Origin: Rhodobium gokarnense
GTDB taxonomy: Bacteria; Pseudomonadota; Alphaproteobacteria; Rhizobiales; Rhodobiaceae
Length of the DNA: 64,000 nt
Direction: 5' to 3'
NCBI RefSeq assembly: GCF_025961475.1
Contig: NZ_JAOQNS010000012.1
Location: 146,969 to 210,968 of the forward strand
In this document: positions 1 through 64,000 of the stretch, one piece after another
How the letters are laid out: each line of letters begins with the position of its first letter
How positions within the stretch are numbered: position 1 is the stretch's first letter
The notes under the pieces: generated by a model
Database searches by the model: none
Told to the model about the DNA's origin: nothing
The model's input: the letters and a program-made list of their open reading frames with translations, nothing else
Translations under genes and position numbers: made by a program

Positions 1-529
1 CGACCCAGCGGGCGCCGGCCTCATAGGCCGCCCTGGCGCAGGCGATGGCATAGTCCGGATTGGCCTTGTAGCCGTCGAAGAAGTGCTCGCAGTCGACCAG
101 CGCCTCCTTGCCAACCTCGATCGCAGCTTCCACGGACTGGCGGATGCCCTCCAGGTTCTCCTCGTTGGTGGTGCCGAGGGCGACCTTGACGTGGTAGTCC
201 CAGGATTTCGCCACGTAGCAGATGGCATCGGACTTGGCATCGAGGAGGAGCCGGAGGCCCGGATCGTTGGAGACCGAGCGGCCGGCGCGCTTGGTCATGC
301 CGAAGGCGGTGAAGGCCGCCTTTTTCGTGCGCTTTTTCTCAAAGAACGCGGTGTCGGTCGGGTTGGCGCCCGGATAGCCGCCCTCCACATAGTCGACGCC
401 GACGCGCTCCAGGAGCTCTGAGATGGCGATCTTGTCTTCCAGCGAAAAGTCGATGCCGTTGGTCTGTGCGCCGTCCCTCAGGGTGGTGTCGAAGAGGTAG
501 AGGCGTTCCTTGGTCGCTTGGCTGGTCAT
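1..529 (-). CDS. cimA: (R)-citramalate synthase, N-terminal part (runs off window)
   Basis: Only the first 176 residues are in the window. They begin MTSQATKERLYLFDTTLRDG, which carries the LYLFDTTLRDGAQ signature of the DRE-TIM/HMGL-like aldolase family, followed by VGVDYVEGGYPGANPTD, typical of the citramalate/isopropylmalate synthase branch. CimA-type enzymes condense pyruvate and acetyl-CoA to citramalate, the threonine-independent route to isoleucine. The ATG sits 3 bp after the stop of the upstream GFA gene, so it is probably the last gene seen of a leftward cysS - VOC - GFA - cimA transcript. The C-terminal LeuA dimer/regulatory domain lies outside the window. A 2-isopropylmalate or homocitrate synthase is the alternative; the opening motif favours CimA. 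Confidence 0.85.
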   Translation of the reverse strand, partial: MTSQATKERLYLFDTTLRDGAQTNGIDFSLEDKIAISELLERVGVDYVEGGYPGANPTDTAFFEKKRTKKAAFTAFGMTKRAGRSVSNDPGLRLLLDAKSDAICYVAKSWDYHVKVALGTTNEENLEGIRQSVEAAIEVGKEALVDCEHFFDGYKANPDYAIACARAAYEAGARWV

Positions 530-532
530 GTC

Positions 533-1042
533 CTAGTCCTTCTGACCTTCGGTCCCGTTCGCAGGGGGCGTCCAGGTCTCGGTATCCCGGTCGGGATGCT
601 GGTAACTCGTCACTGTGTCGAGGAACGGGGCTGCTTCCCTATCGTCCTCGGTGCGCCTTTCGGGCAGCGCGGGAATCCCGTCGACAAAGGGCAGCTTTGC
701 CTCGATGCCGAACTGAACGGTCGGCATAATTTCAACCGGACGGTCGAAGGCGCCGATCGCAAGCGCCAGGCCGTCCGGGGCCTCATAGGTGAGCGGCGTG
801 CCGCAGTCGGGGCAAAAGCCGCGGGTGGCGTGGTTGGAGCTCCGGAAGCGCTTCGGCTGCCCCCTCGTCCAGGTGACGCGGTCCGCATCGACGCTGACGA
901 GCGGGGCGTAGAAATGGCCGAACGCCTTCTGGCACATGCGGCAATGGCAGATCGAGGCCTCGCCGAGCGGACTGTCGACGCGGAACCGCACGGCGCCGCA
1001 CTGGCAGCCGCCCGTCGAGGTATTTTCCGCGTTCTGGCTCAT
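533..1042 (-). CDS. GFA (CENP-V/Gfa-like) family zinc protein
   Basis: A 169-residue protein with the cysteine pattern of the GFA family: CQCGAV near residue 14, CHCRMCQ around residue 32 and FCPDCGTPL around residue 75. These bind structural and catalytic zinc in glutathione-dependent formaldehyde-activating-enzyme relatives. Most family members have no proven substrate, so formaldehyde activation is not claimed. The frame extends further upstream, but the ATG giving MSQNAEN is preferred because it follows the VOC stop by 22 bp and marks the start of family-like sequence. It lies between the VOC gene and cimA. A second GFA gene occurs at about 15 kb. Confidence 0.85.
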   Translation of the reverse strand: MSQNAENTSTGGCQCGAVRFRVDSPLGEASICHCRMCQKAFGHFYAPLVSVDADRVTWTRGQPKRFRSSNHATRGFCPDCGTPLTYEAPDGLALAIGAFDRPVEIMPTVQFGIEAKLPFVDGIPALPERRTEDDREAAPFLDTVTSYQHPDRDTETWTPPANGTEGQKD

Positions 1043-1064
1043 CGTTTCGGTCTTTCGTCGGCGC

Positions 1065-1463
1065 TCACTCGGGCGCGTGGCACACGGCTTCGATGTTGTG
1101 CCCCTCCGGGTCGAGGACGAAGGCGCCGTAGTAGTTCGGGTGGTAGTGGAGCCGGAGGCCCGGCGCGCCGTTGTCGGTGCCGCCGGCGGCCAGAGCCGCT
1201 TCATAGAAGGCGTCGACCAGGGCACGGCTCTCCGCGCCGAAGGCGATGTGCTGGATCGGCGTCTGCCGGCCGGTTCCCATCAGCCAGAAGAACGGCTTGC
1301 CGTCGACGCCGAGGCCGGCGCCATCGAAGGAGCCGGTCATTTCCGCGGTCACTTCCATGGCCAGCGAAAAGCCGAGCGGAGCGAGCGCTTGCGCATAGAA
1401 CGCCTTGGCGCGCTCGTAGTCGGCAACGTTCAGCGAGATGTGGTCGATCACGTGGTGGCTCAT
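1065..1463 (-). CDS. VOC family protein (glyoxalase/bleomycin-resistance fold)
   Basis: A 132-residue single-domain vicinal-oxygen-chelate protein. It opens [20 protein letters not shown], the usual first beta-alpha element with a metal-binding His, and ends with [15 protein letters not shown], the usual second half with the conserved Asp-Pro-x-Gly-His-x-x-Glu. Family members include glyoxalase I, dioxygenases and antibiotic-binding proteins; the substrate cannot be told from sequence. Its ATG overlaps the cysS stop by 4 nt (ATGA), so the two genes are very likely translationally coupled. Confidence 0.85.
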
Positions 1464-2839
1464 CGCCGTACCTCCCAGGTGGTTCCCTCCGGCCCGTCCT
1501 TGAGGACGATGCCGCTTGCGGCAAGGTCGTCGCGGATGCGGTCGGCCTCGGCAAAGTCTTTCCCGGCGCGCGCCGTCCGGCGGGCCTCGATGAGGCGCTC
1601 GATTTCGCTTGCATCGACCTCCGGCTCGGCGGCGGTGCGGGCGGTCCAGTCGCTCGCGGTCTCTTCCAGAAGGCCGATGAGGTTGGCGCTTGCCTTCAGG
1701 GACGCCGCCCCCTCCCCGCCCTTTGCCGCGGCGCGAAGGCCATGGAGCGCGGCGATCGCCTTCGGCGTGTTGAGGTCGTCGGAGAGCGCGGCAACGACCT
1801 CCGCGTCGGGCTCGGCCGCCGGAGCGGCATCGCCGATAGCATCGTACCACCCATCGAGGATCTTTGCCGTCTCGGTGAGCCCCTTTGCCGTCCAGTCGAT
1901 GGGCTGGCGATAGTGCGTACGCAGCATGTTGAGGCGCAGGACCTCGCCGGGCCAGTCCTTCAACAGGTCGTGGATGGTGATGAAGTTGCCCAGCGACTTC
2001 GACATCTTCTCGCCTTCGACCTGCAGGAAGCCGTTGTGGAGCCAGTAATTGGCCATCACGTCGGTGCCGTGGCAGCAGCGCGACTGGGCGATCTCGTTCT
2101 CATGGTGCGGGAACTGCAGGTCGATGCCGCCGCCATGGATGTCGAATTCCTTGCCGAGATGCTTCCAGCTCATCGCCGAGCATTCCAGGTGCCAGCCCGG
2201 ACGGCCGCGGCCCCAGGGGCTGTCCCAGCCGGGCTCGCCGTCCGCCGACGGCTTCCACAGGACGAAGTCCATGGCGTCCTTCTTGTAGGGCGCGACCTCG
2301 ACCCGGGCACCGGCCTGCATCTCATCGAGGGACCGCCGCGACAGCCGCCCGTAATCGTCCATGGACGGCACGTCGAAGAGGACATGGCCGTCGGCGGCGT
2401 AGGCGTGGCCGTTTTCCACCAGCTTCTCGACCATCGCGATCATTTCCGCGATGTGCTCCGTCGCCCGTGGCTCGACGGTCGGCCGCAGCACGTTGAGGGC
2501 GTCGATGTCCTCGTGGTAGACGCGCGCGGTCTCTTCGGTCAACTCGCGGATGGAGATGCCGCGTTCGGCGGCGCGGGCGTTGATCTTGTCGTCGACGTCG
2601 GTGATGTTGCGCACATAGGTGACGTGGTCGGCGCCATAGAGGTACCGCAAGAGCCGGAAAAGGACGTCGAAGACGATGGCCGGGCGCGCATTGCCGATAT
2701 GGGCGAAGTCGTAGACCGTCGGCCCGCAGACATACATGCGCACATTCGCCGGATCGATCGGCGAAAACGCTTCCTTTTCCCGGCTCAACGTATTGTAGAG
2801 CTTCAGGCTCCTGGCGCCGGTATTGTGCCCGTCTGGCAT
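1460..2839 (-). CDS. cysS: cysteinyl-tRNA synthetase
   Basis: A 459-residue class I aminoacyl-tRNA synthetase that charges tRNA-Cys in the cytosol. Visible marks are the zinc-site Cys in YVCGPTVYD (Cys38), the HIGN motif at residues 47-50, the WHLECSAM zinc/active-site segment, [15 protein letters not shown], and KMSKSLGN. Length matches bacterial CysRS. It is the first gene of a tight leftward cluster with the VOC, GFA and cimA genes. Confidence 0.97.
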
Positions 2840-3171
2840 GACTCACCCCTTGCCGGCTGACCGGGGCGTTCGCTTTTCGTCATGGAGTCGAAGGAACGGC
2901 CGCAGCCAGCGTGATCGCTAGCCGTCGATAATCTTGCAGATAATGCAGGTCGCCGAAGTCGGCGTGGCCGTGTTCATAGCCATCGTTTTGCCGATTTCGC
3001 GGTCAAGGTCAAGGCGCAATTGCCGCAGTGTCACCTTTGGTCGCTCCGTGGCACTAATACTTAACGTGGTGTTAACTGCCATGAACGATTCCTGAATGGC
3101 GATCTCAGCGCGAATTCAGGCGCGGTGCGCTATCCCTTCCGGCGTTCACTGCGTATCAGGAGGTCCAGCAG
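2840..3171 (+). other. intergenic region with CtrA-type box
   Basis: A non-coding 332-bp gap between the divergent cysS and the small membrane protein gene. The left part shows no feature I can name. The right part contains the CtrA-like box at 3061-3076, a GATTC (GANTC, CcrM-type) site near 3087, and a clear AGGAGG ribosome-binding site just before the ATG at 3172. Confidence 0.6.
3061..3076. promoter_or_regulatory. candidate CtrA-binding site
   Basis: TTAACGTGGTGTTAAC fits the alphaproteobacterial CtrA full-site consensus TTAA-N7-TTAAC exactly, 96 bp before the start of the 93-residue membrane protein gene. A GATTC site lies about 11 bp downstream, as is common in cell-cycle promoters. CtrA control is inference from the motif. 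Confidence 0.5.
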
Positions 3172-3453
3172 ATGTCCGTTCGAGCCGCCCACGCGATGCC
3201 GACATTCTCGTCCGAAAGTCCCGTTCATGTGCTTGCGCGCGGCGAGCGCCGGCGCGGCGCGCGCGCCAGCGACTTTGCCAGGATCGCGCTCGTCGCCATC
3301 GTGTTCGCCGCGTTCTTCGCCGGGCCGGCGGCCTATGTCTCCATGGCCGACAAGGGCAACGCGCAAAAGACCTTCGCGGAGGCGCAGAGCGCCGTCTGCC
3401 AGACCTCCCAGGACCAATGCGGCGACATCGTCGGCTCCATCAAGAAACCCTGA
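3172..3453 (+). CDS. small single-TM protein of unknown function
   Basis: A 93-residue protein preceded by a strong AGGAGG ribosome-binding site 6-7 nt before the ATG. Residues 1-35 are Arg/Ala-rich and polar, residues about 36-57 form one hydrophobic segment (IALVAIVFAAFFAGPAAYV), and the tail is polar with two cysteines (AVCQTSQDQCGD) that would be periplasmic if the positive-inside rule holds. I do not recognise a family. The CtrA-type box upstream suggests cell-cycle or motility-linked expression, but nothing in the protein confirms that. Convergent with the CreA gene. Confidence 0.6.
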   Translation: MSVRAAHAMPTFSSESPVHVLARGERRRGARASDFARIALVAIVFAAFFAGPAAYVSMADKGNAQKTFAEAQSAVCQTSQDQCGDIVGSIKKP

Positions 3454-3525
3454 CGCAAAACGGAGCCCGGTGTCCCGGACGCCGTCTCTTTTTCCCATTG
3501 AAAATTCGATACGCCGGGGCCCCGC

Positions 3526-4041
3526 TCAGTCGTCGACCCAGTCGGAGCAGCGCGGCGCGGGCTGGTCGCCCCAGGGCATGATCGGCACGGTCGAGGTGGA
3601 GTTCTTCGGCGAGCCCTCGATCAGCTTGTCGGAATAGACCAGATAGACGAGCACGTTGCGCTTCAGGTCGCAGCCGCGCACGATGCGCATCTTCTTGAAG
3701 AACAGCGAGCGGCGCTCGCGGAACATCTCGTCGCCCTGGTCGAACTTCTCCTTGAAGGTGATCGGGCCGACCTGGCGGCAGGCGAGCGATATGTCCGAGA
3801 CCTCCTCGGCAACGCCCAGCATGCCCGAGACGCCGCCCTTTTCCGGCACCGAATAGTGGCAGGCGACGCCGTCGATCAGCGGGTCGTCGAGGCCGTAGAC
3901 CGCCAGCTTGTGGTCCGGCGTCAGCATCTTCCAGACCGTCGACTTCTTGAAGATCAGGTCCGGCTCGGCGGCAAGCGCGGGGGCGGCGACCGCGGCGGCG
4001 ACAATGGCGGCCAGCAGTCCCTTCATCATGTGTCGAAACAT
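3526..4041 (-). CDS. creA: CreA family periplasmic protein
   Basis: A 171-residue protein with an N-terminal signal sequence (MFRHMMKGLLAAIVAAAVAA, cleavage near ALA-AEPD). The mature part has CreA hallmarks: TPDHKLAVYGLDDPLIDGVA, CHYS, SLACRQVGPI and the C-terminal cysteine in RCSDW. CreA is widespread and conserved but has no established biochemical function. The ATG was chosen because it gives a proper signal peptide; the open frame extends upstream without family similarity. Monocistronic as far as can be seen. Confidence 0.85.
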   Translation of the reverse strand: MFRHMMKGLLAAIVAAAVAAPALAAEPDLIFKKSTVWKMLTPDHKLAVYGLDDPLIDGVACHYSVPEKGGVSGMLGVAEEVSDISLACRQVGPITFKEKFDQGDEMFRERRSLFFKKMRIVRGCDLKRNVLVYLVYSDKLIEGSPKNSTSTVPIMPWGDQPAPRCSDWVDD

Positions 4042-4202
4042 GGACAATCCTCTCTTGATGGAAATCACTGCAAGAAGAACCGATCGGCGCGCAACCGGTT
4101 CCCTTTTCCCGCAATTCCATATGGGACCGCCCGGTGACGTTTGCGAGACGGGGCCGTTTTTCGAGCCAAGCGACGCGTTGACGCCCCGTCCGCGCCGGTC
4201 GC

Positions 4203-5153
4203 CTAGCCCTGCAATTCGGCCCACATCTCCTGGTCGCGCTCGGCCGTCCAGATGCGCGGATGGGCGATGCCGGAGGCCTCGTCATAGGCCCTGGCGACGT
4301 TGAAGGGCAGGCAGTGCTCGTAGATGGCGTAGGAGCCGAAGCGCGGGTCCATCTCCGCCCGGCAGGCCTCGAACGCCTCCTTCAGGGTCATCTTCTTGGC
4401 CACCGCGGACGACACCGAACCGTAAAGCGCGGCGAGGAAATCGCGGGTGAGCGCGACAGCCTCATGGACCTGGTCGGACGAGGTCAGCGCATCGCCCCTG
4501 CCCGGCACCAGCGCCTTGGGGTTCATCTGGGCGAGGCGCTCCAGCGTCTTCGGCCAGTCCTGAAGGTGCGCGTCGCCGCAATAGCAGGCGGAGTGGTATT
4601 CGACGAGGTCGCCGGAGAACATGACGTCGGAATCGGGCACCCAGGCGACGATGTCGCCCATGGTGTGGCCGCGGCCGAGATGGATCAGCCGCACCTCGCG
4701 GGTGCCGAGAAAGACCGACATGGAGGTGGCGAAGGTCGCCGTCGGCCAGGTGAGACCCGGAATGCTCTCGGCATTCTGGAAGAGGCGCGGGAAGCGGCCG
4801 AATTCGGAGTCCCAGTCCTCCTGGCCCCGCTCCACGATCAGCGAGCGGGTGAGGTCCGAGGCAATCGTCTCGGAGGCATGATAGGCGGAGGCGCCGAGTA
4901 CGCGCACGGCGTGATAGTGCGACAGCACCACATATTTGACCGGCTTGTCGGTGACCGAGCGGATCTTCTCGATCACCTTGTCCGCCATCGCCGGGGTCGC
5001 CTGGGTGTCGATGACCATGACGGAATCATCGCCAATGATGACGCCGGTGTTGGGGTCGCCCTCTGCCGTGAAGGCATAGAGGTCGCGGCCGATCTCGGTG
5101 AAGCTGACGTTCTTTTCTTCCATGTCGCCGACGGAGGCGAAGGCTTTGGCCAT
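4203..5153 (-). CDS. MBL-fold hydrolase-like protein, altered metal motif
   Basis: A 316-residue metallo-beta-lactamase-fold protein. The expected HxHxDH motif reads HYHAVR (in LSHYHAVRVLG), so the Asp and third His of motif 2 are missing. Other elements are present: VIDTQATP, LGRGHTMGDIVAW (motif 3 His) and FSGDLVEYH (motif 4 Asp). It is third in the leftward order hmgA - FAH - this gene, 49 bp after the FAH gene, so a role around homogentisate breakdown is plausible. The ATG giving MAKAFASVG is used; MEEKNVSF ten codons later is an alternative. Either a divergent one-metal hydrolase or a non-catalytic relative. Confidence 0.8.
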   Translation of the reverse strand: MAKAFASVGDMEEKNVSFTEIGRDLYAFTAEGDPNTGVIIGDDSVMVIDTQATPAMADKVIEKIRSVTDKPVKYVVLSHYHAVRVLGASAYHASETIASDLTRSLIVERGQEDWDSEFGRFPRLFQNAESIPGLTWPTATFATSMSVFLGTREVRLIHLGRGHTMGDIVAWVPDSDVMFSGDLVEYHSACYCGDAHLQDWPKTLERLAQMNPKALVPGRGDALTSSDQVHEAVALTRDFLAALYGSVSSAVAKKMTLKEAFEACRAEMDPRFGSYAIYEHCLPFNVARAYDEASGIAHPRIWTAERDQEMWAELQG

Positions 5154-5202
5154 GGGGCTTTTCCTTTTTATGGGTATCAGGCGAGCCTGTGGCGGCTTCT
5201 GC

Positions 5203-6231
5203 CTATTCTGATCTGTTCCGGACGTACTGAACCGCCGTCTGGTCGATGGCGCCGAAGATGCTGTTGTCCTTGTCGTCGCGCATCTCGATCCGGACACGGT
5301 CGCCGATGCGCATGAAGGGGGTCGAGGGCTTGCCGTCGGCGATGGTCTCGATCATGCGGATCTCGGCGATGCAGGAATAGCCGACGCCGCCTTCCTTGAC
5401 GGGGCGTCCGGCGCCGCCGTCGACGTCGCGGTTGGACACCGTGCCCGACCCTATGACGGTGCCGGCGGCGAGCGGGCGCGTGCGGGCGGCGTGGGCGATC
5501 AGCCGCGGGAATTCGAAGGTCATGTCGACGTCGCAGCGCGGGCGCCCGAAGATCTCGCCATTGTAATCGACCCGCATCGGCAGCGTGATCTTGCCGCCGT
5601 CCCAGGCCTCGCCGAGGGCATCGGGCGTGACGGCAACGGGCGAGAAGCTTGATGAGGGCTTCGACTGGAAGAACCCAAACCCCTTGCCGAGTTCGCCCGG
5701 GATGAGGCCGCGCAGGCTGACGTCGTTGACGAGCATGATCAGCTTGATGTGGCCGGCCGCCGCCTCTTCGGAGACGCCCATCGGCACGTCGTCGGTGACG
5801 ACCGCGACCTCGGCCTCGAAGTCGAGGCCCCAGGCCTCGTTGACAAGCGGGATCGCCTCGCGCGGGCCGATAAAACTGTCGGAGCCACCCTGGTACATCA
5901 GCGGGTCGGTCCAGAAGCTCTCCGGCAGCACCGCGCCGCGGGCCTGGCGGACGAGCTGGACGTGATTCACATAGGCCGAGCCGTCGGCCCACTGATAGGC
6001 GCGCGGCAGCGGCGACAGGCACGCCTCCTCGTCGAATTCCATGCCCTCGATCTGGCCGAGGAGCAGCCGGTCGGCGAGGTCCGCAAGGCCGGGCTCTGCC
6101 GCAGCCCAGTTGTCGAGGGCGGCCTGCAGGGTGCCGGCAACGGCGCCTGCGGGGGTGTAGCGGGAAAGATCGTCGGTGACGACGACGAGCTGGCCGTCGC
6201 GGGTTCCGTCTCTGAGGCTTGCGAGTTTCAT
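5203..6231 (-). CDS. fumarylacetoacetate hydrolase family protein
   Basis: A 342-residue FAH-family protein. The metal-binding acidic residues are visible in LDFEAEVAVV (Glu-x-Glu) and LVNDVSLRG (Asp). The family signature continues with GKGFGFFQSKPSSSFSP and VIGSGTVSNRD. In this context it most likely performs the last step of tyrosine/homogentisate breakdown, fumarylacetoacetate to fumarate plus acetoacetate. It lies 74 bp downstream of hmgA and 49 bp upstream of the MBL gene, consistent with one operon. Other FAH-fold hydrolases share the fold, so the assignment rests on fold plus context. Confidence 0.88.
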   Translation of the reverse strand: MKLASLRDGTRDGQLVVVTDDLSRYTPAGAVAGTLQAALDNWAAAEPGLADLADRLLLGQIEGMEFDEEACLSPLPRAYQWADGSAYVNHVQLVRQARGAVLPESFWTDPLMYQGGSDSFIGPREAIPLVNEAWGLDFEAEVAVVTDDVPMGVSEEAAAGHIKLIMLVNDVSLRGLIPGELGKGFGFFQSKPSSSFSPVAVTPDALGEAWDGGKITLPMRVDYNGEIFGRPRCDVDMTFEFPRLIAHAARTRPLAAGTVIGSGTVSNRDVDGGAGRPVKEGGVGYSCIAEIRMIETIADGKPSTPFMRIGDRVRIEMRDDKDNSIFGAIDQTAVQYVRNRSE

Positions 6232-6305
6232 CGGCTACCAATGCTGTTTCTGGATCGGGCGGAGGACACCCGCGGAATGCGCCGGGAGGGCGTTTCGTTC
6301 CGTTT

Positions 6306-7475
6306 TTACTCGGCGGCGTTGGGGCGCGCCGGGGGGCGGACCGGGCCGTCTTCGACGTTCCAGGAGCGGGCATAGTCCTTGAACTCCGTCGCCTGCGCCC
6401 CGGCACCAGGCGTCAGCGGATCGCGGGTGTCGATCATCACCGCATATTCGTCGGTCATCGGCTTGGCCTGCTCGTACATGCGCGACAGGGCCTTGGGGTG
6501 CGGGCCGTGGGTAAAGCCGCAGGGGTGGAAGGTCATCATGCCCGGATGGATGTTGTCGCGGCTGAAGAAGTCGCCGTCATGGTAGAAGATGACCTCGTCA
6601 TAGTCGTCATTGTTGTGGAAGAACGGCACCTTGAGGGCGCCCGGGTCGGTCTCGAAAGGCCGCGGCACGAAGGTGCAGATGACGAAGCGGCCGGCGACCC
6701 AGGTCGAATGGGCCGACGGCGGCAGGTGGTAGCGGTGGGACATCAGCGGGCGGATATCCGTCACGTTCAGCCGCACCACGGAAAGGTCGCCGTGCCAGCC
6801 GACGGCATCGAGCGGATTGAACGGGTAGATGACGGTCGAGACCTCGCCCATGCGCTTGATGAGGACGTGCCACTCGTTCTCGTCCTGCTGGGCCTTGAAG
6901 GCCTCGTCGATCACAGGCGTGTCGAGGATCGCCTCGTCATAGACGGCGTGCCGGCCGACCATGCCGCGGTCGGGCGTGCGGTAGGTGGTGCCGGTGGCCT
7001 CCACGGCGAGCAGCATCACCGGCGCGTCGGGCACGATGCGCCACATGGTGGAGCGCGGCAGCACGACGTAGTCGCCCTTGGCAAAGCGCAGATGGCCATA
7101 GTCGCAATAAAGCGAGCCACTGCCGGCGTGGATGAAGAGAAGCTCGTCGCCGTCGCCGTTGCGCAGGAGATAGTCCATCGGCTTGGTCACCCGCCACAGC
7201 CGGATCAGCGTCGAGGCATTGGAGAGCACCGCCGGTGCGTCCCAGAGCGTCTCACCGCACTCCGTCAGCGTGTTGAGGTCGAAGGCGCGCGGGCGCAAGG
7301 GGCCCGACCAATTGGTCCAGCCGGTCGGCGCGTGGCGGTGATACATCATCGTCGCCGGGCCGAAAAAACCTTCCTTGCCGAGCTCGCGCTCGAAGGTTCC
7401 CTCCGGCAGGTCGACATGGGCCTGGCGCGACGCGGCACCCTCGATGCGCGGAAACGAGATGTAGTTGGACGACAT
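6306..7475 (-). CDS. hmgA: homogentisate 1,2-dioxygenase
   Basis: A 389-residue cupin-type dioxygenase that opens the homogentisate ring to maleylacetoacetate. The family region around the iron ligands is visible: FFHNNDDYDEVIFYHDGDF (His and Glu) and FHPCGFTHGPHP (His). It is shorter than the roughly 430-450 residues of the best studied enzymes, mostly at the N-terminus, but core motifs are intact. The chosen ATG (MSSNYISFP) is preceded by GGGAGG. It heads the hmgA - FAH - MBL operon and is divergent from marR - maiA. Confidence 0.9.
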   Translation of the reverse strand: MSSNYISFPRIEGAASRQAHVDLPEGTFERELGKEGFFGPATMMYHRHAPTGWTNWSGPLRPRAFDLNTLTECGETLWDAPAVLSNASTLIRLWRVTKPMDYLLRNGDGDELLFIHAGSGSLYCDYGHLRFAKGDYVVLPRSTMWRIVPDAPVMLLAVEATGTTYRTPDRGMVGRHAVYDEAILDTPVIDEAFKAQQDENEWHVLIKRMGEVSTVIYPFNPLDAVGWHGDLSVVRLNVTDIRPLMSHRYHLPPSAHSTWVAGRFVICTFVPRPFETDPGALKVPFFHNNDDYDEVIFYHDGDFFSRDNIHPGMMTFHPCGFTHGPHPKALSRMYEQAKPMTDEYAVMIDTRDPLTPGAGAQATEFKDYARSWNVEDGPVRPPARPNAAE

Positions 7476-7597
7476 TGTTCCCTCCCTTTTGCCCTCATTG
7501 CCTGGCCCGTTGTTTCGCTGGGCCCTTGGTTCCCGCCGGTCTCTGCCGGCGCTGGCGCGCAGCCCCACAGGGCGCGGCGGCTTGACGCACCCCGATA

Positions 7598-7619
7598 ATT
7601 AGTTTCGACTGTAACCAAT
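7598..7619. promoter_or_regulatory. candidate MarR-type operator
   Basis: An inverted repeat with arms ATTAGTT (7598-7604) and AACCAAT (7613-7619), 6 of 7 positions complementary, 8-bp spacer. It sits in the 219-bp gap between hmgA and the divergent marR, in an AT-rich stretch suited to two back-to-back promoters. The neighbouring MarR protein is the obvious candidate ligand. Confidence 0.4.
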
Positions 7620-7694
7620 GTCAATGCGCGCGGAGTTGCGCGTTTTTGCTCTGTCGCTTAGGAAACGTCCAACGACCCAAAAACGAGGCGACAC

Positions 7695-8240
7695 TTGACC
7701 AGGGGAACACGTGACGCGCCCGGCACAGGCCGGGCCGCCGACGATGGCTTGCGGCTGGAATCCTTCCTGCCCTACCGGCTGAACGTTGCCGCCGAGACCG
7801 TCAGCCTGGCGCTGTCGCGGCTCTATGCGGAGCGCTACGGCATCGGCATTCCGGAGTGGCGGGTAATCGCCACCCTCGGCCAGTACCAGACGATGACGGC
7901 CAAGGACGTCGGGCTGCACAGCCAGATGCACAAGACCAAGGTCTCGCGGGCCGTCGCCTCGCTGCTCCGCAAGGGCTTCATCGAAAAGCGCGCGAACCCG
8001 CTCGACAAGCGCGCTACCTTCCTGTCGCTGACGGCAAAGGGCGATACGACCTATGCGGCACTGGTGCCGCTCGCCCGGGCGTTTTCCGAACGGCTTGCGG
8101 CGGAACTGCAGGCGAGCGACATTGCGGTGCTGGAAACGGCGTTGCAGCGCCTCGGCGAGACGGCGGCACGGGTCGCCGAGGAGATCGCCGGCGAAGACCG
8201 GCCGGCCTCCGGCGAGGCAAAACGCGAGGCACGGCCATGA
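7695..8240 (+). CDS. MarR family transcriptional regulator (probable homogentisate-pathway repressor)
   Basis: A 181-residue winged-helix regulator. The MarR core runs from about residue 30 to 140: GIPEWRVIATLGQYQTMTAKDVGLHSQMHKTKVSRAV is helix-turn-helix and the segment with KRANPLDKRATFLSLTAKG is the wing. Start is TTG at 7695 with GAGG about 7 nt upstream; no in-frame ATG lies close by. The stop overlaps the maiA start (ATGA). Divergent from hmgA across a gap holding a dyad, so it likely senses homogentisate or a related aromatic acid and controls both operons. Confidence 0.88.
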   Translation: MTRGTRDAPGTGRAADDGLRLESFLPYRLNVAAETVSLALSRLYAERYGIGIPEWRVIATLGQYQTMTAKDVGLHSQMHKTKVSRAVASLLRKGFIEKRANPLDKRATFLSLTAKGDTTYAALVPLARAFSERLAAELQASDIAVLETALQRLGETAARVAEEIAGEDRPASGEAKREARP

Positions 8241-8872
8241 AGCTCTACAGCTATTACCGTTCGTCGGCGGCCTACCGGGTGCGCATCGCGCTGGCGCTGA
8301 AGGGCCTTTCCTACGACTACCGGCCGGTGCACCTCGTCGCCGGAGGCGGCGAGCACCTGACGCCGGAATATGCCGCGATCAATCCGCAGAAGCGGGTGCC
8401 GACGCTGGAGTTGGACGACGGTACGTGCCTGATCCAGTCGCTGGCGATCCTGGAATATCTGGACGAGCGCTATCCGGAGCCGCCGCTGCTGCCCACCGAC
8501 GCCGAGACCCGGGCGAAATGCCGGGCGATAGCCGCGATCATCGGCTGCGACATCCATCCGCTCAACAACAGCTCGACCCTTGCCTATCTGAAGGGCCCGT
8601 TCGGCCAGGACCAGGACGCCGTGACGACCTGGTACGCGCACTGGGTCCACCAGGGATTTTCCGCCATCGAGCAGCTTCTCGGTGAGGCGCCCTTCTGCTT
8701 CGGCGAGGCGCCCGGCATGGCCGACCTCTATCTGGTGCCGCAGGTCTTCAATGCGCGGCGGTTCAAGGTCCCGCTCGACGCCTTTCCGAAGATCGTCGCG
8801 ATCGACAAGCGCTGCGCCGACATCGAAGCCTTCAAGGCCGCCCATCCGGACGTCCAGCCCGATGCCGAGTAG
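8237..8872 (+). CDS. maiA: maleylacetoacetate isomerase (zeta-class GST)
   Basis: A 211-residue zeta-class glutathione transferase fold. The N-terminal thioredoxin-like domain carries YRSSAAYRVRIALALKGL (the SSxxxRVRIAL zeta motif, here with Ala where some homologues have Cys). The C-terminal helical domain contains DIHPLNN and APGMADLYLVPQ. It isomerises maleylacetoacetate to fumarylacetoacetate using glutathione, the step between HmgA and FAH, whose genes lie just across the promoter region. The ATG overlaps the marR stop by 4 nt. Confidence 0.93.
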   Translation: MKLYSYYRSSAAYRVRIALALKGLSYDYRPVHLVAGGGEHLTPEYAAINPQKRVPTLELDDGTCLIQSLAILEYLDERYPEPPLLPTDAETRAKCRAIAAIIGCDIHPLNNSSTLAYLKGPFGQDQDAVTTWYAHWVHQGFSAIEQLLGEAPFCFGEAPGMADLYLVPQVFNARRFKVPLDAFPKIVAIDKRCADIEAFKAAHPDVQPDAE

Positions 8873-9125
8873 CCGCGGTATACGGTGCCCGTAAAGAACG
8901 GTTTACCGCGTTTTCCGCCTTTAATTGCGCGCCGGCCCCGCTGCCGGCATACTTCCCCCATCGACATTGGCCGAATTGTCCAATGGCGTGGCGTTGCCGG
9001 ACGGCATGCGACGGACCCTGGGGTAGGATCCGGCGCGTTTTTGTGTCTTTCCCGACTAGGGGACGATCGCGACCGAACGGCCGCCCGTGGGTATGAAGTA
9101 ACGCGTTCGGGACGGGACCCGGAAT

Positions 9126-10397
9126 ATGTCGATCGACCGGCCACTGGCCTTTCTGCTTGCAGGCGTCGTCGCCGCAACGGCGCTCGGCGCGCTGTCGTCC
9201 GAGGCGGCGGCCCAGCGCGCCAGTTGCGCCCGGCTGGAAGCCCAGCTCGCCCGGGCGGAAGCGGCCGGCGCGCGCGGCCAGTCGCGCAAATTCGACAAGT
9301 GGAACCGGGCCGTCGGCAAGCAGCGCCAGGCGCTGAAGCGCGCGCGCTCCCAGGCACGGCGCGGCCGCTGCACCGGCAGCCTGTTCGGCCAGCCGCAGGC
9401 GGGCTGCAACGCGCTGATGGTCAAGATCGACCGCATGGAAGCCAATCTCGCCAAGCTGGAACGCGGACGCGATCGCCATGCCAGTGGCGGCGGCGGCCGC
9501 AAGACGGCGCGCATTCGCGCCAAGATGCGCCGCATCGGTTGCGGCCGGGCGGCAACGCGCGAGGCCCGTGCCGGCGACGACGGCCGCTTGCGGGTGTCCT
9601 CGTCCGAGCCACGCAGACGCGGTCTCCTCGGCCTCCTCTTCGGCGGCCAGCGGAACGAGCGCTCTTCGGCGAGGGTCCGCGCCGTGCGGCTTGAGGACGA
9701 ACGGAGCGGGCGCTGGCAGGCGGGCACGGACCGGGTCACCGACCGCTGGACGTTCGAGGACGAAAACGCCGACGGCGAGTCCTTCGGCCAGCGGCGCTAC
9801 CTGCCGGGGTTCTACGGCAACTACCGGACCCTCTGCGTGCGCACCTGCGACGGCTACTACTTCCCGATCAGCTTCCGCACCACCCAGGAAAAATTCGCCC
9901 GCGACCAGGCGGTCTGCGCGGCGATGTGCCCGTCGGCCGATGTCCGGCTCTATGTGCACCGCAATCCGGGCGAGGAATCGGAAGACATGATCTCGGTCGA
10001 CGGCGAGCCCTACACCGAGCTGCCGACCGCCTTTGCCTATCGCGACAGCTTCAAGCCGGAATGCACCTGCGGCCAGATCACCAGCACGCTGAAGAAGATC
10101 CCGGTCCATGGCGACGGCACGGGGCTGCGCGAGATTACCCTTTCCGGCGAATCCTTCCAGGGCCCGGACGAGAGCATCTTCCGCGAAAGCCTGCCGGCGG
10201 TGAAGACCGCCCGCGTACCCGACCCGAAACTGCCTCAGGACACCGACCCGGACACGATCTTCAATCTTGAGGGCGGCTTCACGGATGTGCTGGCACAGCG
10301 CGCCGAAGAGCTGAAGGCCGGCAAAGCGGACGAGGCGGAGGCTGCCCCCGTCAAGCGGGTCCGCCAAGTCGGGACATCGTTTTTCGCCGACCAATGA
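9126..10397 (+). CDS. DUF2865 domain-containing secreted protein
   Basis: A 423-residue protein with an N-terminal signal peptide (hydrophobic residues about 8-28, ending SSEAAAQ). Residues about 30-180 are basic and probably coiled coil, rich in Arg/Lys/Ala with regularly spaced cysteines ([32 protein letters not shown]). The C-terminal half holds [36 protein letters not shown] and ECTCGQ, characteristic of DUF2865, a family mostly seen in Hyphomicrobiales with no known function. The 3' end overlaps the convergent gltX by 47 bp. Confidence 0.85.
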
Positions 10398-11721
10398 GCG
10401 GCAAGAGCCGGGCAAGCTCCGGGCCGTGATCGAGGCCGGTGAGCGCCAGCCGCAGCGGCATGAAAAGCGGCTTGCCCTTGCGTCCGGTTTTTTCTTTCAG
10501 TGCCGACGTCCATTGCTTCCAGGTCGTCTCGTCCCACGGCTCTTCCGGCAGCAGGTCCAGCGCGTCGCTCAGGAACGGGTGATCCTCTTCGGCGACGACC
10601 GGATCGATGCCGCCATCCACCACCTGCCGCCAGTCCGCAACATCTGAAAAGACCTCCAGATTGCCGCGCACCGCGTCCCAGAAGGGTTCGCCTTCGGTGA
10701 TGCCGAGAATGGCGAGCCGGTCGGAGACCTCCGCATAGTCGAGGCCGTGCAGCATGCGGGCGTTGAGGCTTTTCAGCTCCTCCGGATCGAAGCGGGCCGG
10801 CGCCCGCGAGATGCCGTCCAGGTCGAAGATGCCGGCAAGCTCGTCGAGGGATGCCACCGGAGCAACCGCATGGGAGGTGCCGATGAGGACGGCGTGGGCG
10901 GCGACCGCCAGCGGCTCGTAGCCGGCCTCGCGGAGCGCGCCGATGGAGAGGGAGCCGAGGCGCTTCGACAGCCCCTCCCCGCTTGCCGTCGTGAGCAAAT
11001 TGTGGTGGCCGAAGCGCGGCGGGGTCGCGCCCAGCGCCTCGAACAGGCAGAGCTGCACCGCCGTGTTGGTGATGTGGTCGTCGCCGCGCAGGACCTCCGT
11101 CACGCCGCAGTCGATGTCGTCGACGATGGAGGGCAGCGTGTAGAGATAGCTGCCGTCCTCGCGGATCAGCACCGGGTCGGAGAGCGAGCCGATGTCGACG
11201 CTCTGGGGACCGCGGCAGAGATCGTCCCAGGCAATGTCCCGGCGGGCGATCTCGGCCGGATCGCCGTCGTAGTTCGGTAAGAGGAAGCGCCAGTGGGGCT
11301 TGCGCCCCTCCGCTTCCAGCGCCGCCTTTTCGGCGTCCGTCAGCTTCAGGGCGGCGCGGTCATAGACCGGCGGCTTGCCCTGCGCCCGGCGCAGGCGCCG
11401 GCGGCGCTCAAGCTCCTCCGGCGTCTCGTAGCAGGGATAGATGAGGCCCGCCGCCTTCAGCTTTTCCGCGGCGGCGTCATAGGTGGCAAGCCGCTCGGAC
11501 TGGCGGATGGTCCGGTGCGGCGCGATGCCGAGCCAGCGCAGGTCCGTCTCGATCGCCTCGGCGAATTCGGGCCGGGAGCGCTCCTTGTCGGTGTCGTCGA
11601 AGCGCAGGAGGAAGGTGCCGTTGGTCCTGACCGCCTCCAGCCAGTTGATGAGGGCGGTGCGGGCATTGCCGATATGGATATGGCCGGTCGGCGACGGCGC
11701 GAAGCGGACGGTAGCGCTCAT
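10351..11721 (-). CDS. gltX: glutamyl-tRNA synthetase
   Basis: A 456-residue class I synthetase. It begins [19 protein letters not shown], with HIGN at 16-19, and has [10 protein letters not shown] and the second signature as [12 protein letters not shown], a variant of the usual K-x-SKR with Gly for Lys. Alphaproteobacteria commonly carry two GltX paralogues with different tRNA preference (Glu versus misacylated Gln); which one this is cannot be told here. The ATG overlaps the nadE stop (ATGA), so nadE - gltX form a leftward operon. The C-terminus overlaps the convergent DUF2865 gene. Confidence 0.93.
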
Positions 11722-13427
11722 GACGTGGCTTTCGGGCCTTTGGCCGTCGCGCCGTTGCGGTCGCGGAACCGGTTGGTGATCGGATAGCGGCGGTCGCGGC
11801 CGAAATGCTTCCTTGTCACCTTGACGCCCGGCGCCGCCTGGCGGCGCTTGTACTCGGCGACATAGAGCAGGTGCTCGACGCGGTGGACGAGGTCGCGGTC
11901 GTGGCCCCTTGCGACGATGTCGTTTACCGGCATTTCGTTTTCCACGAGCGACTGCAGGATGTCGTCGAGCACCTCATAGGGCGGCAGGGAATCCTGGTCG
12001 GTCTGGTTCTCGCGCAGCTCCGCCGTCGGCACCTTGGTGATGATATTCTTCGGGATCACCTCGCCCGCCGGCCCGAGCGCGCCCTTCGGAAGGTACTCAT
12101 TGCGCCAGGCGGCAAGGCGGAACACCTCGGTCTTGTAGAGGTCCTTGACCGGATTGAAGCCGCCATTCATGTCGCCGTAGAGCGTGGCGTAGCCGACCGA
12201 GACCTCCGACTTGTTGCCGGTGGTCACCACCATGGAGCCGAACTTGTTGGAGACGGCCATCAGGAGCGTACCGCGGGTGCGCGACTGGATGTTCTCCTCC
12301 GTCACGTCCGGATCGCGGCCGGCAAAGAGCGCCGACAGGGCGTCGGAAAACCCTTCCACCGGCTCGGCGATCGGCACGATGTCGTAGCGCACACCGAGGG
12401 CCTCGGCGCAGGCCGCCGCATCGTCGAGGCTTTCCGACGAGGTATAGCGGTAGGGCATCATGATGCAGTGGACGCGGTCCGGCCCCAGGGCATCGACGGC
12501 CATTGCGGCGCAGACGGCGGAATCGATGCCGCCGGAAAGGCCGAGGACGACGCCGGGAAAGCCGTTCTTTTCCACATAGTCGCGAAGGCCGAGGACGCAG
12601 GCGTTCCAGTCGGAGGCGGCGCGGTCGAGGAGCGGGTCCATCGGCCCCTCCACGCAGCGCCAGGGAGCGTCCCCATCCTTCTTCCAGACGGTGAGCGCGA
12701 CGACCTCCTCGAAGTCCGGCATCTGGAAGGCGAGCGAGCGGTCGGCATGGAGGCCGAAGGAGGCCCCGTCGAAGATCAGCTCGTCCTGGCCGCAGATCTG
12801 GTTGAGATAGACCAGCGGCAGGCCGGTCTCGACGACCCGGGCGACGATCACCTGCAGGCGCAGGTCGGTCTTTTCGTGCCAGTAGGGCGAGCCGTTCGGG
12901 ACCAGCAGCATTTCCGCGCCGGTCTCCATCAGGCACTCGCAGACCTCGTCGGTCCACACGTCCTCGCAGATCGGCACGCCGAGCGAGAGGCCGCGGAATT
13001 CGATCGGCCCCGGCAGGCCCCCGGCGGCAAAGACGCGCTTTTCGTCGAAGACGCCGTAGTTCGGCAGGTCGACCTTGTAGCGGGTGGTGACCACCCTGCC
13101 CTCGTCAAGCAGGCAGACGGCGTTGTAGAGGCCGCCCTCGTCGCGCCAGGGCGAGCCGATCAGCATCGCCGGACCGCCGTCGGCGGTGTCCTTGGCAAGG
13201 TCCCGCACCGCCGCCTCGCAGGCCTCGATGAAGGCCGGCTTCAGCACCAGGTCCTCCGGCGGATAGCCGGCAATGAACAGCTCGGTATAGAGCACCATGT
13301 CGGCGCCCATGGCCGCCGCCTCGGCGCGCGCGGCCCGCGCCTTCGCCGCATTGCCGGCGATGTCGCCGACGGTCGGATTGAGCTGGGCGAGCGCTAAGCG
13401 GAAGGTGTCGGTGATCGGTTGGGTCAT
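11718..13427 (-). CDS. nadE: glutamine-dependent NAD+ synthetase
   Basis: A 569-residue two-domain enzyme. The N-terminal nitrilase-type glutaminase has Glu in [16 protein letters not shown], Lys in [16 protein letters not shown] and the nucleophile Cys154 in VPICEDVW. The C-terminal ammonia-dependent synthetase has the PP-loop SGGIDS at 298-303 and [20 protein letters not shown]. It converts deamido-NAD to NAD with ammonia channelled from glutamine. First gene of the nadE - gltX pair; its upstream region is the long repeat-rich gap. Confidence 0.96.
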
Positions 13428-14132
13428 GGTCCCCGTTTAGCGCGGGGCGCGGGACGGGACAATGGGATTCGGGGGTGGGTGCGTGGCGTGGCGGGCTCAT
13501 GGCCGTTAGCGGGCGGTGATCAGTCGCGGTTTGGTTTTGCGCTCACGGCCGAGCGCTCCCTACGCTCGCTGGCCTCCGCGGGGGCGGCCTGACCGGCCGG
13601 CGGGCGGTTGCCCTTGCGAGCCCTGCGGGCTCGTCGTTGCTCACACCAGCGCAAGACTCCGTCGTCATGCCGGGCGGAGCGAAGCGGAGACCCGGTATCC
13701 AATGCCCGTCTCGAAACGGTAGTCCGTCGCCGTTCAGGGTAGGACGCCACTCCACGCAAAAAACGAAGAATCCCAGCCGGCGGCATACCGCGTGGATAGG
13801 GGCAATAGGCCCCGGCTCAAGGCCGGAGTGACGGGAGGGTGTCTGGCTGGCGAAAAGGCAATCAAGCCAGTCGCGTCGGGGACCGTTGGTGAGGAAGTGA
13901 GTCAACGGGCTCACAATCCGATTCAGGCGCGAGCGGCACCATGAGACGCTGATTCAATTGGTTCACAAATCGATTCAACGCGGGCCCGGCCCCTTGAAGA
14001 ACTGATTCAAGAAGGCGGCGCAAAACGCCGGTTTTACGCCGCCAAAACCTTCAGAAAGTGATTCAAGAGCGGGCGAAAAGGCGAGTCGTTTGAATCCCTT
14101 GCCGCCCGCTCCTGAGGCGCCGATTCATATGG
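13428..14132. other. 705-bp repeat-rich intergenic region
   Basis: No credible gene. From left to right: a GC-rich stretch with palindromic segments (CGAGCGctcccTACGCTCG and CGAGCCCTgcgGGCTCG) at about 13545-13635 that is partly shared with the region after tRNA-Val; a full composite inverted-repeat element at 13661-13835; and a cluster of GANTC sites from 13899 to 14147 that reaches into the end of the next gene. The left end must contain the nadE promoter. Confidence 0.7.
13661..13835 (+). repeat. composite inverted-repeat element, copy 1
   Basis: The left half begins GTCATGCCGGGCGGAGCGAA and runs to TATCCAATGCCC. The right half is GGGGCAATAGGCCCCGG followed by CTCAAGGCCGGAGTGACGG. The halves are inverted versions of one unit, and each contains its own short hairpin. 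The inner conserved box GGCATACCGCG is shared with copies 2 and 3. All three full copies are on the same strand and 170-175 bp long. No coding capacity. Confidence 0.75.
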
Positions 14133-14147
14133 TTAACAAATCGATTC
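13899..14147. repeat. cluster of ten GANTC sites with 21-bp paired motif
   Basis: GANTC occurs at 13899, 13920, 13951, 13972, 14004, 14060, 14083, 14092, 14122 and 14143. Three pairs (13899/13920, 13951/13972, 14122/14143) are exactly 21 bp apart and share the pattern GATTCA - GGTTCACAAATC - GATTCAA with small changes. Two single sites share TGATTCAAGA. GANTC is the CcrM methylation site of alphaproteobacteria; about one site would be expected by chance here. Function unknown. Confidence 0.7.
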
Positions 14148-14972
14148 AACTTCGGTCGAAATGCCGGCCGTTTCCGCAGCGGTGCCGAAGGCAAAGCAGT
14201 CCATGGCGAGGGCGCCGTACTGCGCGGAGGAATGGATGCGGCGGCCGATGACGTCCGGACCCGCAGCGCCGAGGGCAACGAAGATCGGCAACAGATGCTC
14301 GTCGGTCGGGTGGTTCTGCAGCGCGAAGGGCGCCTTTTCCCGGTAGTCGAGGAGGTCGTCGACGGCACCGGCAGCAAGGCGGTCGGCGAACCAGTCGGCG
14401 AAGCCCTTGACCCAGTCATGGGCCGGCCCGCCGAGATCGTCGCGGCCGTGCCGGAACGCCTCGCGCAGATTGTGGGTGAGCGCGCCGGTGCCGACGACAA
14501 GGACGTCCTCGTCGGCGAGCGGGGCCAGCGCCCGACCCATGGCGAGGTGGTGGGCCGGGTCCTCGTAGGGCTGCACGGAGAGCTGGACGACCGGCACGTC
14601 GGCGTCCGGGAAGAGCAGCTTCAGGGGCACCCAGGTGCCATGGTCGTAGCCGCGGTCGCGGACCTGATCGACGGGCAGGCCCGCGGCGGCAAGGCGTCCG
14701 GCGATGTCGCTCGCGAGCGCCGGGTCGCCCGGGGCCGGATAGACCATCTCGTAGAGCCGCGCATCGAAGCCGCCGAAGTCGTAGATCATGCCCGGCGCAT
14801 CGTCGACGACGACGGCGGGCCGGCGGGTCTCGAAATGGGCCGAGACGGAGACGATGGCGCGCGGCCGCGGCAGGCTCTCGGCAAGAGCCTTCAGGTGGTC
14901 GCGGGCGGGGGTGTCGCGCAGCACCAGGTCGGGGGCGCCGTGGGAAATGAAAAGCGGCAACTGGCGGGCCAT
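14133..14972 (-). CDS. LigB-superfamily extradiol dioxygenase (4,5-DOPA dioxygenase type)
   Basis: A 279-residue class III extradiol ring-cleavage dioxygenase. Iron-site signatures are LFISHGAPDLVL (His11), VSVSAHFETRRP (His), YDHGTWVPLKLLFPDADVPVVQLSV and NHPTDEHLLPIFVALGAAG. This is the YgiD/plant DODA branch, which opens catechol rings such as DOPA; the physiological substrate in bacteria is usually unknown. The last codons (TEVESIC) are encoded within the GANTC repeat cluster, so the repeat may have replaced the original C-terminus. Confidence 0.88.
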   Translation of the reverse strand: MARQLPLFISHGAPDLVLRDTPARDHLKALAESLPRPRAIVSVSAHFETRRPAVVVDDAPGMIYDFGGFDARLYEMVYPAPGDPALASDIAGRLAAAGLPVDQVRDRGYDHGTWVPLKLLFPDADVPVVQLSVQPYEDPAHHLAMGRALAPLADEDVLVVGTGALTHNLREAFRHGRDDLGGPAHDWVKGFADWFADRLAAGAVDDLLDYREKAPFALQNHPTDEHLLPIFVALGAAGPDVIGRRIHSSAQYGALAMDCFAFGTAAETAGISTEVESIC

Positions 14973-15064
14973 GGCAGAATCCTCATGGGATCAATGGAAG
15001 CGTTCCGCCTTCAGATAGGATGCAGCCCGGCCTTCTACCAAACCCCGGGATGTGAAAACATCGT

Positions 15065-15532
15065 TCACCGGGAAGGGCCGCCCTCCCCGTCCCGACCGGT
15101 CGGAGTGGTCATCGCGGCCCGCTCGTCGGCGTCAATGGTCACGTCATATTGCGGCAGGCCGTCGCCGATCTCGTAGTAGTCGCCCTTGTCGGCAACGAAG
15201 ATGTGGGCGACCGTCGAAAGCCCGGTCGGGGCATCGAGGGTGCCGGCAAAGACCGACATGGTCTCGCCGCCCGCCGGCTCCCAGAAGAGCTGCGAGCCGC
15301 AGGTCCGGCAGAAGCCGCGCCGGGCCGTGTCCGACGCCGAATACCAGGTGAGGTTTTCGGCGCCGGTAATCGTCAGGGCGTCCATCGGGACCTGCGTCGC
15401 CGAGACGTAGTGGCCGGACTGCTTGCGGCACTGGCTGCAGTGGCAGGCGACAACCTGGCGCGCCGGGCCGGCGATCTCGTAGGTGACGGCACCGCACAGG
15501 CACGAGCCGGTGCGCTTGTCCGTGGTGTCCAT
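15065..15532 (-). CDS. GFA (CENP-V/Gfa-like) family zinc protein
   Basis: A 155-residue GFA-family protein: GSCLCGAVTYE at residue 9, VACHCSQCRKQSG at about residue 29 and GFCRTCGSQLFWEP at about 74 supply the zinc cysteines. Substrate unknown. It is not closely similar to the GFA protein at 0.5-1.0 kb outside the motifs, so this is a distinct paralogue. Stands alone, with a hairpin just upstream that may end the DAHP synthase transcript. Confidence 0.87.
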   Translation of the reverse strand: MDTTDKRTGSCLCGAVTYEIAGPARQVVACHCSQCRKQSGHYVSATQVPMDALTITGAENLTWYSASDTARRGFCRTCGSQLFWEPAGGETMSVFAGTLDAPTGLSTVAHIFVADKGDYYEIGDGLPQYDVTIDADERAAMTTPTGRDGEGGPSR

Positions 15533-15560
15533 GTCCGTATCCCCCTTCGTGACGAGACAA

Positions 15561-15590
15561 AGGGCGCGATCGTCAGGACCGCGCCCTCTT
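15561..15590 (-). terminator. possible bidirectional terminator
   Basis: Perfect 8-bp hairpin AGGGCGCG (15561-15568) / CGCGCCCT (15580-15587) with an 11-nt loop. T-rich sequence lies on both sides (TTTGTC reading left, CTTTTAG reading right). It is about 110 bp beyond the stop of the class II DAHP synthase gene and could end that transcript. Confidence 0.45.
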
Positions 15591-15700
15591 TTAGTCGAAT
15601 GGCATTGACCGCGACGGATGGTGCCAGCGGAAGGGCCGTCTTACCCATATCCTCCGAGCGTTCAGACCGGAAAGTCGTCAATGCCGTTCGGAGTGCACGC

Positions 15701-17083
15701 CTATTGGGCCGCGATGTGGCGCTCCGGATGGGTGTCGCGCTCGCGCTTCAAATTCTCCGCGATCAGGAAGGCCAGCTCCAGCGCCTGGTCGGCATTCAGC
15801 CGCGGGTCGCAATGGGTGTGGTAGCGGGCCGACAGGTCGTCGTCGGAGATCGCCTTGGCACCGCCCGTGCACTCCGTCACGTTGGAGCCGGTCATCTCGA
15901 TGTGGATACCGCCGGCGTGGGTGCCTTCGGCGCGGTGGACGGCGAAGAAGTTCTCCACCTCGGCCAGCACACGGTCGAACGGCCGCGTCTTGAAGCCGGA
16001 ATTGGCCTTCACCGTGTTGCCGTGCATCGGATCGCAGGACCACAGCACCTTGCGGCCCTCGCGCTCCACGGCGCGGATGAGCTGCGGCAGGTGGTCGAAC
16101 ACCTTGTCGGCGCCGAAGCGCGAGATCAGCGTCAGCCGGCCCGGCTCGTTGGCCGGGTTGAGGACGTCGATCAGCCGGATCAGGTCCTCCGGGTCGAGCG
16201 AGGGCCCGCATTTCAGGCCGATCGGGTTCTTCACGCCGCGGGCGAACTCGATATGGGCGTGGTCGATCTGGCGGGTGCGGTCGCCGATCCAGATCATGTG
16301 GCCGGACGTGGCGTAGTACTCGCCGCTGGTGGAATCGATCCGGGTCAGCGCCTGCTCGTAGCCAAGAAGAAGGGCCTCGTGGCTGGTGAACAGGTCGGTG
16401 GAGCGGAGCTGCGCGGTGCTGTCCGGATCGACGCCGCAGGCGCGCATGAAGGCCAGCGTCTCGGTGATGCGGTCGGCGATCACCTGGTAGCGGCTCGACT
16501 GCGGGCTGCCCTTGACGAAGCCCAGCGTCCACTGGTGCACGTGGTCGAGATTGGCATAGCCGCCCTGGGCGAAGGCGCGCAAGAGGTTCAGCGTCGCCGC
16601 CGCCTGGCGGTAGGCCATGACCATGCGCCGCGGATCGGGCTCGCGGGAGTCCGCGTCGAAGGCGATGTCGTTGACGATGTCGCCGCGATAGCTCGGCAGC
16701 TCCAGCTCGCCCTGGGTCTCGAAGGCGGCGGAGCGGGGCTTGGCGAACTGGCCGGCGATGCGGCCGACCTTCACCACCGGCGAGGCGGCGGCATAGGTGA
16801 GCACGACCGCCATCTGCAGGAAGACGCGGAAGAAGTCGCGAATCCCGTCGGCATGGTGTTCGGCGAAGCTTTCGGCGCAATCGCCGCCCTGGAGCAGGAA
16901 ACCGTGGCCACTGGCGACCTGAGCGAGTGCCGCCTTCAGTTTGCGGGCCTCACCTGCAAAAACCAGCGGCGGAAAGGTCGACAGAAGCTTCTCGACCTCG
17001 GCAAGGCTCTCCTTGTCCGCATAGTCCGGCATCTGCTGGACCGGTTTTTCGCGCCAACTTGCAGGGCTCCACTGGGTATTCAT
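15701..17083 (-). CDS. class II 3-deoxy-7-phosphoheptulonate (DAHP) synthase
   Basis: A 460-residue class II (plant-type) DAHP synthase, first step of the shikimate pathway (PEP plus erythrose 4-phosphate). Family signatures are [11 protein letters not shown] (metal-binding Cys), [47 protein letters not shown] and [17 protein letters not shown]. Length is typical. It appears monocistronic. Together with the homogentisate genes the window holds both an aromatic biosynthetic entry enzyme and aromatic catabolism, but at separate loci. Confidence 0.96.
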
Positions 17084-17281
17084 CTCAAGGTCCGTCCGAA
17101 TGAATTGATCGGAATGCGCGCGGGGGCCGTTTTTTCCTTCGGAACGGCATTTCGTCGCGCCGCGCGGTTATACACAGGCGGACCTCCTTTGGCCACACCT
17201 GCGGGGCGAAAACGCCCTTGTCCGGCGCCGGCATTCGCCGCCGCGCCAGCGTCTTTCGCACCCGTGTCGATCGAGCGGACC

Positions 17282-18187
17282 CTAGACCCGCCGTCGATGC
17301 GCCGCCGACGGTGTCGTCAGCGCAATGAAGAGTGCCCCGGCGACGATCAGCGCCGCGCCAACGAGCGCAGTCAGGCTGAGGCCGACGCCGAAGAGCAGGA
17401 AATCATAGACCGCGGCGAACACGAGCACCATGTAAAAAACCGGTATCACGAGGCTGGCATCGCCGAGCCGCATGGCCTGGATGAACAGCGCCTGGGCCGA
17501 CACCATGACGGTGCCGAGGGCGGCGAGCAGCATCCATTGGGAGGGCGCTGGCGCGGTCCAGACCGTTGCCGCGGCGAGCGCCGAGACGGTGGCGCCGATG
17601 GCGTTGTTGATGAGGAGAATGCGCAAGGGCGGCTCGCTGCCGCTGAGGCGCTTGATGAAGATCGCCTCCGTCCCCATGAAGGCGGCGGCGGCGAGCGCCA
17701 GGAAGGCGGACGGCCGAAACGCCTCGGTGCCCGGCTGCAGCAGGATCAGCGCCCCGGCCATGGAGAGCGCTGCGCCGGCCCATTTGCGGATCTCCGAACT
17801 CTCCTTCAGGAGCAGGACCGCGAGCGCCATGGTGACGAGCGGGCTGAGGAAGCTGATGGCCGTTGCCTCGGCCAGCGGCATGCGGGCGGCGGCGGCGAAC
17901 ATCGAGGTGATGCCGAGCCAGCCGCACAGCGAGCGGCCGACATGCCAGCGCCAGCGGGCGCCGACGAAGTCGGGCCGTGCGGACGGGCGGAGCGCGATGA
18001 CGACGAGGAGCGCCAGCAGCGCGAAGGCGAAGCGGCCGGCGCTGACCTGCAAGGGATGGAGGCCGGCGATGCCGGGCTCGCCGACGCCGAGCACCTTGGC
18101 GATCAGCGTCGTGACGCCGACCAGCGCCGCCGAGCCGGCCATCGCCAGCATGCCGCGCGCGGTGTCGCGGAAGGTATCGGTCGTCAT
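17282..18187 (-). CDS. EamA-domain (DMT superfamily) transporter
   Basis: A 301-residue inner-membrane protein with about ten hydrophobic helices in two EamA repeats (about residues 13-145 and 155-290). Typical first-repeat ending: AEATAISFLSPLVTMALAVLLLKE. Drug/metabolite exporters of this class move amino acids, nucleotides or small metabolites; the substrate is not predictable. Starts ATG at 18187. Stands alone between the DAHP synthase gene and a hypothetical gene, all leftward. Confidence 0.85.
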   Translation of the reverse strand: MTTDTFRDTARGMLAMAGSAALVGVTTLIAKVLGVGEPGIAGLHPLQVSAGRFAFALLALLVVIALRPSARPDFVGARWRWHVGRSLCGWLGITSMFAAAARMPLAEATAISFLSPLVTMALAVLLLKESSEIRKWAGAALSMAGALILLQPGTEAFRPSAFLALAAAAFMGTEAIFIKRLSGSEPPLRILLINNAIGATVSALAAATVWTAPAPSQWMLLAALGTVMVSAQALFIQAMRLGDASLVIPVFYMVLVFAAVYDFLLFGVGLSLTALVGAALIVAGALFIALTTPSAAHRRRV

Positions 18188-18412
18188 TCAGGATGTCCCG
18201 GCAGAACAGGTCGGTGGCAGGCGCGCACCGCGATGCGACCATTCGATCGCCGGCGCGGTCTGCGTCCCAGGAAGCATGGCGAACGCCGCCAGCAATGGGC
18301 GGTGCACCCTACTGTCCGGTTTCGGATGCCGCAACCATGTCCGACGCGCGCGCCGGCCCGGCTGGCGGGGGGCGGCGCATCGGCTCGATGCGGGGTGGGC
18401 GCGCCGCCGCGG

Positions 18413-18790
18413 CTAGCCGGGGATATCCAGCTTCTGCGTGCCGTTGGCGCCGACGACCTCGATGCCGTCCGTGCCGCGGTAGTCGGTAACGTCGATCCAG
18501 ATGGCGTAGGTCACCGGCATCTCCAGGCAGCCGTCTTCGACACACCCCACGACCTCGATCGCCCAGTAGTCCGGCGGCTGGACGTACACCATCGGTCGGA
18601 GCTGGATCACCATGTTCTTGCACGGCATGACGCCTGAAACCATCAAGAACCAGGTGCCCGGGACGTCGCCCGGCCAGACCTCCGAATACCCGAACGGTGC
18701 CAGCGAACAGAACGCCGTCGCCGTCGCCAGATCGGCCTCGGACAGATCGATCCTCTTCCAGGGCATGGATGCGCTGCGGCCCTCGGCCAT
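18413..18790 (-). CDS. hypothetical protein, unrecognised
   Basis: A 125-residue soluble protein from the ATG giving MAEGRSASMPW, chosen because GGGAGG lies 8 nt upstream. A 158-residue form starting at 18889 (MKLQSKIVDG) is possible, with AAGGGA upstream. Composition is ordinary, with tryptophans and cysteines spread through it (AFCSLAPFGYSEVW, MPCKNM, VVGCVEDGCLEM); no signal peptide or membrane segment in either form. No family recognised. It lies after the terminator that ends the cytochrome c peroxidase gene, so it needs its own promoter. Confidence 0.6.
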   Translation of the reverse strand: MAEGRSASMPWKRIDLSEADLATATAFCSLAPFGYSEVWPGDVPGTWFLMVSGVMPCKNMVIQLRPMVYVQPPDYWAIEVVGCVEDGCLEMPVTYAIWIDVTDYRGTDGIEVVGANGTQKLDIPG

Positions 18791-18950
18791 GGTGTTTGCC
18801 TCCCAAAGCAGGTGCCTGCGTTTCGGATCCGCGCCGCCCGGCCCTGCCGAGGCGGTCACGCCATCTACAATTTTTGATTGTAATTTCATTGATATCCCTT
18901 TTTTGTCGTGCCGACAATTGCAAGAAACCGCGGCGTGGTGGCCGACGCGA

Positions 18951-18992
18951 CAAAAAAACGGGCCCGCACGCCTTGGAAAAGCGTGCGGGCCC
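18951..18992 (-). terminator. rho-independent terminator of the cytochrome c peroxidase gene
   Basis: Perfect 12-bp stem GGGCCCGCACGC (18960-18971) / GCGTGCGGGCCC (18981-18992) with a 9-nt loop, followed on the minus strand by CG and seven T residues. It lies 108 bp past the cytochrome c peroxidase stop codon. Confidence 0.85.
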
Positions 18993-19099
18993 TTGGGTGT
19001 CTCCTTCCGGCCGAGCGGGTGGGGAGGCGCGGGCGCCGGAGGGAGGACCGGGGTGCGCCCGGGACCGGAGACTGTCCCGGGCGCGGTCTCATCAACTCC

Positions 19100-20161
19100 T
19101 TACTTGGCGATCATGGCTTCTGGACGCGGCGTGTCGGCGGTTTCCACCGGCAGGACCGGATAGGTCACCGTCGGCATTTCGCCGGTCAGCGTCTTCAGGA
19201 ACGCGGTGATGGCCTTGGTTTCTTCCGGGGACAGATCTTCGCCGAGCTGGGCGGTGCCCATGATGGCGACGGCCTGTTCCAGATCCCAGACCATGCCGGA
19301 ATGGAAGTACGGAGCGGTCAGGGCGATGTTGCGCAGCGGGCCGGCGCGGAAGACGTATTCCTCGTCCGCCGTCTGGGTCACGGCAAAGCGACCCTTGTCG
19401 TTGGCCGGCAGGATGTCGGCGCCCGGCTTCTCCACGACGCCGAACGGATAGTAACCGTCGCCGCCGACATTGACGCCGTTGTGGCAGGAGGCGCAGCCCT
19501 TGGACATGAAGAGCTGGAGGCCTTCCTTCTCCTCATCGTTGAGGACGGCGACATTGCCTTCCAGGAACTGGTCGAAGCGCGAGGCGGGGGTGATCAGGGT
19601 CGCCTCGAAGGCCTCGATGGCCTTGGCCATGTTGTCGAAGTTGACCGGATCGGCCTCGCCCGGGAAGGCGCGGGTGAAGCGCTCGACATATTCCGGCAGG
19701 CTCTTCAGGGTGGTCTCGACGCGCTTCGGCGTGGAGGCCATCTCGACGCCGGCCTGGACCGGGCCCTTGGCCTGGGCCTTCAGGTCTTCGGCGCGGCCGT
19801 CCCAGAACTGGGCGATGTTGAAGACGGCGTTGAGAACGGTCGGCGCGTTGCGCGGGCCCTTCTGCCAGCCATGGCCGATCGAGGTCTCCAGGTTGTCGTC
19901 ACCGCCCATGCCGAGATTGTGGCAGGTGTTGCACGAGATCAGGCCCGAGGAGGAGAGCCGCGGATCGAAGAAGAGCATCTTGCCCAGCTCGACCTTCTCA
20001 TGGGTGACGGCGTTGTCCTTGACCGCAGGTACTACCGACGGAATCGGCTTGAAATACTCCTTGGCCTCATTCAGCAGAGCATCGTCTGCCAGAGCTACCG
20101 AGCCTGCTGCGAGCATGGTGGCGGCAAATACCGCGCACAGCCCCGTGGCTTTCCCGAACAT
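19100..20161 (-). CDS. ccpA: di-haem cytochrome c peroxidase
   Basis: A 353-residue periplasmic protein with signal peptide (MFGKATGLCAVFAATMLAAG, cleavage near ALA-DDAL). Two c-type haem sites are visible: CNTCH at about residue 77 and CASCH at about residue 225. Family stretches FFDPRLSSSG, RNAPTVLNAVF and FRAGPLRNIALTAPYFHSG match the MauG/CcpA family. It reduces hydrogen peroxide with electrons from cytochrome c. Transcribed alone and ended by a strong terminator. Two Irr-box-like dyads lie upstream, suggesting iron- or haem-dependent control. Confidence 0.93.
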   Translation of the reverse strand: MFGKATGLCAVFAATMLAAGSVALADDALLNEAKEYFKPIPSVVPAVKDNAVTHEKVELGKMLFFDPRLSSSGLISCNTCHNLGMGGDDNLETSIGHGWQKGPRNAPTVLNAVFNIAQFWDGRAEDLKAQAKGPVQAGVEMASTPKRVETTLKSLPEYVERFTRAFPGEADPVNFDNMAKAIEAFEATLITPASRFDQFLEGNVAVLNDEEKEGLQLFMSKGCASCHNGVNVGGDGYYPFGVVEKPGADILPANDKGRFAVTQTADEEYVFRAGPLRNIALTAPYFHSGMVWDLEQAVAIMGTAQLGEDLSPEETKAITAFLKTLTGEMPTVTYPVLPVETADTPRPEAMIAK

Positions 20162-20559
20162 TGTCGTCTCCTTGTTTGGTTGCGAATTCGCATACGCTTG
20201 CGGACGGTGTGATATTAGAACCCTTCCGAACTGAACGCATTGAGGGACCGCATTGACACCTTAGAAACGTTCGAATAAACTCCATAAACATCTACTTCAG
20301 CTATGTATTTCGATTTCATAATGGTTCTAGAAAGTGTTCATATGTCGCAGTCATTTCTTGCCATAACTGGCCCGTTTCCTGCTTAACCCTGGGCTGTAGC
20401 CGTGCCGTCCACCGATGTGAGCCCGCGCGCCTCGCAGCCGCCGCAACAGATCCCGCGGGCGCCGATATGCCATGCCTGCGGCGATCCGGAATTCGCCCGT
20501 CGCTTCAACGGGATATGCGGGCAAATTCGTGGTGGCGGCAGGCTGCCGTTTGTTGCACC
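20162..20559. other. 398-bp divergent promoter region
   Basis: Non-coding gap between the divergent peroxidase and ybdK-like genes. The half nearer the peroxidase gene is AT-rich and holds two Irr-box-like dyads (20214-20230, 20260-20276) and a TTCTAGAA palindrome at about 20325-20332. The remainder up to 20559 has no motif I can name, and no good Shine-Dalgarno is visible before the ybdK-like ATG. Confidence 0.5.
20214..20276. promoter_or_regulatory. two candidate Irr (iron control element) boxes
   Basis: The alphaproteobacterial ICE consensus is TTTAGAA-N3-TTCTAAA. Site 1 (20214-20230) reads ATTAGAA ccc TTCCGAA and site 2 (20260-20276) reads CTTAGAA acg TTCGAAT, each matching 11 of 14 fixed positions, spaced 46 bp apart. 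They lie 50-115 bp before the cytochrome c peroxidase start. Cytochrome c peroxidase is a plausible Irr target; the assignment is inference. Confidence 0.4.
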
Positions 20560-21711
20560 ATGGCGAGCATGACGTCGTCCGAGCCCAGCTTCACCGTCGG
20601 AATCGAGGAGGAGTACCTCCTCGTCGACCGCAAAACGCGGGCTCTGGCCAGCGATCCGCCCGCCGATCTGCTGAAGGCGTGCCAGGATTCACGCCCCGGC
20701 GCCGTCAGTCCGGAGTTCCTGCGCTGCCAGATCGAGATCGGAACGCCCGTCTGCGAGACGATGAAAGACGCCAGGCGTGAACTTTCGCGCCTGCGGCGGA
20801 TGATCGCGGAGAACGCGGCGGAGTTCGGTCTGGCCCCGATTGCCGCCTCGACTCACCCTTTCGCGGAATGGGACCAGCAGTCCCACACCGACAAGGAGCG
20901 CTACAACGAACTGGCCAAGACCATGCAGGTGGTGGCGCGGCGGCTGCTGATCTGCGGCATGCATGTCCATGTCGGGGTCGAGGACGAGGCGCTGCGCATC
21001 GACCTGATGTCGCAACTCACCTATTTCCTGCCGCACCTGCTGGCGCTGTCGACCTCGTCGCCGTTCTGGCGCGGCCGCGACACGGGGCTGCGGTCCTACC
21101 GGCTCTCCGTCTTCAACGAACTGCCGCGTACGGGCCTGCCGGACACCTTCGCCAGTCCGAGCGAATTCCACCGCACCGTCGACATCCTGGTCGAGGCCGG
21201 CTTGATCGAGGACGCGACCAAGATCTGGTGGGACCTGCGCCCCTCCGCGCGATTCCCGACGCTGGAAATGCGGGTCAGCGACGTCTGCACGCGGCTCGAC
21301 GACGCACTCGCCATCGCCGCCCTGTTCCGGTGCCTGACCCGGATGCTGTGGCGGCTGAAGGGCAAGAACCAGCGTTGGCGGCAATATCCGGGCTTTCTCA
21401 TCGACCAGAACCGGTGGCTCGCCCAGCGCGACGGCATCACCGGCGAACTGGTCGATTTCGGGCGCGGATGTTGCGTGCCGTTTTCCGATCTTCTCGATGA
21501 AATCCTGGAGCTGACCCGCGAGGACGCCGAGCATTTCGGGTGCCTTGCCTCTGTCGAGCACGCCCGCGCGATCATCGCCGACGGCACCTCGGCCGACCGC
21601 CAGCTCGCCGTCTACAACGGCGCCATCGAGGCCGGCGCCAGCACCCAGGAGGCGCTGGAGGCCGTCGTCGACCACCTCATTGAGGAAACGCTGGCCGGCT
21701 GCGAGCGATAG
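20560..21711 (+). CDS. YbdK family carboxylate-amine ligase (GCS2-like)
   Basis: A 383-residue protein of the GCS2 (glutamate-cysteine ligase 2) family. Signatures: [13 protein letters not shown] near the start, [47 protein letters not shown] and [17 protein letters not shown]. coli YbdK has weak glutamate-cysteine ligase activity; the true reaction in most bacteria is unknown. The start at [10 protein letters not shown] is chosen by similarity; MTSSEPS three codons later is an alternative. Divergent from the peroxidase gene. Confidence 0.9.
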
Positions 21712-21722
21712 GGGCGCTTGCC

Positions 21723-22178
21723 CTAGAGCAGCAGCGAATAGGCGCCTTCCAGCTTCAGAAGCCGGATTTTCGTCTCCACGCCGCCCGCCCCGGAGAATCC
21801 GCCGAGGCCATGGCTGCCGACGACGCGGTGGCAGGGAATGATGACCGGTATCGGATTGGACCCGCAGGCCTGGCCGACGGGCTGTGCGGCCACGCCGAGG
21901 TCCCTGGCGATGTCCCCGTAGCTGCGGGTTTCGCCGAAGGGAATGGCGCGCATTGCCGAATAGACCTGCTGCTGAAAGGCGTTGCCGGCCGGAGCCAGCG
22001 GCAGGTCGAACGCCGTCCGCCGGCCCTCGAAATACCCGGCGAGCTGGCGCAGGGCTTCTTCCAGAACGGCTGTGCGTTTTCCTTGCGCTTCTGCATCCCA
22101 GATGACGCGCGTGATCCGGCCGTCCTCCTCCGCCACACCGAGGCGGCCGACGGGCGTATCAAGGGTCGCGATGTTCAT
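21723..22178 (-). CDS. ogt: methylated-DNA--protein-cysteine methyltransferase
   Basis: A 151-residue Ogt/Ada-C type suicide enzyme that removes O6-alkyl groups from guanine. The active-site motif is IPCHRVVGS near residue 118, followed by GLGGFSGAGGVETKIRLLKLEG. The DNA-binding helix-turn-helix segment (PFGETRSYGDIARDLG) is present. The ATG giving MNIATLDTPVG is used; the frame runs further up into the repeat region without similarity. Converges with the ybdK-like gene, 11 bp between stops. Confidence 0.93.
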   Translation of the reverse strand: MNIATLDTPVGRLGVAEEDGRITRVIWDAEAQGKRTAVLEEALRQLAGYFEGRRTAFDLPLAPAGNAFQQQVYSAMRAIPFGETRSYGDIARDLGVAAQPVGQACGSNPIPVIIPCHRVVGSHGLGGFSGAGGVETKIRLLKLEGAYSLLL

Positions 22179-22535
22179 ATCCCGAGATGCCTCCCTATGC
22201 GCACTACGCAACGCCACTCTAGACAGCGTCGCTCCGCCCGCAATGGCGTTGCAGTTCTCAAGCAACCAGCCAACCACCGTCATCCCGGCCGGAGCGCAGC
22301 GGAGAGCCGGGATCCGTTGCCCCTCTCGACGCAGTAGCCCGCATCAGGCCTTGGCGCGGCCGAACCCGGAGCATATGCCCTCTCTCGCGAACCGACGGCA
22401 TACCGCGTTGAGATGGGCAATAGGCCCCGGCTCGGGGGCCGGGGTGACGACCGAGGGTGTGGCAAGCGCAAGTGGATCCAAAAGAACTCGACCATGCCCC
22501 CAACATCTGCTGGACCGCCAAGCCCCCTTCCCGGA
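22179..22535. other. 357-bp intergenic region with repeat element
   Basis: Gap between ogt (leftward) and the class V aminotransferase (also leftward). About half is composite inverted-repeat copy 2 (22279-22450). The rest shows no gene; the ogt promoter must lie within about 100 bp of its start, before the repeat. Confidence 0.6.
22279..22450 (+). repeat. composite inverted-repeat element, copy 2
   Basis: Begins GTCATCCCGGCCGGAGCGCA with hairpin to AGAGCCGGGATCC, then TTGCCC. The centre keeps CTCGACGCAGTAGCCCGCAT and GGCATACCGCG. The right half is GGGCAATAGGCCCCGG followed by a GGGGCCGGGGTGACG end. Same order, length and strand as copies 1 and 3. Confidence 0.75.
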
Positions 22536-23711
22536 TCAATCGTCCCGCACCGCGCGGCAGAACGCCTCGATCTCTGCTTCCGTATTGTAATAATGGACCG
22601 AGGCGCGCACGAGGGCATCGAACCCTCGGCGCGGCAGGTCCAGTTGGGCGGAGCGGGCCTGGCTGTGGGTGACGTTGATCGAGCGCTTCGACAGCCGCTG
22701 GCGGGTGTCGGCCGGCGCCTCGCCCGCCTTCAGGAAGGTGACGATGCCACATTTCTCGGCGCCGAGGTCGTGCACCGACACGCCGGGGATGTTTTCAAGC
22801 TCGCGCCGGAGCGTATCGGCCAGCATCTTCACCCGCGCCTCGATCGCCCCCATGCCGAGTTTTGCGGCATAGCGGGCAGCGACGCCGAGGGCGATCTGGC
22901 CGGCGACGTAGCGCTCCCAGTTCTCGAAACGCTTTGCGTCCGGCTTCCATTCGAAGCTCTCCGCGTCGAGCCAGTCGGCGGCGGCGAGATCGACGAAGGG
23001 CGGCTCAAGCTCCGGGATCGCGGAACGGTCGACCCAGAGGAAGCCGGTGCCGCGCGGGCCGCGGAGGTACTTCCGCCCGGTCGCCGACAGCATGGTGCAG
23101 CCGATTTCCTTGACGTTCACATCGAGCTGGCCGACCGACTGGCAGGCATCGAGCAGGTACGGAATGCCGAAGCGGCGGGCGACGTCGCCGACGGCCGCGG
23201 CCGGATTGACCAGCCCGCCCTGGGTCGGCACGTGGGTGATGGCGATCAACCGGGTCTTCGGCGCGACCATGTTCTCAAGGACGGCGACGTCGATCTGGCC
23301 GTGCTCGTCGTCCGGTACGACGTCGATCTCGATGCCGGCGCGGTCCTTCATCTGCAGGAAGGCGACGTAGTTGGAGACGTATTCGGAGCGGCAGGTGATG
23401 ATCCGGTCGCCCTCGCGGAACGGGACGGCGTAGAACGCCATGTCCCAGGCGCGGGTGGCGTTCTCGACGAAGGCCACCTCGCCCGGCTCGCCGCCGATGA
23501 GGTCGGCGATCGCCGGATAGAAGTCCGCCACCTTGGCCGCCGCCGCGCCCGCCGCCTCATAGCCGCCAATCATGGCTTCCAGGTCGATATGCGTCTTGAT
23601 GGCCTCGACGACGGCGCAGGTCGGCAGGGCCGATCCGGCATTGTTGAAATGCAGCACCATCTCCGCGCCCGGCGTCTCGGCGCGCAGGCGATCAATGTCG
23701 AGTTCCGGCAT
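22536..23711 (-). CDS. class V aminotransferase family PLP enzyme
   Basis: A 391-residue fold-type I PLP enzyme of the cysteine desulfurase/isopenicillin-N-epimerase-like group. [10 protein letters not shown] near the N-terminus, [28 protein letters not shown] (PLP Asp) and the Schiff-base Lys in [17 protein letters not shown] are visible. The catalytic cysteine loop of true NifS/IscS proteins is not evident, so cysteine desulfuration is not claimed; sulfoxide lyase, epimerase or selenocysteine-lyase-like activities are possible. GGGAGG precedes the ATG. Alone on its strand. Confidence 0.85.
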
Positions 23712-23845
23712 GGTCTTCCCTCCCCGTCAGTCGCCACCTTCCGTTAGTCGATTCCGAGAGCGGGTCAACACCCTTGATGCTGCGCGCCGCTTCGTTACGG
23801 TGAGGCGTCTGTCCGCAGTTCCCCTTCCCCAAGAGCATCCTGACC

Positions 23846-24436
23846 ATGACCTACATGATCGCCGTCTTCGGCTACGGCTCCCTCGTCAACCAGGCGACCC
23901 TGCCGGCCGGGACGACCAGCATGCCCGGCACGCTTTCCGGCTTTCGGCGCGCCTGGCGGATCGCCGGCAAGACGCCGATCGGCCATACCTGCGGCCTCAC
24001 CGCGGAACCGGAGGAAGGCTCGACGATCCGCGGCACGCTGATCCTTTATCCGCGCTCCGAGCTTGCCGACCTCGACGAACGCGAGTGGCGCTACGACCGG
24101 CACGATCTCGACCTTGAGGCCTTCGCGCCAGACGGCGATGCCGCCGAGGTGCCCGAGATGCGCATCGTCTACCGGGTGAAGCCGGAGCACGAACGCTGGG
24201 GCGACGAGGAGCATCCCGTGATCCAGAGCTATGTGGATTGCGTGCTGCGCGGCTATTTCGAGCGCTGGGGCGTCCTCGGCGTGCGCCATTTCGTGGAGAC
24301 CACCGCCGGCTGGCACATACCGATCCGGCGCGACCGTGCCGCGCCGCGCTACCGCCGCGCCGTGCGGATCACGGCCGAGGAGGAAGCCCTCTTCGACCAC
24401 GTCCTTGCCGAAGCCGGCGCGCGCTGGATCGACTGA
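23846..24436 (+). CDS. gamma-glutamylcyclotransferase-like (ChaC/GGCT fold) protein
   Basis: A 196-residue protein starting MTYMIAVFGYGSLVN, the YGSL substrate-loop signature of the gamma-glutamylcyclotransferase fold. It has RRAWRIAGKT, GTLILYPRSELADLDEREWRYDR (with the usual catalytic-Glu region) and YVDCVLRGYFERWG. The family cleaves gamma-glutamyl peptides to 5-oxoproline, some acting on glutathione. Substrate not assignable. Followed after 5 bp by the second-family palindromic repeat. Confidence 0.75.
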   Translation: MTYMIAVFGYGSLVNQATLPAGTTSMPGTLSGFRRAWRIAGKTPIGHTCGLTAEPEEGSTIRGTLILYPRSELADLDEREWRYDRHDLDLEAFAPDGDAAEVPEMRIVYRVKPEHERWGDEEHPVIQSYVDCVLRGYFERWGVLGVRHFVETTAGWHIPIRRDRAAPRYRRAVRITAEEEALFDHVLAEAGARWID

Positions 24437-24441
24437 AAAGG

Positions 24442-24523
24442 AACTGGATTGCCGCGTCGGCCTTTCGGCCTCCTCGCAATGACATCGGTTATTGTCATTG
24501 CGAGCGGAGCGAAACAATCCAGT
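24442..24523. repeat. 82-bp palindromic repeat, second family
   Basis: Left arm starts ACTGGATTGCCGCG and ends CTCGCAATGACA. Right arm starts TGTCATTGCGAGCGGAGCGA and ends ACAATCCAGT. The arms are inverted copies around an 8-nt loop, and the left arm has an extra inner hairpin (GGCCtttcGGCC). It resembles dispersed GTCATTGCGAG-type repeats of alphaproteobacteria and differs from the composite repeat copies. It may also serve as a terminator between the convergent genes. Confidence 0.65.
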
Positions 24524-24601
24524 GCAGCCGTCTACTACCAGTGCCGCTCGGGTTAAAAATGCAGCCCTGCGACAACCAACGCAGACCGAAATGGTCGACC
24601 G

Positions 24602-26539
24602 CTATTTCGCCAGCGGCTTCCTGAGGCGGATGGTGTCGATCTCGGTGCCGGCCAGATCGTCGAAGCGCTTTTCGCGCGAGCGGTCGGAAAAACCGCGGGT
24701 GCGGAAGAACCGCAGCGCGCGGCGGTTGCCGGCGAAGAGATCGAGGTCGACGTGTTTGGCGCCGGTCGCGGCAACGCCTTCCTCGAGCGCTGCCAGCAGC
24801 GCCTCGCCGGCACCGTTCGCCCAGGCGCTCGGCGCCACCCAGATCTCGCTGATATCCCCTTGCCGTGCGGCAACGATGGCAAAGCCCACCGGCTCGCCGT
24901 CGAGGGTCGCGACCAGCACCGGGCCGCCGGCCGATGCCAGGAGGTGCTCGAACGGCCTTTCGTCGCGCAGCCGCCTCCAGGCGTCGCCGGCGAGCTGCGA
25001 GCCGATCGAGGCCTGCCAGGAATGCATGCCGATCTTGGCGAGGATCGCGAAATCGGTCTCGCGCGCCTCGCGCACGTCAATGCCGGTCGCCGCCTTCACC
25101 GCCTCGCCGGCGCCGGCCGATCCCGCGACCGCTTCGCCGACGCCTGCGGCAGCCGCGTGGGCCTGCGACGCACGGTAGCGCTCGCTCGGCTCGCGCATGG
25201 TGACGAGTTCCTCGGCCGCCGTCGGGTGGACGGCGACGGTGCGGTCGAAATCGGCCTTGGTGGCGCCCATCTTGATGGCAATGCCGAGAAGCTGGGCCAT
25301 CTCGCCGGCGTCCGGGCCCATGACGTGGACGCCAAGCACGGTGTCGCTGGCGGCGTCGACGATGACCTTCATCAGCATCCGCTCGTCGCGGCCGGTGAGC
25401 GTGTGCTTCATGGCGCGGAAGCGGGCGCGATAGATGTCGACGGCGTCGAAGCGGTCGCAGGCTTCGTCCTCCGAGAGCCCGACGGTGCCGATCTCCGGCT
25501 GGGAGAACACGGCCGTCGCGATATTGGAGTGGTCGACGGTGACGTTCTTGGCGCCGAACACGGTGTCGGCGAAGGCATGGCCCTCGCGGATCGCCACCGG
25601 GGTCAGGTTGACCCGGTCGGTGGCATCGCCGACGGCGTAGATCGAGGCAACGGACGACTTCGACTGGGCATCGACGACGACGGCGCCGTTCCTGGTCAGT
25701 TCGACACCGGCCTCTTCAAGGCCGAGCCCGGCCGTCGCCGGGCGCCGGCCGATGGCGTACATGATCTGGTCCGCCTCGATGGTGCGGCCGGCTTCCGTCT
25801 GGCCGACCAGCCCGCTCCCGCCCTTCTCGATGGCGGTGAAGCGGTCGCCGGTGATGACGTCGATGCCCTTCTTTTCCATCTCTTCGTGGAGCAGCGTGCG
25901 CAGGTCCATGTCGAAGCCGCGCAGGATCTCCTCGCCGCGATAGAGCAGCGTCGTCTTGGCGCCGAGGCCGGCGAAGATGCCGGCGAACTCCACGGCGATG
26001 TAGCCGCCGCCGACCACCGTTACCCGCTCGGGGAAGTCCTCCAGATGGAAGGCCTCGTTGGAGGTGATGGCGTGCTCTATGCCGGAGACAGAACTGTCGA
26101 GGAAGGGCGCCGCGCCGGTCGCAATCAGGATGTACTTGGCGGAAACCGTGCGGTCGTCGGCCAGGAGCCGGACCTCGTTCGGGCCGGCGACGACCGCCCG
26201 GCTCAAGACGATTTCGACGCCGGAGCGTTCCAGGTTGGCGAGATAGACCTTGTTGAGCCGGTCGATCTCGCGGTCCTTGTTGGCGATCAGCGTCTTCCAG
26301 TCAAAGGCCGTCGCGCCGACCGACCAGCCGAAGCCGGCGGCGTCCTCGAATTCCTCGGCGAATTTGGAGGCATAGACGAACAGCTTCTTCGGCACGCAGC
26401 CGCGGATGACGCAGGTGCCGCCGACCCGGTACTCCTCGGCGATGGCGACTTTGGCCCCGTATCCCGCAGCGATCCGCGCGGCCCGCACGCCGCCCGATCC
26501 GGCCCCGATGACGAAAAGATCGTAGTCGTAGCCGCCCAT
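24602..26539 (-). CDS. gor: glutathione-disulfide reductase fused to a C-terminal GNAT acetyltransferase domain
   Basis: A 645-residue fusion. Residues 1 to about 455 are a complete glutathione reductase: FAD site FVIGAGSGGVRAARIA, redox disulfide Cys43/Cys48 in GGTCVIRGCVPKK, NADPH site VVGGGYIAVEFAG and the C-terminal His in VAVHPTAAEELV. Residues about 456-485 are an Ala/Gly linker. Residues about 486-645 form a GNAT domain: IDVREARETDF, ISEIWVAPSAWANGAGEALL (acetyl-CoA loop) and NRRALRFFRTRGF. Gor is normally about 460 residues. AGGAGG supports the ATG at 26539. Last gene of a leftward rpiA - DUF2059 - gor cluster. The reading frame is continuous through the junction. Confidence 0.93.
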   Translation of the reverse strand: MGGYDYDLFVIGAGSGGVRAARIAAGYGAKVAIAEEYRVGGTCVIRGCVPKKLFVYASKFAEEFEDAAGFGWSVGATAFDWKTLIANKDREIDRLNKVYLANLERSGVEIVLSRAVVAGPNEVRLLADDRTVSAKYILIATGAAPFLDSSVSGIEHAITSNEAFHLEDFPERVTVVGGGYIAVEFAGIFAGLGAKTTLLYRGEEILRGFDMDLRTLLHEEMEKKGIDVITGDRFTAIEKGGSGLVGQTEAGRTIEADQIMYAIGRRPATAGLGLEEAGVELTRNGAVVVDAQSKSSVASIYAVGDATDRVNLTPVAIREGHAFADTVFGAKNVTVDHSNIATAVFSQPEIGTVGLSEDEACDRFDAVDIYRARFRAMKHTLTGRDERMLMKVIVDAASDTVLGVHVMGPDAGEMAQLLGIAIKMGATKADFDRTVAVHPTAAEELVTMREPSERYRASQAHAAAAGVGEAVAGSAGAGEAVKAATGIDVREARETDFAILAKIGMHSWQASIGSQLAGDAWRRLRDERPFEHLLASAGGPVLVATLDGEPVGFAIVAARQGDISEIWVAPSAWANGAGEALLAALEEGVAATGAKHVDLDLFAGNRRALRFFRTRGFSDRSREKRFDDLAGTEIDTIRLRKPLAK

Positions 26540-26627
26540 GGGGGCCTCCTTACTGGCCGGACCGGAAGACCGGTCCGGCACGCATTACGCAAAACCTACT
26601 GAAAACGGGGACGCGCCCTAGCGGCGC

Positions 26628-27164
26628 CTATTCGGACTTTTCAGGCGCGGACGCGGCGATCTTTTCCATTTCCTTCTGGGCCTTTTCCAGCATGTCGATG
26701 CCGAGCTGGTTGCGGTATTCCCGGGCCGCGCCGATCGACAGGGTCGACAGCTCGGCCGACTTCTCGGCCAGCTTGGCGCCGACCGGCGAGGTGTAGAATT
26801 TGGTGATCTCTTCCAGCTCTTCCTTGGTGAAGCGGCGGGCCCAGATCTCCTCGATCATCTTGTCGAGTTCGACGCGCTTGCCGGCCATGGAGAGCGCGAC
26901 ATCGTTGACCATGGCGTCGATCTCGCGGGCGAACTCCGGATTCTGGCGCACGAGCTGCTGCTTGGTCTGGTCGGCGACGATCGGCAGGATCTCGTCGAAG
27001 CCGTAGTTGGAGCGGGTCGCCTCGACCGCGGCTTCCGCGGCCTTCAGGTGCTCGGGAGCAAAGGTTTCGTCCTGGGCGGCCGCCGGCGTCAGGCGCAGGG
27101 CACCGACGACGAGCATGACGGCCAGCGCCAGCGCGGCGGTGCCGACAGTTTTGGAAAGGGTCAT
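26628..27164 (-). CDS. DUF2059 domain-containing periplasmic protein
   Basis: A 178-residue protein with signal peptide (hydrophobic residues about 9-27, cleavage near AAAQDE). The mature part is helical and ends in the DUF2059 signature: RRFTKEELEEITKFYTSPVGAKLAEKS. Function unknown; the family is common in Proteobacteria. It sits between rpiA (44-bp gap) and gor (88-bp gap), so it is likely co-transcribed with both. Confidence 0.87.
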   Translation of the reverse strand: MTLSKTVGTAALALAVMLVVGALRLTPAAAQDETFAPEHLKAAEAAVEATRSNYGFDEILPIVADQTKQQLVRQNPEFAREIDAMVNDVALSMAGKRVELDKMIEEIWARRFTKEELEEITKFYTSPVGAKLAEKSAELSTLSIGAAREYRNQLGIDMLEKAQKEMEKIAASAPEKSE

Positions 27165-27208
27165 GTCTATCTCCGTTCGGTGACGGTGCGTGCCGTCATG
27201 TGGATCTC

Positions 27209-27898
27209 TCAGGCTTTCAGGCATTCGGTGCCATCGGGACCCGCCACATAGGCGGCGTCCGCAATGCCGATGAACAGCCCGTGCTCGACCACGCCCGGAA
27301 TGGCGCCGAGCGATTCGCTCAACGCTTCTGGCGCGGCAATCTGGCGAAAAGATGCATCGAGGATGTAATGCCCGCCATCGGTGATGAAAGGGGCCTCCTT
27401 GCCGCCGCGCAGGACGATCTCGCCGGTGAGGCCGAGAGCCGAGGCGTTCGACATGATCGACCGCCGCGTCGACTCCAGCCCGAAGGGCACGACCTCGATC
27501 GGCAGCGGGAAGGCACCGATCATGCGCACCAGCTTGGAGCTGTCGGCGATCACCACCATGCGGGCGGAGGCCGTGGCGACGATCTTTTCACGCAGGAGCG
27601 CCCCGCCGCCGCCCTTGACCAGGCGCAGATAGCGATCGAGTTCGTCGGCGCCGTCGACGGTCAGGTCGAGTTCGGGCGTCTCGTCGAGGGTGGAGAGCGG
27701 AATGCCGAGTTCGCCGGCAAGCTCGGCCGTGCGTTCCGAGGTCGGCACCGCCAGAATGTCGAGGCCGGCGGCGACCTTTTCGCCGATCAGCCGGGTGAAA
27801 TGGTCGGCCGTCGAGCCGGTGCCGAGGCCGAGCCGCATGCCGGACTGCACTTCGGCGAGCGCAGCTTGAGCAGCGGCGCGCTTGAATTCGTCGCTCAT
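27209..27898 (-). CDS. rpiA: ribose-5-phosphate isomerase A
   Basis: A 229-residue RpiA of the pentose phosphate pathway, interconverting ribose 5-phosphate and ribulose 5-phosphate. Motifs: [23 protein letters not shown] (catalytic Asp/Glu) and [16 protein letters not shown] (catalytic Lys/Glu). The ATG giving MSDEFKR is used; a GTG three codons earlier is possible. First gene of the rpiA - DUF2059 - gor cluster, tying NADPH-linked pentose metabolism to glutathione reduction. Confidence 0.96.
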
Positions 27899-28040
27899 TA
27901 GGATCACACGCTCCCGAATGTGCCGTTCCCCGTCGGCCGCTGATTAGCATGGCCGGCGCCGGGCGCCAAGTTATCGCGAAGGGATGCGGCCGGCGCGGAT
28001 GCTGCGCCGGCCGGCCGGTATTACAGTGCCTGCAGGCGGA

Positions 28041-29483
28041 TCAGAGGCCCGCCATCAGCATGTATTTGATCTCCACGAACTCCTCGACGCCGTGCGAGGA
28101 GCCTTCGCGGCCGATGCCCGACTGCTTGACGCCGCCGAACGGGGCCACCTCGGTGGAGATGATGCCGGTGTTGATGCCGACCATGCCGTAATCCAGACCC
28201 TCGCCGACGCGCCAGACGCGGCCGATGTCCCGGGCGAAGAAATAGGCCGCCAGGCCGAACTCGGTATCGTTGGCCATGGCGACGACCTCGTCCTCCTCGG
28301 AGAAGCGGAACAGCGGCGCGACGGGGCCGAAGGTCTCCTCGCGGGCGACCATCATGGAGGGCGTGACGCCGGTCAGCACGGTCGGCTGGAAGAAGGTGCC
28401 GCCGAGGGCATGGCGTTCGCCGCCGGTGACCACCTTGGCGCCCTTGCCGAGCGCGTCGGCGATGTGCTCCTCGACCTTTTCCACGGCCGCCATGTTGATC
28501 AGCGGGCCCTGGACGACGCCTTCCTCGGTGCCGGTGCCGACCTTCATTTCCTTGACCTTGGCCGACAGCTTTTCGGCAAAGGCGTCGTAGACGGCGTCCT
28601 GGACGTAGAGGCGGTTGGCGCAGACGCAGGTCTGGCCCATGTTGCGGTATTTCGAGGCGAGCGCGCCTTCCACGGCGGCGTCGAGATCGGCGTCGTCGAA
28701 GACGATGAAGGGGGCGTTGCCGCCGAGCTCCAGCCCGACTTTCTTGATGGTCGAGGCGGCCTGCTCCATCAAGAGCCGGCCGATCTCGGTCGAGCCGGTG
28801 AAGGTGATCGCCTTGACGTCCGGGTTGGAGGTCATCTCGCCGCCGATCTTGGAGGCCTTGCCGGTGACGACATTGAAGATGCCGGCGGGGATGCCGGCGC
28901 GCTCGGCGAGTTCGGCCAGCGCCAGCGCGGAGAGCGGCGTCTCGCTCGCCGGCTTGACGACGATCGGGCAGCCGGCGGCGAGCGCCGGGGCGGCCTTGCG
29001 GGTGATCATCGCGGCCGGGAAATTCCACGGCGTGATCGCGGCGACGACGCCGATCGGCTGGCGGATGCAGACGATGCGGGCATCAGAACGGAAGGACGGG
29101 ATGGTCTCGCCGTAGATGCGCTTGGCCTCTTCGGCGAAGAACTCGATGAACGAGGCGGCATAGACGATCTCGCCGGCGGCCTCGGTGAGCGGCTTGCCCT
29201 GCTCACTCGTCATCAGGAGCGCAAGGTCGTCCTTGTTCTCCAGCATCAGGTCGAACCAGCGGCGCAGGACCGCGGAGCGCTCCTTGGCGGTCTTCTTGGC
29301 CCAGGCCGGGAACGCGGCTTTCGCCTTGTCGATCGCCTCGCGGGTCTCCTCGGCGCCAAACTCGGGCACCTTGGCGAGTTCGGCGCCGGTTGCCGGATCG
29401 GTGACGGCCATCGCCGGCTCGCCGACCCACTGACCGTTGACGTAGCACTGCTCCTTCAGCAGCGACGGATCTGAAAGCCGCAT
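28041..29483 (-). CDS. gabD: NAD(P)-dependent succinate-semialdehyde dehydrogenase family protein
   Basis: A 480-residue aldehyde dehydrogenase. The substrate/cofactor region TPWNFPAAMITRKAAPALAAG, cofactor loop FTGSTEIGRLL, catalytic Glu in LELGGNAPFIVFDDAD and catalytic Cys in NMGQTCVCANRLYVQ are the GabD-type pattern. It oxidises succinate semialdehyde to succinate (GABA shunt); glutarate-semialdehyde is a possible alternative substrate. AGGAGG precedes the ATG. A GC-rich 9-bp hairpin at 27988-28012, without a T-run, follows the stop. No gabT neighbour is seen. Confidence 0.88.
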   Translation of the reverse strand: MRLSDPSLLKEQCYVNGQWVGEPAMAVTDPATGAELAKVPEFGAEETREAIDKAKAAFPAWAKKTAKERSAVLRRWFDLMLENKDDLALLMTSEQGKPLTEAAGEIVYAASFIEFFAEEAKRIYGETIPSFRSDARIVCIRQPIGVVAAITPWNFPAAMITRKAAPALAAGCPIVVKPASETPLSALALAELAERAGIPAGIFNVVTGKASKIGGEMTSNPDVKAITFTGSTEIGRLLMEQAASTIKKVGLELGGNAPFIVFDDADLDAAVEGALASKYRNMGQTCVCANRLYVQDAVYDAFAEKLSAKVKEMKVGTGTEEGVVQGPLINMAAVEKVEEHIADALGKGAKVVTGGERHALGGTFFQPTVLTGVTPSMMVAREETFGPVAPLFRFSEEDEVVAMANDTEFGLAAYFFARDIGRVWRVGEGLDYGMVGINTGIISTEVAPFGGVKQSGIGREGSSHGVEEFVEIKYMLMAGL

Positions 29484-29832
29484 CTCGATTTCCTCCTTGA
29501 ATGACTGTTTGGCCGCCGAGGCCCGGAACACCGGCGGCGCGCAATGGTGGCTGCCGGCGGGACGATCGGCGGTTCGGTCCGGGACGATCCCGGAGAAGCG
29601 GAAAGCGGCGGCGTGCGGCGCGCCCGTCGGGGACCGCATGCCGTCATGATCGGCGGCACGATAGTGGAAAGTCAGAACGGCGTCGATAGGTTCCGAACGG
29701 GCGTGGCAAGGGTTGCCGGAGCGACGCCGGGGCCCCATTGTATAAACCATTCCCGGATCGCAAGGACCGGCCCGCTGGCCGCGTCCCATCCAAAGCTTCC
29801 TCTCAAGGCCGCCGAGAACAGAGACAGAAAAA
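29484..29832. other. 349-bp divergent intergenic region
   Basis: Gap between the divergent gabD and gph genes. GC-rich, no gene or repeat recognised. Less GC-rich sequence around 29735-29760 (GGCCCCATTGTATAAACCAT) could carry the gph promoter -10 region. Confidence 0.4.
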
Positions 29833-30519
29833 ATGCCGAAACCGCCCGTCCTTGCCATCGATCTCGACGGCACGCTGATCGAGACCGCCCCCGACCTGAT
29901 GGGGACCCTCAACGTCATCCTCGACCGCGAGGGGCTCGCCCCCGTCAGCCTCCAGCAGGTGCGCGGCATGGTTGGCCAGGGCGCCAAGATCATGCTGCAG
30001 CGCGGCTTTGCCGCCCATGGCGAGACGCTGGAAGGCGAGCGGCTCGAAACCCTGTTCGAGGCCTTTCTGGAGCACTATGCGGAACATATCGCGGTCGAAA
30101 GCCACCCCTTCCCCGGCGTCGTCGCGGCGCTTGAAGGGTTTCGCGCGGAAGGCTGGAAGCTGGCCGTGTGCACCAACAAGCTGGAGGCCCTCACCCGGCG
30201 GCTGCTCGACGAGCTCGACCTGACGCGGCTGTTCGACGCGATCGGCGGCCCGGATACCTTCGGCGTGCGCAAGCCCGATCCGCAGCACCTCATCAAGACC
30301 ATCGACGCGGCCGGCGGCGAGGCGACCAACGCCATCATGGTCGGCGACTCGGCCGCTGACATCAACGCGGCGAAGAACGCCTCCGTGCCTGTCGTCGCCG
30401 TCGACTTCGGCTATACCGACATTCCAGTTTCCGAGCTTGGGCCCGACCGGATCATCTCCCATTTCGACGAGCTTGCCGGAGCCGTTTCGGAACTGCGCGC
30501 GGCAATGACGGCCGGCTGA
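29833..30519 (+). CDS. gph: phosphoglycolate phosphatase-like HAD hydrolase
   Basis: A 228-residue HAD-superfamily phosphatase with cap. Motif I DLDGTLIETAPD (nucleophile Asp), motif II VCTNK, motif III Lys in FGVRKPDPQHL, and motif IV MVGDSAADINAAKNA. It removes phosphate from 2-phosphoglycolate or related by-products. In several alphaproteobacteria gph lies beside rpiA and gor, as here, which supports the name. Confidence 0.9.
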   Translation: MPKPPVLAIDLDGTLIETAPDLMGTLNVILDREGLAPVSLQQVRGMVGQGAKIMLQRGFAAHGETLEGERLETLFEAFLEHYAEHIAVESHPFPGVVAALEGFRAEGWKLAVCTNKLEALTRRLLDELDLTRLFDAIGGPDTFGVRKPDPQHLIKTIDAAGGEATNAIMVGDSAADINAAKNASVPVVAVDFGYTDIPVSELGPDRIISHFDELAGAVSELRAAMTAG

Positions 30520-30606
30520 GGCGGCAGCGGGGCGACCATTCGGCCGGCGTGCACTGCAAAGGCTTGACTTCCCCGGGGGCCAACCCTTAAATCCGCGCAC
30601 CCAATC

Positions 30607-30681
30607 GGGCGGTTAGCTCAGCGGGAGAGCACTCGCTTCACACGCGAGGGGTCACTGGTTCAATCCCAGTACCGCCCACCA
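30607..30681 (+). tRNA. tRNA-Val (anticodon CAC)
   Basis: A complete 75-nt cloverleaf. Acceptor stem GGGCGGT/ACCGCCC; D arm TAGCTCAGCGGGAGAGCA; anticodon stem CTCGC/GCGAG with loop TTCACAC giving anticodon CAC; T arm CTGGTTCAATCCCAG; encoded CCA end. The CAC anticodon reads GUG valine codons. Confidence 0.97.
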
Positions 30682-30689
30682 TTGTTTTC

Positions 30690-30870
30690 GCTCACGGTCA
30701 ATTCGCTTCGCTCACGACCTCCGCGGGGCCTCGCACCGGCTCGGGCGCGCGGTCGCGCTTGCGAGCCCTTTGGGCTCGGCAGGGCCTGCATGAGACTCCG
30801 ACGTCATCCCGGCCGTAGCGAAGCGGAGAGCCGCGATCCATTGCCCATCGCACCATTGTAGCCCATCACG
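30690..30870 (+). repeat. composite inverted-repeat element, half copy 4, with flanking module
   Basis: Begins shortly after the tRNA. 30690-30801 is a GC-rich module with TTGCGAGCCCTttGGGCTCG and GAGACTCCGACGTCAT, similar in order to the sequence before copy 1. 30802-30870 is the left half of the composite element (GTCATCCCGGCCGTAGCGAA to TGTAGCCCATCA). The right half is missing. Confidence 0.6.
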
Positions 30871-30911
30871 GTTCCTGGCCGGCTTCTCTTACGTCAGGTA
30901 TTGGTGCTCGT

Positions 30912-31283
30912 TCAGCGCTTCCATCCGCGCCACAGCGCACGAGGGTTTTGCGCTGCGATCGCCAACAGCCCGCCGGCGATCGCCCAGTTCTTGACCATGA
31001 TCGTGACCTGCCAGGGATCGGCGCGGAGCTGCCAGTGGAACCAGCTCGTGAACAGGCAGTAGGCGGCGAGCGCCAGCGCCCAGAGCCGGATCTGCGGCCC
31101 GGAGACGAGGCAGATCGCGGCAATGAGATTGAACAGCGCGACCGGCCAGACCAGCCACGTTGGCAGGCCGATGCCGGCGATCATCTGCTGCACGGGAGCC
31201 GGGTCGAGGACCTTCTGGACCGCGCCGCCAAGGAATAAAAGAGCGATCAGGACGCGGCCGGAGATGCTGAGAAAGCTGTTCAT
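30912..31283 (-). CDS. DoxX family membrane protein
   Basis: A 123-residue four-helix inner-membrane protein. It begins SISGRVLIALLFLGGAVQKVLDP, the DoxX-type first helix, followed by a second helix at about 45-62, a third at about 67-82 and a fourth near 95-108. DoxX-like proteins are implicated in redox or thiosulfate-related functions in a few organisms; no specific role can be given here. Ends close to the half repeat after tRNA-Val. Confidence 0.8.
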   Translation of the reverse strand: MNSFLSISGRVLIALLFLGGAVQKVLDPAPVQQMIAGIGLPTWLVWPVALFNLIAAICLVSGPQIRLWALALAAYCLFTSWFHWQLRADPWQVTIMVKNWAIAGGLLAIAAQNPRALWRGWKR

Positions 31284-31434
31284 TGTCCCCTATCTGCAGC
31301 GTCGAGCCGCCCCGGCAAGTCCCATGCAGGAAGCCTCACCGGCATCGCAACGATTCCCCTAGCACTCATTCGGTTTTTTGAATTAATCTTCCCGGACAAG
31401 ACAAACAAAAAAACCAACCGGGGGGAAACCGACC

Positions 31435-31812
31435 ATGAGGACGAGGTTTCTTGTGACGTTTGCGGTGCTGTGCGCCGCGCTCTTGATGGTGTCCGACGTC
31501 GCGTCGGCGGCGGCCGAGACGCTGACATGGCGGGTGCGCAGCGAGCATCCGAACACCGTGGCCGTGGAGTTCTATTCCCAGGACCGCAACACGGCCTGGC
31601 CGGGCGACGGCGAGGTCTATCTGATCCGCGACTGGGACATCCACACCTATTCGCTCAACTGCCGGCGCGGCGAATCCATCTGCTACGGCGCCTGGGTGCG
31701 CAACCGCAGTTCGACCTATTGGGGCGTCGGCAAGGACAATGCCAGGGGATGCCAGCGCTGCTGCTATGTCTGCGGCGGCGGACGCACCAAGACCCAGGTG
31801 CTCAATCCCTGA
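31435..31812 (+). CDS. small secreted cysteine-rich protein, unknown
   Basis: A 125-residue protein with a clear signal peptide (residues about 1-25, FLVTFAVLCAALLMVSDVAS, cleavage near ASA-AAE). The mature 98 residues include TLTWRVRSEHPNTVAVEFYSQ and a cysteine-rich end: CRRGESICYGAW then GCQRCCYVCGGG. Six cysteines in the last 55 residues suggest disulfides in the periplasm or outside the cell. No function known to me. GGGGGAAA lies before the ATG. Convergent with another small secreted protein at 31940. Confidence 0.7.
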   Translation: MRTRFLVTFAVLCAALLMVSDVASAAAETLTWRVRSEHPNTVAVEFYSQDRNTAWPGDGEVYLIRDWDIHTYSLNCRRGESICYGAWVRNRSSTYWGVGKDNARGCQRCCYVCGGGRTKTQVLNP

Positions 31813-31850
31813 CGCGCACCGGGCCGTAACGGGCATCGGGCCAGGAACAG

Positions 31851-31879
31851 AAAAGGGGCTCCGCGGACCGCGGAACCCC
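31851..31879 (-). terminator. terminator for the 31940 gene
   Basis: Hairpin GGGGCTCCGCGG (31855-31866) / CCGCGGAACCCC (31868-31879), one mismatch, followed on the minus strand by CTTTTCTG. It lies between the stops of two convergent small secreted-protein genes, 60 bp past the leftward one. Confidence 0.6.
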
Positions 31880-31939
31880 CCGTTGCCCCAGACATGCGGC
31901 GACCGGTGCATGCCGGCGCCGTCCGGGCGGTGCTTGCGG

Positions 31940-32218
31940 CTACTGCCACCAGCACTGTTTCTTGACGACGACGACCCGTTCGTCGAGGTCCGCGTCGTAA
32001 ACGGTCGTCGGCAGGTTCTGGCAGACCCGGTAGCGCACCATGCCGGGGGCGCGGGCGCCTTCGACCCAGGGACCGCCGCGGGCTTCGTCGCGGTCGAGTT
32101 CTTCCAGCATGGCGCGGTCGGCGCCGGTGTCGCGCCTACCGGCGGAGGCGGAGGTGGCAACGGCCGCAGAGCCGGCGATGGTCAGGGCGATGATGGCCAG
32201 GGTGGTCTTCTTGAACAT
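31940..32218 (-). CDS. small secreted protein, unknown
   Basis: A 92-residue protein with signal peptide (KTTLAIIALTIAGSAAVATS, cleavage near ASA-GRR). The mature part is about 65 residues: charged LEELDRDEARGG, then RYRVCQNLPTTVYDADLDERVVVVKKQCWWQ at the C-terminus with two cysteines and a terminal Trp-Trp-Gln. GGAAA is the only Shine-Dalgarno-like sequence near the ATG at 32218. Family not recognised. Ended by the hairpin at 31851-31879. Confidence 0.65.
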   Translation of the reverse strand: MFKKTTLAIIALTIAGSAAVATSASAGRRDTGADRAMLEELDRDEARGGPWVEGARAPGMVRYRVCQNLPTTVYDADLDERVVVVKKQCWWQ

Positions 32219-32349
32219 CGGAGTTTCCTTTCGTCGCTGTTCCCTCGAGGACCTGCCCCATCGGCGTCGCCTCGTTGTCCCCAATATGCGGATAGGCGCC
32301 GGCGCCGACTGTGACGGCCGTCACGGTTTTGAGGGTTCGTCGCAAGGAA

Positions 32350-32384
32350 AAGAAAAATCCGCGGAAGCCGGTGGCTTCCGCGGA
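32350..32384 (-). terminator. strong rho-independent terminator
   Basis: Perfect 12-bp stem TCCGCGGAAGCC (32358-32369) / GGCTTCCGCGGA (32373-32384) with a 3-nt loop. Followed on the minus strand by ATTTTTCTTTTCC. The closest upstream leftward coding gene ends 397 bp away, so it probably serves a separate short transcript. Confidence 0.85.
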
Positions 32385-32560
32385 GGAGTTAGTCCGGCCG
32401 CTCGCAGAAGAAGGGAGGCTGCGACCGTCGACAAACAGAGAGGAACCCCGATAGGCCTCGGGACAGCTGCATCAGGACATCCAGGAGGATCGCCGCCGGC
32501 TTCCTCGGAACCCAACCTTCCGCGGAAGGAACGCTCCGGCCATCGATCCGCTACGCCACT
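32350..32560 (-). ncRNA. candidate trans-acting sRNA with anti-SD loop
   Basis: Read leftward: a -10-like TAGAAT (32567-32572), a start expected near 32560, about 210 nt without an obvious gene, and a strong terminator. In the body, CGCAG / CTGCG (32403-32423) forms a stem presenting loop CCTCCCTTCTT, which can pair with Shine-Dalgarno sequences. A second CU-rich segment is ATCCTCCTGGAT, and CCCGA/TCGGG forms another stem. This organisation resembles alphaproteobacterial sRNAs with exposed CCUCC loops. The -35 is weak and the 5' end is a guess. Confidence 0.4.
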
Positions 32561-32780
32561 TGATGGATTCTAATATAAGCGATTACTCAAATAAGAATAG
32601 TGTATTTCTGCAACAATGTTAAGCCCAGGTTGCGCGAACCGCTCGTATTTCCGGGGGAATACAATCTATACGCGATCACCCGTTGCAGGAAGGGCACATG
32701 ACCGCCCTGCGGTTGCACCGTTCTTGACGGAAAACCGGCCGCTTCCGCGACATTCCCGAGGCGTTTTTGGAGCGCGCGAC

Positions 32781-33293
32781 TCAGGTCGCGGCGGCCTGGC
32801 GGATGGCCTTTGCGCTGTCGCCGCGGCCGGGCACGACGGGCGCGCCCTCGGCAGCGTCCTCCTCCAGGCCGAGGCCGGAGCGCAGCGGACCCGGCGAGGC
32901 GATGAGGTCGGCGAGCGTATAGCCGTCGAGCACCGACAGGAAGGCATCGAGCCCGCGCTGCAGGATCGCCTTCAGGCGGCAGCACCCGGCGATCGGACAG
33001 GTGTTGGTGCCGTCGTCGAAACACTCCACGAGGCACAGATTCTCTTCCGTCACGCGGATCACGGCGCCGACATTGATGTCCTCGGGCGCCGCCGACAGCC
33101 GGACACCGCCATTGCGGCCGCGGACCGTCTCGATGACGCCAATATGCGACAGGCATTGCGCGATCTTGGTCAGGTGGTTTTCCGAGATCCGGTAGGCCTT
33201 GGCGATGTCGGCGATGCGCGACACCGGCCGATCGGACAGCGCGCAGAACATCAAGAGCCGCATCGCATAGTTCGAATGATGTGTGAGGCGCAC
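32781..33293 (-). CDS. Rrf2 family iron-sulfur regulator, RirA/NsrR-type
   Basis: A 170-residue winged-helix regulator: MRLTHHSNYAMRLLMF start, helix-turn-helix SRIADIAKAYRISENHLTKI, wing GRNGGVRL. Cluster ligands Cys91, Cys99 and Cys105 (in ECFDDG, TCPIAG and CC) have exactly the spacing known for rhizobial RirA. RirA senses iron through a [4Fe-4S] cluster; NsrR relatives sense nitric oxide. The C-terminal 30 residues are a disordered-looking acidic/Ala tail. Divergent from a SLAC1/TDT channel gene across a gap with a palindrome. Confidence 0.87.
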   Translation of the reverse strand: MRLTHHSNYAMRLLMFCALSDRPVSRIADIAKAYRISENHLTKIAQCLSHIGVIETVRGRNGGVRLSAAPEDINVGAVIRVTEENLCLVECFDDGTNTCPIAGCCRLKAILQRGLDAFLSVLDGYTLADLIASPGPLRSGLGLEEDAAEGAPVVPGRGDSAKAIRQAAAT

Positions 33294-33438
33294 TGGTTCT
33301 GGACTCCTGAACCCATTCCGATGGTTGTATAAATGAGCATTAACGGCGCCGCTTTAGCCGGTGTCAAACGCGTTTGGCAGTTTGGGCGCAGAATCCGGAA
33401 AAACGGGACGTAAGGTCGCAATAAACTGGGTTGGAAAT

Positions 33439-33450
33439 TGCTAATTAGCA
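33439..33450. promoter_or_regulatory. palindrome between the Rrf2 and channel genes
   Basis: TGCTAATTAGCA is a perfect 12-bp palindrome in the AT-rich middle of the 260-bp divergent promoter region, 104 bp before the channel gene and about 145 bp before the regulator gene. An operator for the adjacent Rrf2 protein is the simplest reading. Confidence 0.35.
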
Positions 33451-33553
33451 TTGATTTCGATCATAGGGCCCCTGTAAACGACGCATATTAGCGACCTCGA
33501 ATGGACCCGAGTCGCCATCTCCGAAACATGGCCCGACACATGGAGTGACCCGG

Positions 33554-34522
33554 ATGGAAGCGGTGAATAACGGTGCGCGATTGATACATTTCCCGGTTTC
33601 CTTTTTCGCCGTGGTCATGGGCCTGTCCGGCCTCACCCTTGCGGTGGAGCGCATGGAGGCGACCCTCGGCGTGCACCATGTCTGGAGCCTCGGCTTTGTC
33701 GTCGTCTCCGTCGCCGCCTTCATCATCATCGGCGCGTTCTATCTGACCAAGCTTTTGCGGCACCGGGCCGCGGTCATCGCGGAATGGAACCATCCGGTGC
33801 GCATCGCCTTTTTCCCGGCGATCACCATCGGGCTGATCCTGCTGGCGACGGCGCTCCGCCCCTACCAGGCGGACGTCGCGCGCATCCTCTGGTTCATCGG
33901 CACCGCCGGCCATCTCGGGGCGACGCTTGCCGTGATCTCGACCTGGATCGGCCACCGCTCCTTCGAGACGCCGCACATCAACCCGGCCTGGTTCATTCCC
34001 GCCGTCGGCAACGTCATCGTGCCGGTCGCCGGCACCGAATTCGGCTATACGGAAATCTGCTGGTTCTTCTTTGCCATCGGGCTCGTCTTCTGGGTCATCC
34101 TCCTGGTGCTCGTCTTCAACCGGCTGATCTTCCACCACCCGCTGCCGGAGCGGCTCTACCCGACGCTGGTCATCCTGATCGCGCCGCCGGCCGTCGCCTT
34201 CCTTGCCTATATGAAGCTGACCGGCGGGCCGATCGATGCCTTTGCGCGCATCCTCTATTACGCCGGCCTGTTCTTCACGCTGCTCGTCACCATGCAGCTC
34301 GACCGGCTGGCGCGCCTGCCCTTCGCCATGTCGTGGTGGGCCTATTCCTTCCCGATGGCGGCGATCACCATCGCCACCTGGGTCTATGCCGCGGGAACGC
34401 GGTCGGGATTCCACACCGGGCTCGGCTTTGCCCTTTTCGCCATCCTGTCGGCGATCATCCTGATCCTGCTCTACCGCACCACGAAGGCCATCGCCGGCGG
34501 CGAGATCTGCCAGCCGGAATAG
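33554..34522 (+). CDS. SLAC1/TehA (TDT) family anion channel or transporter
   Basis: A 322-residue integral membrane protein with about ten hydrophobic helices. It begins LIHFPVSFFAVVMGLSGLTLA, typical of the TDT family first helix, and has WFIPAVGNVIVPVAG in the centre. Family members include TehA, the plant anion channel SLAC1 and fungal malic-acid or sulfite transporters. Substrate unknown. The ATG at 33554 is preferred because GGAG lies 8 nt upstream; a GTG at 33545 is possible. Divergent from the Rrf2 regulator, which may control it. Confidence 0.85.
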   Translation: MEAVNNGARLIHFPVSFFAVVMGLSGLTLAVERMEATLGVHHVWSLGFVVVSVAAFIIIGAFYLTKLLRHRAAVIAEWNHPVRIAFFPAITIGLILLATALRPYQADVARILWFIGTAGHLGATLAVISTWIGHRSFETPHINPAWFIPAVGNVIVPVAGTEFGYTEICWFFFAIGLVFWVILLVLVFNRLIFHHPLPERLYPTLVILIAPPAVAFLAYMKLTGGPIDAFARILYYAGLFFTLLVTMQLDRLARLPFAMSWWAYSFPMAAITIATWVYAAGTRSGFHTGLGFALFAILSAIILILLYRTTKAIAGGEICQPE

Positions 34523-34647
34523 CGGTCCGCTCCCCTTCCCCGATGCCGTTCCGGCGCGTGGACCGTTCGTGATAGGCTGGGGCCTTTCCGGTTTCGCGTC
34601 GCGCCACATCTTCTGGTGCCGGACGACATCATGGATGGAGGCAAGGC

Positions 34648-35205
34648 ATGGGTATTCTGACACGGGCGACCGCGGCGATTTTCGGGCTGTTGATGAGCGT
34701 GCCGGCCGCGCTCGCCAATTCCGGCCTGCCGCACGCGCACTATGCCGGCCAGCAGGACCGGGCCGTCAGCACGCTCTCGGCCGAGGACATCGAGGCGCTC
34801 AAGGCCGGCGCCGGCTGGGGGCTGGCGCGGCCGGCCGAATTCAACGGCTATCCCGGCCCGCGCCACATCCTCGACATGGCCGACGAGCTGGCGCTTAGCC
34901 CGGAGCAGCGCGACGAGATCACGGCGCTGTTCGATAGGATGCAGGCCGATGCGCAGCGCCTCGGGCCGGACCTGATCGCTGCGGAAACGGCCCTCGACGA
35001 GGCGTTCCGGGCCGGCACCATCGACGCGGAGACGTTGCGGGCGCGGGTCGCGGCGGCCGAAGAAGCGCGCAGCAGGCTGCGCGTCGTCCACATGGAGGCG
35101 CACCTTGCGGCAACGCCGCTTTTGACGCCGCACCAGCGCCACCTCTACAACACGCTGCGCGGCTATGCCGGCAGCGCCCACGACATGCACCACCCGCACC
35201 AGTGA
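34648..35205 (+). CDS. Spy/CpxP-like periplasmic protein
   Basis: A 185-residue secreted protein (signal peptide about residues 1-23, ending ALANSGLP). The mature part is helical with LALSPEQRDEITALFDRMQADA and ATPLLTPHQRHLYNTLRGY, two LTxxQ-type elements of the Spy/CpxP fold, and a His/Asp-rich tail HDMHHPHQ that could bind metal. Such proteins act as periplasmic chaperones or metal-stress sensors. GGAGG lies before the ATG. Followed after 17 bp by the cupin gene. Confidence 0.72.
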   Translation: MGILTRATAAIFGLLMSVPAALANSGLPHAHYAGQQDRAVSTLSAEDIEALKAGAGWGLARPAEFNGYPGPRHILDMADELALSPEQRDEITALFDRMQADAQRLGPDLIAAETALDEAFRAGTIDAETLRARVAAAEEARSRLRVVHMEAHLAATPLLTPHQRHLYNTLRGYAGSAHDMHHPHQ

Positions 35206-35222
35206 CGGGCACGGAGCCTTCC

Positions 35223-35534
35223 ATGAGCCTCATCGACTGGCGCGACTTTTCGGGGACCACGGCGTGGGACGCGCTGGACGTTGCCGAGATCGAGGGGGCG
35301 ACGGTGCGCGTCCACTGGACCGACGCGCCCTATCGCTGGCACGTCAATGACGGCGAGGAGGTTTTCGTGGTGCTTTCCGGCACGGTCGACATGAAGCTGC
35401 GCGAGGGCGGCGTGGAGAAATCCGTCCGCATGACCGCCGGCGACATCTTCCATGCCGGCGTCGGCACCGAGCATGTCGCCCATCCGCTGGAGCCCTCGCG
35501 CATTCTCGTCATAGAAAAGAAAGGCAGCGTCTGA
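35223..35534 (+). CDS. cupin domain protein
   Basis: A 103-residue single-domain cupin. The first motif region is RWHVNDGEEVFVVLSGTVDMKLREGG and the second is AGDIFHAGVGTEHVAHPLEPSRIL. Metal-binding His/Glu positions are present (H, E, H), so it may be an enzyme or a small-molecule sensor; no substrate suggested. The stop overlaps the next start by one base (TGATG), so it is co-translated with the LysE gene. Confidence 0.85.
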   Translation: MSLIDWRDFSGTTAWDALDVAEIEGATVRVHWTDAPYRWHVNDGEEVFVVLSGTVDMKLREGGVEKSVRMTAGDIFHAGVGTEHVAHPLEPSRILVIEKKGSV

Positions 35535-36163
35535 TGTCCGCGTTTCCCCTGGAAGGTCTTGTCGTCGGCTGGGTCGCGCTGCTCGCCGCGGCCGCGGCGC
35601 CGGGCCCCAATCTTCTGGCCGTTGCCTCCAGTGCGCTCGGCAGCGGGCGCCGCTTTGCCCTTGCCGTTGCCGCGGGCGTTGCCGCCGGCACCTTCTTCTG
35701 GGCGCTTGCCGCCGTCCTTGGCCTCACCCTCGTCTTTTCCGCCTATCCCTGGTCAACCGACGTCCTGCGTATCGCCGGCGGGCTTTATCTCGTTTTCGTC
35801 GGGGCCCGGGCGATCCGGGCCGGCCTTGCCGGCAACGCGGCCCTGATGCGCAACGGCGCGGCTTCGGCCGGCATGGGAAAATCGTTCCTGCGCGGCTTCG
35901 TCGTCGTCGCCACCAATCCGAAGGCGATGCTGCTGTGGACGTCGATCGCGGCCCTCGTCGTCGTGCCGGGCATGCCGCTTGCCGTCGCCGTGCTGTTCGC
36001 CGGCGTCTCGATGGCAATCTCGTTCGCCGTCTATGCCGTCTATGCGCTGATGTTCTCGCTGCCGCGCCTGCGCGCCGGCTATCGCGGCTTCGCCAACCAG
36101 CTCGAGATCGCCTTCGGCGCCGTCTTCTGCCTGTTCGGCGCGCGCCTGCTGGCGAGCCGCTGA
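35534..36163 (+). CDS. LysE/RhtB family exporter
   Basis: A 209-residue membrane protein with about six helices, of the LysE/RhtB amino-acid export family. It has AAAAAPGPNLLAVASSALGSGRRFALAVAAGVA near the N-terminus (the conserved PGPN) and GFVVVATNPKAMLLWTSI in the centre (the NPK motif). Likely exports an amino acid or similar metabolite. Starts one base before the cupin stop ends. Convergent with the second LysE gene, 15 bp apart. Confidence 0.88.
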   Translation: MSAFPLEGLVVGWVALLAAAAAPGPNLLAVASSALGSGRRFALAVAAGVAAGTFFWALAAVLGLTLVFSAYPWSTDVLRIAGGLYLVFVGARAIRAGLAGNAALMRNGAASAGMGKSFLRGFVVVATNPKAMLLWTSIAALVVVPGMPLAVAVLFAGVSMAISFAVYAVYALMFSLPRLRAGYRGFANQLEIAFGAVFCLFGARLLASR

Positions 36164-36178
36164 GGCGCGTCCGTCACC

Positions 36179-36811
36179 TCACCGTTCGCTCAGCGCCAGC
36201 TTGACGCCGAGCGCCAGGAACAGGGCGCCGAGGCCGCGGTCGAGCCACAGGCCGATGCGGTCGTTGTTCCGCAGGGCACGCACCAGGCGCGCTCCTGCCA
36301 ATACCAGCGGCGGCTCGATGAAGGCGGCAATCACGATGATCAACATTCCGTGCAGGAAGAGCTGGGCTGAGGCCGGGCCGCTGCCGTCGACGACGAATTG
36401 CGGCAGGAACGCCAGAAAGAAAATGCCGACCTTGGGATTGAGCAAGGAGACCAGAACACCTTGCCGGTAGATCGCGGCGATCGGCTTTTCCGTGGCGGAT
36501 TCGGCAACGAAGCCGCCACCGGAGGAGCGCAGTGCCGCGATGCCGAGCCAGACGAGATAGGCGGCCCCGGCCCACTTCACCACGGTGAACGCCATCGCCG
36601 AGGTGGCGAGCACCGCCGAAAGGCCGAGCGCGGCCATTAGCACATGCCCGAAAGCCCCGGTCCAGATGCCGAACATGGCCGCAAATCCGCCCTTGCACCC
36701 GCCTCGCGCGGTCTGGCCCAGGATGAAGGCGAAGTCGGGTCCCGGCGACAGGTTGAGCAGAACCGCGGCGGTCAGAAATGCCGACCAATGCAACAGCGTG
36801 TAATCGAACAT
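36179..36811 (-). CDS. LysE/RhtB family exporter
   Basis: A 210-residue membrane protein. LLNLSPGPDFAFILGQTARGG is the first-helix signature (PGPD), and GVLVSLLNPKVGIFFLAFLPQF the central NPK motif. Six hydrophobic helices. Substrate unknown. It is not closely similar to the neighbouring LysE gene, so the pair is not a recent duplication. Its 5' side is the palindrome-rich region before the yceI operon. Confidence 0.88.
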   Translation of the reverse strand: MFDYTLLHWSAFLTAAVLLNLSPGPDFAFILGQTARGGCKGGFAAMFGIWTGAFGHVLMAALGLSAVLATSAMAFTVVKWAGAAYLVWLGIAALRSSGGGFVAESATEKPIAAIYRQGVLVSLLNPKVGIFFLAFLPQFVVDGSGPASAQLFLHGMLIIVIAAFIEPPLVLAGARLVRALRNNDRIGLWLDRGLGALFLALGVKLALSER

Positions 36812-36935
36812 CGGGGGCTCCTTGGGCCGGAACGCGGCTGGGCCGGCGGGGTTGGGCGCGGCCGCGCCCGGGCGGGTATCCGGACAGATCGTGCTTGCCT
36901 AGCCCAATCTCCGGGCGCCGGCAAACACCGGCTAA

Positions 36936-37000
36936 TTGTTAACAAAGCCAAGCACACGAATTCGTGATCGACTGTTATTGTTTCATGAAATTGAACAGTC
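36936..37000. promoter_or_regulatory. stacked palindromes upstream of the yceI operon
   Basis: Three dyads in 65 bp: TTGTTAACAA (36936-36945), CACGAATTCGTG (36955-36966), and TTTCATGAAA (36981-36990), the last flanked by GACTGTT (36970-36976) and AACAGTC (36994-37000) to make a 31-bp extended dyad. The region is AT-rich and lies 87-151 bp before the first yceI start. Operator function is inferred. Confidence 0.4.
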
Positions 37001-37086
37001 AATCCACGCCGGTCTTATTGATGGCGGACCGCAAGGGTGCCACCTACCGCAGACACGCAACCGTTCCCTTCCAGGAGGTACCCCGC

Positions 37087-37674
37087 ATGATCCGCAACAC
37101 CGCCCTTGCCGCCGTTACCGCCCTCGCCCTTTCCGGCGCGTTCGCCACCACCGCGTTCGCCGAGCCGGTCGACTACGCCTTCGACAAGACCCACGCCAAC
37201 ATCACGTTCACCATCAACCATCTCGGTTTTTCCACCGCCCATGGCCGCTTCAACACCTTCGACGGCACGCTGACGATCGACGAAGAGGAGCCGGCGAATT
37301 CGGCCGTCGACGTGACCATCGCTACCGACAGCCTCGACACCTTTTACGACAAGCGTAACGAGCACCTGAAGAGCAAGGACTTCTTCAACGTCGCCGAATT
37401 TCCGGAGATGACCTTCAAGTCGACGTCCGTGGAAAAGACCGGCGATGACATGCTGAAGATGACCGGCGACCTGACCATGCTCGGCGTCACCAAGCCGGTG
37501 ACCCTTGACGTCACGGTGCCCAAGCTCGGCGCACACCCGATGAGCGGCGCCAAGGCCGTCGGCTTCCATGCGACCGGCACCATCAAGCGCTCCGAATGGG
37601 GCATGACCACCTTCGTGCCGGCGGTCAGCGACGAGGTCGACATCGTCATCGACCTGGAAGCCGCGCAGAAATAA
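37087..37674 (+). CDS. YceI family periplasmic lipid-binding protein
   Basis: A 195-residue secreted YceI-domain protein (signal peptide about residues 1-24, AFA-EPV). The YceI barrel shows YAFDKTHANITFTINHLGFS, DSLDTFYDKRNEHLKSKDFF and the KPVTLDVTV strand. YceI barrels bind polyisoprenoid or similar lipids. The ATG follows AGGAGG 9 nt upstream. First gene of a yceI - cytochrome b561 - yceI operon. Confidence 0.9.
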   Translation: MIRNTALAAVTALALSGAFATTAFAEPVDYAFDKTHANITFTINHLGFSTAHGRFNTFDGTLTIDEEEPANSAVDVTIATDSLDTFYDKRNEHLKSKDFFNVAEFPEMTFKSTSVEKTGDDMLKMTGDLTMLGVTKPVTLDVTVPKLGAHPMSGAKAVGFHATGTIKRSEWGMTTFVPAVSDEVDIVIDLEAAQK

Positions 37675-37799
37675 CTGTCATCGAACATCGGCCGCGATGC
37701 CGTAAAGATTGACAGACGGGCGGCGCTGCCCTCCTCTCCTTCCCCCAGGAACGGGTGGCGCCGTCCGACCCTTTCGTCTTGGAACCGAGGCTTTCGACC

Positions 37800-38387
37800 A
37801 TGCTGCGCAACACGACATCCGGTTACGGCCTTGTGGCCATCGCGCTCCACTGGCTGATCGCGGCGATGATCGTCGCCATGATCGTGGTCGGCATGTATAT
37901 GAGCGGTCTGGAACTCTCCGATCCCAACAAGTTCCAGCTCTACCAGCTCCACAAGTCTTTCGGGCTGACGCTGCTCGGCCTCGTCGTCATCCGGCTCGTT
38001 TGGCGCTTCTCCAACCCGACGCCGCGGCTACCCGCCACCCTGCCCGACTGGCAGAAGGTCGGCGCGCATCTCACGCACGTGGCTCTCTATTTCCTCCTCA
38101 TCGCCATGCCGCTGTCCGGCTGGCTGATGGTGTCGGCCTCAACGCTCGGCATCCCGACGCTCTATTTCAATCTCTTCCAGGTGCCGCACCTGCCGGTGCC
38201 GGGCTTCCTCGGCGAGCCGGCAGCGGCCGAAGCGACCCTGAAGGAGGTGCACGAGCTGCTCGCCTATCTCCTCATCGTCGTCGTCGTCCTGCACATCGCC
38301 GCTGCGCTCAAGCACCATTTCGTCGACCGCGACGACATCCTCACCCGGATGGTGTCGACCGGCCCCGGGCGCTACGGTATCCGCTGA
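37800..38387 (+). CDS. cytochrome b561 family membrane protein
   Basis: A 195-residue four-helix di-haem b-type cytochrome. Histidine ligands are expected in ALHWLIAAMIV, QLYQLHKSFGL, and VVLHIAAALKHHF. The helix FLLIAMPLSGWLMVSAS is typical. CybB proteins shuttle electrons between quinones and periplasmic partners. It lies between two yceI genes, an arrangement known elsewhere. The ATG giving MLRNTTSGYG is used in place of a GTG 15 codons earlier. Gaps to its neighbours are 125 and 28 bp. Confidence 0.9.
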   Translation: MLRNTTSGYGLVAIALHWLIAAMIVAMIVVGMYMSGLELSDPNKFQLYQLHKSFGLTLLGLVVIRLVWRFSNPTPRLPATLPDWQKVGAHLTHVALYFLLIAMPLSGWLMVSASTLGIPTLYFNLFQVPHLPVPGFLGEPAAAEATLKEVHELLAYLLIVVVVLHIAAALKHHFVDRDDILTRMVSTGPGRYGIR

Positions 38388-38415
38388 CCCAGACCAGAAA
38401 AACGACGGAATTCCC

Positions 38416-39006
38416 ATGATCCCTTCCTCCTTCCCGCTGTCCCGCGTCAGGCGCCTTGCCGCCGCGGTCCTCGTTGCCGGCTCGTTCGGCGCCGCCCTTG
38501 CCGGCCCTGCCCTTGCGGCCGATGGCTGGATCGTCGACCCCGCAAAGAGCACGGTCGGCTTCACCGCGACCCAGGCGGGCGAGCCGTTCAAAGGCACCTT
38601 CAAGGCATTCCAGGCCGACATCACCTTCGATCCGAACGACATGAACGCCGGCAATGTCGACGTCGTCTTCGACACCACCCAGATCGAGACCGGCGATGCG
38701 CAGAAGGACGCCAACCTGCCGACGCCGAACTGGTTCAACGCCAAGGCCCATCCGATGGCGACCTTCACGGCGTCGAACTTTTCAAAGACCGGCGACGACA
38801 GCTACGTGGCCAAGGGCGAGCTGACGATCCGCGACATCGCCAAGCCTGTCACCCTGCCCTTCACGCTGACCATCGACGGCAACACCGCCAAGATGTCCGG
38901 CGAGACCACCGTCAAGCGCACCGACTTCGGCATCGGCACCGGCGTCCCGGTGGAGATGATCGGCGACGATGTCGTCGTCACCGTCTCGCTCACCGCCACC
39001 AAGTAG
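38416..39006 (+). CDS. YceI family periplasmic protein
   Basis: A 196-residue YceI-domain protein with signal peptide (LAAAVLVAGSFGAALAGPAL, cleavage near LAA-DGW). Barrel strands WIVDPAKSTVGFTATQ, QIETGDAQKDANLPTPNWF and KPVTLPFTLTI. It is diverged from the first YceI protein of the operon: QKDANLPTPNWF is the subtype commonly found with cytochrome b561. Last gene of the operon. Confidence 0.9.
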   Translation: MIPSSFPLSRVRRLAAAVLVAGSFGAALAGPALAADGWIVDPAKSTVGFTATQAGEPFKGTFKAFQADITFDPNDMNAGNVDVVFDTTQIETGDAQKDANLPTPNWFNAKAHPMATFTASNFSKTGDDSYVAKGELTIRDIAKPVTLPFTLTIDGNTAKMSGETTVKRTDFGIGTGVPVEMIGDDVVVTVSLTATK

Positions 39007-39053
39007 CGGCCGCCGCCGTCGGACCTCCCCGTTTCGAGTTCCACCGCATTTAG

Positions 39054-39077
39054 ACCCATGCGCAGCGGCGCATGGGT
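39054..39077 (+). terminator. hairpin between the yceI operon and the fumarase gene
   Basis: Perfect 10-bp stem ACCCATGCGC / GCGCATGGGT with loop AGCG, 48 bp after the second yceI stop and 83 bp before the fumarase ATG. No T-run follows, so it could be an attenuating or stabilising structure instead of a true terminator. Confidence 0.4.
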
Positions 39078-39159
39078 TGGCGCGGCGCCATCGCTGGTCT
39101 ACATACCGGACATCCCCTCCCCGCCAGACCGGGACAAGAATTCCCTGGGAGATATTCCA

Positions 39160-40875
<1,716 letters not shown>

Positions 40876-41183
40876 GCGGCGCCGAATCATTGCACCGAAG
40901 TTGACGTCCGGCGCCTCGACCAGGCGCCGGATACCCGCTTTCTTCCCGCAATCGTTAACAGAACCTTGCCATGGCGGTTACGCGAGGCGCGTGCGGGCGC
41001 CCGAAGGCGTGCGTCACCGTGTCCTGTCGACAACACAGCATCCAAAATTCGCAAACGCCGGCCTGATCGCAGAAAAGTCAGTTGCCATGGAATCGCCGCA
41101 TTATCAGAATGCCGCGCTGTACCGCTTCGCGCCGGCAAGGCCGCTGCGGCCGGGATTCAAACTGACGGACTGAAGGGCTTCAG
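40876..41183. other. 308-bp intergenic region after fumarase
   Basis: Contains a terminator-like hairpin at 40908-40930. The rest has no feature I can support; a 28-codon frame at 41087-41173 lacks a ribosome-binding site. Confidence 0.5.
40908..40930 (+). terminator. probable terminator of the fumarase gene
   Basis: Perfect 9-bp stem CCGGCGCCT / AGGCGCCGG with loop CGACC, 33 bp after the fumarase stop, followed by ATACCCGCTTTCTTCC. The T-run is weak. Confidence 0.5.
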
Positions 41184-41792
41184 ATGCGAAAATTCACTCT
41201 GGCGGCAGCCGCTTTGGCGCTCGTTTTCGGCGCGACGACCTATTCGACCATCGCCGACGCCTACACGGTGCGGCCGGACGGCACCCTGAAGATGCGCGAA
41301 GACGGCATCATCAAGGTTCCCGCCTATTTCGGGCGCGGCAGCGGCAAGTCGCCGATCCGGCGGACCGAAGTGTCCTATGACGGCGGCCACCGGCCGGGCA
41401 CCATCATCATCGACACCAATGAGCGCCGCCTCTACTACGTCATGTCCGACGGCAAGGCGATGAAGTACGGCATCGGCGTCGGCCGTCCGGGCTTCCAGTG
41501 GTCCGGCACGCACCGCGTCACCCGCAAGGCCGAGTGGCCGGGCTGGACGCCGCCGCCGGCGATGCGCAAGCGCCAGCCGGGCCTGCCGCGCTACATGCCG
41601 GGCGGCCCGAACAACCCGCTCGGCGCGCGCGCCATGTATATCGGCTCGACCATCTACCGCATCCACGGCTCCAACGAGCCCTGGACGATCGGCCAGGCGG
41701 TCTCCTCCGGCTGCATCCGCCTCGCCAACGAGGACGTCATCGACCTCTACAAGCGGGTGAAGGTCGGCGACCGGGTCGTCGTCAAGCGCTGA
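41184..41792 (+). CDS. L,D-transpeptidase (YkuD domain)
   Basis: A 202-residue secreted protein (signal peptide about residues 1-26). The YkuD domain covers about residues 70-200; the catalytic motif is HGSNEPWTIGQAVSSGCIRLAN with the nucleophile Cys in SSGCIRL. Such enzymes form 3-3 cross-links in peptidoglycan or attach proteins to it, using an L,D-bond of the stem peptide. Followed by a strong terminator, so probably monocistronic. Hyphomicrobiales usually carry many such paralogues. Confidence 0.93.
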   Translation: MRKFTLAAAALALVFGATTYSTIADAYTVRPDGTLKMREDGIIKVPAYFGRGSGKSPIRRTEVSYDGGHRPGTIIIDTNERRLYYVMSDGKAMKYGIGVGRPGFQWSGTHRVTRKAEWPGWTPPPAMRKRQPGLPRYMPGGPNNPLGARAMYIGSTIYRIHGSNEPWTIGQAVSSGCIRLANEDVIDLYKRVKVGDRVVVKR

Positions 41793-41821
41793 GGCGTTTT
41801 CCGAACGCTTGTGTGGACAAG

Positions 41822-41858
41822 AAGGCCGGTGCTTGGTTAAGCATCGGCCTTTCTTTTT
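41822..41858 (+). terminator. rho-independent terminator of the L,D-transpeptidase gene
   Basis: Stem AAGGCCGGTGCT (41822-41833) / AGCATCGGCCTT (41840-41851), one G-T pair, loop TGGTTA, followed by TCTTTTTG. About 30 bp after the stop codon. Confidence 0.85.
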
Positions 41859-41904
41859 GTCGGTCCCGGCGCCTGGCGCCGGGCAGGGTAGCGTACGAGA
41901 CGGC

Positions 41905-42978
41905 ATGACGGCAGACATCACGGCGGCAGGCGGCGGAGTTGGCCGGATTCCGGCTGGACGGCGGGCGATCCTCCATATCGGCCTGCACAAGACCGGCACC
42001 ACCTATCTGCAGCGCTGCCTCTTTGAGAACATCGAGGCGCTTGAGGATCTCGGCTTCTTCTGCCCCTCGCCGTCCGGAAGCCGGGTCGTTGCGGCCCACA
42101 ATCTCGCCCGCGAGGTGCGCAAGACCAGGCAGTTCGAGCCGAACGGCATGCTCTGGGACCACGTGCTGCCGGCCTTTGCCGCCTCGAACGCCACCACCCT
42201 GCTGTTGACGTCGGAGTGCTTCGACCTGTCTCTGCCGCGGCACATCGCGCGCTTTCGCGAGCTGCTGGACGGCATGGAGGTCACCGTCCTCCTGTGCCTG
42301 CGCCATCCCATCGACCTCATCCAGTCGATGTATTCCCAGATCACCAAGAGCGAGCGCGACGACGACTTTGCCGCCTTCGTGGAGCACCGGGTGACGAAGG
42401 ACAACCGGCTCCGCTTCGACCGGCTGCATCGCCAGTGGTCCAAGACGTTCGGCGCGGAGAACGTCCGGGTGCTGTTCTACGAGGAGATTCGGGACACCCT
42501 TCTTGAGGTGTTCCTGAGGGAGATCGGCGCGGAGGCGCTTTTGGCGAACGGGGCGCCGCGCCTGCCGGATGCCAAGGTCATCAACGCGTCGGCCGACGAG
42601 CGGCTGATCGCGCTCCGGGTCGCCTGTGCGGCGCGGGCGAAGGCCACCGGCATGGATCCGGCGCGCTATCGCGACGAAATCGAGCCGGCCCTCCTGCGCC
42701 TCGCCACGCGGCGCGGCTGGACCGACAGCAGGCTGAAGCTGGTGACGCCCGCCCTTGCCGCACGCATCGCGGAAGCCTGCCGGCCGGAGATCGAGGCGCT
42801 CCATGAGCGCATCCCCGTGCCCGCCTCCTATTTCACCTTCACGGCCAACCGCGATGCGGCGACGAGCCCCGAAGACGCCCTCATCGACGGGCTCGCCGAT
42901 GCGCTCCTTACCGGCGACCTCACCGTCGCGGGCGGGTCGCGGCCGTCATTCCTGTCTCGGCTGTTCGGGCGGGGGTAG
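41905..42978 (+). CDS. sulfotransferase-like protein
   Basis: A 357-residue soluble protein. Near the N-terminus ILHIGLHKTGTTYLQRCLFEN fits the PAPS-binding 5'-phosphosulfate loop (residues about 33-42), and LLCLRHPIDLIQSMYSQI fits the 3'-phosphate-binding R...S element. Bacterial proteins of this type sulfate polysaccharides, lipids or small molecules; none is indicated here. The ATG giving MTADITAAGG is used, which also clears the terminator that ends the preceding gene. Stands alone, followed by composite repeat copy 3. Confidence 0.75.
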   Translation: MTADITAAGGGVGRIPAGRRAILHIGLHKTGTTYLQRCLFENIEALEDLGFFCPSPSGSRVVAAHNLAREVRKTRQFEPNGMLWDHVLPAFAASNATTLLLTSECFDLSLPRHIARFRELLDGMEVTVLLCLRHPIDLIQSMYSQITKSERDDDFAAFVEHRVTKDNRLRFDRLHRQWSKTFGAENVRVLFYEEIRDTLLEVFLREIGAEALLANGAPRLPDAKVINASADERLIALRVACAARAKATGMDPARYRDEIEPALLRLATRRGWTDSRLKLVTPALAARIAEACRPEIEALHERIPVPASYFTFTANRDAATSPEDALIDGLADALLTGDLTVAGGSRPSFLSRLFGRG

Positions 42979-43017
42979 CGATCGTCGCCGTCACGTTTTC
43001 CGCCGGACATCCCCCTT

Positions 43018-43189
43018 CGTCATCCCGGCCGGAGCGAAGCGGAGAGCCGGGAGCCAATGCCCGGCTCGACAAAGTGGCCCGCATCGGGCGTGCTGTGGCC
43101 TCTCGCAGAGCGACGTCCTCGTTCCGCCAACGTCCGGCATACCGCGCTGACAGGGGCAATGGGCCCCGGATCAAGTCCGGGGTGACGGC
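43018..43189 (+). repeat. composite inverted-repeat element, copy 3
   Basis: Begins CGTCATCCCGGCCGGAGCGA, left hairpin to AGAGCCGGGAGCC, then AATGCCC, CTCGACAAAGTGGCCCGCAT, GGCATACCGCG, and the right half GGGGCAATGGGCCCCGG with GATCAAGTCCGGGGTGACGG. It lies between the sulfotransferase and DUF971 genes. Same strand and length as copies 1 and 2. Confidence 0.75.
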
Positions 43190-43275
43190 TGAGTTTTTGG
43201 CTAGCCAAAGCACTCCACATGCCGCGTAATACCAAGGCCCAGAATGCCGTCTGCCCCCGGCCAAACGCACCGCGC

Positions 43276-43644
43276 TTACGGCTCCCGCGAAAGGCCCTGG
43301 GCTTCGAGCTCGCCCAAATAGCGCTGCCACAGCGCGTCCTGGCGGTTTCCGACGTCCCAGAGATAGTCGTAGGTGTAGAGGCCCGTGTCGTGCAGGTCGT
43401 CGAAGGTGATCTTGACGGCGTAGTTGCCGACCTGTTCCAGCGACAGGATCTCCACGTTGCGCTTGCCCGGCACGGTCTTGCGCTGGTCGGGCGAGTGGCC
43501 CTGCACTTCCGCGGAGGGCGATGCGATGCGCAGGAACTCGGCCGGAAGGGCGAAGGTCTCGCCGCTGTCGAAGCCCACCGTCAGGGTGCGCCGGTCCTTG
43601 CTGAGCCGGATTTCCGTCGGCCAGGGATGGTCATCTGTCGTCAC
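43276..43644 (-). CDS. DUF971 domain protein (gamma-butyrobetaine hydroxylase N-terminal-like)
   Basis: A 122-residue DUF971 protein. [33 protein letters not shown] is the fold's opening, and [26 protein letters not shown] the conserved second part. The fold also occurs at the N-terminus of 2-oxoglutarate hydroxylases, where it can bind zinc; stand-alone forms have been linked to iron-sulfur handling in some bacteria. Start is GTG at 43644 with GGGAG about 11 nt upstream; no suitable ATG is in frame. Divergent from moaA. Confidence 0.85.
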
Positions 43645-43871
43645 GATCTTTGCTCTCCCGCGGTTTTTCAATTCGTTATACCGGTCATAGGCTTTTGACT
43701 TCGCATGGCAAGCCGGAGCGTATATATGTGTGCGCCGAAGGGTGGTCAAAGGGGCGCAACCGCGCCACATCGTCAGGGCGCACGCGCCCTGCCGCGTTGC
43801 CGTCGACAGAGAAACCGCCCCGGCGCCGAAAGCTGCGCCGCAAGAAACCCCTCCGGCCGCAGGAGTATCGA

Positions 43872-44900
43872 ATGCCTTTCGATCCCGACCTCGTCCCCAC
43901 CGGCGCAAAGCTGACCGACCCGTTCGGGCGCGACGTCACCTATCTGAGGGTCTCCGTCACCGACCGCTGCGATTTCCGCTGCGTCTACTGCATGGCGGAG
44001 AACATGACCTTCCTGCCGAAGCGCGAGGTGCTGACGCTGGAAGAGCTTGAGCGCCTGTGCAGCGCCTTCATCCGCAAGGGCGTCAAGCGCATCCGCATCA
44101 CCGGCGGCGAGCCGCTGGTCCGCAAGGGCATCATGGAGCTGTTCCGCTCGCTCGGCCGGCACCTCGATGCCGGTACCCTCGACGAGGTGACGCTGACCAC
44201 CAACGGCTCGCAGCTTGCCCGCTTTGCCGGCGAACTCGCCGATTGCGGCGTCAGGCGCATCAACGTCTCGCTCGACACGCTGGATGCGGACAAGTTCCGC
44301 TCCATCACCCGCCGCGGCGACCTTTCCAAGGTGCTGGACGGCCTTGAGGCGGCGGACCGCGCCGGCATCGCCATCAAGCTCAACATGGTGGCGCTGCGCG
44401 ACTTCAACGAGGCCGAAATCGAGCCGATGCTGCGCTTTGCCCATGGCCGTGGCTACGACATGACGCTGATCGAGACGATGCCGCTCGGCGAGATCGACGA
44501 CGACCGCTGCGACCGCTACCTGCCGCTGTCGGACGTGCGCGCGATGCTCGAGGAGCGCCTGACGCTCACCGAATCCGCCTATTCGACCGGCGGCCCGGCG
44601 CGCTATGTCTCCGTCGCGGAAACCGGCGGCCGGCTCGGCTTCATCACGCCGATGACCCATAATTTCTGCGAAAGCTGCAACCGGGTCCGGGTCACCTGCA
44701 CGGGCATGGTCTATCTCTGCCTCGGCCAGAACGACTGCGCGGATTTGCGCGAGCCGTTGCGCGCCTCGGAGGGCGACGAGCTCCTTTCGCGGGCCATCGA
44801 CGATGCGATCTCGCGCAAGCCCGAGGGCCACGACTTCGTCATCGACCGGCAGAACGCCGGGCCCAACGTCATCCGCCACATGTCGGTGACCGGCGGCTGA
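43872..44900 (+). CDS. moaA: GTP 3',8-cyclase
   Basis: A 342-residue radical-SAM enzyme, first step of molybdopterin synthesis. The N-terminal cluster cysteines are Cys33, Cys37 and Cys40 in [10 protein letters not shown]. The C-terminal cluster has [22 protein letters not shown], and the protein ends in Gly-Gly (VTGG) as active MoaA proteins do. AGGAG precedes the ATG. moaA is about 4 kb from mobA - mobB - moeA, so molybdenum cofactor genes cluster loosely in this part of the window. Confidence 0.97.
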
Positions 44901-44992
44901 TTGCCGCCGCGGGAGCGCTTTCCCGGGCTTTCCCCGATCTTTAAGGTTGAACCGGCGCATCGCCCGCCAACCGACGTGGGTCCGTTACCGCC

Positions 44993-45949
44993 GTGTTCGA
45001 CTTTGCCCGCCTTCAAGAGACAGCCGTCGGCCGCAACATGGCCGGCGCCCTGGCCATGCTGGTCTCCGGGCTCGGCTACACGGTCAACGACGCCTTCACC
45101 AAGACAGTGTCGGACCACCTGCCGACCGGCGAGATCATCTTCGTCAGGGGCATCTTCGCCTCGGCGATGATCGTCGCGATCCTCGTCGCCACCGGTTTCT
45201 ACCGGCGGGTGCGGGTGCCGCGGTCGGCGGCCTTTGCGACGCGCATCTTCGGCGAGGTCGGCGCCACGGTGCTGTTCCTTGCCGCGCTCTTTCACATGCC
45301 GATCGCCGAGGCGACCGTGATCCTGCAGATCGCGCCGCTGGCGGTCACCGCGGCCTCGGCCGTCTTTCTAAAGGAAGCCGTCGGCTGGCGACGCTGGACG
45401 GCGGTGACCATCGGCTTTTGCGGCATCCTCCTCATCGTCCGGCCGGGTTTTTCCGGCTTCGACGCCTGGGCGCTGGTGGCGCTCGCCGCGGTCGTCTTCA
45501 TCGTCATCCGCGATCTCTCCACCCGGCTGATCTCCGCCGACATCCCGACGCTGACGATCACCATGATGACGACCTTCACCATCACCGTGCTCGGCCTTGC
45601 CATGGGCGCTCTGGAGACCTGGGTGATGCCGACCGCTGCCGAGGTGTTCTTCCTCTTTGCCGCGGCGGTCTTCATCATCATCGGCTACTTCTTCATCATC
45701 GTCGCCATGCGCGTTGCCGATATCGGCTTCGTCTCGCCGTTCCGCTACGCCATCGTGCTTTATGCCGGCATTCTCGGCTATGCGATCTGGGGCGACGTGC
45801 CGGACCTGCCGATGGTCGTCGGCGCCGCCATCGTCATCGCCACCGGCATCTACACCTTCCACCGGGAGCGGCTCGTGCGCCGGACCGATCCCGAGGCAGC
45901 GCCGTCTCCGCGCCCGCCGGGGGCAGGCCCGCCGCTCGCCAACGGCTGA
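44993..45949 (+). CDS. EamA-domain (DMT superfamily) transporter
   Basis: A 318-residue inner-membrane protein with about ten helices in two EamA repeats. IAEATVILQIAPLAVTAASAVFLKE matches the end of the first repeat and ADIGFVSPFRYAIVLYAGILGY the second. The C-terminal 30 residues are polar and Pro-rich. Substrate unknown. Start GTG at 44993; MAGALAML fifteen codons later is an alternative. Directly after the stop is a 17-bp tandem repeat. Confidence 0.82.
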   Translation: MFDFARLQETAVGRNMAGALAMLVSGLGYTVNDAFTKTVSDHLPTGEIIFVRGIFASAMIVAILVATGFYRRVRVPRSAAFATRIFGEVGATVLFLAALFHMPIAEATVILQIAPLAVTAASAVFLKEAVGWRRWTAVTIGFCGILLIVRPGFSGFDAWALVALAAVVFIVIRDLSTRLISADIPTLTITMMTTFTITVLGLAMGALETWVMPTAAEVFFLFAAAVFIIIGYFFIIVAMRVADIGFVSPFRYAIVLYAGILGYAIWGDVPDLPMVVGAAIVIATGIYTFHRERLVRRTDPEAAPSPRPPGAGPPLANG

Positions 45950-46000
45950 CCCCCATCGACGGCTTGCCCCCACCGACGGCTTACCCTTGTCGACGGCAGT
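45950..46000 (+). repeat. 17-bp tandem repeat, three imperfect units
   Basis: Units at 45950-45966, 45967-45983 and 45984-46000. The first is CCCCCATCGACGGCTTG, the second differs at two bases, and the third is more diverged but keeps TCGACGGC. They begin immediately after the EamA transporter stop. Confidence 0.65.
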
Positions 46001-46091
46001 TGCCTTCTGCGGCCGCCGGGGAATATGTTAGCGGCAAGGTGCCGCAGCTTCCCCCGTCGCGGCCTGCCTCCCCTCATTTTGAAAGCCCCCC

Positions 46092-47309
46092 ATGCCGCCC
46101 GCCGTTGCCGACACTTCGATTCGCCCGCCGTCGCTCGCCATCCTGATCGCGGTCTCCTGGATCAATCCGCTGGCCCTCAACATCTTCGTGCCGTCGATGC
46201 CGGGGATGATCGTCGCGCTCGACACGTCCGCAGAGGTCGTACAGCTCACCCTGTCGCTCTATCTCGGCGCCGTGGCGGTGTCCCAGCTCATCCTCGGCCC
46301 GCTCTCCGACATGTTCGGCCGGCGCCCGGTGGTGCTCGCCGGCATGGCCCTCTTCATCGTCTCCAGCCTGATCTGCGCGATGGCCGGTTCCGTCGAGGTG
46401 CTGATCGCCGGGCGCATCCTGCAGGCCGCCGGCGGCTGCTCCGGCATCGTGCTTGCCCGCTCCATCGTCCGCGACCTGTTCGAGCAGGAAAAGGCCGCCT
46501 CGATGATCGGCTACGTCACCGCGGGCATGGCGATCGCGCCGCTCTTTGCGCCCGCCATCGGCGGCGTACTGGACCAGTTCTTCGGCTGGCGCTCCAGCTT
46601 CTTCTTCGTTGCCGCGCTCGGTGTCGCCGTCCTCATCGCCGCCTGGTTCAACCTGTCGGAGACAAACGCCAATCGCGGCCGCTCCAGCGGCTTTGGCCGC
46701 ATGTTCGACGGCTTTGCGATCCTTGCCCGCTATCCGCTCTTCTGGGCCCATTCGCTGACCCTGATGATGACGACGGCCGTCTTCTTCGGCTTCCTCGGCG
46801 CCGCGCCGTTCATCTCCTCGCACGTCATGCACCTGACGCCGAGCCAGTACGGGTTCTATTTCGCGCTCATCGGCGTCGGCTACATGACCGGAAACATGTT
46901 CTCCGGGCGCTACGCCTCGCGGATCGGCACGCGGCGCCTGATCGGCATCGGCACGGTGTTCGCCCTCATCGCGGCCCTCGTCATGCTTGCCGGATTTCTC
47001 GCCAACTTCTTCCACCCGATCGCCATGTTCGGGCCCATGCTGTTCATTGGCATGGCCAACGGCATGGTGATCCCGGCGACCATGTCGGGCGCGGTCAGCG
47101 TCCGGCCGGACCGGGCGGGTGCCGCCTCCGGCCTTGCCGGCAGCCTGCAGATCGGCGGCGGCGCCATCGCCAGCTACATGATCACGACGCTGATCACGAC
47201 GGAGAGCGGCGAGATCATTGCGCTACCGCTGGCCGTTGCGGCGACCTCCTTCGCCTCGGCTGCCCTTGTCTGCGGCATGGCCACGCGCTTTCTCCATCGC
47301 AGCGATTGA
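46092..47309 (+). CDS. Bcr/CflA-type multidrug efflux transporter (MFS)
   Basis: A 405-residue MFS transporter with twelve predicted helices. GPLSDMFGRRPVVLAG is the loop 2-3 signature and AGGCSGIVLARSIVRDLF the helix-4 region of the Bcr/CflA (DHA1) group. It probably exports drugs such as bicyclomycin or endogenous metabolites by proton antiport. Only weak Shine-Dalgarno sequence lies before the ATG. Convergent with mrp across about 290 bp. Confidence 0.87.
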   Translation: MPPAVADTSIRPPSLAILIAVSWINPLALNIFVPSMPGMIVALDTSAEVVQLTLSLYLGAVAVSQLILGPLSDMFGRRPVVLAGMALFIVSSLICAMAGSVEVLIAGRILQAAGGCSGIVLARSIVRDLFEQEKAASMIGYVTAGMAIAPLFAPAIGGVLDQFFGWRSSFFFVAALGVAVLIAAWFNLSETNANRGRSSGFGRMFDGFAILARYPLFWAHSLTLMMTTAVFFGFLGAAPFISSHVMHLTPSQYGFYFALIGVGYMTGNMFSGRYASRIGTRRLIGIGTVFALIAALVMLAGFLANFFHPIAMFGPMLFIGMANGMVIPATMSGAVSVRPDRAGAASGLAGSLQIGGGAIASYMITTLITTESGEIIALPLAVAATSFASAALVCGMATRFLHRSD

Positions 47310-47535
47310 GTCAATGAACTGACACAACCATCCGTCTTACTGGCGGTTTTTGCACCTCTTGCAGAGAGCCTTCCGGCGCTTGACGCATCGGTTGAACACG
47401 ATCCAGGTGCGAAGAAATCGATTCCGTTCCGTGCGGTAATCTGCTGAACGGGAAGTGGTTTTTGCCCGGCGCCGCCCGGCATCGCTGCATTGCCTCTTCG
47501 GCTCCGGAAACGGCTGATCCCGGTCCAAAACCCGG

Positions 47536-47573
47536 ACAAAAGAAAACGGCTGCGGAAGGGATTCCGCAGCCGT
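47536..47573 (-). terminator. rho-independent terminator of mrp
   Basis: Perfect 12-bp stem ACGGCTGCGGAA (47546-47557) / TTCCGCAGCCGT (47562-47573), loop GGGA, followed on the minus strand by TTTCTTTTG. It is 30 bp past the mrp stop. Confidence 0.88.
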
Positions 47574-47603
47574 CGTCAAATGATTGCCGTTGAACGGTTT
47601 TCG

Positions 47604-48728
<1,125 letters not shown>

Positions 48729-49032
48729 TCTTGCCGTCCCTTTGTCCCTTTTTCCCGCCGCACCAGCGCCGGCTTATATTCGAAACCGGTAATGTAATTC
48801 CCGCGCCCGCAGCGTCAATGCGCCGGCCTTCTGCCTTGGGTAAATCCCCGGGCTCAAATTGTGAAGTTCGCAATACCGAATTTTCACGTTTGTCGCGGGG
48901 CACACTTGCCGCAGGGCGGAAGACTTCTCATAACCACATGATGCCCGATCACATGTTGTCCAGCGTGGTGGCCGAAATCGCTTCCCTGTCGCGGGACAGG
49001 GCTGCCGGCCGATGGCGGCGGGAGGCGAGCAG
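48729..49032. other. 304-bp divergent region before mobA
   Basis: Gap between the divergent mrp and mobA genes. It includes a less GC-rich stretch at about 48855-48900 and a CACATG direct repeat near 48937-48957. No riboswitch or gene recognised. Confidence 0.4.
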
Positions 49033-49755
49033 ATGACGTCCGGCCGCGATCCCTCCCCTGACCCGTCGCGCGGCCCGATCACCGGCCTCGACGAGACCCT
49101 CCTCAACGATCCGGCCCGCTATGCGCCGATCGTTGCCGGCTGCGTGCTGGCCGGCGGCAAGTCCCGGCGCATGGGCGGCGGCGACAAGGGGCTCCTCGAC
49201 CTCGGCGGCCGCCCGATTCTCGCCCATGTGGTGGAGCGGCTCGCGCCCCAGGTCGGCGCGCTGGCGCTTAACGCCAATGGCGATCCGGCCCGGTTCGCGG
49301 ACTTTGATCTGCCGGTCATCGCCGATCCCGTCGAGGGTTTTGTGGGACCACTCGCCGGCATCCTGGCCGGCATGCTGTGGGCCCGCGAGGCCGCCCCCAA
49401 GGCCTCCTTCCTGGTGACGGCGGCGGGCGATACGCCGTTCTTTCCCAAAGACCTCGTTGCCCGCCTCGTCGGCGCTGCCGGCTATGCGGAGAATCTCATC
49501 GGCCTTGCCGTTTCCGGCGAGCGGCTGCAGCCGGTGTTCGGGCTCTGGCCGCTCGGTCTGGCCGACGACCTCCAGGCCTGGCTGACGGCCGAAAAGAGCC
49601 GAAAAGTGCAGGATTGGGTAGCGCATCATACGAAAGTCGAGGTACGCTTTTCCGGTCCTCTCATCGACGGCATCGAAATCGATCCGTTTTTCAACATCAA
49701 TGCACCGGAAGACAAAGAGACGGCTGAAGCCGTCCTGGAAGGACTGACAGCATGA
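49033..49755 (+). CDS. mobA: molybdenum cofactor guanylyltransferase
   Basis: A 240-residue nucleotidyltransferase. The GTP-binding signature VLAGGKSRRMGGGDKGLLDLGG is near residue 36, followed by VIADPVEGFVGPLAGILAGM and VTAAGDTPFFP. It attaches GMP to Mo-molybdopterin to form the bis-MGD cofactor of DMSO-reductase-family enzymes. The ATG at 49033 follows GGGAGG. It overlaps mobB by 4 nt (ATGA), and moeA follows. Confidence 0.95.
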   Translation: MTSGRDPSPDPSRGPITGLDETLLNDPARYAPIVAGCVLAGGKSRRMGGGDKGLLDLGGRPILAHVVERLAPQVGALALNANGDPARFADFDLPVIADPVEGFVGPLAGILAGMLWAREAAPKASFLVTAAGDTPFFPKDLVARLVGAAGYAENLIGLAVSGERLQPVFGLWPLGLADDLQAWLTAEKSRKVQDWVAHHTKVEVRFSGPLIDGIEIDPFFNINAPEDKETAEAVLEGLTA

Positions 49756-50315
49756 CGAAACTCTATGGGGCCGGCGACACGCCGGTGGTCGGCGTGACCG
49801 GCTGGAAGAACTCCGGCAAGACCACCCTGGTGGCGCGCGTCGTCGCCGAACTGACCAGGCGCGGCTACACGGTCTCCACCGTCAAGCACGCCCACCATGC
49901 CTTCGACGTCGACCATGAAGGCACCGACTCCTACAAGCACCGCGAGGCCGGCGCCGTCGAGGTGGCGCTCGTTTCCGGCTATCGCTGGGTGCTGATGCAC
50001 GAGAACCGCGACGGCGAGGACGAGCCGGGCCTTGCCGACTTCCTGCCGCGGATGGCGCCGCGCGACATCATCGTCGTGGAAGGTTACAAGCGCGAGGATT
50101 TTCCCAAGATCGAGGTCCGGCGTAGCGACGCGCGAAAGCACGATCCGCTGGCGCTGACCGACCCCACGGTGATCGCGATCGCCTCGGACCACCCGGTCGA
50201 GGAGACCGACAAGCCGGTGTTTGACCTCGATTCCATCTCCGAGATCACCGATTTCATCGTCGAGACCTTCGCGCTGCGCACGATCGCGCCCGAGGACAAA
50301 GATGCCGCCCAATAA
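49752..50315 (+). CDS. mobB: molybdopterin-guanine dinucleotide biosynthesis GTP-binding protein
   Basis: A 187-residue P-loop protein: VVGVTGWKNSGKTTLVARVVAELTRRG (Walker A near residue 17), KHAHHAFDVDHEGTDSYKHREAGA, and VVEGYKREDFPKIEV. MobB assists MobA in cofactor maturation but is not essential. Its start overlaps mobA by 4 nt and its end overlaps moeA by 14 nt. Confidence 0.95.
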   Translation: MTKLYGAGDTPVVGVTGWKNSGKTTLVARVVAELTRRGYTVSTVKHAHHAFDVDHEGTDSYKHREAGAVEVALVSGYRWVLMHENRDGEDEPGLADFLPRMAPRDIIVVEGYKREDFPKIEVRRSDARKHDPLALTDPTVIAIASDHPVEETDKPVFDLDSISEITDFIVETFALRTIAPEDKDAAQ

Positions 50316-51603
50316 CAGGCTGCCCGATAGCAGGCTCAAGGACGACTGTTTCGCGACCGACCGGGAGTGCCTGACCCACGGCGAAGCCCTGGCGCTGCTG
50401 GAGGCGCAGGTCGGTCCGGTCGTCGACAGCGAGACCGTGCCGCTCGCCGCCGCCGGCGGGCGGGTGCTCGCCGAGGAGATCGTCGCGCCGCGCGACGTGC
50501 CGCTCGCCGACAACACGGCGGTCGACGGTTACGCCTTCAGCCATGCCGACTATGTCGCGTCGGAAGGGCGCCTTCCCGTCTCCATGCGGATCGCCGCCGG
50601 CCATCCGGCAGGTGCCCCGCTCGCACAAGGAACGGCGGCGCAGATCTTCACCGGCGCGGTGATGCCGCCGGGGGCCGATACGGTCGCCATGCAGGAGGAC
50701 TGCCGGATCGACGACGGCGAGCCGCCGGTCGTCAACGTCCCGCCCGGCCTGAAACAGGGCGCCAACCGGCGCCGGGCCGGCGAGGACGTTGCCGCCGGGT
50801 CGGCGCTTCTGACGCCGGGGTTGAGGCTCCGGCCCCAGGACGTCGGCGCCATCGCGTCCACCGGCAAGGCCGAGGTAACGGTCTATCGCCGGCTGCGCGC
50901 CGCGCTCGTCTCCACCGGCGACGAAATCGTCCGACCGGGCAATCCGATCGCGCCCGGCCAGGTGTTCGACGCCAACCATTACCTGCTCTCAGAACTCCTT
51001 GCCGCCGCCAATGTCGCCGTCAGCGACCTCGGCGTCCTCGCCGACGACCCCATCCTCATCCGGGAACGCCTCGCCGAGGCGGCAAGCTCCCACGACGTCC
51101 TCATCACTTCCGGCGGCGTCAGCCATGGCGGCGAAGACCACCTTGCCGATGCGGTCGCAGCCCTCGGCTCGCGGCATCTCTGGCAGCTCGCCATCAAGCC
51201 GGGACGGCCGGTCAGCTTCGGCCAGATCGGCGACTGCATCGCCGTCGGCCTGCCGGGCAACCCGGTCGCCGCCTTCGTCTGTTTCCTCAACTACGCCATG
51301 CCGGTGCTGTCCGCGATGGGCGGCGCCGGGTTCCAGACGCCGATCCCCTATCGCATTCCCGCCGCCTTCGATTTCGCCAAGAAGCCCGGGCGGCGCGAGT
51401 TCCTGCGCGGCATCCTCAACCGCGACGCCGACGGCCATATGGTGGTGAAGAAGTTCGCCCGCGACGGTTCGGCGCTGATCTCCTCGCTGCGCGAGGCCGA
51501 CGGGCTCATCCTCCTGGCCGAGGACACGACCGCGGTCGCAGCGGGCGATGTGGTCGAGTTCGTCCCGTTTTCCGCCTACGGCATCGCCGAACGCACGCTT
51601 TAG
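50302..51603 (+). CDS. moeA: molybdopterin molybdenumtransferase
   Basis: A 433-residue MoeA that inserts molybdate into adenylated molybdopterin. Domains: linker and lasso part with PLADNTAVDGYAF, the MoCF-like domain with LVSTGDEIV and ITSGGVSHGGEDH, KPGRPVSFGQIGDC and GLPGNPVAAFV. The start at 50302 (MPPNNRLP) overlaps the end of mobB by 14 nt, suggesting coupled translation. Last gene of mobA - mobB - moeA. Confidence 0.96.
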   Translation: MPPNNRLPDSRLKDDCFATDRECLTHGEALALLEAQVGPVVDSETVPLAAAGGRVLAEEIVAPRDVPLADNTAVDGYAFSHADYVASEGRLPVSMRIAAGHPAGAPLAQGTAAQIFTGAVMPPGADTVAMQEDCRIDDGEPPVVNVPPGLKQGANRRRAGEDVAAGSALLTPGLRLRPQDVGAIASTGKAEVTVYRRLRAALVSTGDEIVRPGNPIAPGQVFDANHYLLSELLAAANVAVSDLGVLADDPILIRERLAEAASSHDVLITSGGVSHGGEDHLADAVAALGSRHLWQLAIKPGRPVSFGQIGDCIAVGLPGNPVAAFVCFLNYAMPVLSAMGGAGFQTPIPYRIPAAFDFAKKPGRREFLRGILNRDADGHMVVKKFARDGSALISSLREADGLILLAEDTTAVAAGDVVEFVPFSAYGIAERTL

Positions 51604-51718
51604 CCATGACATTTGATGTTCAGCAACTTGAAACCATGAATTGCAATACTGGGGCCGGAACGCATATCGCGGGAGTCCCCGGCGGCCCGCCGGCGGCGCT
51701 AGAGCCAAAGGACAGACG

Positions 51719-52480
51719 ATGCGACTGCTGAGCGCCGCCCTGGCGGCCATTGTCGTCCTGGCAGCCTCACTGCCGGCGACGGCAAAGGACTGGAAGACAT
51801 TGCGGATCGGCATCGAGGGCGCCCATCCGCCGTTCAACTATTTCGACGCGCTCGGCGAGCTGCGCGGCTTCGATGTCGATGTGGCGCGGGTCATCTGCGC
51901 CAAGCTCAAGGCCGAGTGCACCTTCGTCGTCCGCGACTGGCCGGACATCATCGACGGGCTGACCGCCGGCGCCTTCGACACCATCATCTCCTCGCTGGCG
52001 ATCACCGAGGAGCGCCGCAAGCGGATCGCCTTTTCCAAGCGCTACTACCGCACGGCATCCGTCTTCGTCCTGGCCAAGGCGTCTGCGATCACGGTGTTTT
52101 CCCGGACCGCCCTCGATCACCGCATCATCGGCGCGCAGGAAGGGACGATCCACCGGAGCTTTCTGGAAGAGACCTACTGGAGCACGACCGTCCGCCCCTA
52201 CCCAACGGAGGAAGAGGCGTTCCTCGACCTTGCAGCCGGCAGGATCGACGCGGTCTTCGTCGACAAGCTGGCGGCGACCTACTGGCTCGCCAAGCACGAC
52301 GACGGCCGCTGCTGCAAGATCGCCGGCCCGGAGATGACCATCAGCCAGGGCATCGGCGTCGGCCTGCGCAAGGAGGACGAGGACCTGAAGAAGAAGATCG
52401 ACGGAGCGATCGACGCCATGCGGGCCGACGGCATCTACGAGATCATCAACGCCAAGTATTTTCCGTTTTCGATCTACTGA
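51719..52480 (+). CDS. periplasmic solute-binding protein, family 3 (orphan)
   Basis: A 253-residue secreted protein (signal peptide about residues 1-22, ATAKDW). The family 3 binding fold is shown by LRIGIEGAHPPFNYFDALGELRGFDVDVARVIC, WPDIIDGLTAGAFDTIISSLAITEERRKRIAFS and DAVFVDKLAATYWL. It probably binds a polar amino acid, but no ABC permease or ATPase gene lies next to it. Several cysteines (RCCKIAG, RVICAK, ECTF) are unusual for the family. Confidence 0.88.
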   Translation: MRLLSAALAAIVVLAASLPATAKDWKTLRIGIEGAHPPFNYFDALGELRGFDVDVARVICAKLKAECTFVVRDWPDIIDGLTAGAFDTIISSLAITEERRKRIAFSKRYYRTASVFVLAKASAITVFSRTALDHRIIGAQEGTIHRSFLEETYWSTTVRPYPTEEEAFLDLAAGRIDAVFVDKLAATYWLAKHDDGRCCKIAGPEMTISQGIGVGLRKEDEDLKKKIDGAIDAMRADGIYEIINAKYFPFSIY

Positions 52481-52615
52481 CCCCACCCCCGGCCGCAACA
52501 CCGCGCCGTGCGCCCGCTGACAGCGTCGGCGCGATGGGCTAGAACGGGAGAAACCCTTGCGGGCGGCGGCCGCCGACCCGCCTATCAGCCACGACAGGAA
52601 GCGCGGAGCGGCAAA

Positions 52616-53497
52616 ATGGCGAAAGTTGCATTCATCGGCCTTGGCGTCATGGGATACCCGATGGCGGGCCACATCAAGGCGCGTGGCGGCCACGACGTCA
52701 CCGTCTACAACCGCACCAGCGAAAAGGCCGAAAAATGGGTGGCCGAGCATGGCGGCGCCCATGCGCCGACGCCAGCCGCGGCCGCCAAGGGCTGCGACTT
52801 CGTCTTTGCCTGCGTCGGCAATGACGACGACATCCGCCAGGTGACGCTCGGGCCGGACGGCGCCTTTTCCGCCATGAAGGACGGCGCGATCTTCATCGAC
52901 AACACGACGGCGAGCGCGGAGATCGCCCGCGAGCTCGACGCCGTGGCCCGCGAGCGCGGCTTTGCCTCGCTCGATGCGCCCGTCTCCGGCGGCCAGGCCG
53001 GCGCGGAGAACGGCGCCCTCACCGTCATGGTCGGCGGCGACCAGGCCGTTTTCGACAAGGCCAGGCCGGTGATCGACTGCTACGCCAAGATGGTCGGCCT
53101 GATGGGCCCGGCCGGTAGCGGCCAGCTCACCAAGATGGTCAACCAGATCTGCATCGCCGGCCTCGTCCAGGGGCTCTCGGAAGGCATCCACTTCGCCAAG
53201 ACCGCCGGCCTCGACGTCGCCGCCGTCATCGACGTCATCTCCAAGGGCGCGGCCCAGTCCTGGCAGATGGAAAACCGCTGGAAGACCATGCTGGACGGCA
53301 AGTTCGACTACGGCTTCGCCGTCGACTGGATGCGCAAGGACCTTTCAATCTGCCTCTCGGAAGCCCGCAACAACGGTGCAAGACTGCCAGTGGCGGCCCT
53401 CGTCGATCAGTTCTACGCTGAGGTGCAAGCCATGGGCGGGAAGCGCTGGGATACGTCGAGCCTGATTGCCCGGCTGGAGAATGCGGAGAAGGGGTGA
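52616..53497 (+). CDS. NAD(P)-dependent beta-hydroxyacid dehydrogenase (3-hydroxyisobutyrate type)
   Basis: A 293-residue oxidoreductase. The Rossmann motif is VAFIGLGVMGYPMAGHIKARG; the substrate loop is DAPVSGGQAGAENGALTVMVGG; the catalytic Lys is expected in GQLTKMVNQI. Relatives include 3-hydroxyisobutyrate dehydrogenase, tartronate-semialdehyde reductase and succinic-semialdehyde reductase; specificity is not assignable. Last GC-rich gene before the AT-richer segment. Confidence 0.9.
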   Translation: MAKVAFIGLGVMGYPMAGHIKARGGHDVTVYNRTSEKAEKWVAEHGGAHAPTPAAAAKGCDFVFACVGNDDDIRQVTLGPDGAFSAMKDGAIFIDNTTASAEIARELDAVARERGFASLDAPVSGGQAGAENGALTVMVGGDQAVFDKARPVIDCYAKMVGLMGPAGSGQLTKMVNQICIAGLVQGLSEGIHFAKTAGLDVAAVIDVISKGAAQSWQMENRWKTMLDGKFDYGFAVDWMRKDLSICLSEARNNGARLPVAALVDQFYAEVQAMGGKRWDTSSLIARLENAEKG

Positions 53498-53559
53498 GGA
53501 CGAGTTTCTATTGACTCGGTACCCGTCGACCTAAAAATGTTTACTACACATAAGAATAG

Positions 53560-55602
53560 TTGGTGAATTCAACGCTCACTGAGGCTCTTCCCGTGCAGCA
53601 AATTGAAGTGAAAGTTGAAAACGATCATATTCAGCGGCTTACTACCGCAAAGCCGATTGCGGCTATTTCAGAACTGATTTGGAATGCTTATGACGCTGAT
53701 GCACAAGAAGTAAGAGTTGAACTTGAAGGAGGTCAACTAACAAAACTTGGCTTGATCCGTATTGTCGACAACGGCACGGGCATTCCGAGTGATGAAGTGA
53801 ATACGTTGTTCCAATCTCTCGGCGGTTCTTGGAAAAAGCTCGCAGTTAAGACTGATCGTGGCCGATGGATCCACGGCGAAAAGGGTCAAGGCCGCTTCAA
53901 GGCTTTTGCTCTCGGAGAGCGCGTGACGTGGGTTTCGCGCCACGCAGGAAAGAAATTCTCCATCAGCGGCGACAAGTCCGATTTGAAGCGCTTCTCAATT
54001 TCAGATTCCGTCTCAACTCAAAATACTGGCTGCACAGTCGAGATTGAGAGTGTAATTCGCGATTTTGAGATTTGGGCCAAAGATGGTTTTACTGAGCATC
54101 TGCGCGACGTATTCGCCCTGAAACTATATGAAGACCCCAATTTTCGGATTATCTATGATGGCGAGCAGATTGAGACTGCCGAAGCCATCAAAGACGTGAC
54201 GCATTACGACGTCACGACCTTTAGTGAAGACGGCCATGAATACAAGGCGACTCTGGATATTATCGAGTGGCAGAAAAGGGTCGAACGAAAACTGATGCTT
54301 TGCCTACCAGGCCGTTTTAGTTTCCATTCGATGGCACCGGGCATCCACGCGCGCGGATTCGACTTCACAGCCTATCTGACCGCCGACCAGTTTCAGCATC
54401 TTGCAGACGACAACACTGAAGGATTAGTTGAGCTTGATCCACCGTCGATGGCTCTCGTTGAAGCCTCCAAGGTGAAGTTGAGGGAGCACTTTCGCGAACG
54501 GGAAGCAGAGCGCTCGCGCAGTAAGATTCAAGAGTGGAAAGACTCTAAAATCTACCCTTATGAAGGCAAAGCCTCTGATCTAATCGAAGTCAATGAAAGG
54601 CAGATTTTCGATGTCGTCGCCCTGAATTTGGCCGATTACAGCCCCGAGTTCGAGAAGACCCCGTCCAAACAGCAAAAACTTATCCTCCAACTCGTCAAGG
54701 CAGCCATAGAGACCGGGCCCGGCGCCTTACCATCCATTTTGGAAAAAGTCGTTGACCTGCCAAAAGGCAAGCAGGAAGAGTTGGCCGATCTCCTACGGAA
54801 GACCTCACTGACGGCCGTCATTAATGCAGCGAAGGCTGTAACCGACCGGTTAGAATTTCTGCGAGCACTGCAAATTTTGATATTCGAGGCGAACTCAAAA
54901 CGCCAATTGCTAGAACGCTCACAGCTTCACCGCGTAATCGCGCAGGAAACTTGGATTTTTGGTGAGCAATTCAACTTGATGAATGACGACGAGGATTTAT
55001 CGGCCGTTCTTCGCAGCCATATCGAACTCCTAGGTAGCGACAGTGATGAAGGTACTCAGCGGGAGCACCTTGCGCCCAACGCCCCCGTACTGGATGTGAA
55101 CGGAAAGGCGGCGATCGTCGACCTGATGCTCTCCTGCCGAGTGCCTACACCCACGGATGACGAGCGCAAGCACCTTGTAGTCGAATTGAAAAGACCGAGC
55201 CAAAGGCTCAACGAGGAGGTAATCAACCAGGTTAAGAAATACGCGAAAGCGGTGGCCTTCGATGATCGATTCCACCATTCGAACGTCGAATGGGATTTCG
55301 TCGCTGTTGCCAATCGCTTCACGAAAGACGCCGAGCTTGAGGCACGTCAGGCCGGCAAGCCTCACGGTTTGGTGCTCGAATTGGACGATCCGATCAAGAT
55401 CAGGGTTTGGGCGAGGACTTGGGGCGAGATCATCCAAGAGGCGGAAGGTCGGCTTACCTTCTACAAGCGGCGCCTTGAATATCAGGCGAACGACGAGGAA
55501 GCGCTGCGATACCTTCGCACGATCAATGCGGATTATCTAAGCGATGAAGTCAAAGAACGCATCTCTGCGCTTGATGCGGAAGAAGAAGCCGCCGCAGATT
55601 AG
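53560..55602 (+). CDS. GHKL ATPase with C-terminal PD-(D/E)XK nuclease-like domain
   Basis: A 680-residue soluble protein, base composition clearly AT-richer than its neighbours. The N-terminal GHKL (Hsp90-like) ATPase has the N box ISELIWNAYDADA (Glu38, Asn42), G1 box VDNGTGIP (Asp70) and lid GEKGQGRFKA. The middle (about 320-510) is helical. The C-terminal region shows VDLML (Asp521), VVELKRP (Glu542, Lys544) and NQVKKYAKAV (Gln557), the D - ExK - Q order of PD-(D/E)XK nucleases and reminiscent of the Shedu-type (DUF4263) end. Start is TTG at 53560 or GTG at 53563; the ribosome-binding site is weak. It resembles prophage-exclusion or restriction-like GHKL-nuclease proteins; specific system unknown. 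Confidence 0.72.
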   Translation: MVNSTLTEALPVQQIEVKVENDHIQRLTTAKPIAAISELIWNAYDADAQEVRVELEGGQLTKLGLIRIVDNGTGIPSDEVNTLFQSLGGSWKKLAVKTDRGRWIHGEKGQGRFKAFALGERVTWVSRHAGKKFSISGDKSDLKRFSISDSVSTQNTGCTVEIESVIRDFEIWAKDGFTEHLRDVFALKLYEDPNFRIIYDGEQIETAEAIKDVTHYDVTTFSEDGHEYKATLDIIEWQKRVERKLMLCLPGRFSFHSMAPGIHARGFDFTAYLTADQFQHLADDNTEGLVELDPPSMALVEASKVKLREHFREREAERSRSKIQEWKDSKIYPYEGKASDLIEVNERQIFDVVALNLADYSPEFEKTPSKQQKLILQLVKAAIETGPGALPSILEKVVDLPKGKQEELADLLRKTSLTAVINAAKAVTDRLEFLRALQILIFEANSKRQLLERSQLHRVIAQETWIFGEQFNLMNDDEDLSAVLRSHIELLGSDSDEGTQREHLAPNAPVLDVNGKAAIVDLMLSCRVPTPTDDERKHLVVELKRPSQRLNEEVINQVKKYAKAVAFDDRFHHSNVEWDFVAVANRFTKDAELEARQAGKPHGLVLELDDPIKIRVWARTWGEIIQEAEGRLTFYKRRLEYQANDEEALRYLRTINADYLSDEVKERISALDAEEEAAAD

Positions 55603-55742
55603 GCGCCGGCCGACGGGATTGCTCAGAACGGGTCTGTTACTCACCGGACTTCAGTCTTTTGGCATTTGCTCTCTAGCTGCCAAGCATGACGCCGAGCGTT
55701 GAACACCGGCTAATATACGCCCGCAGAGTAGAACTCAACCCC

Positions 55743-56759
55743 TCACTCCCCCGCCAAAATCTCCCCCTTCAACCCACACAGATCGATCACCTTCACCGTC
55801 TTCTGCTTGTAGGTGCCGTCCATGCACGAGGTGTTGAGGTCTTTGGCCTGGCCGAAGGCGAGGCGGCAGCCGTTGGGGGAGACGGCGAGGTTTTCGGTGA
55901 AGCCGGCGGCGAGTTTTATGGGGTCGCCACCCGGCGGGACCAGAAAAATGCCGGAATCGCCGATGCCGCCGTCGCGGTCGTATTCGCGCTTGTCGAGGGC
56001 CCAGCCGAGCGCGGTCTTCACCACGCGCGAGGACTTCATTTCCGGCAGGCATATTTCTTCCACCGCGCCCTTGCCCGGCACAAGCCGCCAGACATGGCGG
56101 CACTCCGCGCCGCGTTTGGTGCGGGCGAACACGAGATAACTATCGCCGTCGACGGAAATGCCCTCCGGCTTCACGTTGCCCTGGCTGAACGGCAGGGGGA
56201 TCGCCTGCCCGTCCGGCGTCATCAGCCGGCCCGGATCGGCCGTGCGCCGGCGCCCCAGGTTAACGATGCCGTCGCCGGGTCTCAGGGGCACCAGGATGTG
56301 CTCGTCGAGGCCTTCCGGCCTTTTTTCAAAGCCGCAGGTGAAGGGGTTGAAGACCTGCCCCTCCTCTTCTGCCGAAAGCGGCGTCTCGGCCATCGCTCCC
56401 GGCTTGCCGAAGAAGAACGTTCCCTCTTCGCCGTCCGGCTCGACCCGATAAGAAATCATGCCGCCCGCATAGCAGGGCTTGGTGAGGTCGCTTGTCGCCA
56501 GAGTCTTCTCGCCGCTGTCCGACCAGACGGTCAGCGGAAAGGTGAAGGCAGCCCAGGGGTTGTCCTTGTCGGCCCGCTTGGCGTCGTACTCCATGCGCTG
56601 GAACAGCAGCCGGTCGTTGTCCATCCAGAAGAGGCCGTAGTCGACGAACGGCACCTTGGTGTCCGTCATCCAGTGCTTCGGCGGCTCCCGGTCGCAGGCG
56701 CCGACGAGGAGGGCGAGGAGAAGCGCCGGCCAGAGGCGACGGGCAATAGGGGACGACAT
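55743..56759 (-). CDS. lipoprotein of unknown function
   Basis: A 338-residue protein with a lipoprotein signal peptide: LWPALLLALLVGAC, lipobox L-V-G-A-C at residue 22, so it should be anchored in the outer or inner membrane after lipidation. The mature part is rich in beta-type segments (VDYGLFWMDNDRLLFQRM, LAVSPNGCRLAFGQ), suggesting a WD/TolB-like propeller, with several cysteines. No family recognised. GC-rich like the chromosome core; convergent with the ATPase-nuclease gene and divergent from the helicase. Confidence 0.75.
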   Translation of the reverse strand: MSSPIARRLWPALLLALLVGACDREPPKHWMTDTKVPFVDYGLFWMDNDRLLFQRMEYDAKRADKDNPWAAFTFPLTVWSDSGEKTLATSDLTKPCYAGGMISYRVEPDGEEGTFFFGKPGAMAETPLSAEEEGQVFNPFTCGFEKRPEGLDEHILVPLRPGDGIVNLGRRRTADPGRLMTPDGQAIPLPFSQGNVKPEGISVDGDSYLVFARTKRGAECRHVWRLVPGKGAVEEICLPEMKSSRVVKTALGWALDKREYDRDGGIGDSGIFLVPPGGDPIKLAAGFTENLAVSPNGCRLAFGQAKDLNTSCMDGTYKQKTVKVIDLCGLKGEILAGE

Positions 56760-56897
56760 GGCGAATTCCTTCGCGAACGGGACACGGTCTTGGTTGGGAC
56801 AGCCGGAACGCTAGTCCCCTCCCCGGCCCCTTTCACTGAAATCGGTCAACCGGTTCCCACCCTTGCGAACAAAACCAAAACAACGTTTCGTGAGGCC

Positions 56898-58961
56898 ATG
56901 GATGCCCCGACCGATTCGCCCGCCGATCCCCTCGCCGGCCTCAACGCCGAACAGCGCCAGGCCGTGGAGCATGGTGGGGGAAAAATCGCCGGGCCCCTGC
57001 TGATCATCGCCGGCGCCGGCACCGGCAAGACCAACACACTCGCCCACCGGGTCGCGAACCTCATCGTTGCCGGCGCCGATCCGCGCCGCATCCTGCTGAT
57101 GACTTTCTCGCGCCGCGCGGCGGCGGAAATGACGCGCCGGGTGGAGCGCATCGCCGGCGAGGTCATGGGACCGAAGGCAACCGTCCTCACCGAGGGCCTC
57201 ACCTTCGCCGGCACCTTCCATTCGATCGGCGCCCGGCTCCTGCGCGAATACGCCCCTGCGGTCGGCCTCGACCCCAACTTTTCGATCCACGACCGGGAGG
57301 ATTCGGCGGACCTGATGAACCTCGTCCGCCACGAGCTCGGCCTTTCCCAATCCGCGACCCGGTTTCCGAAAAAAAACACCTGCCTGCAGATCTATTCGCG
57401 CACGGTGAACGCCGAGGCCGAGCTGCAAGCCGTGCTCGACAAGCACTTTCCCTGGTGCGCGGGCTTTGCGGAGGAGCTGAAAGCCCTCTTCGGCGCCTAT
57501 GTGGCGGCCAAGCAGGCGGAGAACGTGCTGGACTATGACGACCTCTTGCTGTGGTGGGGCGAGATGTGCGCGGAGCCGGCGCTGGCGGAAGAAATCGGCG
57601 GGCGCTTCGACCATGTGCTGGTCGACGAATACCAGGACACCAACCGCTTGCAGGCGCGGATCCTGACCCGGCTGAAGCCGGACGGGCGGGGCGTCACCGT
57701 CGTCGGCGACGACGCCCAGTCGATCTACGGGTTCCGGGCCGCGGAAGTGCGCAACATCCTCGATTTTCCTGACCTCTTTTCGCCGCGCGCGGACATCGTC
57801 ACGCTCGACCGTAATTATCGCTCGACCGACGCGATCCTGGAGGCCGCCAACGCCGTCATCGCCGAGGCCCCGGAGCGCTTCACCAAGAACCTCTGGTCGA
57901 GCCGGACCTCTCTCGCCAAGCCGCGCATCGTCACGGTCAAGGACGACGCGGGCCAGGCCGATTTCGTCTGCGAGAGCGTGCTTGCGGCGCACGAGGAAGG
58001 CACCGCCCTGAAGCACCAGGCCGTGCTCTTTCGCGCCTCGCACCATTCCGGCGCGCTGGAGATCGAGCTGACAAGACGCAACATCCCGTTCGTGAAGTTC
58101 GGCGGCCTCAAATTCCTCGATGCCGCCCATGTCAAGGACGTGCTCGCGGTCCTGCGCCTCGCAGAAAACCCGCGCGACCGGGTCGCCGCGTTCCGCGCCT
58201 TCCAGCTCCTTCCCGGCATCGGCCCGACGAGCGCCGGCGCCGCGCTGGAGGCCATGGGCCAGCTCGAGGACCCCGCCCTCGGCCTGCAGCTCTTTCGCCC
58301 GCCGAAGAGGGCGCAGGCCGACTGGCCGGCCTTTGCCGAGCTCTTCTCACGCTTGCGCGCAAAACCCGGCTGGCCGGCGGACCTGGAAGCCGTGCGCCTG
58401 TGGTACGAGCCGCATCTGGAGCGCCTCCACGAGGACGCGCGGATGCGCCGGGCGGACCTTTCCCAGCTCGAACAGATCGCCGGCAACTATCCCTCGCGCG
58501 AGCGCTTCCTCACCGACCTCACCCTCGATCCGCCGTCGGCCACCAGCGACGAGGCCGGCCCGCCGCTCCTCGACGAGGATTTTTTGATCCTTTCCACGAT
58601 CCATTCGGCCAAGGGCCAGGAATGGTCCAACGTCTTCGTCCTCAACGCCGTCGACGGCTGCATCCCCTCGGACCTTGCCGTCGGCGAGCGCGACGACATC
58701 GAAGAAGAACGCCGCCTCCTCTATGTGGCCATGACCCGCGCCAAGGATTCTTTGGCCCTCATCACCCCCCAACGCTTCTACGTCCAGGGCCAACGCGGCG
58801 ACCGCCACGTCTATGCGTCAAGGACGCGGTTCATCCCGGAGGGGATTCTGGGGCGGTTCGAGCAGGGGGCCTGGCCGAGGGCGGAGACGGCGGGGGAGAC
58901 GGCGCCGCGAGGGGCGGTGCGGGTGGATTTGAAGGGGAGGATGCGCGGGATGTGGGGGTAG
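56898..58961 (+). CDS. UvrD/Rep-type ATP-dependent DNA helicase
   Basis: A 687-residue superfamily 1A 3'-5' helicase. Q motif LNAEQRQAV (15-23), Walker A AGAGTGKT (38-45), motif II VDEYQDTN, motif III GDDAQSIYGFR, motif IV LDRNYRS, motif V TIHSAKGQEW and motif VI LLYVAMTRAKDSL are all present. Accessory 1B/2B domains are shorter than in UvrD, and the C-terminal tail is basic. Base composition is host-like. It probably acts in DNA repair or replication restart. It lies between two AT-richer genes but shows no coding overlap with them. Confidence 0.92.
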   Translation: MDAPTDSPADPLAGLNAEQRQAVEHGGGKIAGPLLIIAGAGTGKTNTLAHRVANLIVAGADPRRILLMTFSRRAAAEMTRRVERIAGEVMGPKATVLTEGLTFAGTFHSIGARLLREYAPAVGLDPNFSIHDREDSADLMNLVRHELGLSQSATRFPKKNTCLQIYSRTVNAEAELQAVLDKHFPWCAGFAEELKALFGAYVAAKQAENVLDYDDLLLWWGEMCAEPALAEEIGGRFDHVLVDEYQDTNRLQARILTRLKPDGRGVTVVGDDAQSIYGFRAAEVRNILDFPDLFSPRADIVTLDRNYRSTDAILEAANAVIAEAPERFTKNLWSSRTSLAKPRIVTVKDDAGQADFVCESVLAAHEEGTALKHQAVLFRASHHSGALEIELTRRNIPFVKFGGLKFLDAAHVKDVLAVLRLAENPRDRVAAFRAFQLLPGIGPTSAGAALEAMGQLEDPALGLQLFRPPKRAQADWPAFAELFSRLRAKPGWPADLEAVRLWYEPHLERLHEDARMRRADLSQLEQIAGNYPSRERFLTDLTLDPPSATSDEAGPPLLDEDFLILSTIHSAKGQEWSNVFVLNAVDGCIPSDLAVGERDDIEEERRLLYVAMTRAKDSLALITPQRFYVQGQRGDRHVYASRTRFIPEGILGRFEQGAWPRAETAGETAPRGAVRVDLKGRMRGMWG

Positions 58962-59031
58962 GAAAGAAATAGGACATAGTGGCGATCGTTCGTTAAATAA
59001 AACCCCGACTATGTTGGCCTCGCACTTTGAT

Positions 59032-60699
59032 CTAACCCGACCTATGTCTAAACAATAAGCCTATAGGTGATTTTTTTAATTCTTTGTGCGCACCCTTCAA
59101 CTCTCTGAAACGGGCTGGAATCTGGCGTAACTTCGGCACATCGATGAATTGATTGACGCAGAAGCTGGCAGCGCCGAACGTCGGCGTGCCAGTGACAATC
59201 GACGCAATGTCAATAGCACCTGCGACGAGCATTGTCCCAATATCGTGTCCCGCGAACTTTACCGTTTTACGCCGAAGCGACTGTACTTCTTTTGTGTGCT
59301 TTTCAAATGCATCTCTAATATTCTCAACAATCTGATCGCTTGCCCTAAAAAAATTATTCGGATTGGCTTGAGAAAGCTCATCTACGCCTTGAGAAAGAAC
59401 CGACCGGATTTCTTGAAATGCACCACTCCGACGCATCTCAATTATCGCCTCAGGAGGAATGTTGCCAAGCCACTTTTCGTCCGAAGTCGACGCATGTTGC
59501 AGGCCCTTGACCATGTGTAGATGAACATCACTTTCTGGCTCTACGGCAGAATTGTATTCCAGTTTCCAATTGAAGTATTCCCACGACGTCGGAGCATCAA
59601 CAATTGGTACGCCACCAAGATATCTGCTCTTGAAAAGCAAATCGGTAGCCTGACCCATTCTTCCAAAACACTGGATCGCGACCATCGCACCGGCATCTAA
59701 GGCACTTCCAAACGTGCCCGACCAGTCAGTCTCGATAGACCGCCTGATTTGGCTCTCCAAGTCTTCGGTCCATTCGGTATCAAAGAGAAGCCGGCTGGGC
59801 TCCACGAGCGAACTAACGACTTGATCCGGCGTATTTAAGGGCTCTACAAACTCCCACAGCTCGGTTTCTTCGGTGAAAGTTCTCCCAAACAACCTTGATG
59901 CGTGTTTGAGAGCGTCGGCGGCAGCAACGCTTTGTAAAAATTCATTCTCATCCGCATCAATAGTGGACTTAAATGGAACCAGCGTTACGATGGGGACACC
60001 GACGTCAGCTTCCGCAAGATTCTTATACTGAAGCACATTGAGCGCATGCTTCACTAATAAGAATGCCTTATTTGCAGGCTCGGCGTGCTGAAAAATAGGG
60101 CGGCTGTGTAAAAACGGGTCTGAAAGAACAATCGTATCGATATATAAACTTAGACTACTCGATATATTATGTTTATGACTAGGGAATAAATCGCCCCCAA
60201 AAACACCTTTTGTTCCCCGAAGGTCTTGGAGGTGGTAGTACGCTGAATCAGCTACGTCTTTCCAGAAACTCTCCAGAAACTCTATTATCCTTGGCGCATT
60301 ATCTGAAACATCATCGACAAATTCTTGACTGCGAATCGCTAAGCTTGCAAATTCATAAGCATTCAACCCACGATCATCAGCTTCTTTTTTCAAAAATCCT
60401 AAATTTTTTTCAATAGTTTCAAAATAATAGGAAGAAATATCAAATAAAGATATCGCTTGCTTGGCTTGCTCCCTTTCATGAACATGCGCTGCCATAAGCG
60501 CCATCGAACGAATTCGTCCGTCGACGGTATCTAAATCGATGGTTCCATTGGGGCGATATCTGATTTTTTCCAAGCTTTCTTTGGTCTCTTGCCAAAGATG
60601 TTCAGAAATGTGAATTTTCCCCTCTTCTGCCATCAGCTTTAAAACGTTTAGACGCCATTGCATTTCCGCCTCAGTTTCATCATTGGATTCGGCAGCCAT
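59032..60699 (-). CDS. unknown 555-residue protein, AT-rich
   Basis: A 555-residue protein, start ATG at 60699 (MAAESNDETEAEMQW). It is markedly AT-richer than the flanking genes. The N-terminal 130 residues are helical and charged. The centre has LYIDTIVLSDPFLHSR and KAFLLVKHALNVLQYKNLAEADVGVPIVTLVPF, and later SWEYFNWKLEY. Near residues 480-520 a hydrophobic Gly/Ala-rich stretch (DIGTMLVAGAIDIASIVTGT, then FGAASFCVNQF) could insert into a membrane, followed by a basic tail. No catalytic motif or family recognised. Convergent with the helicase gene. A candidate defence, toxin or mobile-island gene by composition and context only. Confidence 0.7.
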   Translation of the reverse strand: MAAESNDETEAEMQWRLNVLKLMAEEGKIHISEHLWQETKESLEKIRYRPNGTIDLDTVDGRIRSMALMAAHVHEREQAKQAISLFDISSYYFETIEKNLGFLKKEADDRGLNAYEFASLAIRSQEFVDDVSDNAPRIIEFLESFWKDVADSAYYHLQDLRGTKGVFGGDLFPSHKHNISSSLSLYIDTIVLSDPFLHSRPIFQHAEPANKAFLLVKHALNVLQYKNLAEADVGVPIVTLVPFKSTIDADENEFLQSVAAADALKHASRLFGRTFTEETELWEFVEPLNTPDQVVSSLVEPSRLLFDTEWTEDLESQIRRSIETDWSGTFGSALDAGAMVAIQCFGRMGQATDLLFKSRYLGGVPIVDAPTSWEYFNWKLEYNSAVEPESDVHLHMVKGLQHASTSDEKWLGNIPPEAIIEMRRSGAFQEIRSVLSQGVDELSQANPNNFFRASDQIVENIRDAFEKHTKEVQSLRRKTVKFAGHDIGTMLVAGAIDIASIVTGTPTFGAASFCVNQFIDVPKLRQIPARFRELKGAHKELKKSPIGLLFRHRSG

Positions 60700-60981
60700 G
60701 GAAATACCTCATCGACAATTTGTTGTCATATGCCCAAATCGCCTTTTGTCTTGCAACCAACTTGAATCCAATAATTCTTTGAAACGCTGTCGGCGAAGAC
60801 GAATAAGAACAATTTATCGATTAGATTTGTGGTAATCAACTGGGACACACTGTTAGCGGCCGCAATCGCAAATAAACGCCTGATGCCTTCGATTGTCGAT
60901 TGGTACGGCCTCCGCCTCCCCTCCCCTTGACCCGACTAAGCGAACACGCCACAGCTCGGCCTTTGCGCTGGGGAGAACTCT

Positions 60982-62373
60982 GTGACCGCACACTCCAAAA
61001 ACACCCCCCCCAACACCATCCTAGAACCCGAACGCCACATCGACGTCATCCACGAAACGGACGTCCTCGTCGTCGGCTCCGGCCCCGGCGGGCTTGCGGC
61101 GGCGCTGGCCGCGGCGCGGGCGGGGGTTGGAGTGACGCTGGTGGAGCGGTTCGGGTGTTTCGGGGGGAATCTGACCGTCGTCGGGGTTGAGGGCATCGGC
61201 TGGTATCGGCACGAGGCGACCGTTGAGGCGAACGGGATCGGGCGGGAGTTCGAGACGCGGGCCTTTGAGATGGGCGCGGCCGTGCCGGAGTCCCAGTCGG
61301 ATTCCTTCGAGATCGACGCGGAGGGGTTCAAGCGGGTGGCGGACGTGCTGGTCGAGGAGGCCGGCATCCACCCGATGCTGCACCGGATGTTCGTCGCGCC
61401 GATCCTGGAGGGCGATCGTATCGCCGGCATTATCGTGGAATCGAAGGCCGGGCGGGAGGCGATCCGCGCCCGCCGGGTGATCGATGCGACGGGCGATGCC
61501 GACATCGCCGCGCGGGCCGGTGCGCCGACGCATATGACGCCCAAGGAGGAGATGCTGGCCGCCTCGGTGATGTTCCATCTTGCCGGCGTCGACAAGGCCG
61601 CCTTCCTTGCCGGCGTCGCAGCCGACCCGCAGCGCTATGCCGACTGGCGCGGCGGCGGTGAGTGGGACATGGAGACCTCCGGCAAGGAGGACGAGATGTT
61701 CTCGCCGTTCCTGAAAAAGCCGTTCCGCCAAGCGATCGACGCCGGGCTGATCCCGCCGGACCTGACGACCATCGCCGGCACTTGGGGCGCGATCCACGAC
61801 AGCGGCGAACTCACCTATATGAACCTCCTCCACATGGCCGGCTGCGACGGCACCGACCCGGACGACCTGACGCGCTTCGAGATCGAGGGGCGACGCCAGG
61901 CGATGCTGGCGATCGACGCGCTGCGCCGCTTCACGCCGGGCTGCGCGGGCGCGCGGCTGCGCAATTTCGGCATGACGCTCGGCATCCGGGACACCCGCAA
62001 GATCGATGCGGTCTACAACCTCACCGAGGACGACACGCGCAACGAGGGCCGGTTCGAGGATTCCATCGGCATCTATCCGGAATTCATCGACGGCTACGGC
62101 CTCCTCGTCCTGCCGACCACCGGGCGCTACCTGCACATCCCCTATCGGTCCCTCCTGCCGAAGACCGTGCGCGGGCTGCTCGTTGCCGGCCGCGCCATCG
62201 GCGGCGACCGGATCGCCCACGCCGCGACCCGCAACATGGCCGCCTGCGCCGTCACCGGCCAGGGCGCGGGCATTGCCGCCGCGCTGTCGATCAAGGCCGG
62301 CTGCGAGCTCGATGCCGTCGATATCGGGGCGGTGCAGAAGGAGCTGGATCGGCAGGGCGTGCGCTACCGGTGA
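60982..62373 (+). CDS. FAD-dependent oxidoreductase (FAD_oxidored type)
   Basis: A 463-residue flavoprotein. The dinucleotide site is VLVVGSGPGGLAAALAAARAGVGVTLVE, and RRVIDATGDADIAARAGAP plus VRGLLVAGRAIGGDRIAHAATRNMAACAVTGQGAG are typical of the family. Relatives act on a range of substrates; none is indicated. Start is GTG at 60982 with GGGAGA 7 nt upstream. Chromosome-like composition. Followed 164 bp later by a LysE exporter. Confidence 0.85.
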   Translation: MTAHSKNTPPNTILEPERHIDVIHETDVLVVGSGPGGLAAALAAARAGVGVTLVERFGCFGGNLTVVGVEGIGWYRHEATVEANGIGREFETRAFEMGAAVPESQSDSFEIDAEGFKRVADVLVEEAGIHPMLHRMFVAPILEGDRIAGIIVESKAGREAIRARRVIDATGDADIAARAGAPTHMTPKEEMLAASVMFHLAGVDKAAFLAGVAADPQRYADWRGGGEWDMETSGKEDEMFSPFLKKPFRQAIDAGLIPPDLTTIAGTWGAIHDSGELTYMNLLHMAGCDGTDPDDLTRFEIEGRRQAMLAIDALRRFTPGCAGARLRNFGMTLGIRDTRKIDAVYNLTEDDTRNEGRFEDSIGIYPEFIDGYGLLVLPTTGRYLHIPYRSLLPKTVRGLLVAGRAIGGDRIAHAATRNMAACAVTGQGAGIAAALSIKAGCELDAVDIGAVQKELDRQGVRYR

Positions 62374-62537
62374 TGCGGCGCGTCGACATCGGTTCGAGCG
62401 CGCATCGCTCAAGGCGCGCCCTCCCCCTTACCAGGCTGCGCTCCGTTTGCTAGAAGCCGGAAGCTGATGTCGCCCGCCCGCCGCGACGCCCGAGAGATTG
62501 CACCAAGGGTCCTTTTCCCGAGAAGCAGAAAACGCCG

Positions 62538-63191
62538 ATGCTCGATCCGGTCACCCTCACCCTGTTCATCGCCACTGTGGCAGTGTTCGTCTTCACGCCC
62601 GGACCGAACATGATTTTCTGCGTCTCAAAGGCGATCATCGGCGGCCCGTCCGCCGGGGTGATGAGCGCCGTCGGCGTTTGCATCGGCCTCGTCGTCCATG
62701 CCGGCGCCGCCGGGCTGGGGCTTTCCAAGCTGTTCCAGTATTTCCCGATCGCCTATGACGTGCTGCGCGTCGTCGGCGCCGGCTATCTGCTCTGGCTGGC
62801 GTGGAAATCGCTTCATGAAACCGGCGGACTGCCGGCGGAATGCCCCGGCACCATCGCCCGACCGGGCAAGAGCGGCCTTCGCTTCATCGTGGAAGGGGCG
62901 CTCAACGCCCTTTTGAGCCCGAAAGCGGTGTTCTTCTATATCGTGCTCTTCCCGCAGTTCCTTGATCCGGCCAGGGGCAGCGTCTTCGTTCAGAGCCTCC
63001 TCCTGATCGCGATCATCAACGCGATGAACTTCACCGTGATCTCCACCCTGTGCCTGTTCGCCGGCAAGACCTCGGCCTGGCTGGCGCATAACCCGAGCGT
63101 CCTGCGCTGGCAGCGGCGCATCGTCGCCGGGGTGTTCGCGGGGCTGGCCATGCGGGTGCTGTTCAGCCGGCAGACCGCCTCGACCGTCTAG
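62538..63191 (+). CDS. LysE/RhtB family exporter
   Basis: A 217-residue membrane protein of the LysE family. It has VFVFTPGPNMIFCVSKAIIGG (PGPN) and GALNALLSPKAVFFYIVLFPQF (SPK in place of NPK). About six hydrophobic helices. Substrate unknown. Third LysE-type exporter in the window; it differs from the pair near 36 kb. Confidence 0.87.
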   Translation: MLDPVTLTLFIATVAVFVFTPGPNMIFCVSKAIIGGPSAGVMSAVGVCIGLVVHAGAAGLGLSKLFQYFPIAYDVLRVVGAGYLLWLAWKSLHETGGLPAECPGTIARPGKSGLRFIVEGALNALLSPKAVFFYIVLFPQFLDPARGSVFVQSLLLIAIINAMNFTVISTLCLFAGKTSAWLAHNPSVLRWQRRIVAGVFAGLAMRVLFSRQTASTV

Positions 63192-63396
63192 CGGCGTTTG
63201 CCGGTGGAGCACTGTCCCGCCAGGGGCGGGGTACCGGTCGCGCCGCGCGGATCGGCCGCGCGGCAGGTCATACTGAGACGGCCGAAGCCGACTTCCCCTC
63301 GCTTGACGCAGACAGCTACCGTCAGTTTAAGGTGTCGGTCGGCGATAAAGGCTGTGGTTGTCGTTCGGGCAGGTCCCGGCAGATGAAAGGGGCGCA

Positions 63397-64000
63397 ATGG
63401 CGCTGGGGGAAGCGGAACAGGGGGGCCTGGAGGAAGCGCTGCGACGTATCGCGCTTTGCCGCGACGAACACGCAGAAGAACTGGATCTCGGCGGTCTTGC
63501 GCTCGAGTCTCTTCCAGACGCGCTCTTGGAAGCCCTTCAGCAGCTCTGTTGGGTGAAACGTCTTTACCTTGGCTTGTCGGAGGCAGCCCGCAGAAAACCG
63601 TATTTTGCGCTTTACGAAGAAGACAAAAAAAGCTGCAACGCGTTACGCGCGTTGCCCGACGCAATACCGATCGCACTGGCGCAGCTCGAAGCGATCAATT
63701 GCAGCGGCACACAGGTCAGCGACCTGGCGCCCCTCGCCGGCCTCCAAAACCTCCAAACGGTCGATTGCAGCGGCACACAGGTCAGCGACCTGGCGCCCCT
63801 CGCCGGCCTCCAAAACCTCCAAACGGTCGATTGCAGCCGCACTCAGGTCAGCGACCTGGCGCCCCTCGCCGGCCTCCAAAACCTCCAAGAGATCGATTGC
63901 AGCAACACACAGGTCAGCGACCTGGCGCCCCTCGCCGGCCTCCAAAACCTCCAAACGGTCGATTGCGGCCGCACACAGGTCAGCGACCTGGCGCCCCTCG
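63397..64000 (+). CDS. leucine-rich-repeat protein, N-terminal part (runs off window)
   Basis: At least 201 residues, frame open to the window edge. ATG at 63397 with AAGGGG close upstream. Residues 1-103 form an N-terminal cap: LCRDEHAEELDLGGLALES is an LRR-like opening, then a polar insert (AARRKPYFALYEEDKKSC). From residue 104, 22-residue repeats GTQVSDLAPLAGLQNLQTVD-CS follow, four full plus part of a fifth, SDS22-like with a cysteine in each. DNA of the units is almost identical (66 bp). Bacterial proteins of this type include Roco GTPases and surface or effector LRR proteins; the missing C-terminus decides. Confidence 0.75.
   Translation, partial: MALGEAEQGGLEEALRRIALCRDEHAEELDLGGLALESLPDALLEALQQLCWVKRLYLGLSEAARRKPYFALYEEDKKSCNALRALPDAIPIALAQLEAINCSGTQVSDLAPLAGLQNLQTVDCSGTQVSDLAPLAGLQNLQTVDCSRTQVSDLAPLAGLQNLQEIDCSNTQVSDLAPLAGLQNLQTVDCGRTQVSDLAPL
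63706..64000 (+). repeat. 66-bp near-identical tandem repeats within the LRR gene
   Basis: Units at 63706-63771, 63772-63837, 63838-63903 and 63904-63969, then a partial unit to the edge. Differences are confined to the codons just before the ACACAGGTCAGCGACCTGGC core and to the last Leu-Gln-x-x segment. Such low divergence implies recent expansion or gene conversion. Confidence 0.9.

Follow-up and report, generated by a model that had tools for sequence, protein, structure and literature searches.

A GHKL ATPase fused to a predicted Shedu-like nuclease in Rhodobium gokarnense is a probable single-gene anti-phage enzyme

The stretch of Rhodobium gokarnense DNA analysed here (64,000 nucleotides; "the window") harbors an intact gene in which a GHKL ATPase is fused to a predicted nuclease. 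Its ATPase and nuclease residues are conserved, its distribution is patchy and the slot that it occupies is filled differently in a congener (Table 1). We consider it probable that the gene encodes a self-contained enzyme, likely mobile and likely anti-phage, whose ATP-driven GHKL dimer would clamp invading DNA and thereby switch on a Shedu-like nuclease. The first-pass annotation had already likened the fusion gene to an anti-phage or restriction-like system, and the sequence comparisons reported below support this interpretation; the domain folds are those predicted by structural modelling and profile comparison.

Table 1. Coordinates of the fusion gene, its predicted domains and its insertion slot in the window.
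Feature	Position	Strand	Remarks
Insertion slot	53500..55740		synteny with congener G290 ends at 53499 and resumes at 55741
Leader, common to nearer homologous loci	53535..53592	+	58 nt; GAGG at 53581-53584, likely ribosome-binding site
GHKL ATPase-predicted nuclease fusion gene	53593..55602	+	GTG start, 669 aa; alternative TTG start at 53560, 680 aa
GHKL ATP-binding domain, residues 18-190	53611..54129	+	E38, N42, D45, D70, G72, HGxxGxGR 105-112
S5-type transducer domain, residues 196-283	54145..54408	+	AlphaFold2 model
Long helix and helical middle domain, residues 294-442	54439..54885	+	AlphaFold2 model
Predicted PD-(D/E)XK nuclease domain, residues 452-640	54913..55479	+	E452, W465-x-F-G468, D521, E542-L-K544, P546, Q557, W578, W621

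The open reading frame from 53560 to 55602 (+) is uninterrupted and yields 680 residues from its TTG start. The frame was thus correctly delimited in the first-pass annotation, but the start more likely lies at GTG 53593, because GAGG ends 8 nt upstream of this codon, a length of 669 aa is shared by 42 of the 49 nearest homologues (P0002-P0050), and aligned close homologues mostly begin at the corresponding residue. Residue numbers refer to the 680-aa form throughout; those of the 669-aa form are lower by 11. The gene also differs from its surroundings in composition, as had been noticed from the sequence: its GC content is 0.511 compared with 0.666 in the flanks, and its GC3 is 0.564 compared with 0.855-0.878 in three neighbours.

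Of 7997 candidates scored in a protein search, at least 491 passed E 1e-3; the best 120 of these, the window's own entry aside, are 69-87% identical. A genome scan detected 79 homologous loci. The family alignment (A3) comprises 76 rows, 73 of them different, namely the window protein, 22 further proteins and 53 loci; identity of the other rows to the window protein ranges from 21 to 85%. The 26 loci outside A3 are close to rows already represented, have interrupted, cut or short frames, or belong to the nine that lack the nuclease. Within A3, E38, N42, D45, D70, G72, K92, G111 and R112 are invariant, and G109 is present in 75 rows with a gap in the remaining one. The GHKL boxes that had been described as intact are therefore conserved throughout the family. 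Pfam HATPase_c_3 matches residues 34-141 (E 6e-15), and MORC3 and TRAP1 align to the AlphaFold2 model over residues 18-326, which thus models as a MORC/Hsp90-type ATPase. The best single-sequence match of the ATPase domain in the PDB is MutL (E 0.0005), and the NCBIfam MutL model TIGR00585 reaches 38 bits over residues 31-85, below its cut-off of 180 bits. The postulated kinship of the N-terminus to MutL, MORC and Hsp90 ATPases is accordingly backed by both model and sequence. The MORC S5 motif GhXhhpXXRhl was found in none of the 76 rows.

The C-terminal half is equally well conserved. W465, K544, P546, W578 and W621 occur in all 76 rows of A3, and E452, D521, E542, Q557 and Y561 in 75. D521, E542-x-K544 and Q557, which the first-pass annotation had singled out as nuclease residues, stand at the positions given there, and their near-invariance over 76 diverse rows indicates that they were correctly chosen and are under selection, thus excluding chance. 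A first model built from 20 close homologues had a poor C-terminus (pLDDT 57.9) and was set aside, whereas the model from the 76-row alignment, with the C-terminal half modelled within the whole chain, reached 79.6 (pLDDT; pTM 0.55). It predicts a strand at 522-528, a strand at 535-543 containing E542, a helix at 552-567 containing Q557, a strand at 576-584 and further strands; an order of this kind is expected of a PD-(D/E)XK core.

The relationship of this domain to known nucleases was assessed with hhalign. Comparison with nine proteins from the 20 SduA_C loci (A4; 283-459 aa) gave 89% (E 2e-6) when full-length rows were used and 73% when the C-terminal alignment was used; against the trimmed Shedu C-terminus, the value was 82% (score 42.2; maximum of 17.3 in 60 column shuffles, 14.0 for the reversed profile). 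The alignments pair W-F-G, D521, E542-x-K544 and Q557 with their Shedu equivalents. Eight of twelve extracted HSDR_N_2 segments scored 31.9 (maximum of 18.4 in 60 shuffles). By profile, the C-terminus is thus nearer to Shedu nucleases than to the HSDR_N_2 set and well above all 120 shuffles, at 73-89% depending on trimming, which is short of near-certainty. Pfam leans towards another PD-(D/E)XK family, since SduA_C (PF14082) matches none of the 43 members scanned at E 0.1 while HSDR_N_2 matches 29 of them (best E 4.5e-6); on the window's own protein the HSDR_N_2 match (E 0.0097) is below the cut-off. The proposed relationship to Shedu consequently holds at the level of the hhalign profiles but not in Pfam. 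A search of PDB sequences with the C-terminal alignment profile gave nothing convincing (two matches at E 10 or better, the stronger at 0.047), and the best 50 entries in each list of the whole-model PDB fold search correspond to the ATPase half, with no solved Shedu chain among them. A non-nuclease fold had been named as the result that would speak against the proposal; the profile instead points to a Shedu-like PD-(D/E)XK domain.

The fusion gene is an accessory gene with a patchy distribution. It is present in one of three genomes searched in the family of the host, the two congeners being without a match. Across the order, a match of any kind occurs in 66 of the 199 genomes, but only six of them (the source genome and L113-L117) have at least 640 residues covered. 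The other matches are confined to residues 4-206, i.e. the ATPase domain, and a full-length match is absent from 193 of the 199 genomes. The A3 profile matches 21 of 227 Vibrio genomes at E 1e-15: five matches of 752-782 bits and seven of 266-305 bits span the whole length, and the rest cover the ATPase domain only. Matches were also found in 50 of 72,556 plasmid records and in two of 50,697 phage records, and relatives occur as far afield as Actinomycetota, Bacillota, Planctomycetota and Verrucomicrobiota. Of the eight classes listed for a quick gene tree, only one (Bacilli) requires a single change, which alone is no proof of transfer. Full-length homologues are hence rare, accessory and accompanied by defence-type neighbours, in conflict with a predominance of core housekeeping genes, the other finding that would have weakened the defence reading. 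NCBIfam and SduA_C were run on 43 members, whereas PADLOC and the curated NCBIfam cut-offs were applied to the window's protein alone; within this scope, none of the Pfam, NCBIfam and PADLOC models recognises the entire fusion protein.

The insertion slot is delimited by the congener G290, whose flanks are 92-94% identical to those of the window. Its cargo is a different gene (L110:4966-7215, minus strand) for a 749-aa fusion of Trypsin_2 and Endonuclease_NS. G290 also has two copies of the 3' end of the gene that follows (L110:7363-7500; 138 bp, 92% identical to the window), possibly a trace of cargo entry. The second congener genome, G291, carries the two flanks on separate contigs and is uninformative on the slot. 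DNA similarity to 15 close loci of other genera does not extend beyond the gene and its leader, with the BLAST match starting at 53534-53565 in eight loci, at 53590-53594 in five and later in two. In the window, the gene is flanked by a dehydrogenase gene and a gene for a protein without a Pfam match, followed by a helicase gene (UvrD-like by eye). The adjoining genes are not known defence genes, which counts against the defence reading. A second low-GC insert is located at 58961-60925 and contains a gene (59032-60699, minus strand; GC 0.455) for a protein of 555 aa, whose first ca. 70 residues weakly match Avs1c (NCBIfam, 37.8 bits; cut-off 70). Between the corresponding flanks, G290 harbors two different ORFs (311 and 187 aa). 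Given that the contents differ at both sites, the helicase gene lies between two differently filled slots.

The first-pass annotation had recommended a survey of gene neighbourhoods for defence islands. We selected 172 neighbouring ORFs, half of which (86) came from 17 close loci after omission of L017, a repeat of L002. Limits on length and residues, together with an overlapping ORF, reduced the set scanned to 145. Among the 25 of 338 matching PADLOC models listed at E 1e-10 are GajB (3), GajA (3), AriA (4), Aga_Nuclease (5), type I methyltransferase (4) and type I specificity subunit (3), and among the 25 of 147 Pfam families listed are pPIWI-associated nuclease (5), conjugation ATPase (4), phage integrase (3) and DDE transposase (3). 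On the Phaeobacter plasmid pGal_E78, the homologue shares a 4-bp overlap with a type ISP restriction/modification gene, and on plasmid NZ_CP123587 it is located between virB11 and the conjugation/relaxase region. As a control, we scanned 139 of 221 ORFs taken from 19 stretches within the order of the host. These ORFs match 132 PADLOC models, with mad3 in six compared with three among the neighbours, and single CRISPR, DpdF and other matches among the 25 models listed; the control represents one order and the neighbours several phyla, and the tallies count models rather than genes. The survey thus placed Gabija, type I and type ISP genes near homologues, but control ORFs match defence models as well, and the comparison provides support for, not proof of, a defence-type neighbourhood.

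In the Pasteurella phage Pmp14 (L186:6013-7971), a homologue with 35% identity, annotated as a hypothetical protein, resides amid tail genes. Five alphaproteobacterial loci (L004, L006-L009) share a convergent gene of 264 aa located 20 bp downstream of the homologue (e.g. L004:12060-12851, minus strand). These genes are 81-93% identical to each other and absent from the window, and we take them to be the five pP_pnuc matches on the basis of the equal count. A gene of the same size occupies the same place in a plasmid (L187:10057-10851, minus strand).

Among the closest counterparts, judged by its published description, is VcSduA of Vibrio cholerae, a Shedu type I-D protein with a GHKL ATPase and a proven defence enzyme, whose protection was abolished by each of the exchanges E27A and K557A (PMC12137116). 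Both proteins are encoded by a single gene and combine an N-terminal GHKL ATPase carrying motifs I-IV with a C-terminal PD-(D/E)XK nuclease, here a predicted one, and the clamp-like middle domain modelled by the VcSduA authors is a further likeness. E27 and the equivalent Glu of the 669-aa form carry identical residue numbers; the distance from this Glu to the nuclease Lys is 530 residues in VcSduA (27 to 557) versus 495-520 in the 76 rows of A3. Of the type I-D features, the enzymatic N-terminal domain (here a predicted GHKL ATPase) and, by profile, the Shedu-related core are present, but SduA_C is not: the VcSduA nuclease is called DUF4263, in contrast to the absence of SduA_C matches in the present family. 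VcSduA was not found in Vibrio by Pfam family, alignment or residue spacing, and a protein search with L137 listed 50 proteins, none labelled V. cholerae. The candidates L144-L149 were dropped; by eye they represent another GHKL group resembling the HEF_HK proteins (PMC8011034).

The classical Shedu proteins (SduA, PF14082) share the order of W-x-F-G helix, D, E-x-K, P and Q, but the nine SduA proteins compared are too short for the present architecture. An older description is that of paraMORC3, a mainly proteobacterial and Bacteroidetes group with a C-terminal E-D-ExK domain and a standalone subset (Iyer 2008, PMC2292703). The family shares its intact GHKL motifs, the S5 domain following the GHKL domain (predicted from the MORC3 alignment), the C-terminus with E-D-ExK and a (here predicted) restriction-endonuclease fold, the patchy standalone occurrence and the lack of the MORC S5 motif, and differs from the 2008 description in extending to the four additional phyla named above. 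The absence of this motif also separates the family from MORC proper. We know of no MORC, Hsp90 or MutL ATPase that is fused to a Shedu-like nuclease. The architecture itself is already known from paraMORC3 and VcSduA, and the clade is apparently a new addition to a known kind of defence enzyme; our literature search, with subscription papers mostly outside its reach, found no study of it. Related combinations were seen elsewhere. L088:1213-3237 (minus strand) encodes a different GHKL protein of 674 aa with weak matches to SduA_C (23 bits) and PADLOC SduA (21 bits), directly followed by a cytosine-5 DNA methyltransferase gene (by eye). In the Vibrio locus L094 (plus strand), an SduA_C gene (ca. 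661-2046) directly precedes an ORF (ca. 2028-3482) for a separate GHKL ATPase (by eye), possibly a two-gene version of the ATPase-nuclease pairing.

Nine of the 79 loci (L061, L065-L067, L070-L074) encode relatives of ca. 400 aa that keep the ATPase motifs, end near residue 410 and lack the nuclease (31-37% identity). Ten neighbouring proteins from five of these loci were classified with Pfam: seven are metabolic or housekeeping proteins and three are unmatched. The neighbours include leucyl-tRNA synthetase, UbiA, a carboxylase subunit, beta-galactosidase, ATP:guanido phosphotransferase, a Clp-type AAA protein and RelA/SpoT; in L070, the short relative lies upstream of the guanido-phosphotransferase and Clp-type ATPase genes. 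A reading of the short forms as parts of split restriction-modification operons was dropped given these neighbours. The location of this branch beside housekeeping genes suggests that the ATPase module is not always part of a defence system.

In GHKL enzymes, ATP closes the dimer. For the window protein, we propose that this closure would be passed on by the S5 domain to the helical middle domain, that the closed clamp would capture foreign DNA, and that it would license the C-terminal nuclease to cut phage DNA. Candidate triggers are a phage modification, a phage protein or a DNA end, as reported for EcSduA, in which the binding of a DNA end by an N-terminal clamp leads to nicking (PMC12904381).

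The protein might instead serve a restriction-modification system as its cleavage or DNA-looping subunit, with the methyltransferase encoded elsewhere. Enzymes of the BbrUII/HgiDII type have a related GHKL ATPase domain, PADLOC REase_II models match residues 24-151 of the window protein (up to 26.5 bits), the pGal_E78 homologue overlaps a type ISP gene, and paraMORCs have been linked to restriction-modification operons (Iyer 2008, PMC2292703). However, the BbrUII/HgiDII model NF050001 reaches only 58 bits (cut-off 550) and covers residues 34-164, neither flanking gene in the window is a methyltransferase by Pfam, conservation is limited to the gene itself, and the nuclease-bearing paraMORC3 subset is likewise standalone in the 2008 study, so that we regard a subunit of this kind as unlikely. 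Nuclease effectors often act by abortive infection, and the trypsin-nonspecific endonuclease fusion in the G290 slot has an architecture of the kind seen in suicide systems; the enzyme could accordingly cut host DNA and kill or arrest the infected cell without clearing the phage. VcSduA, however, protected cultures with similar robustness at every MOI tested, a result that its authors interpret as direct targeting (PMC12137116), and self-destruction seems improbable to us. A MutL-kind ATPase-nuclease for DNA repair or chromosome maintenance, without a role in defence, would agree with the best PDB match of the ATPase domain and with the nuclease-less relatives among housekeeping genes, but is very unlikely in view of the low-GC insert, the plasmid and phage records, the two congeners without a match and the rarity of full-length matches in the order. 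A DNA-clamping defence enzyme that targets the phage directly is our preferred interpretation.

More tentatively, and with considerable doubt, the family may represent a widespread, uncatalogued clade of clamp-nucleases whose Shedu-like nuclease is licensed by an ATP-driven gate of the MORC/Hsp90 type and not by a passive DNA-end clamp, with a nuclease-less version of the gate among Verrucomicrobia-type housekeeping genes. One ATPase engine would then serve both immunity and cell maintenance, and bacteria would offer a model of how MORC-type proteins capture DNA. If the defence interpretation is correct, a defence family of hundreds of sequence clusters (at least 491) with members in several phyla is without a model of its own among the matching Pfam and NCBIfam families, and in many lineages the gate of Shedu-like nucleases would be a true DNA-capture ATPase. 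As a single-gene system, it would allow the coupling of ATP and DNA in a GHKL/MORC clamp to be read out as phage protection.
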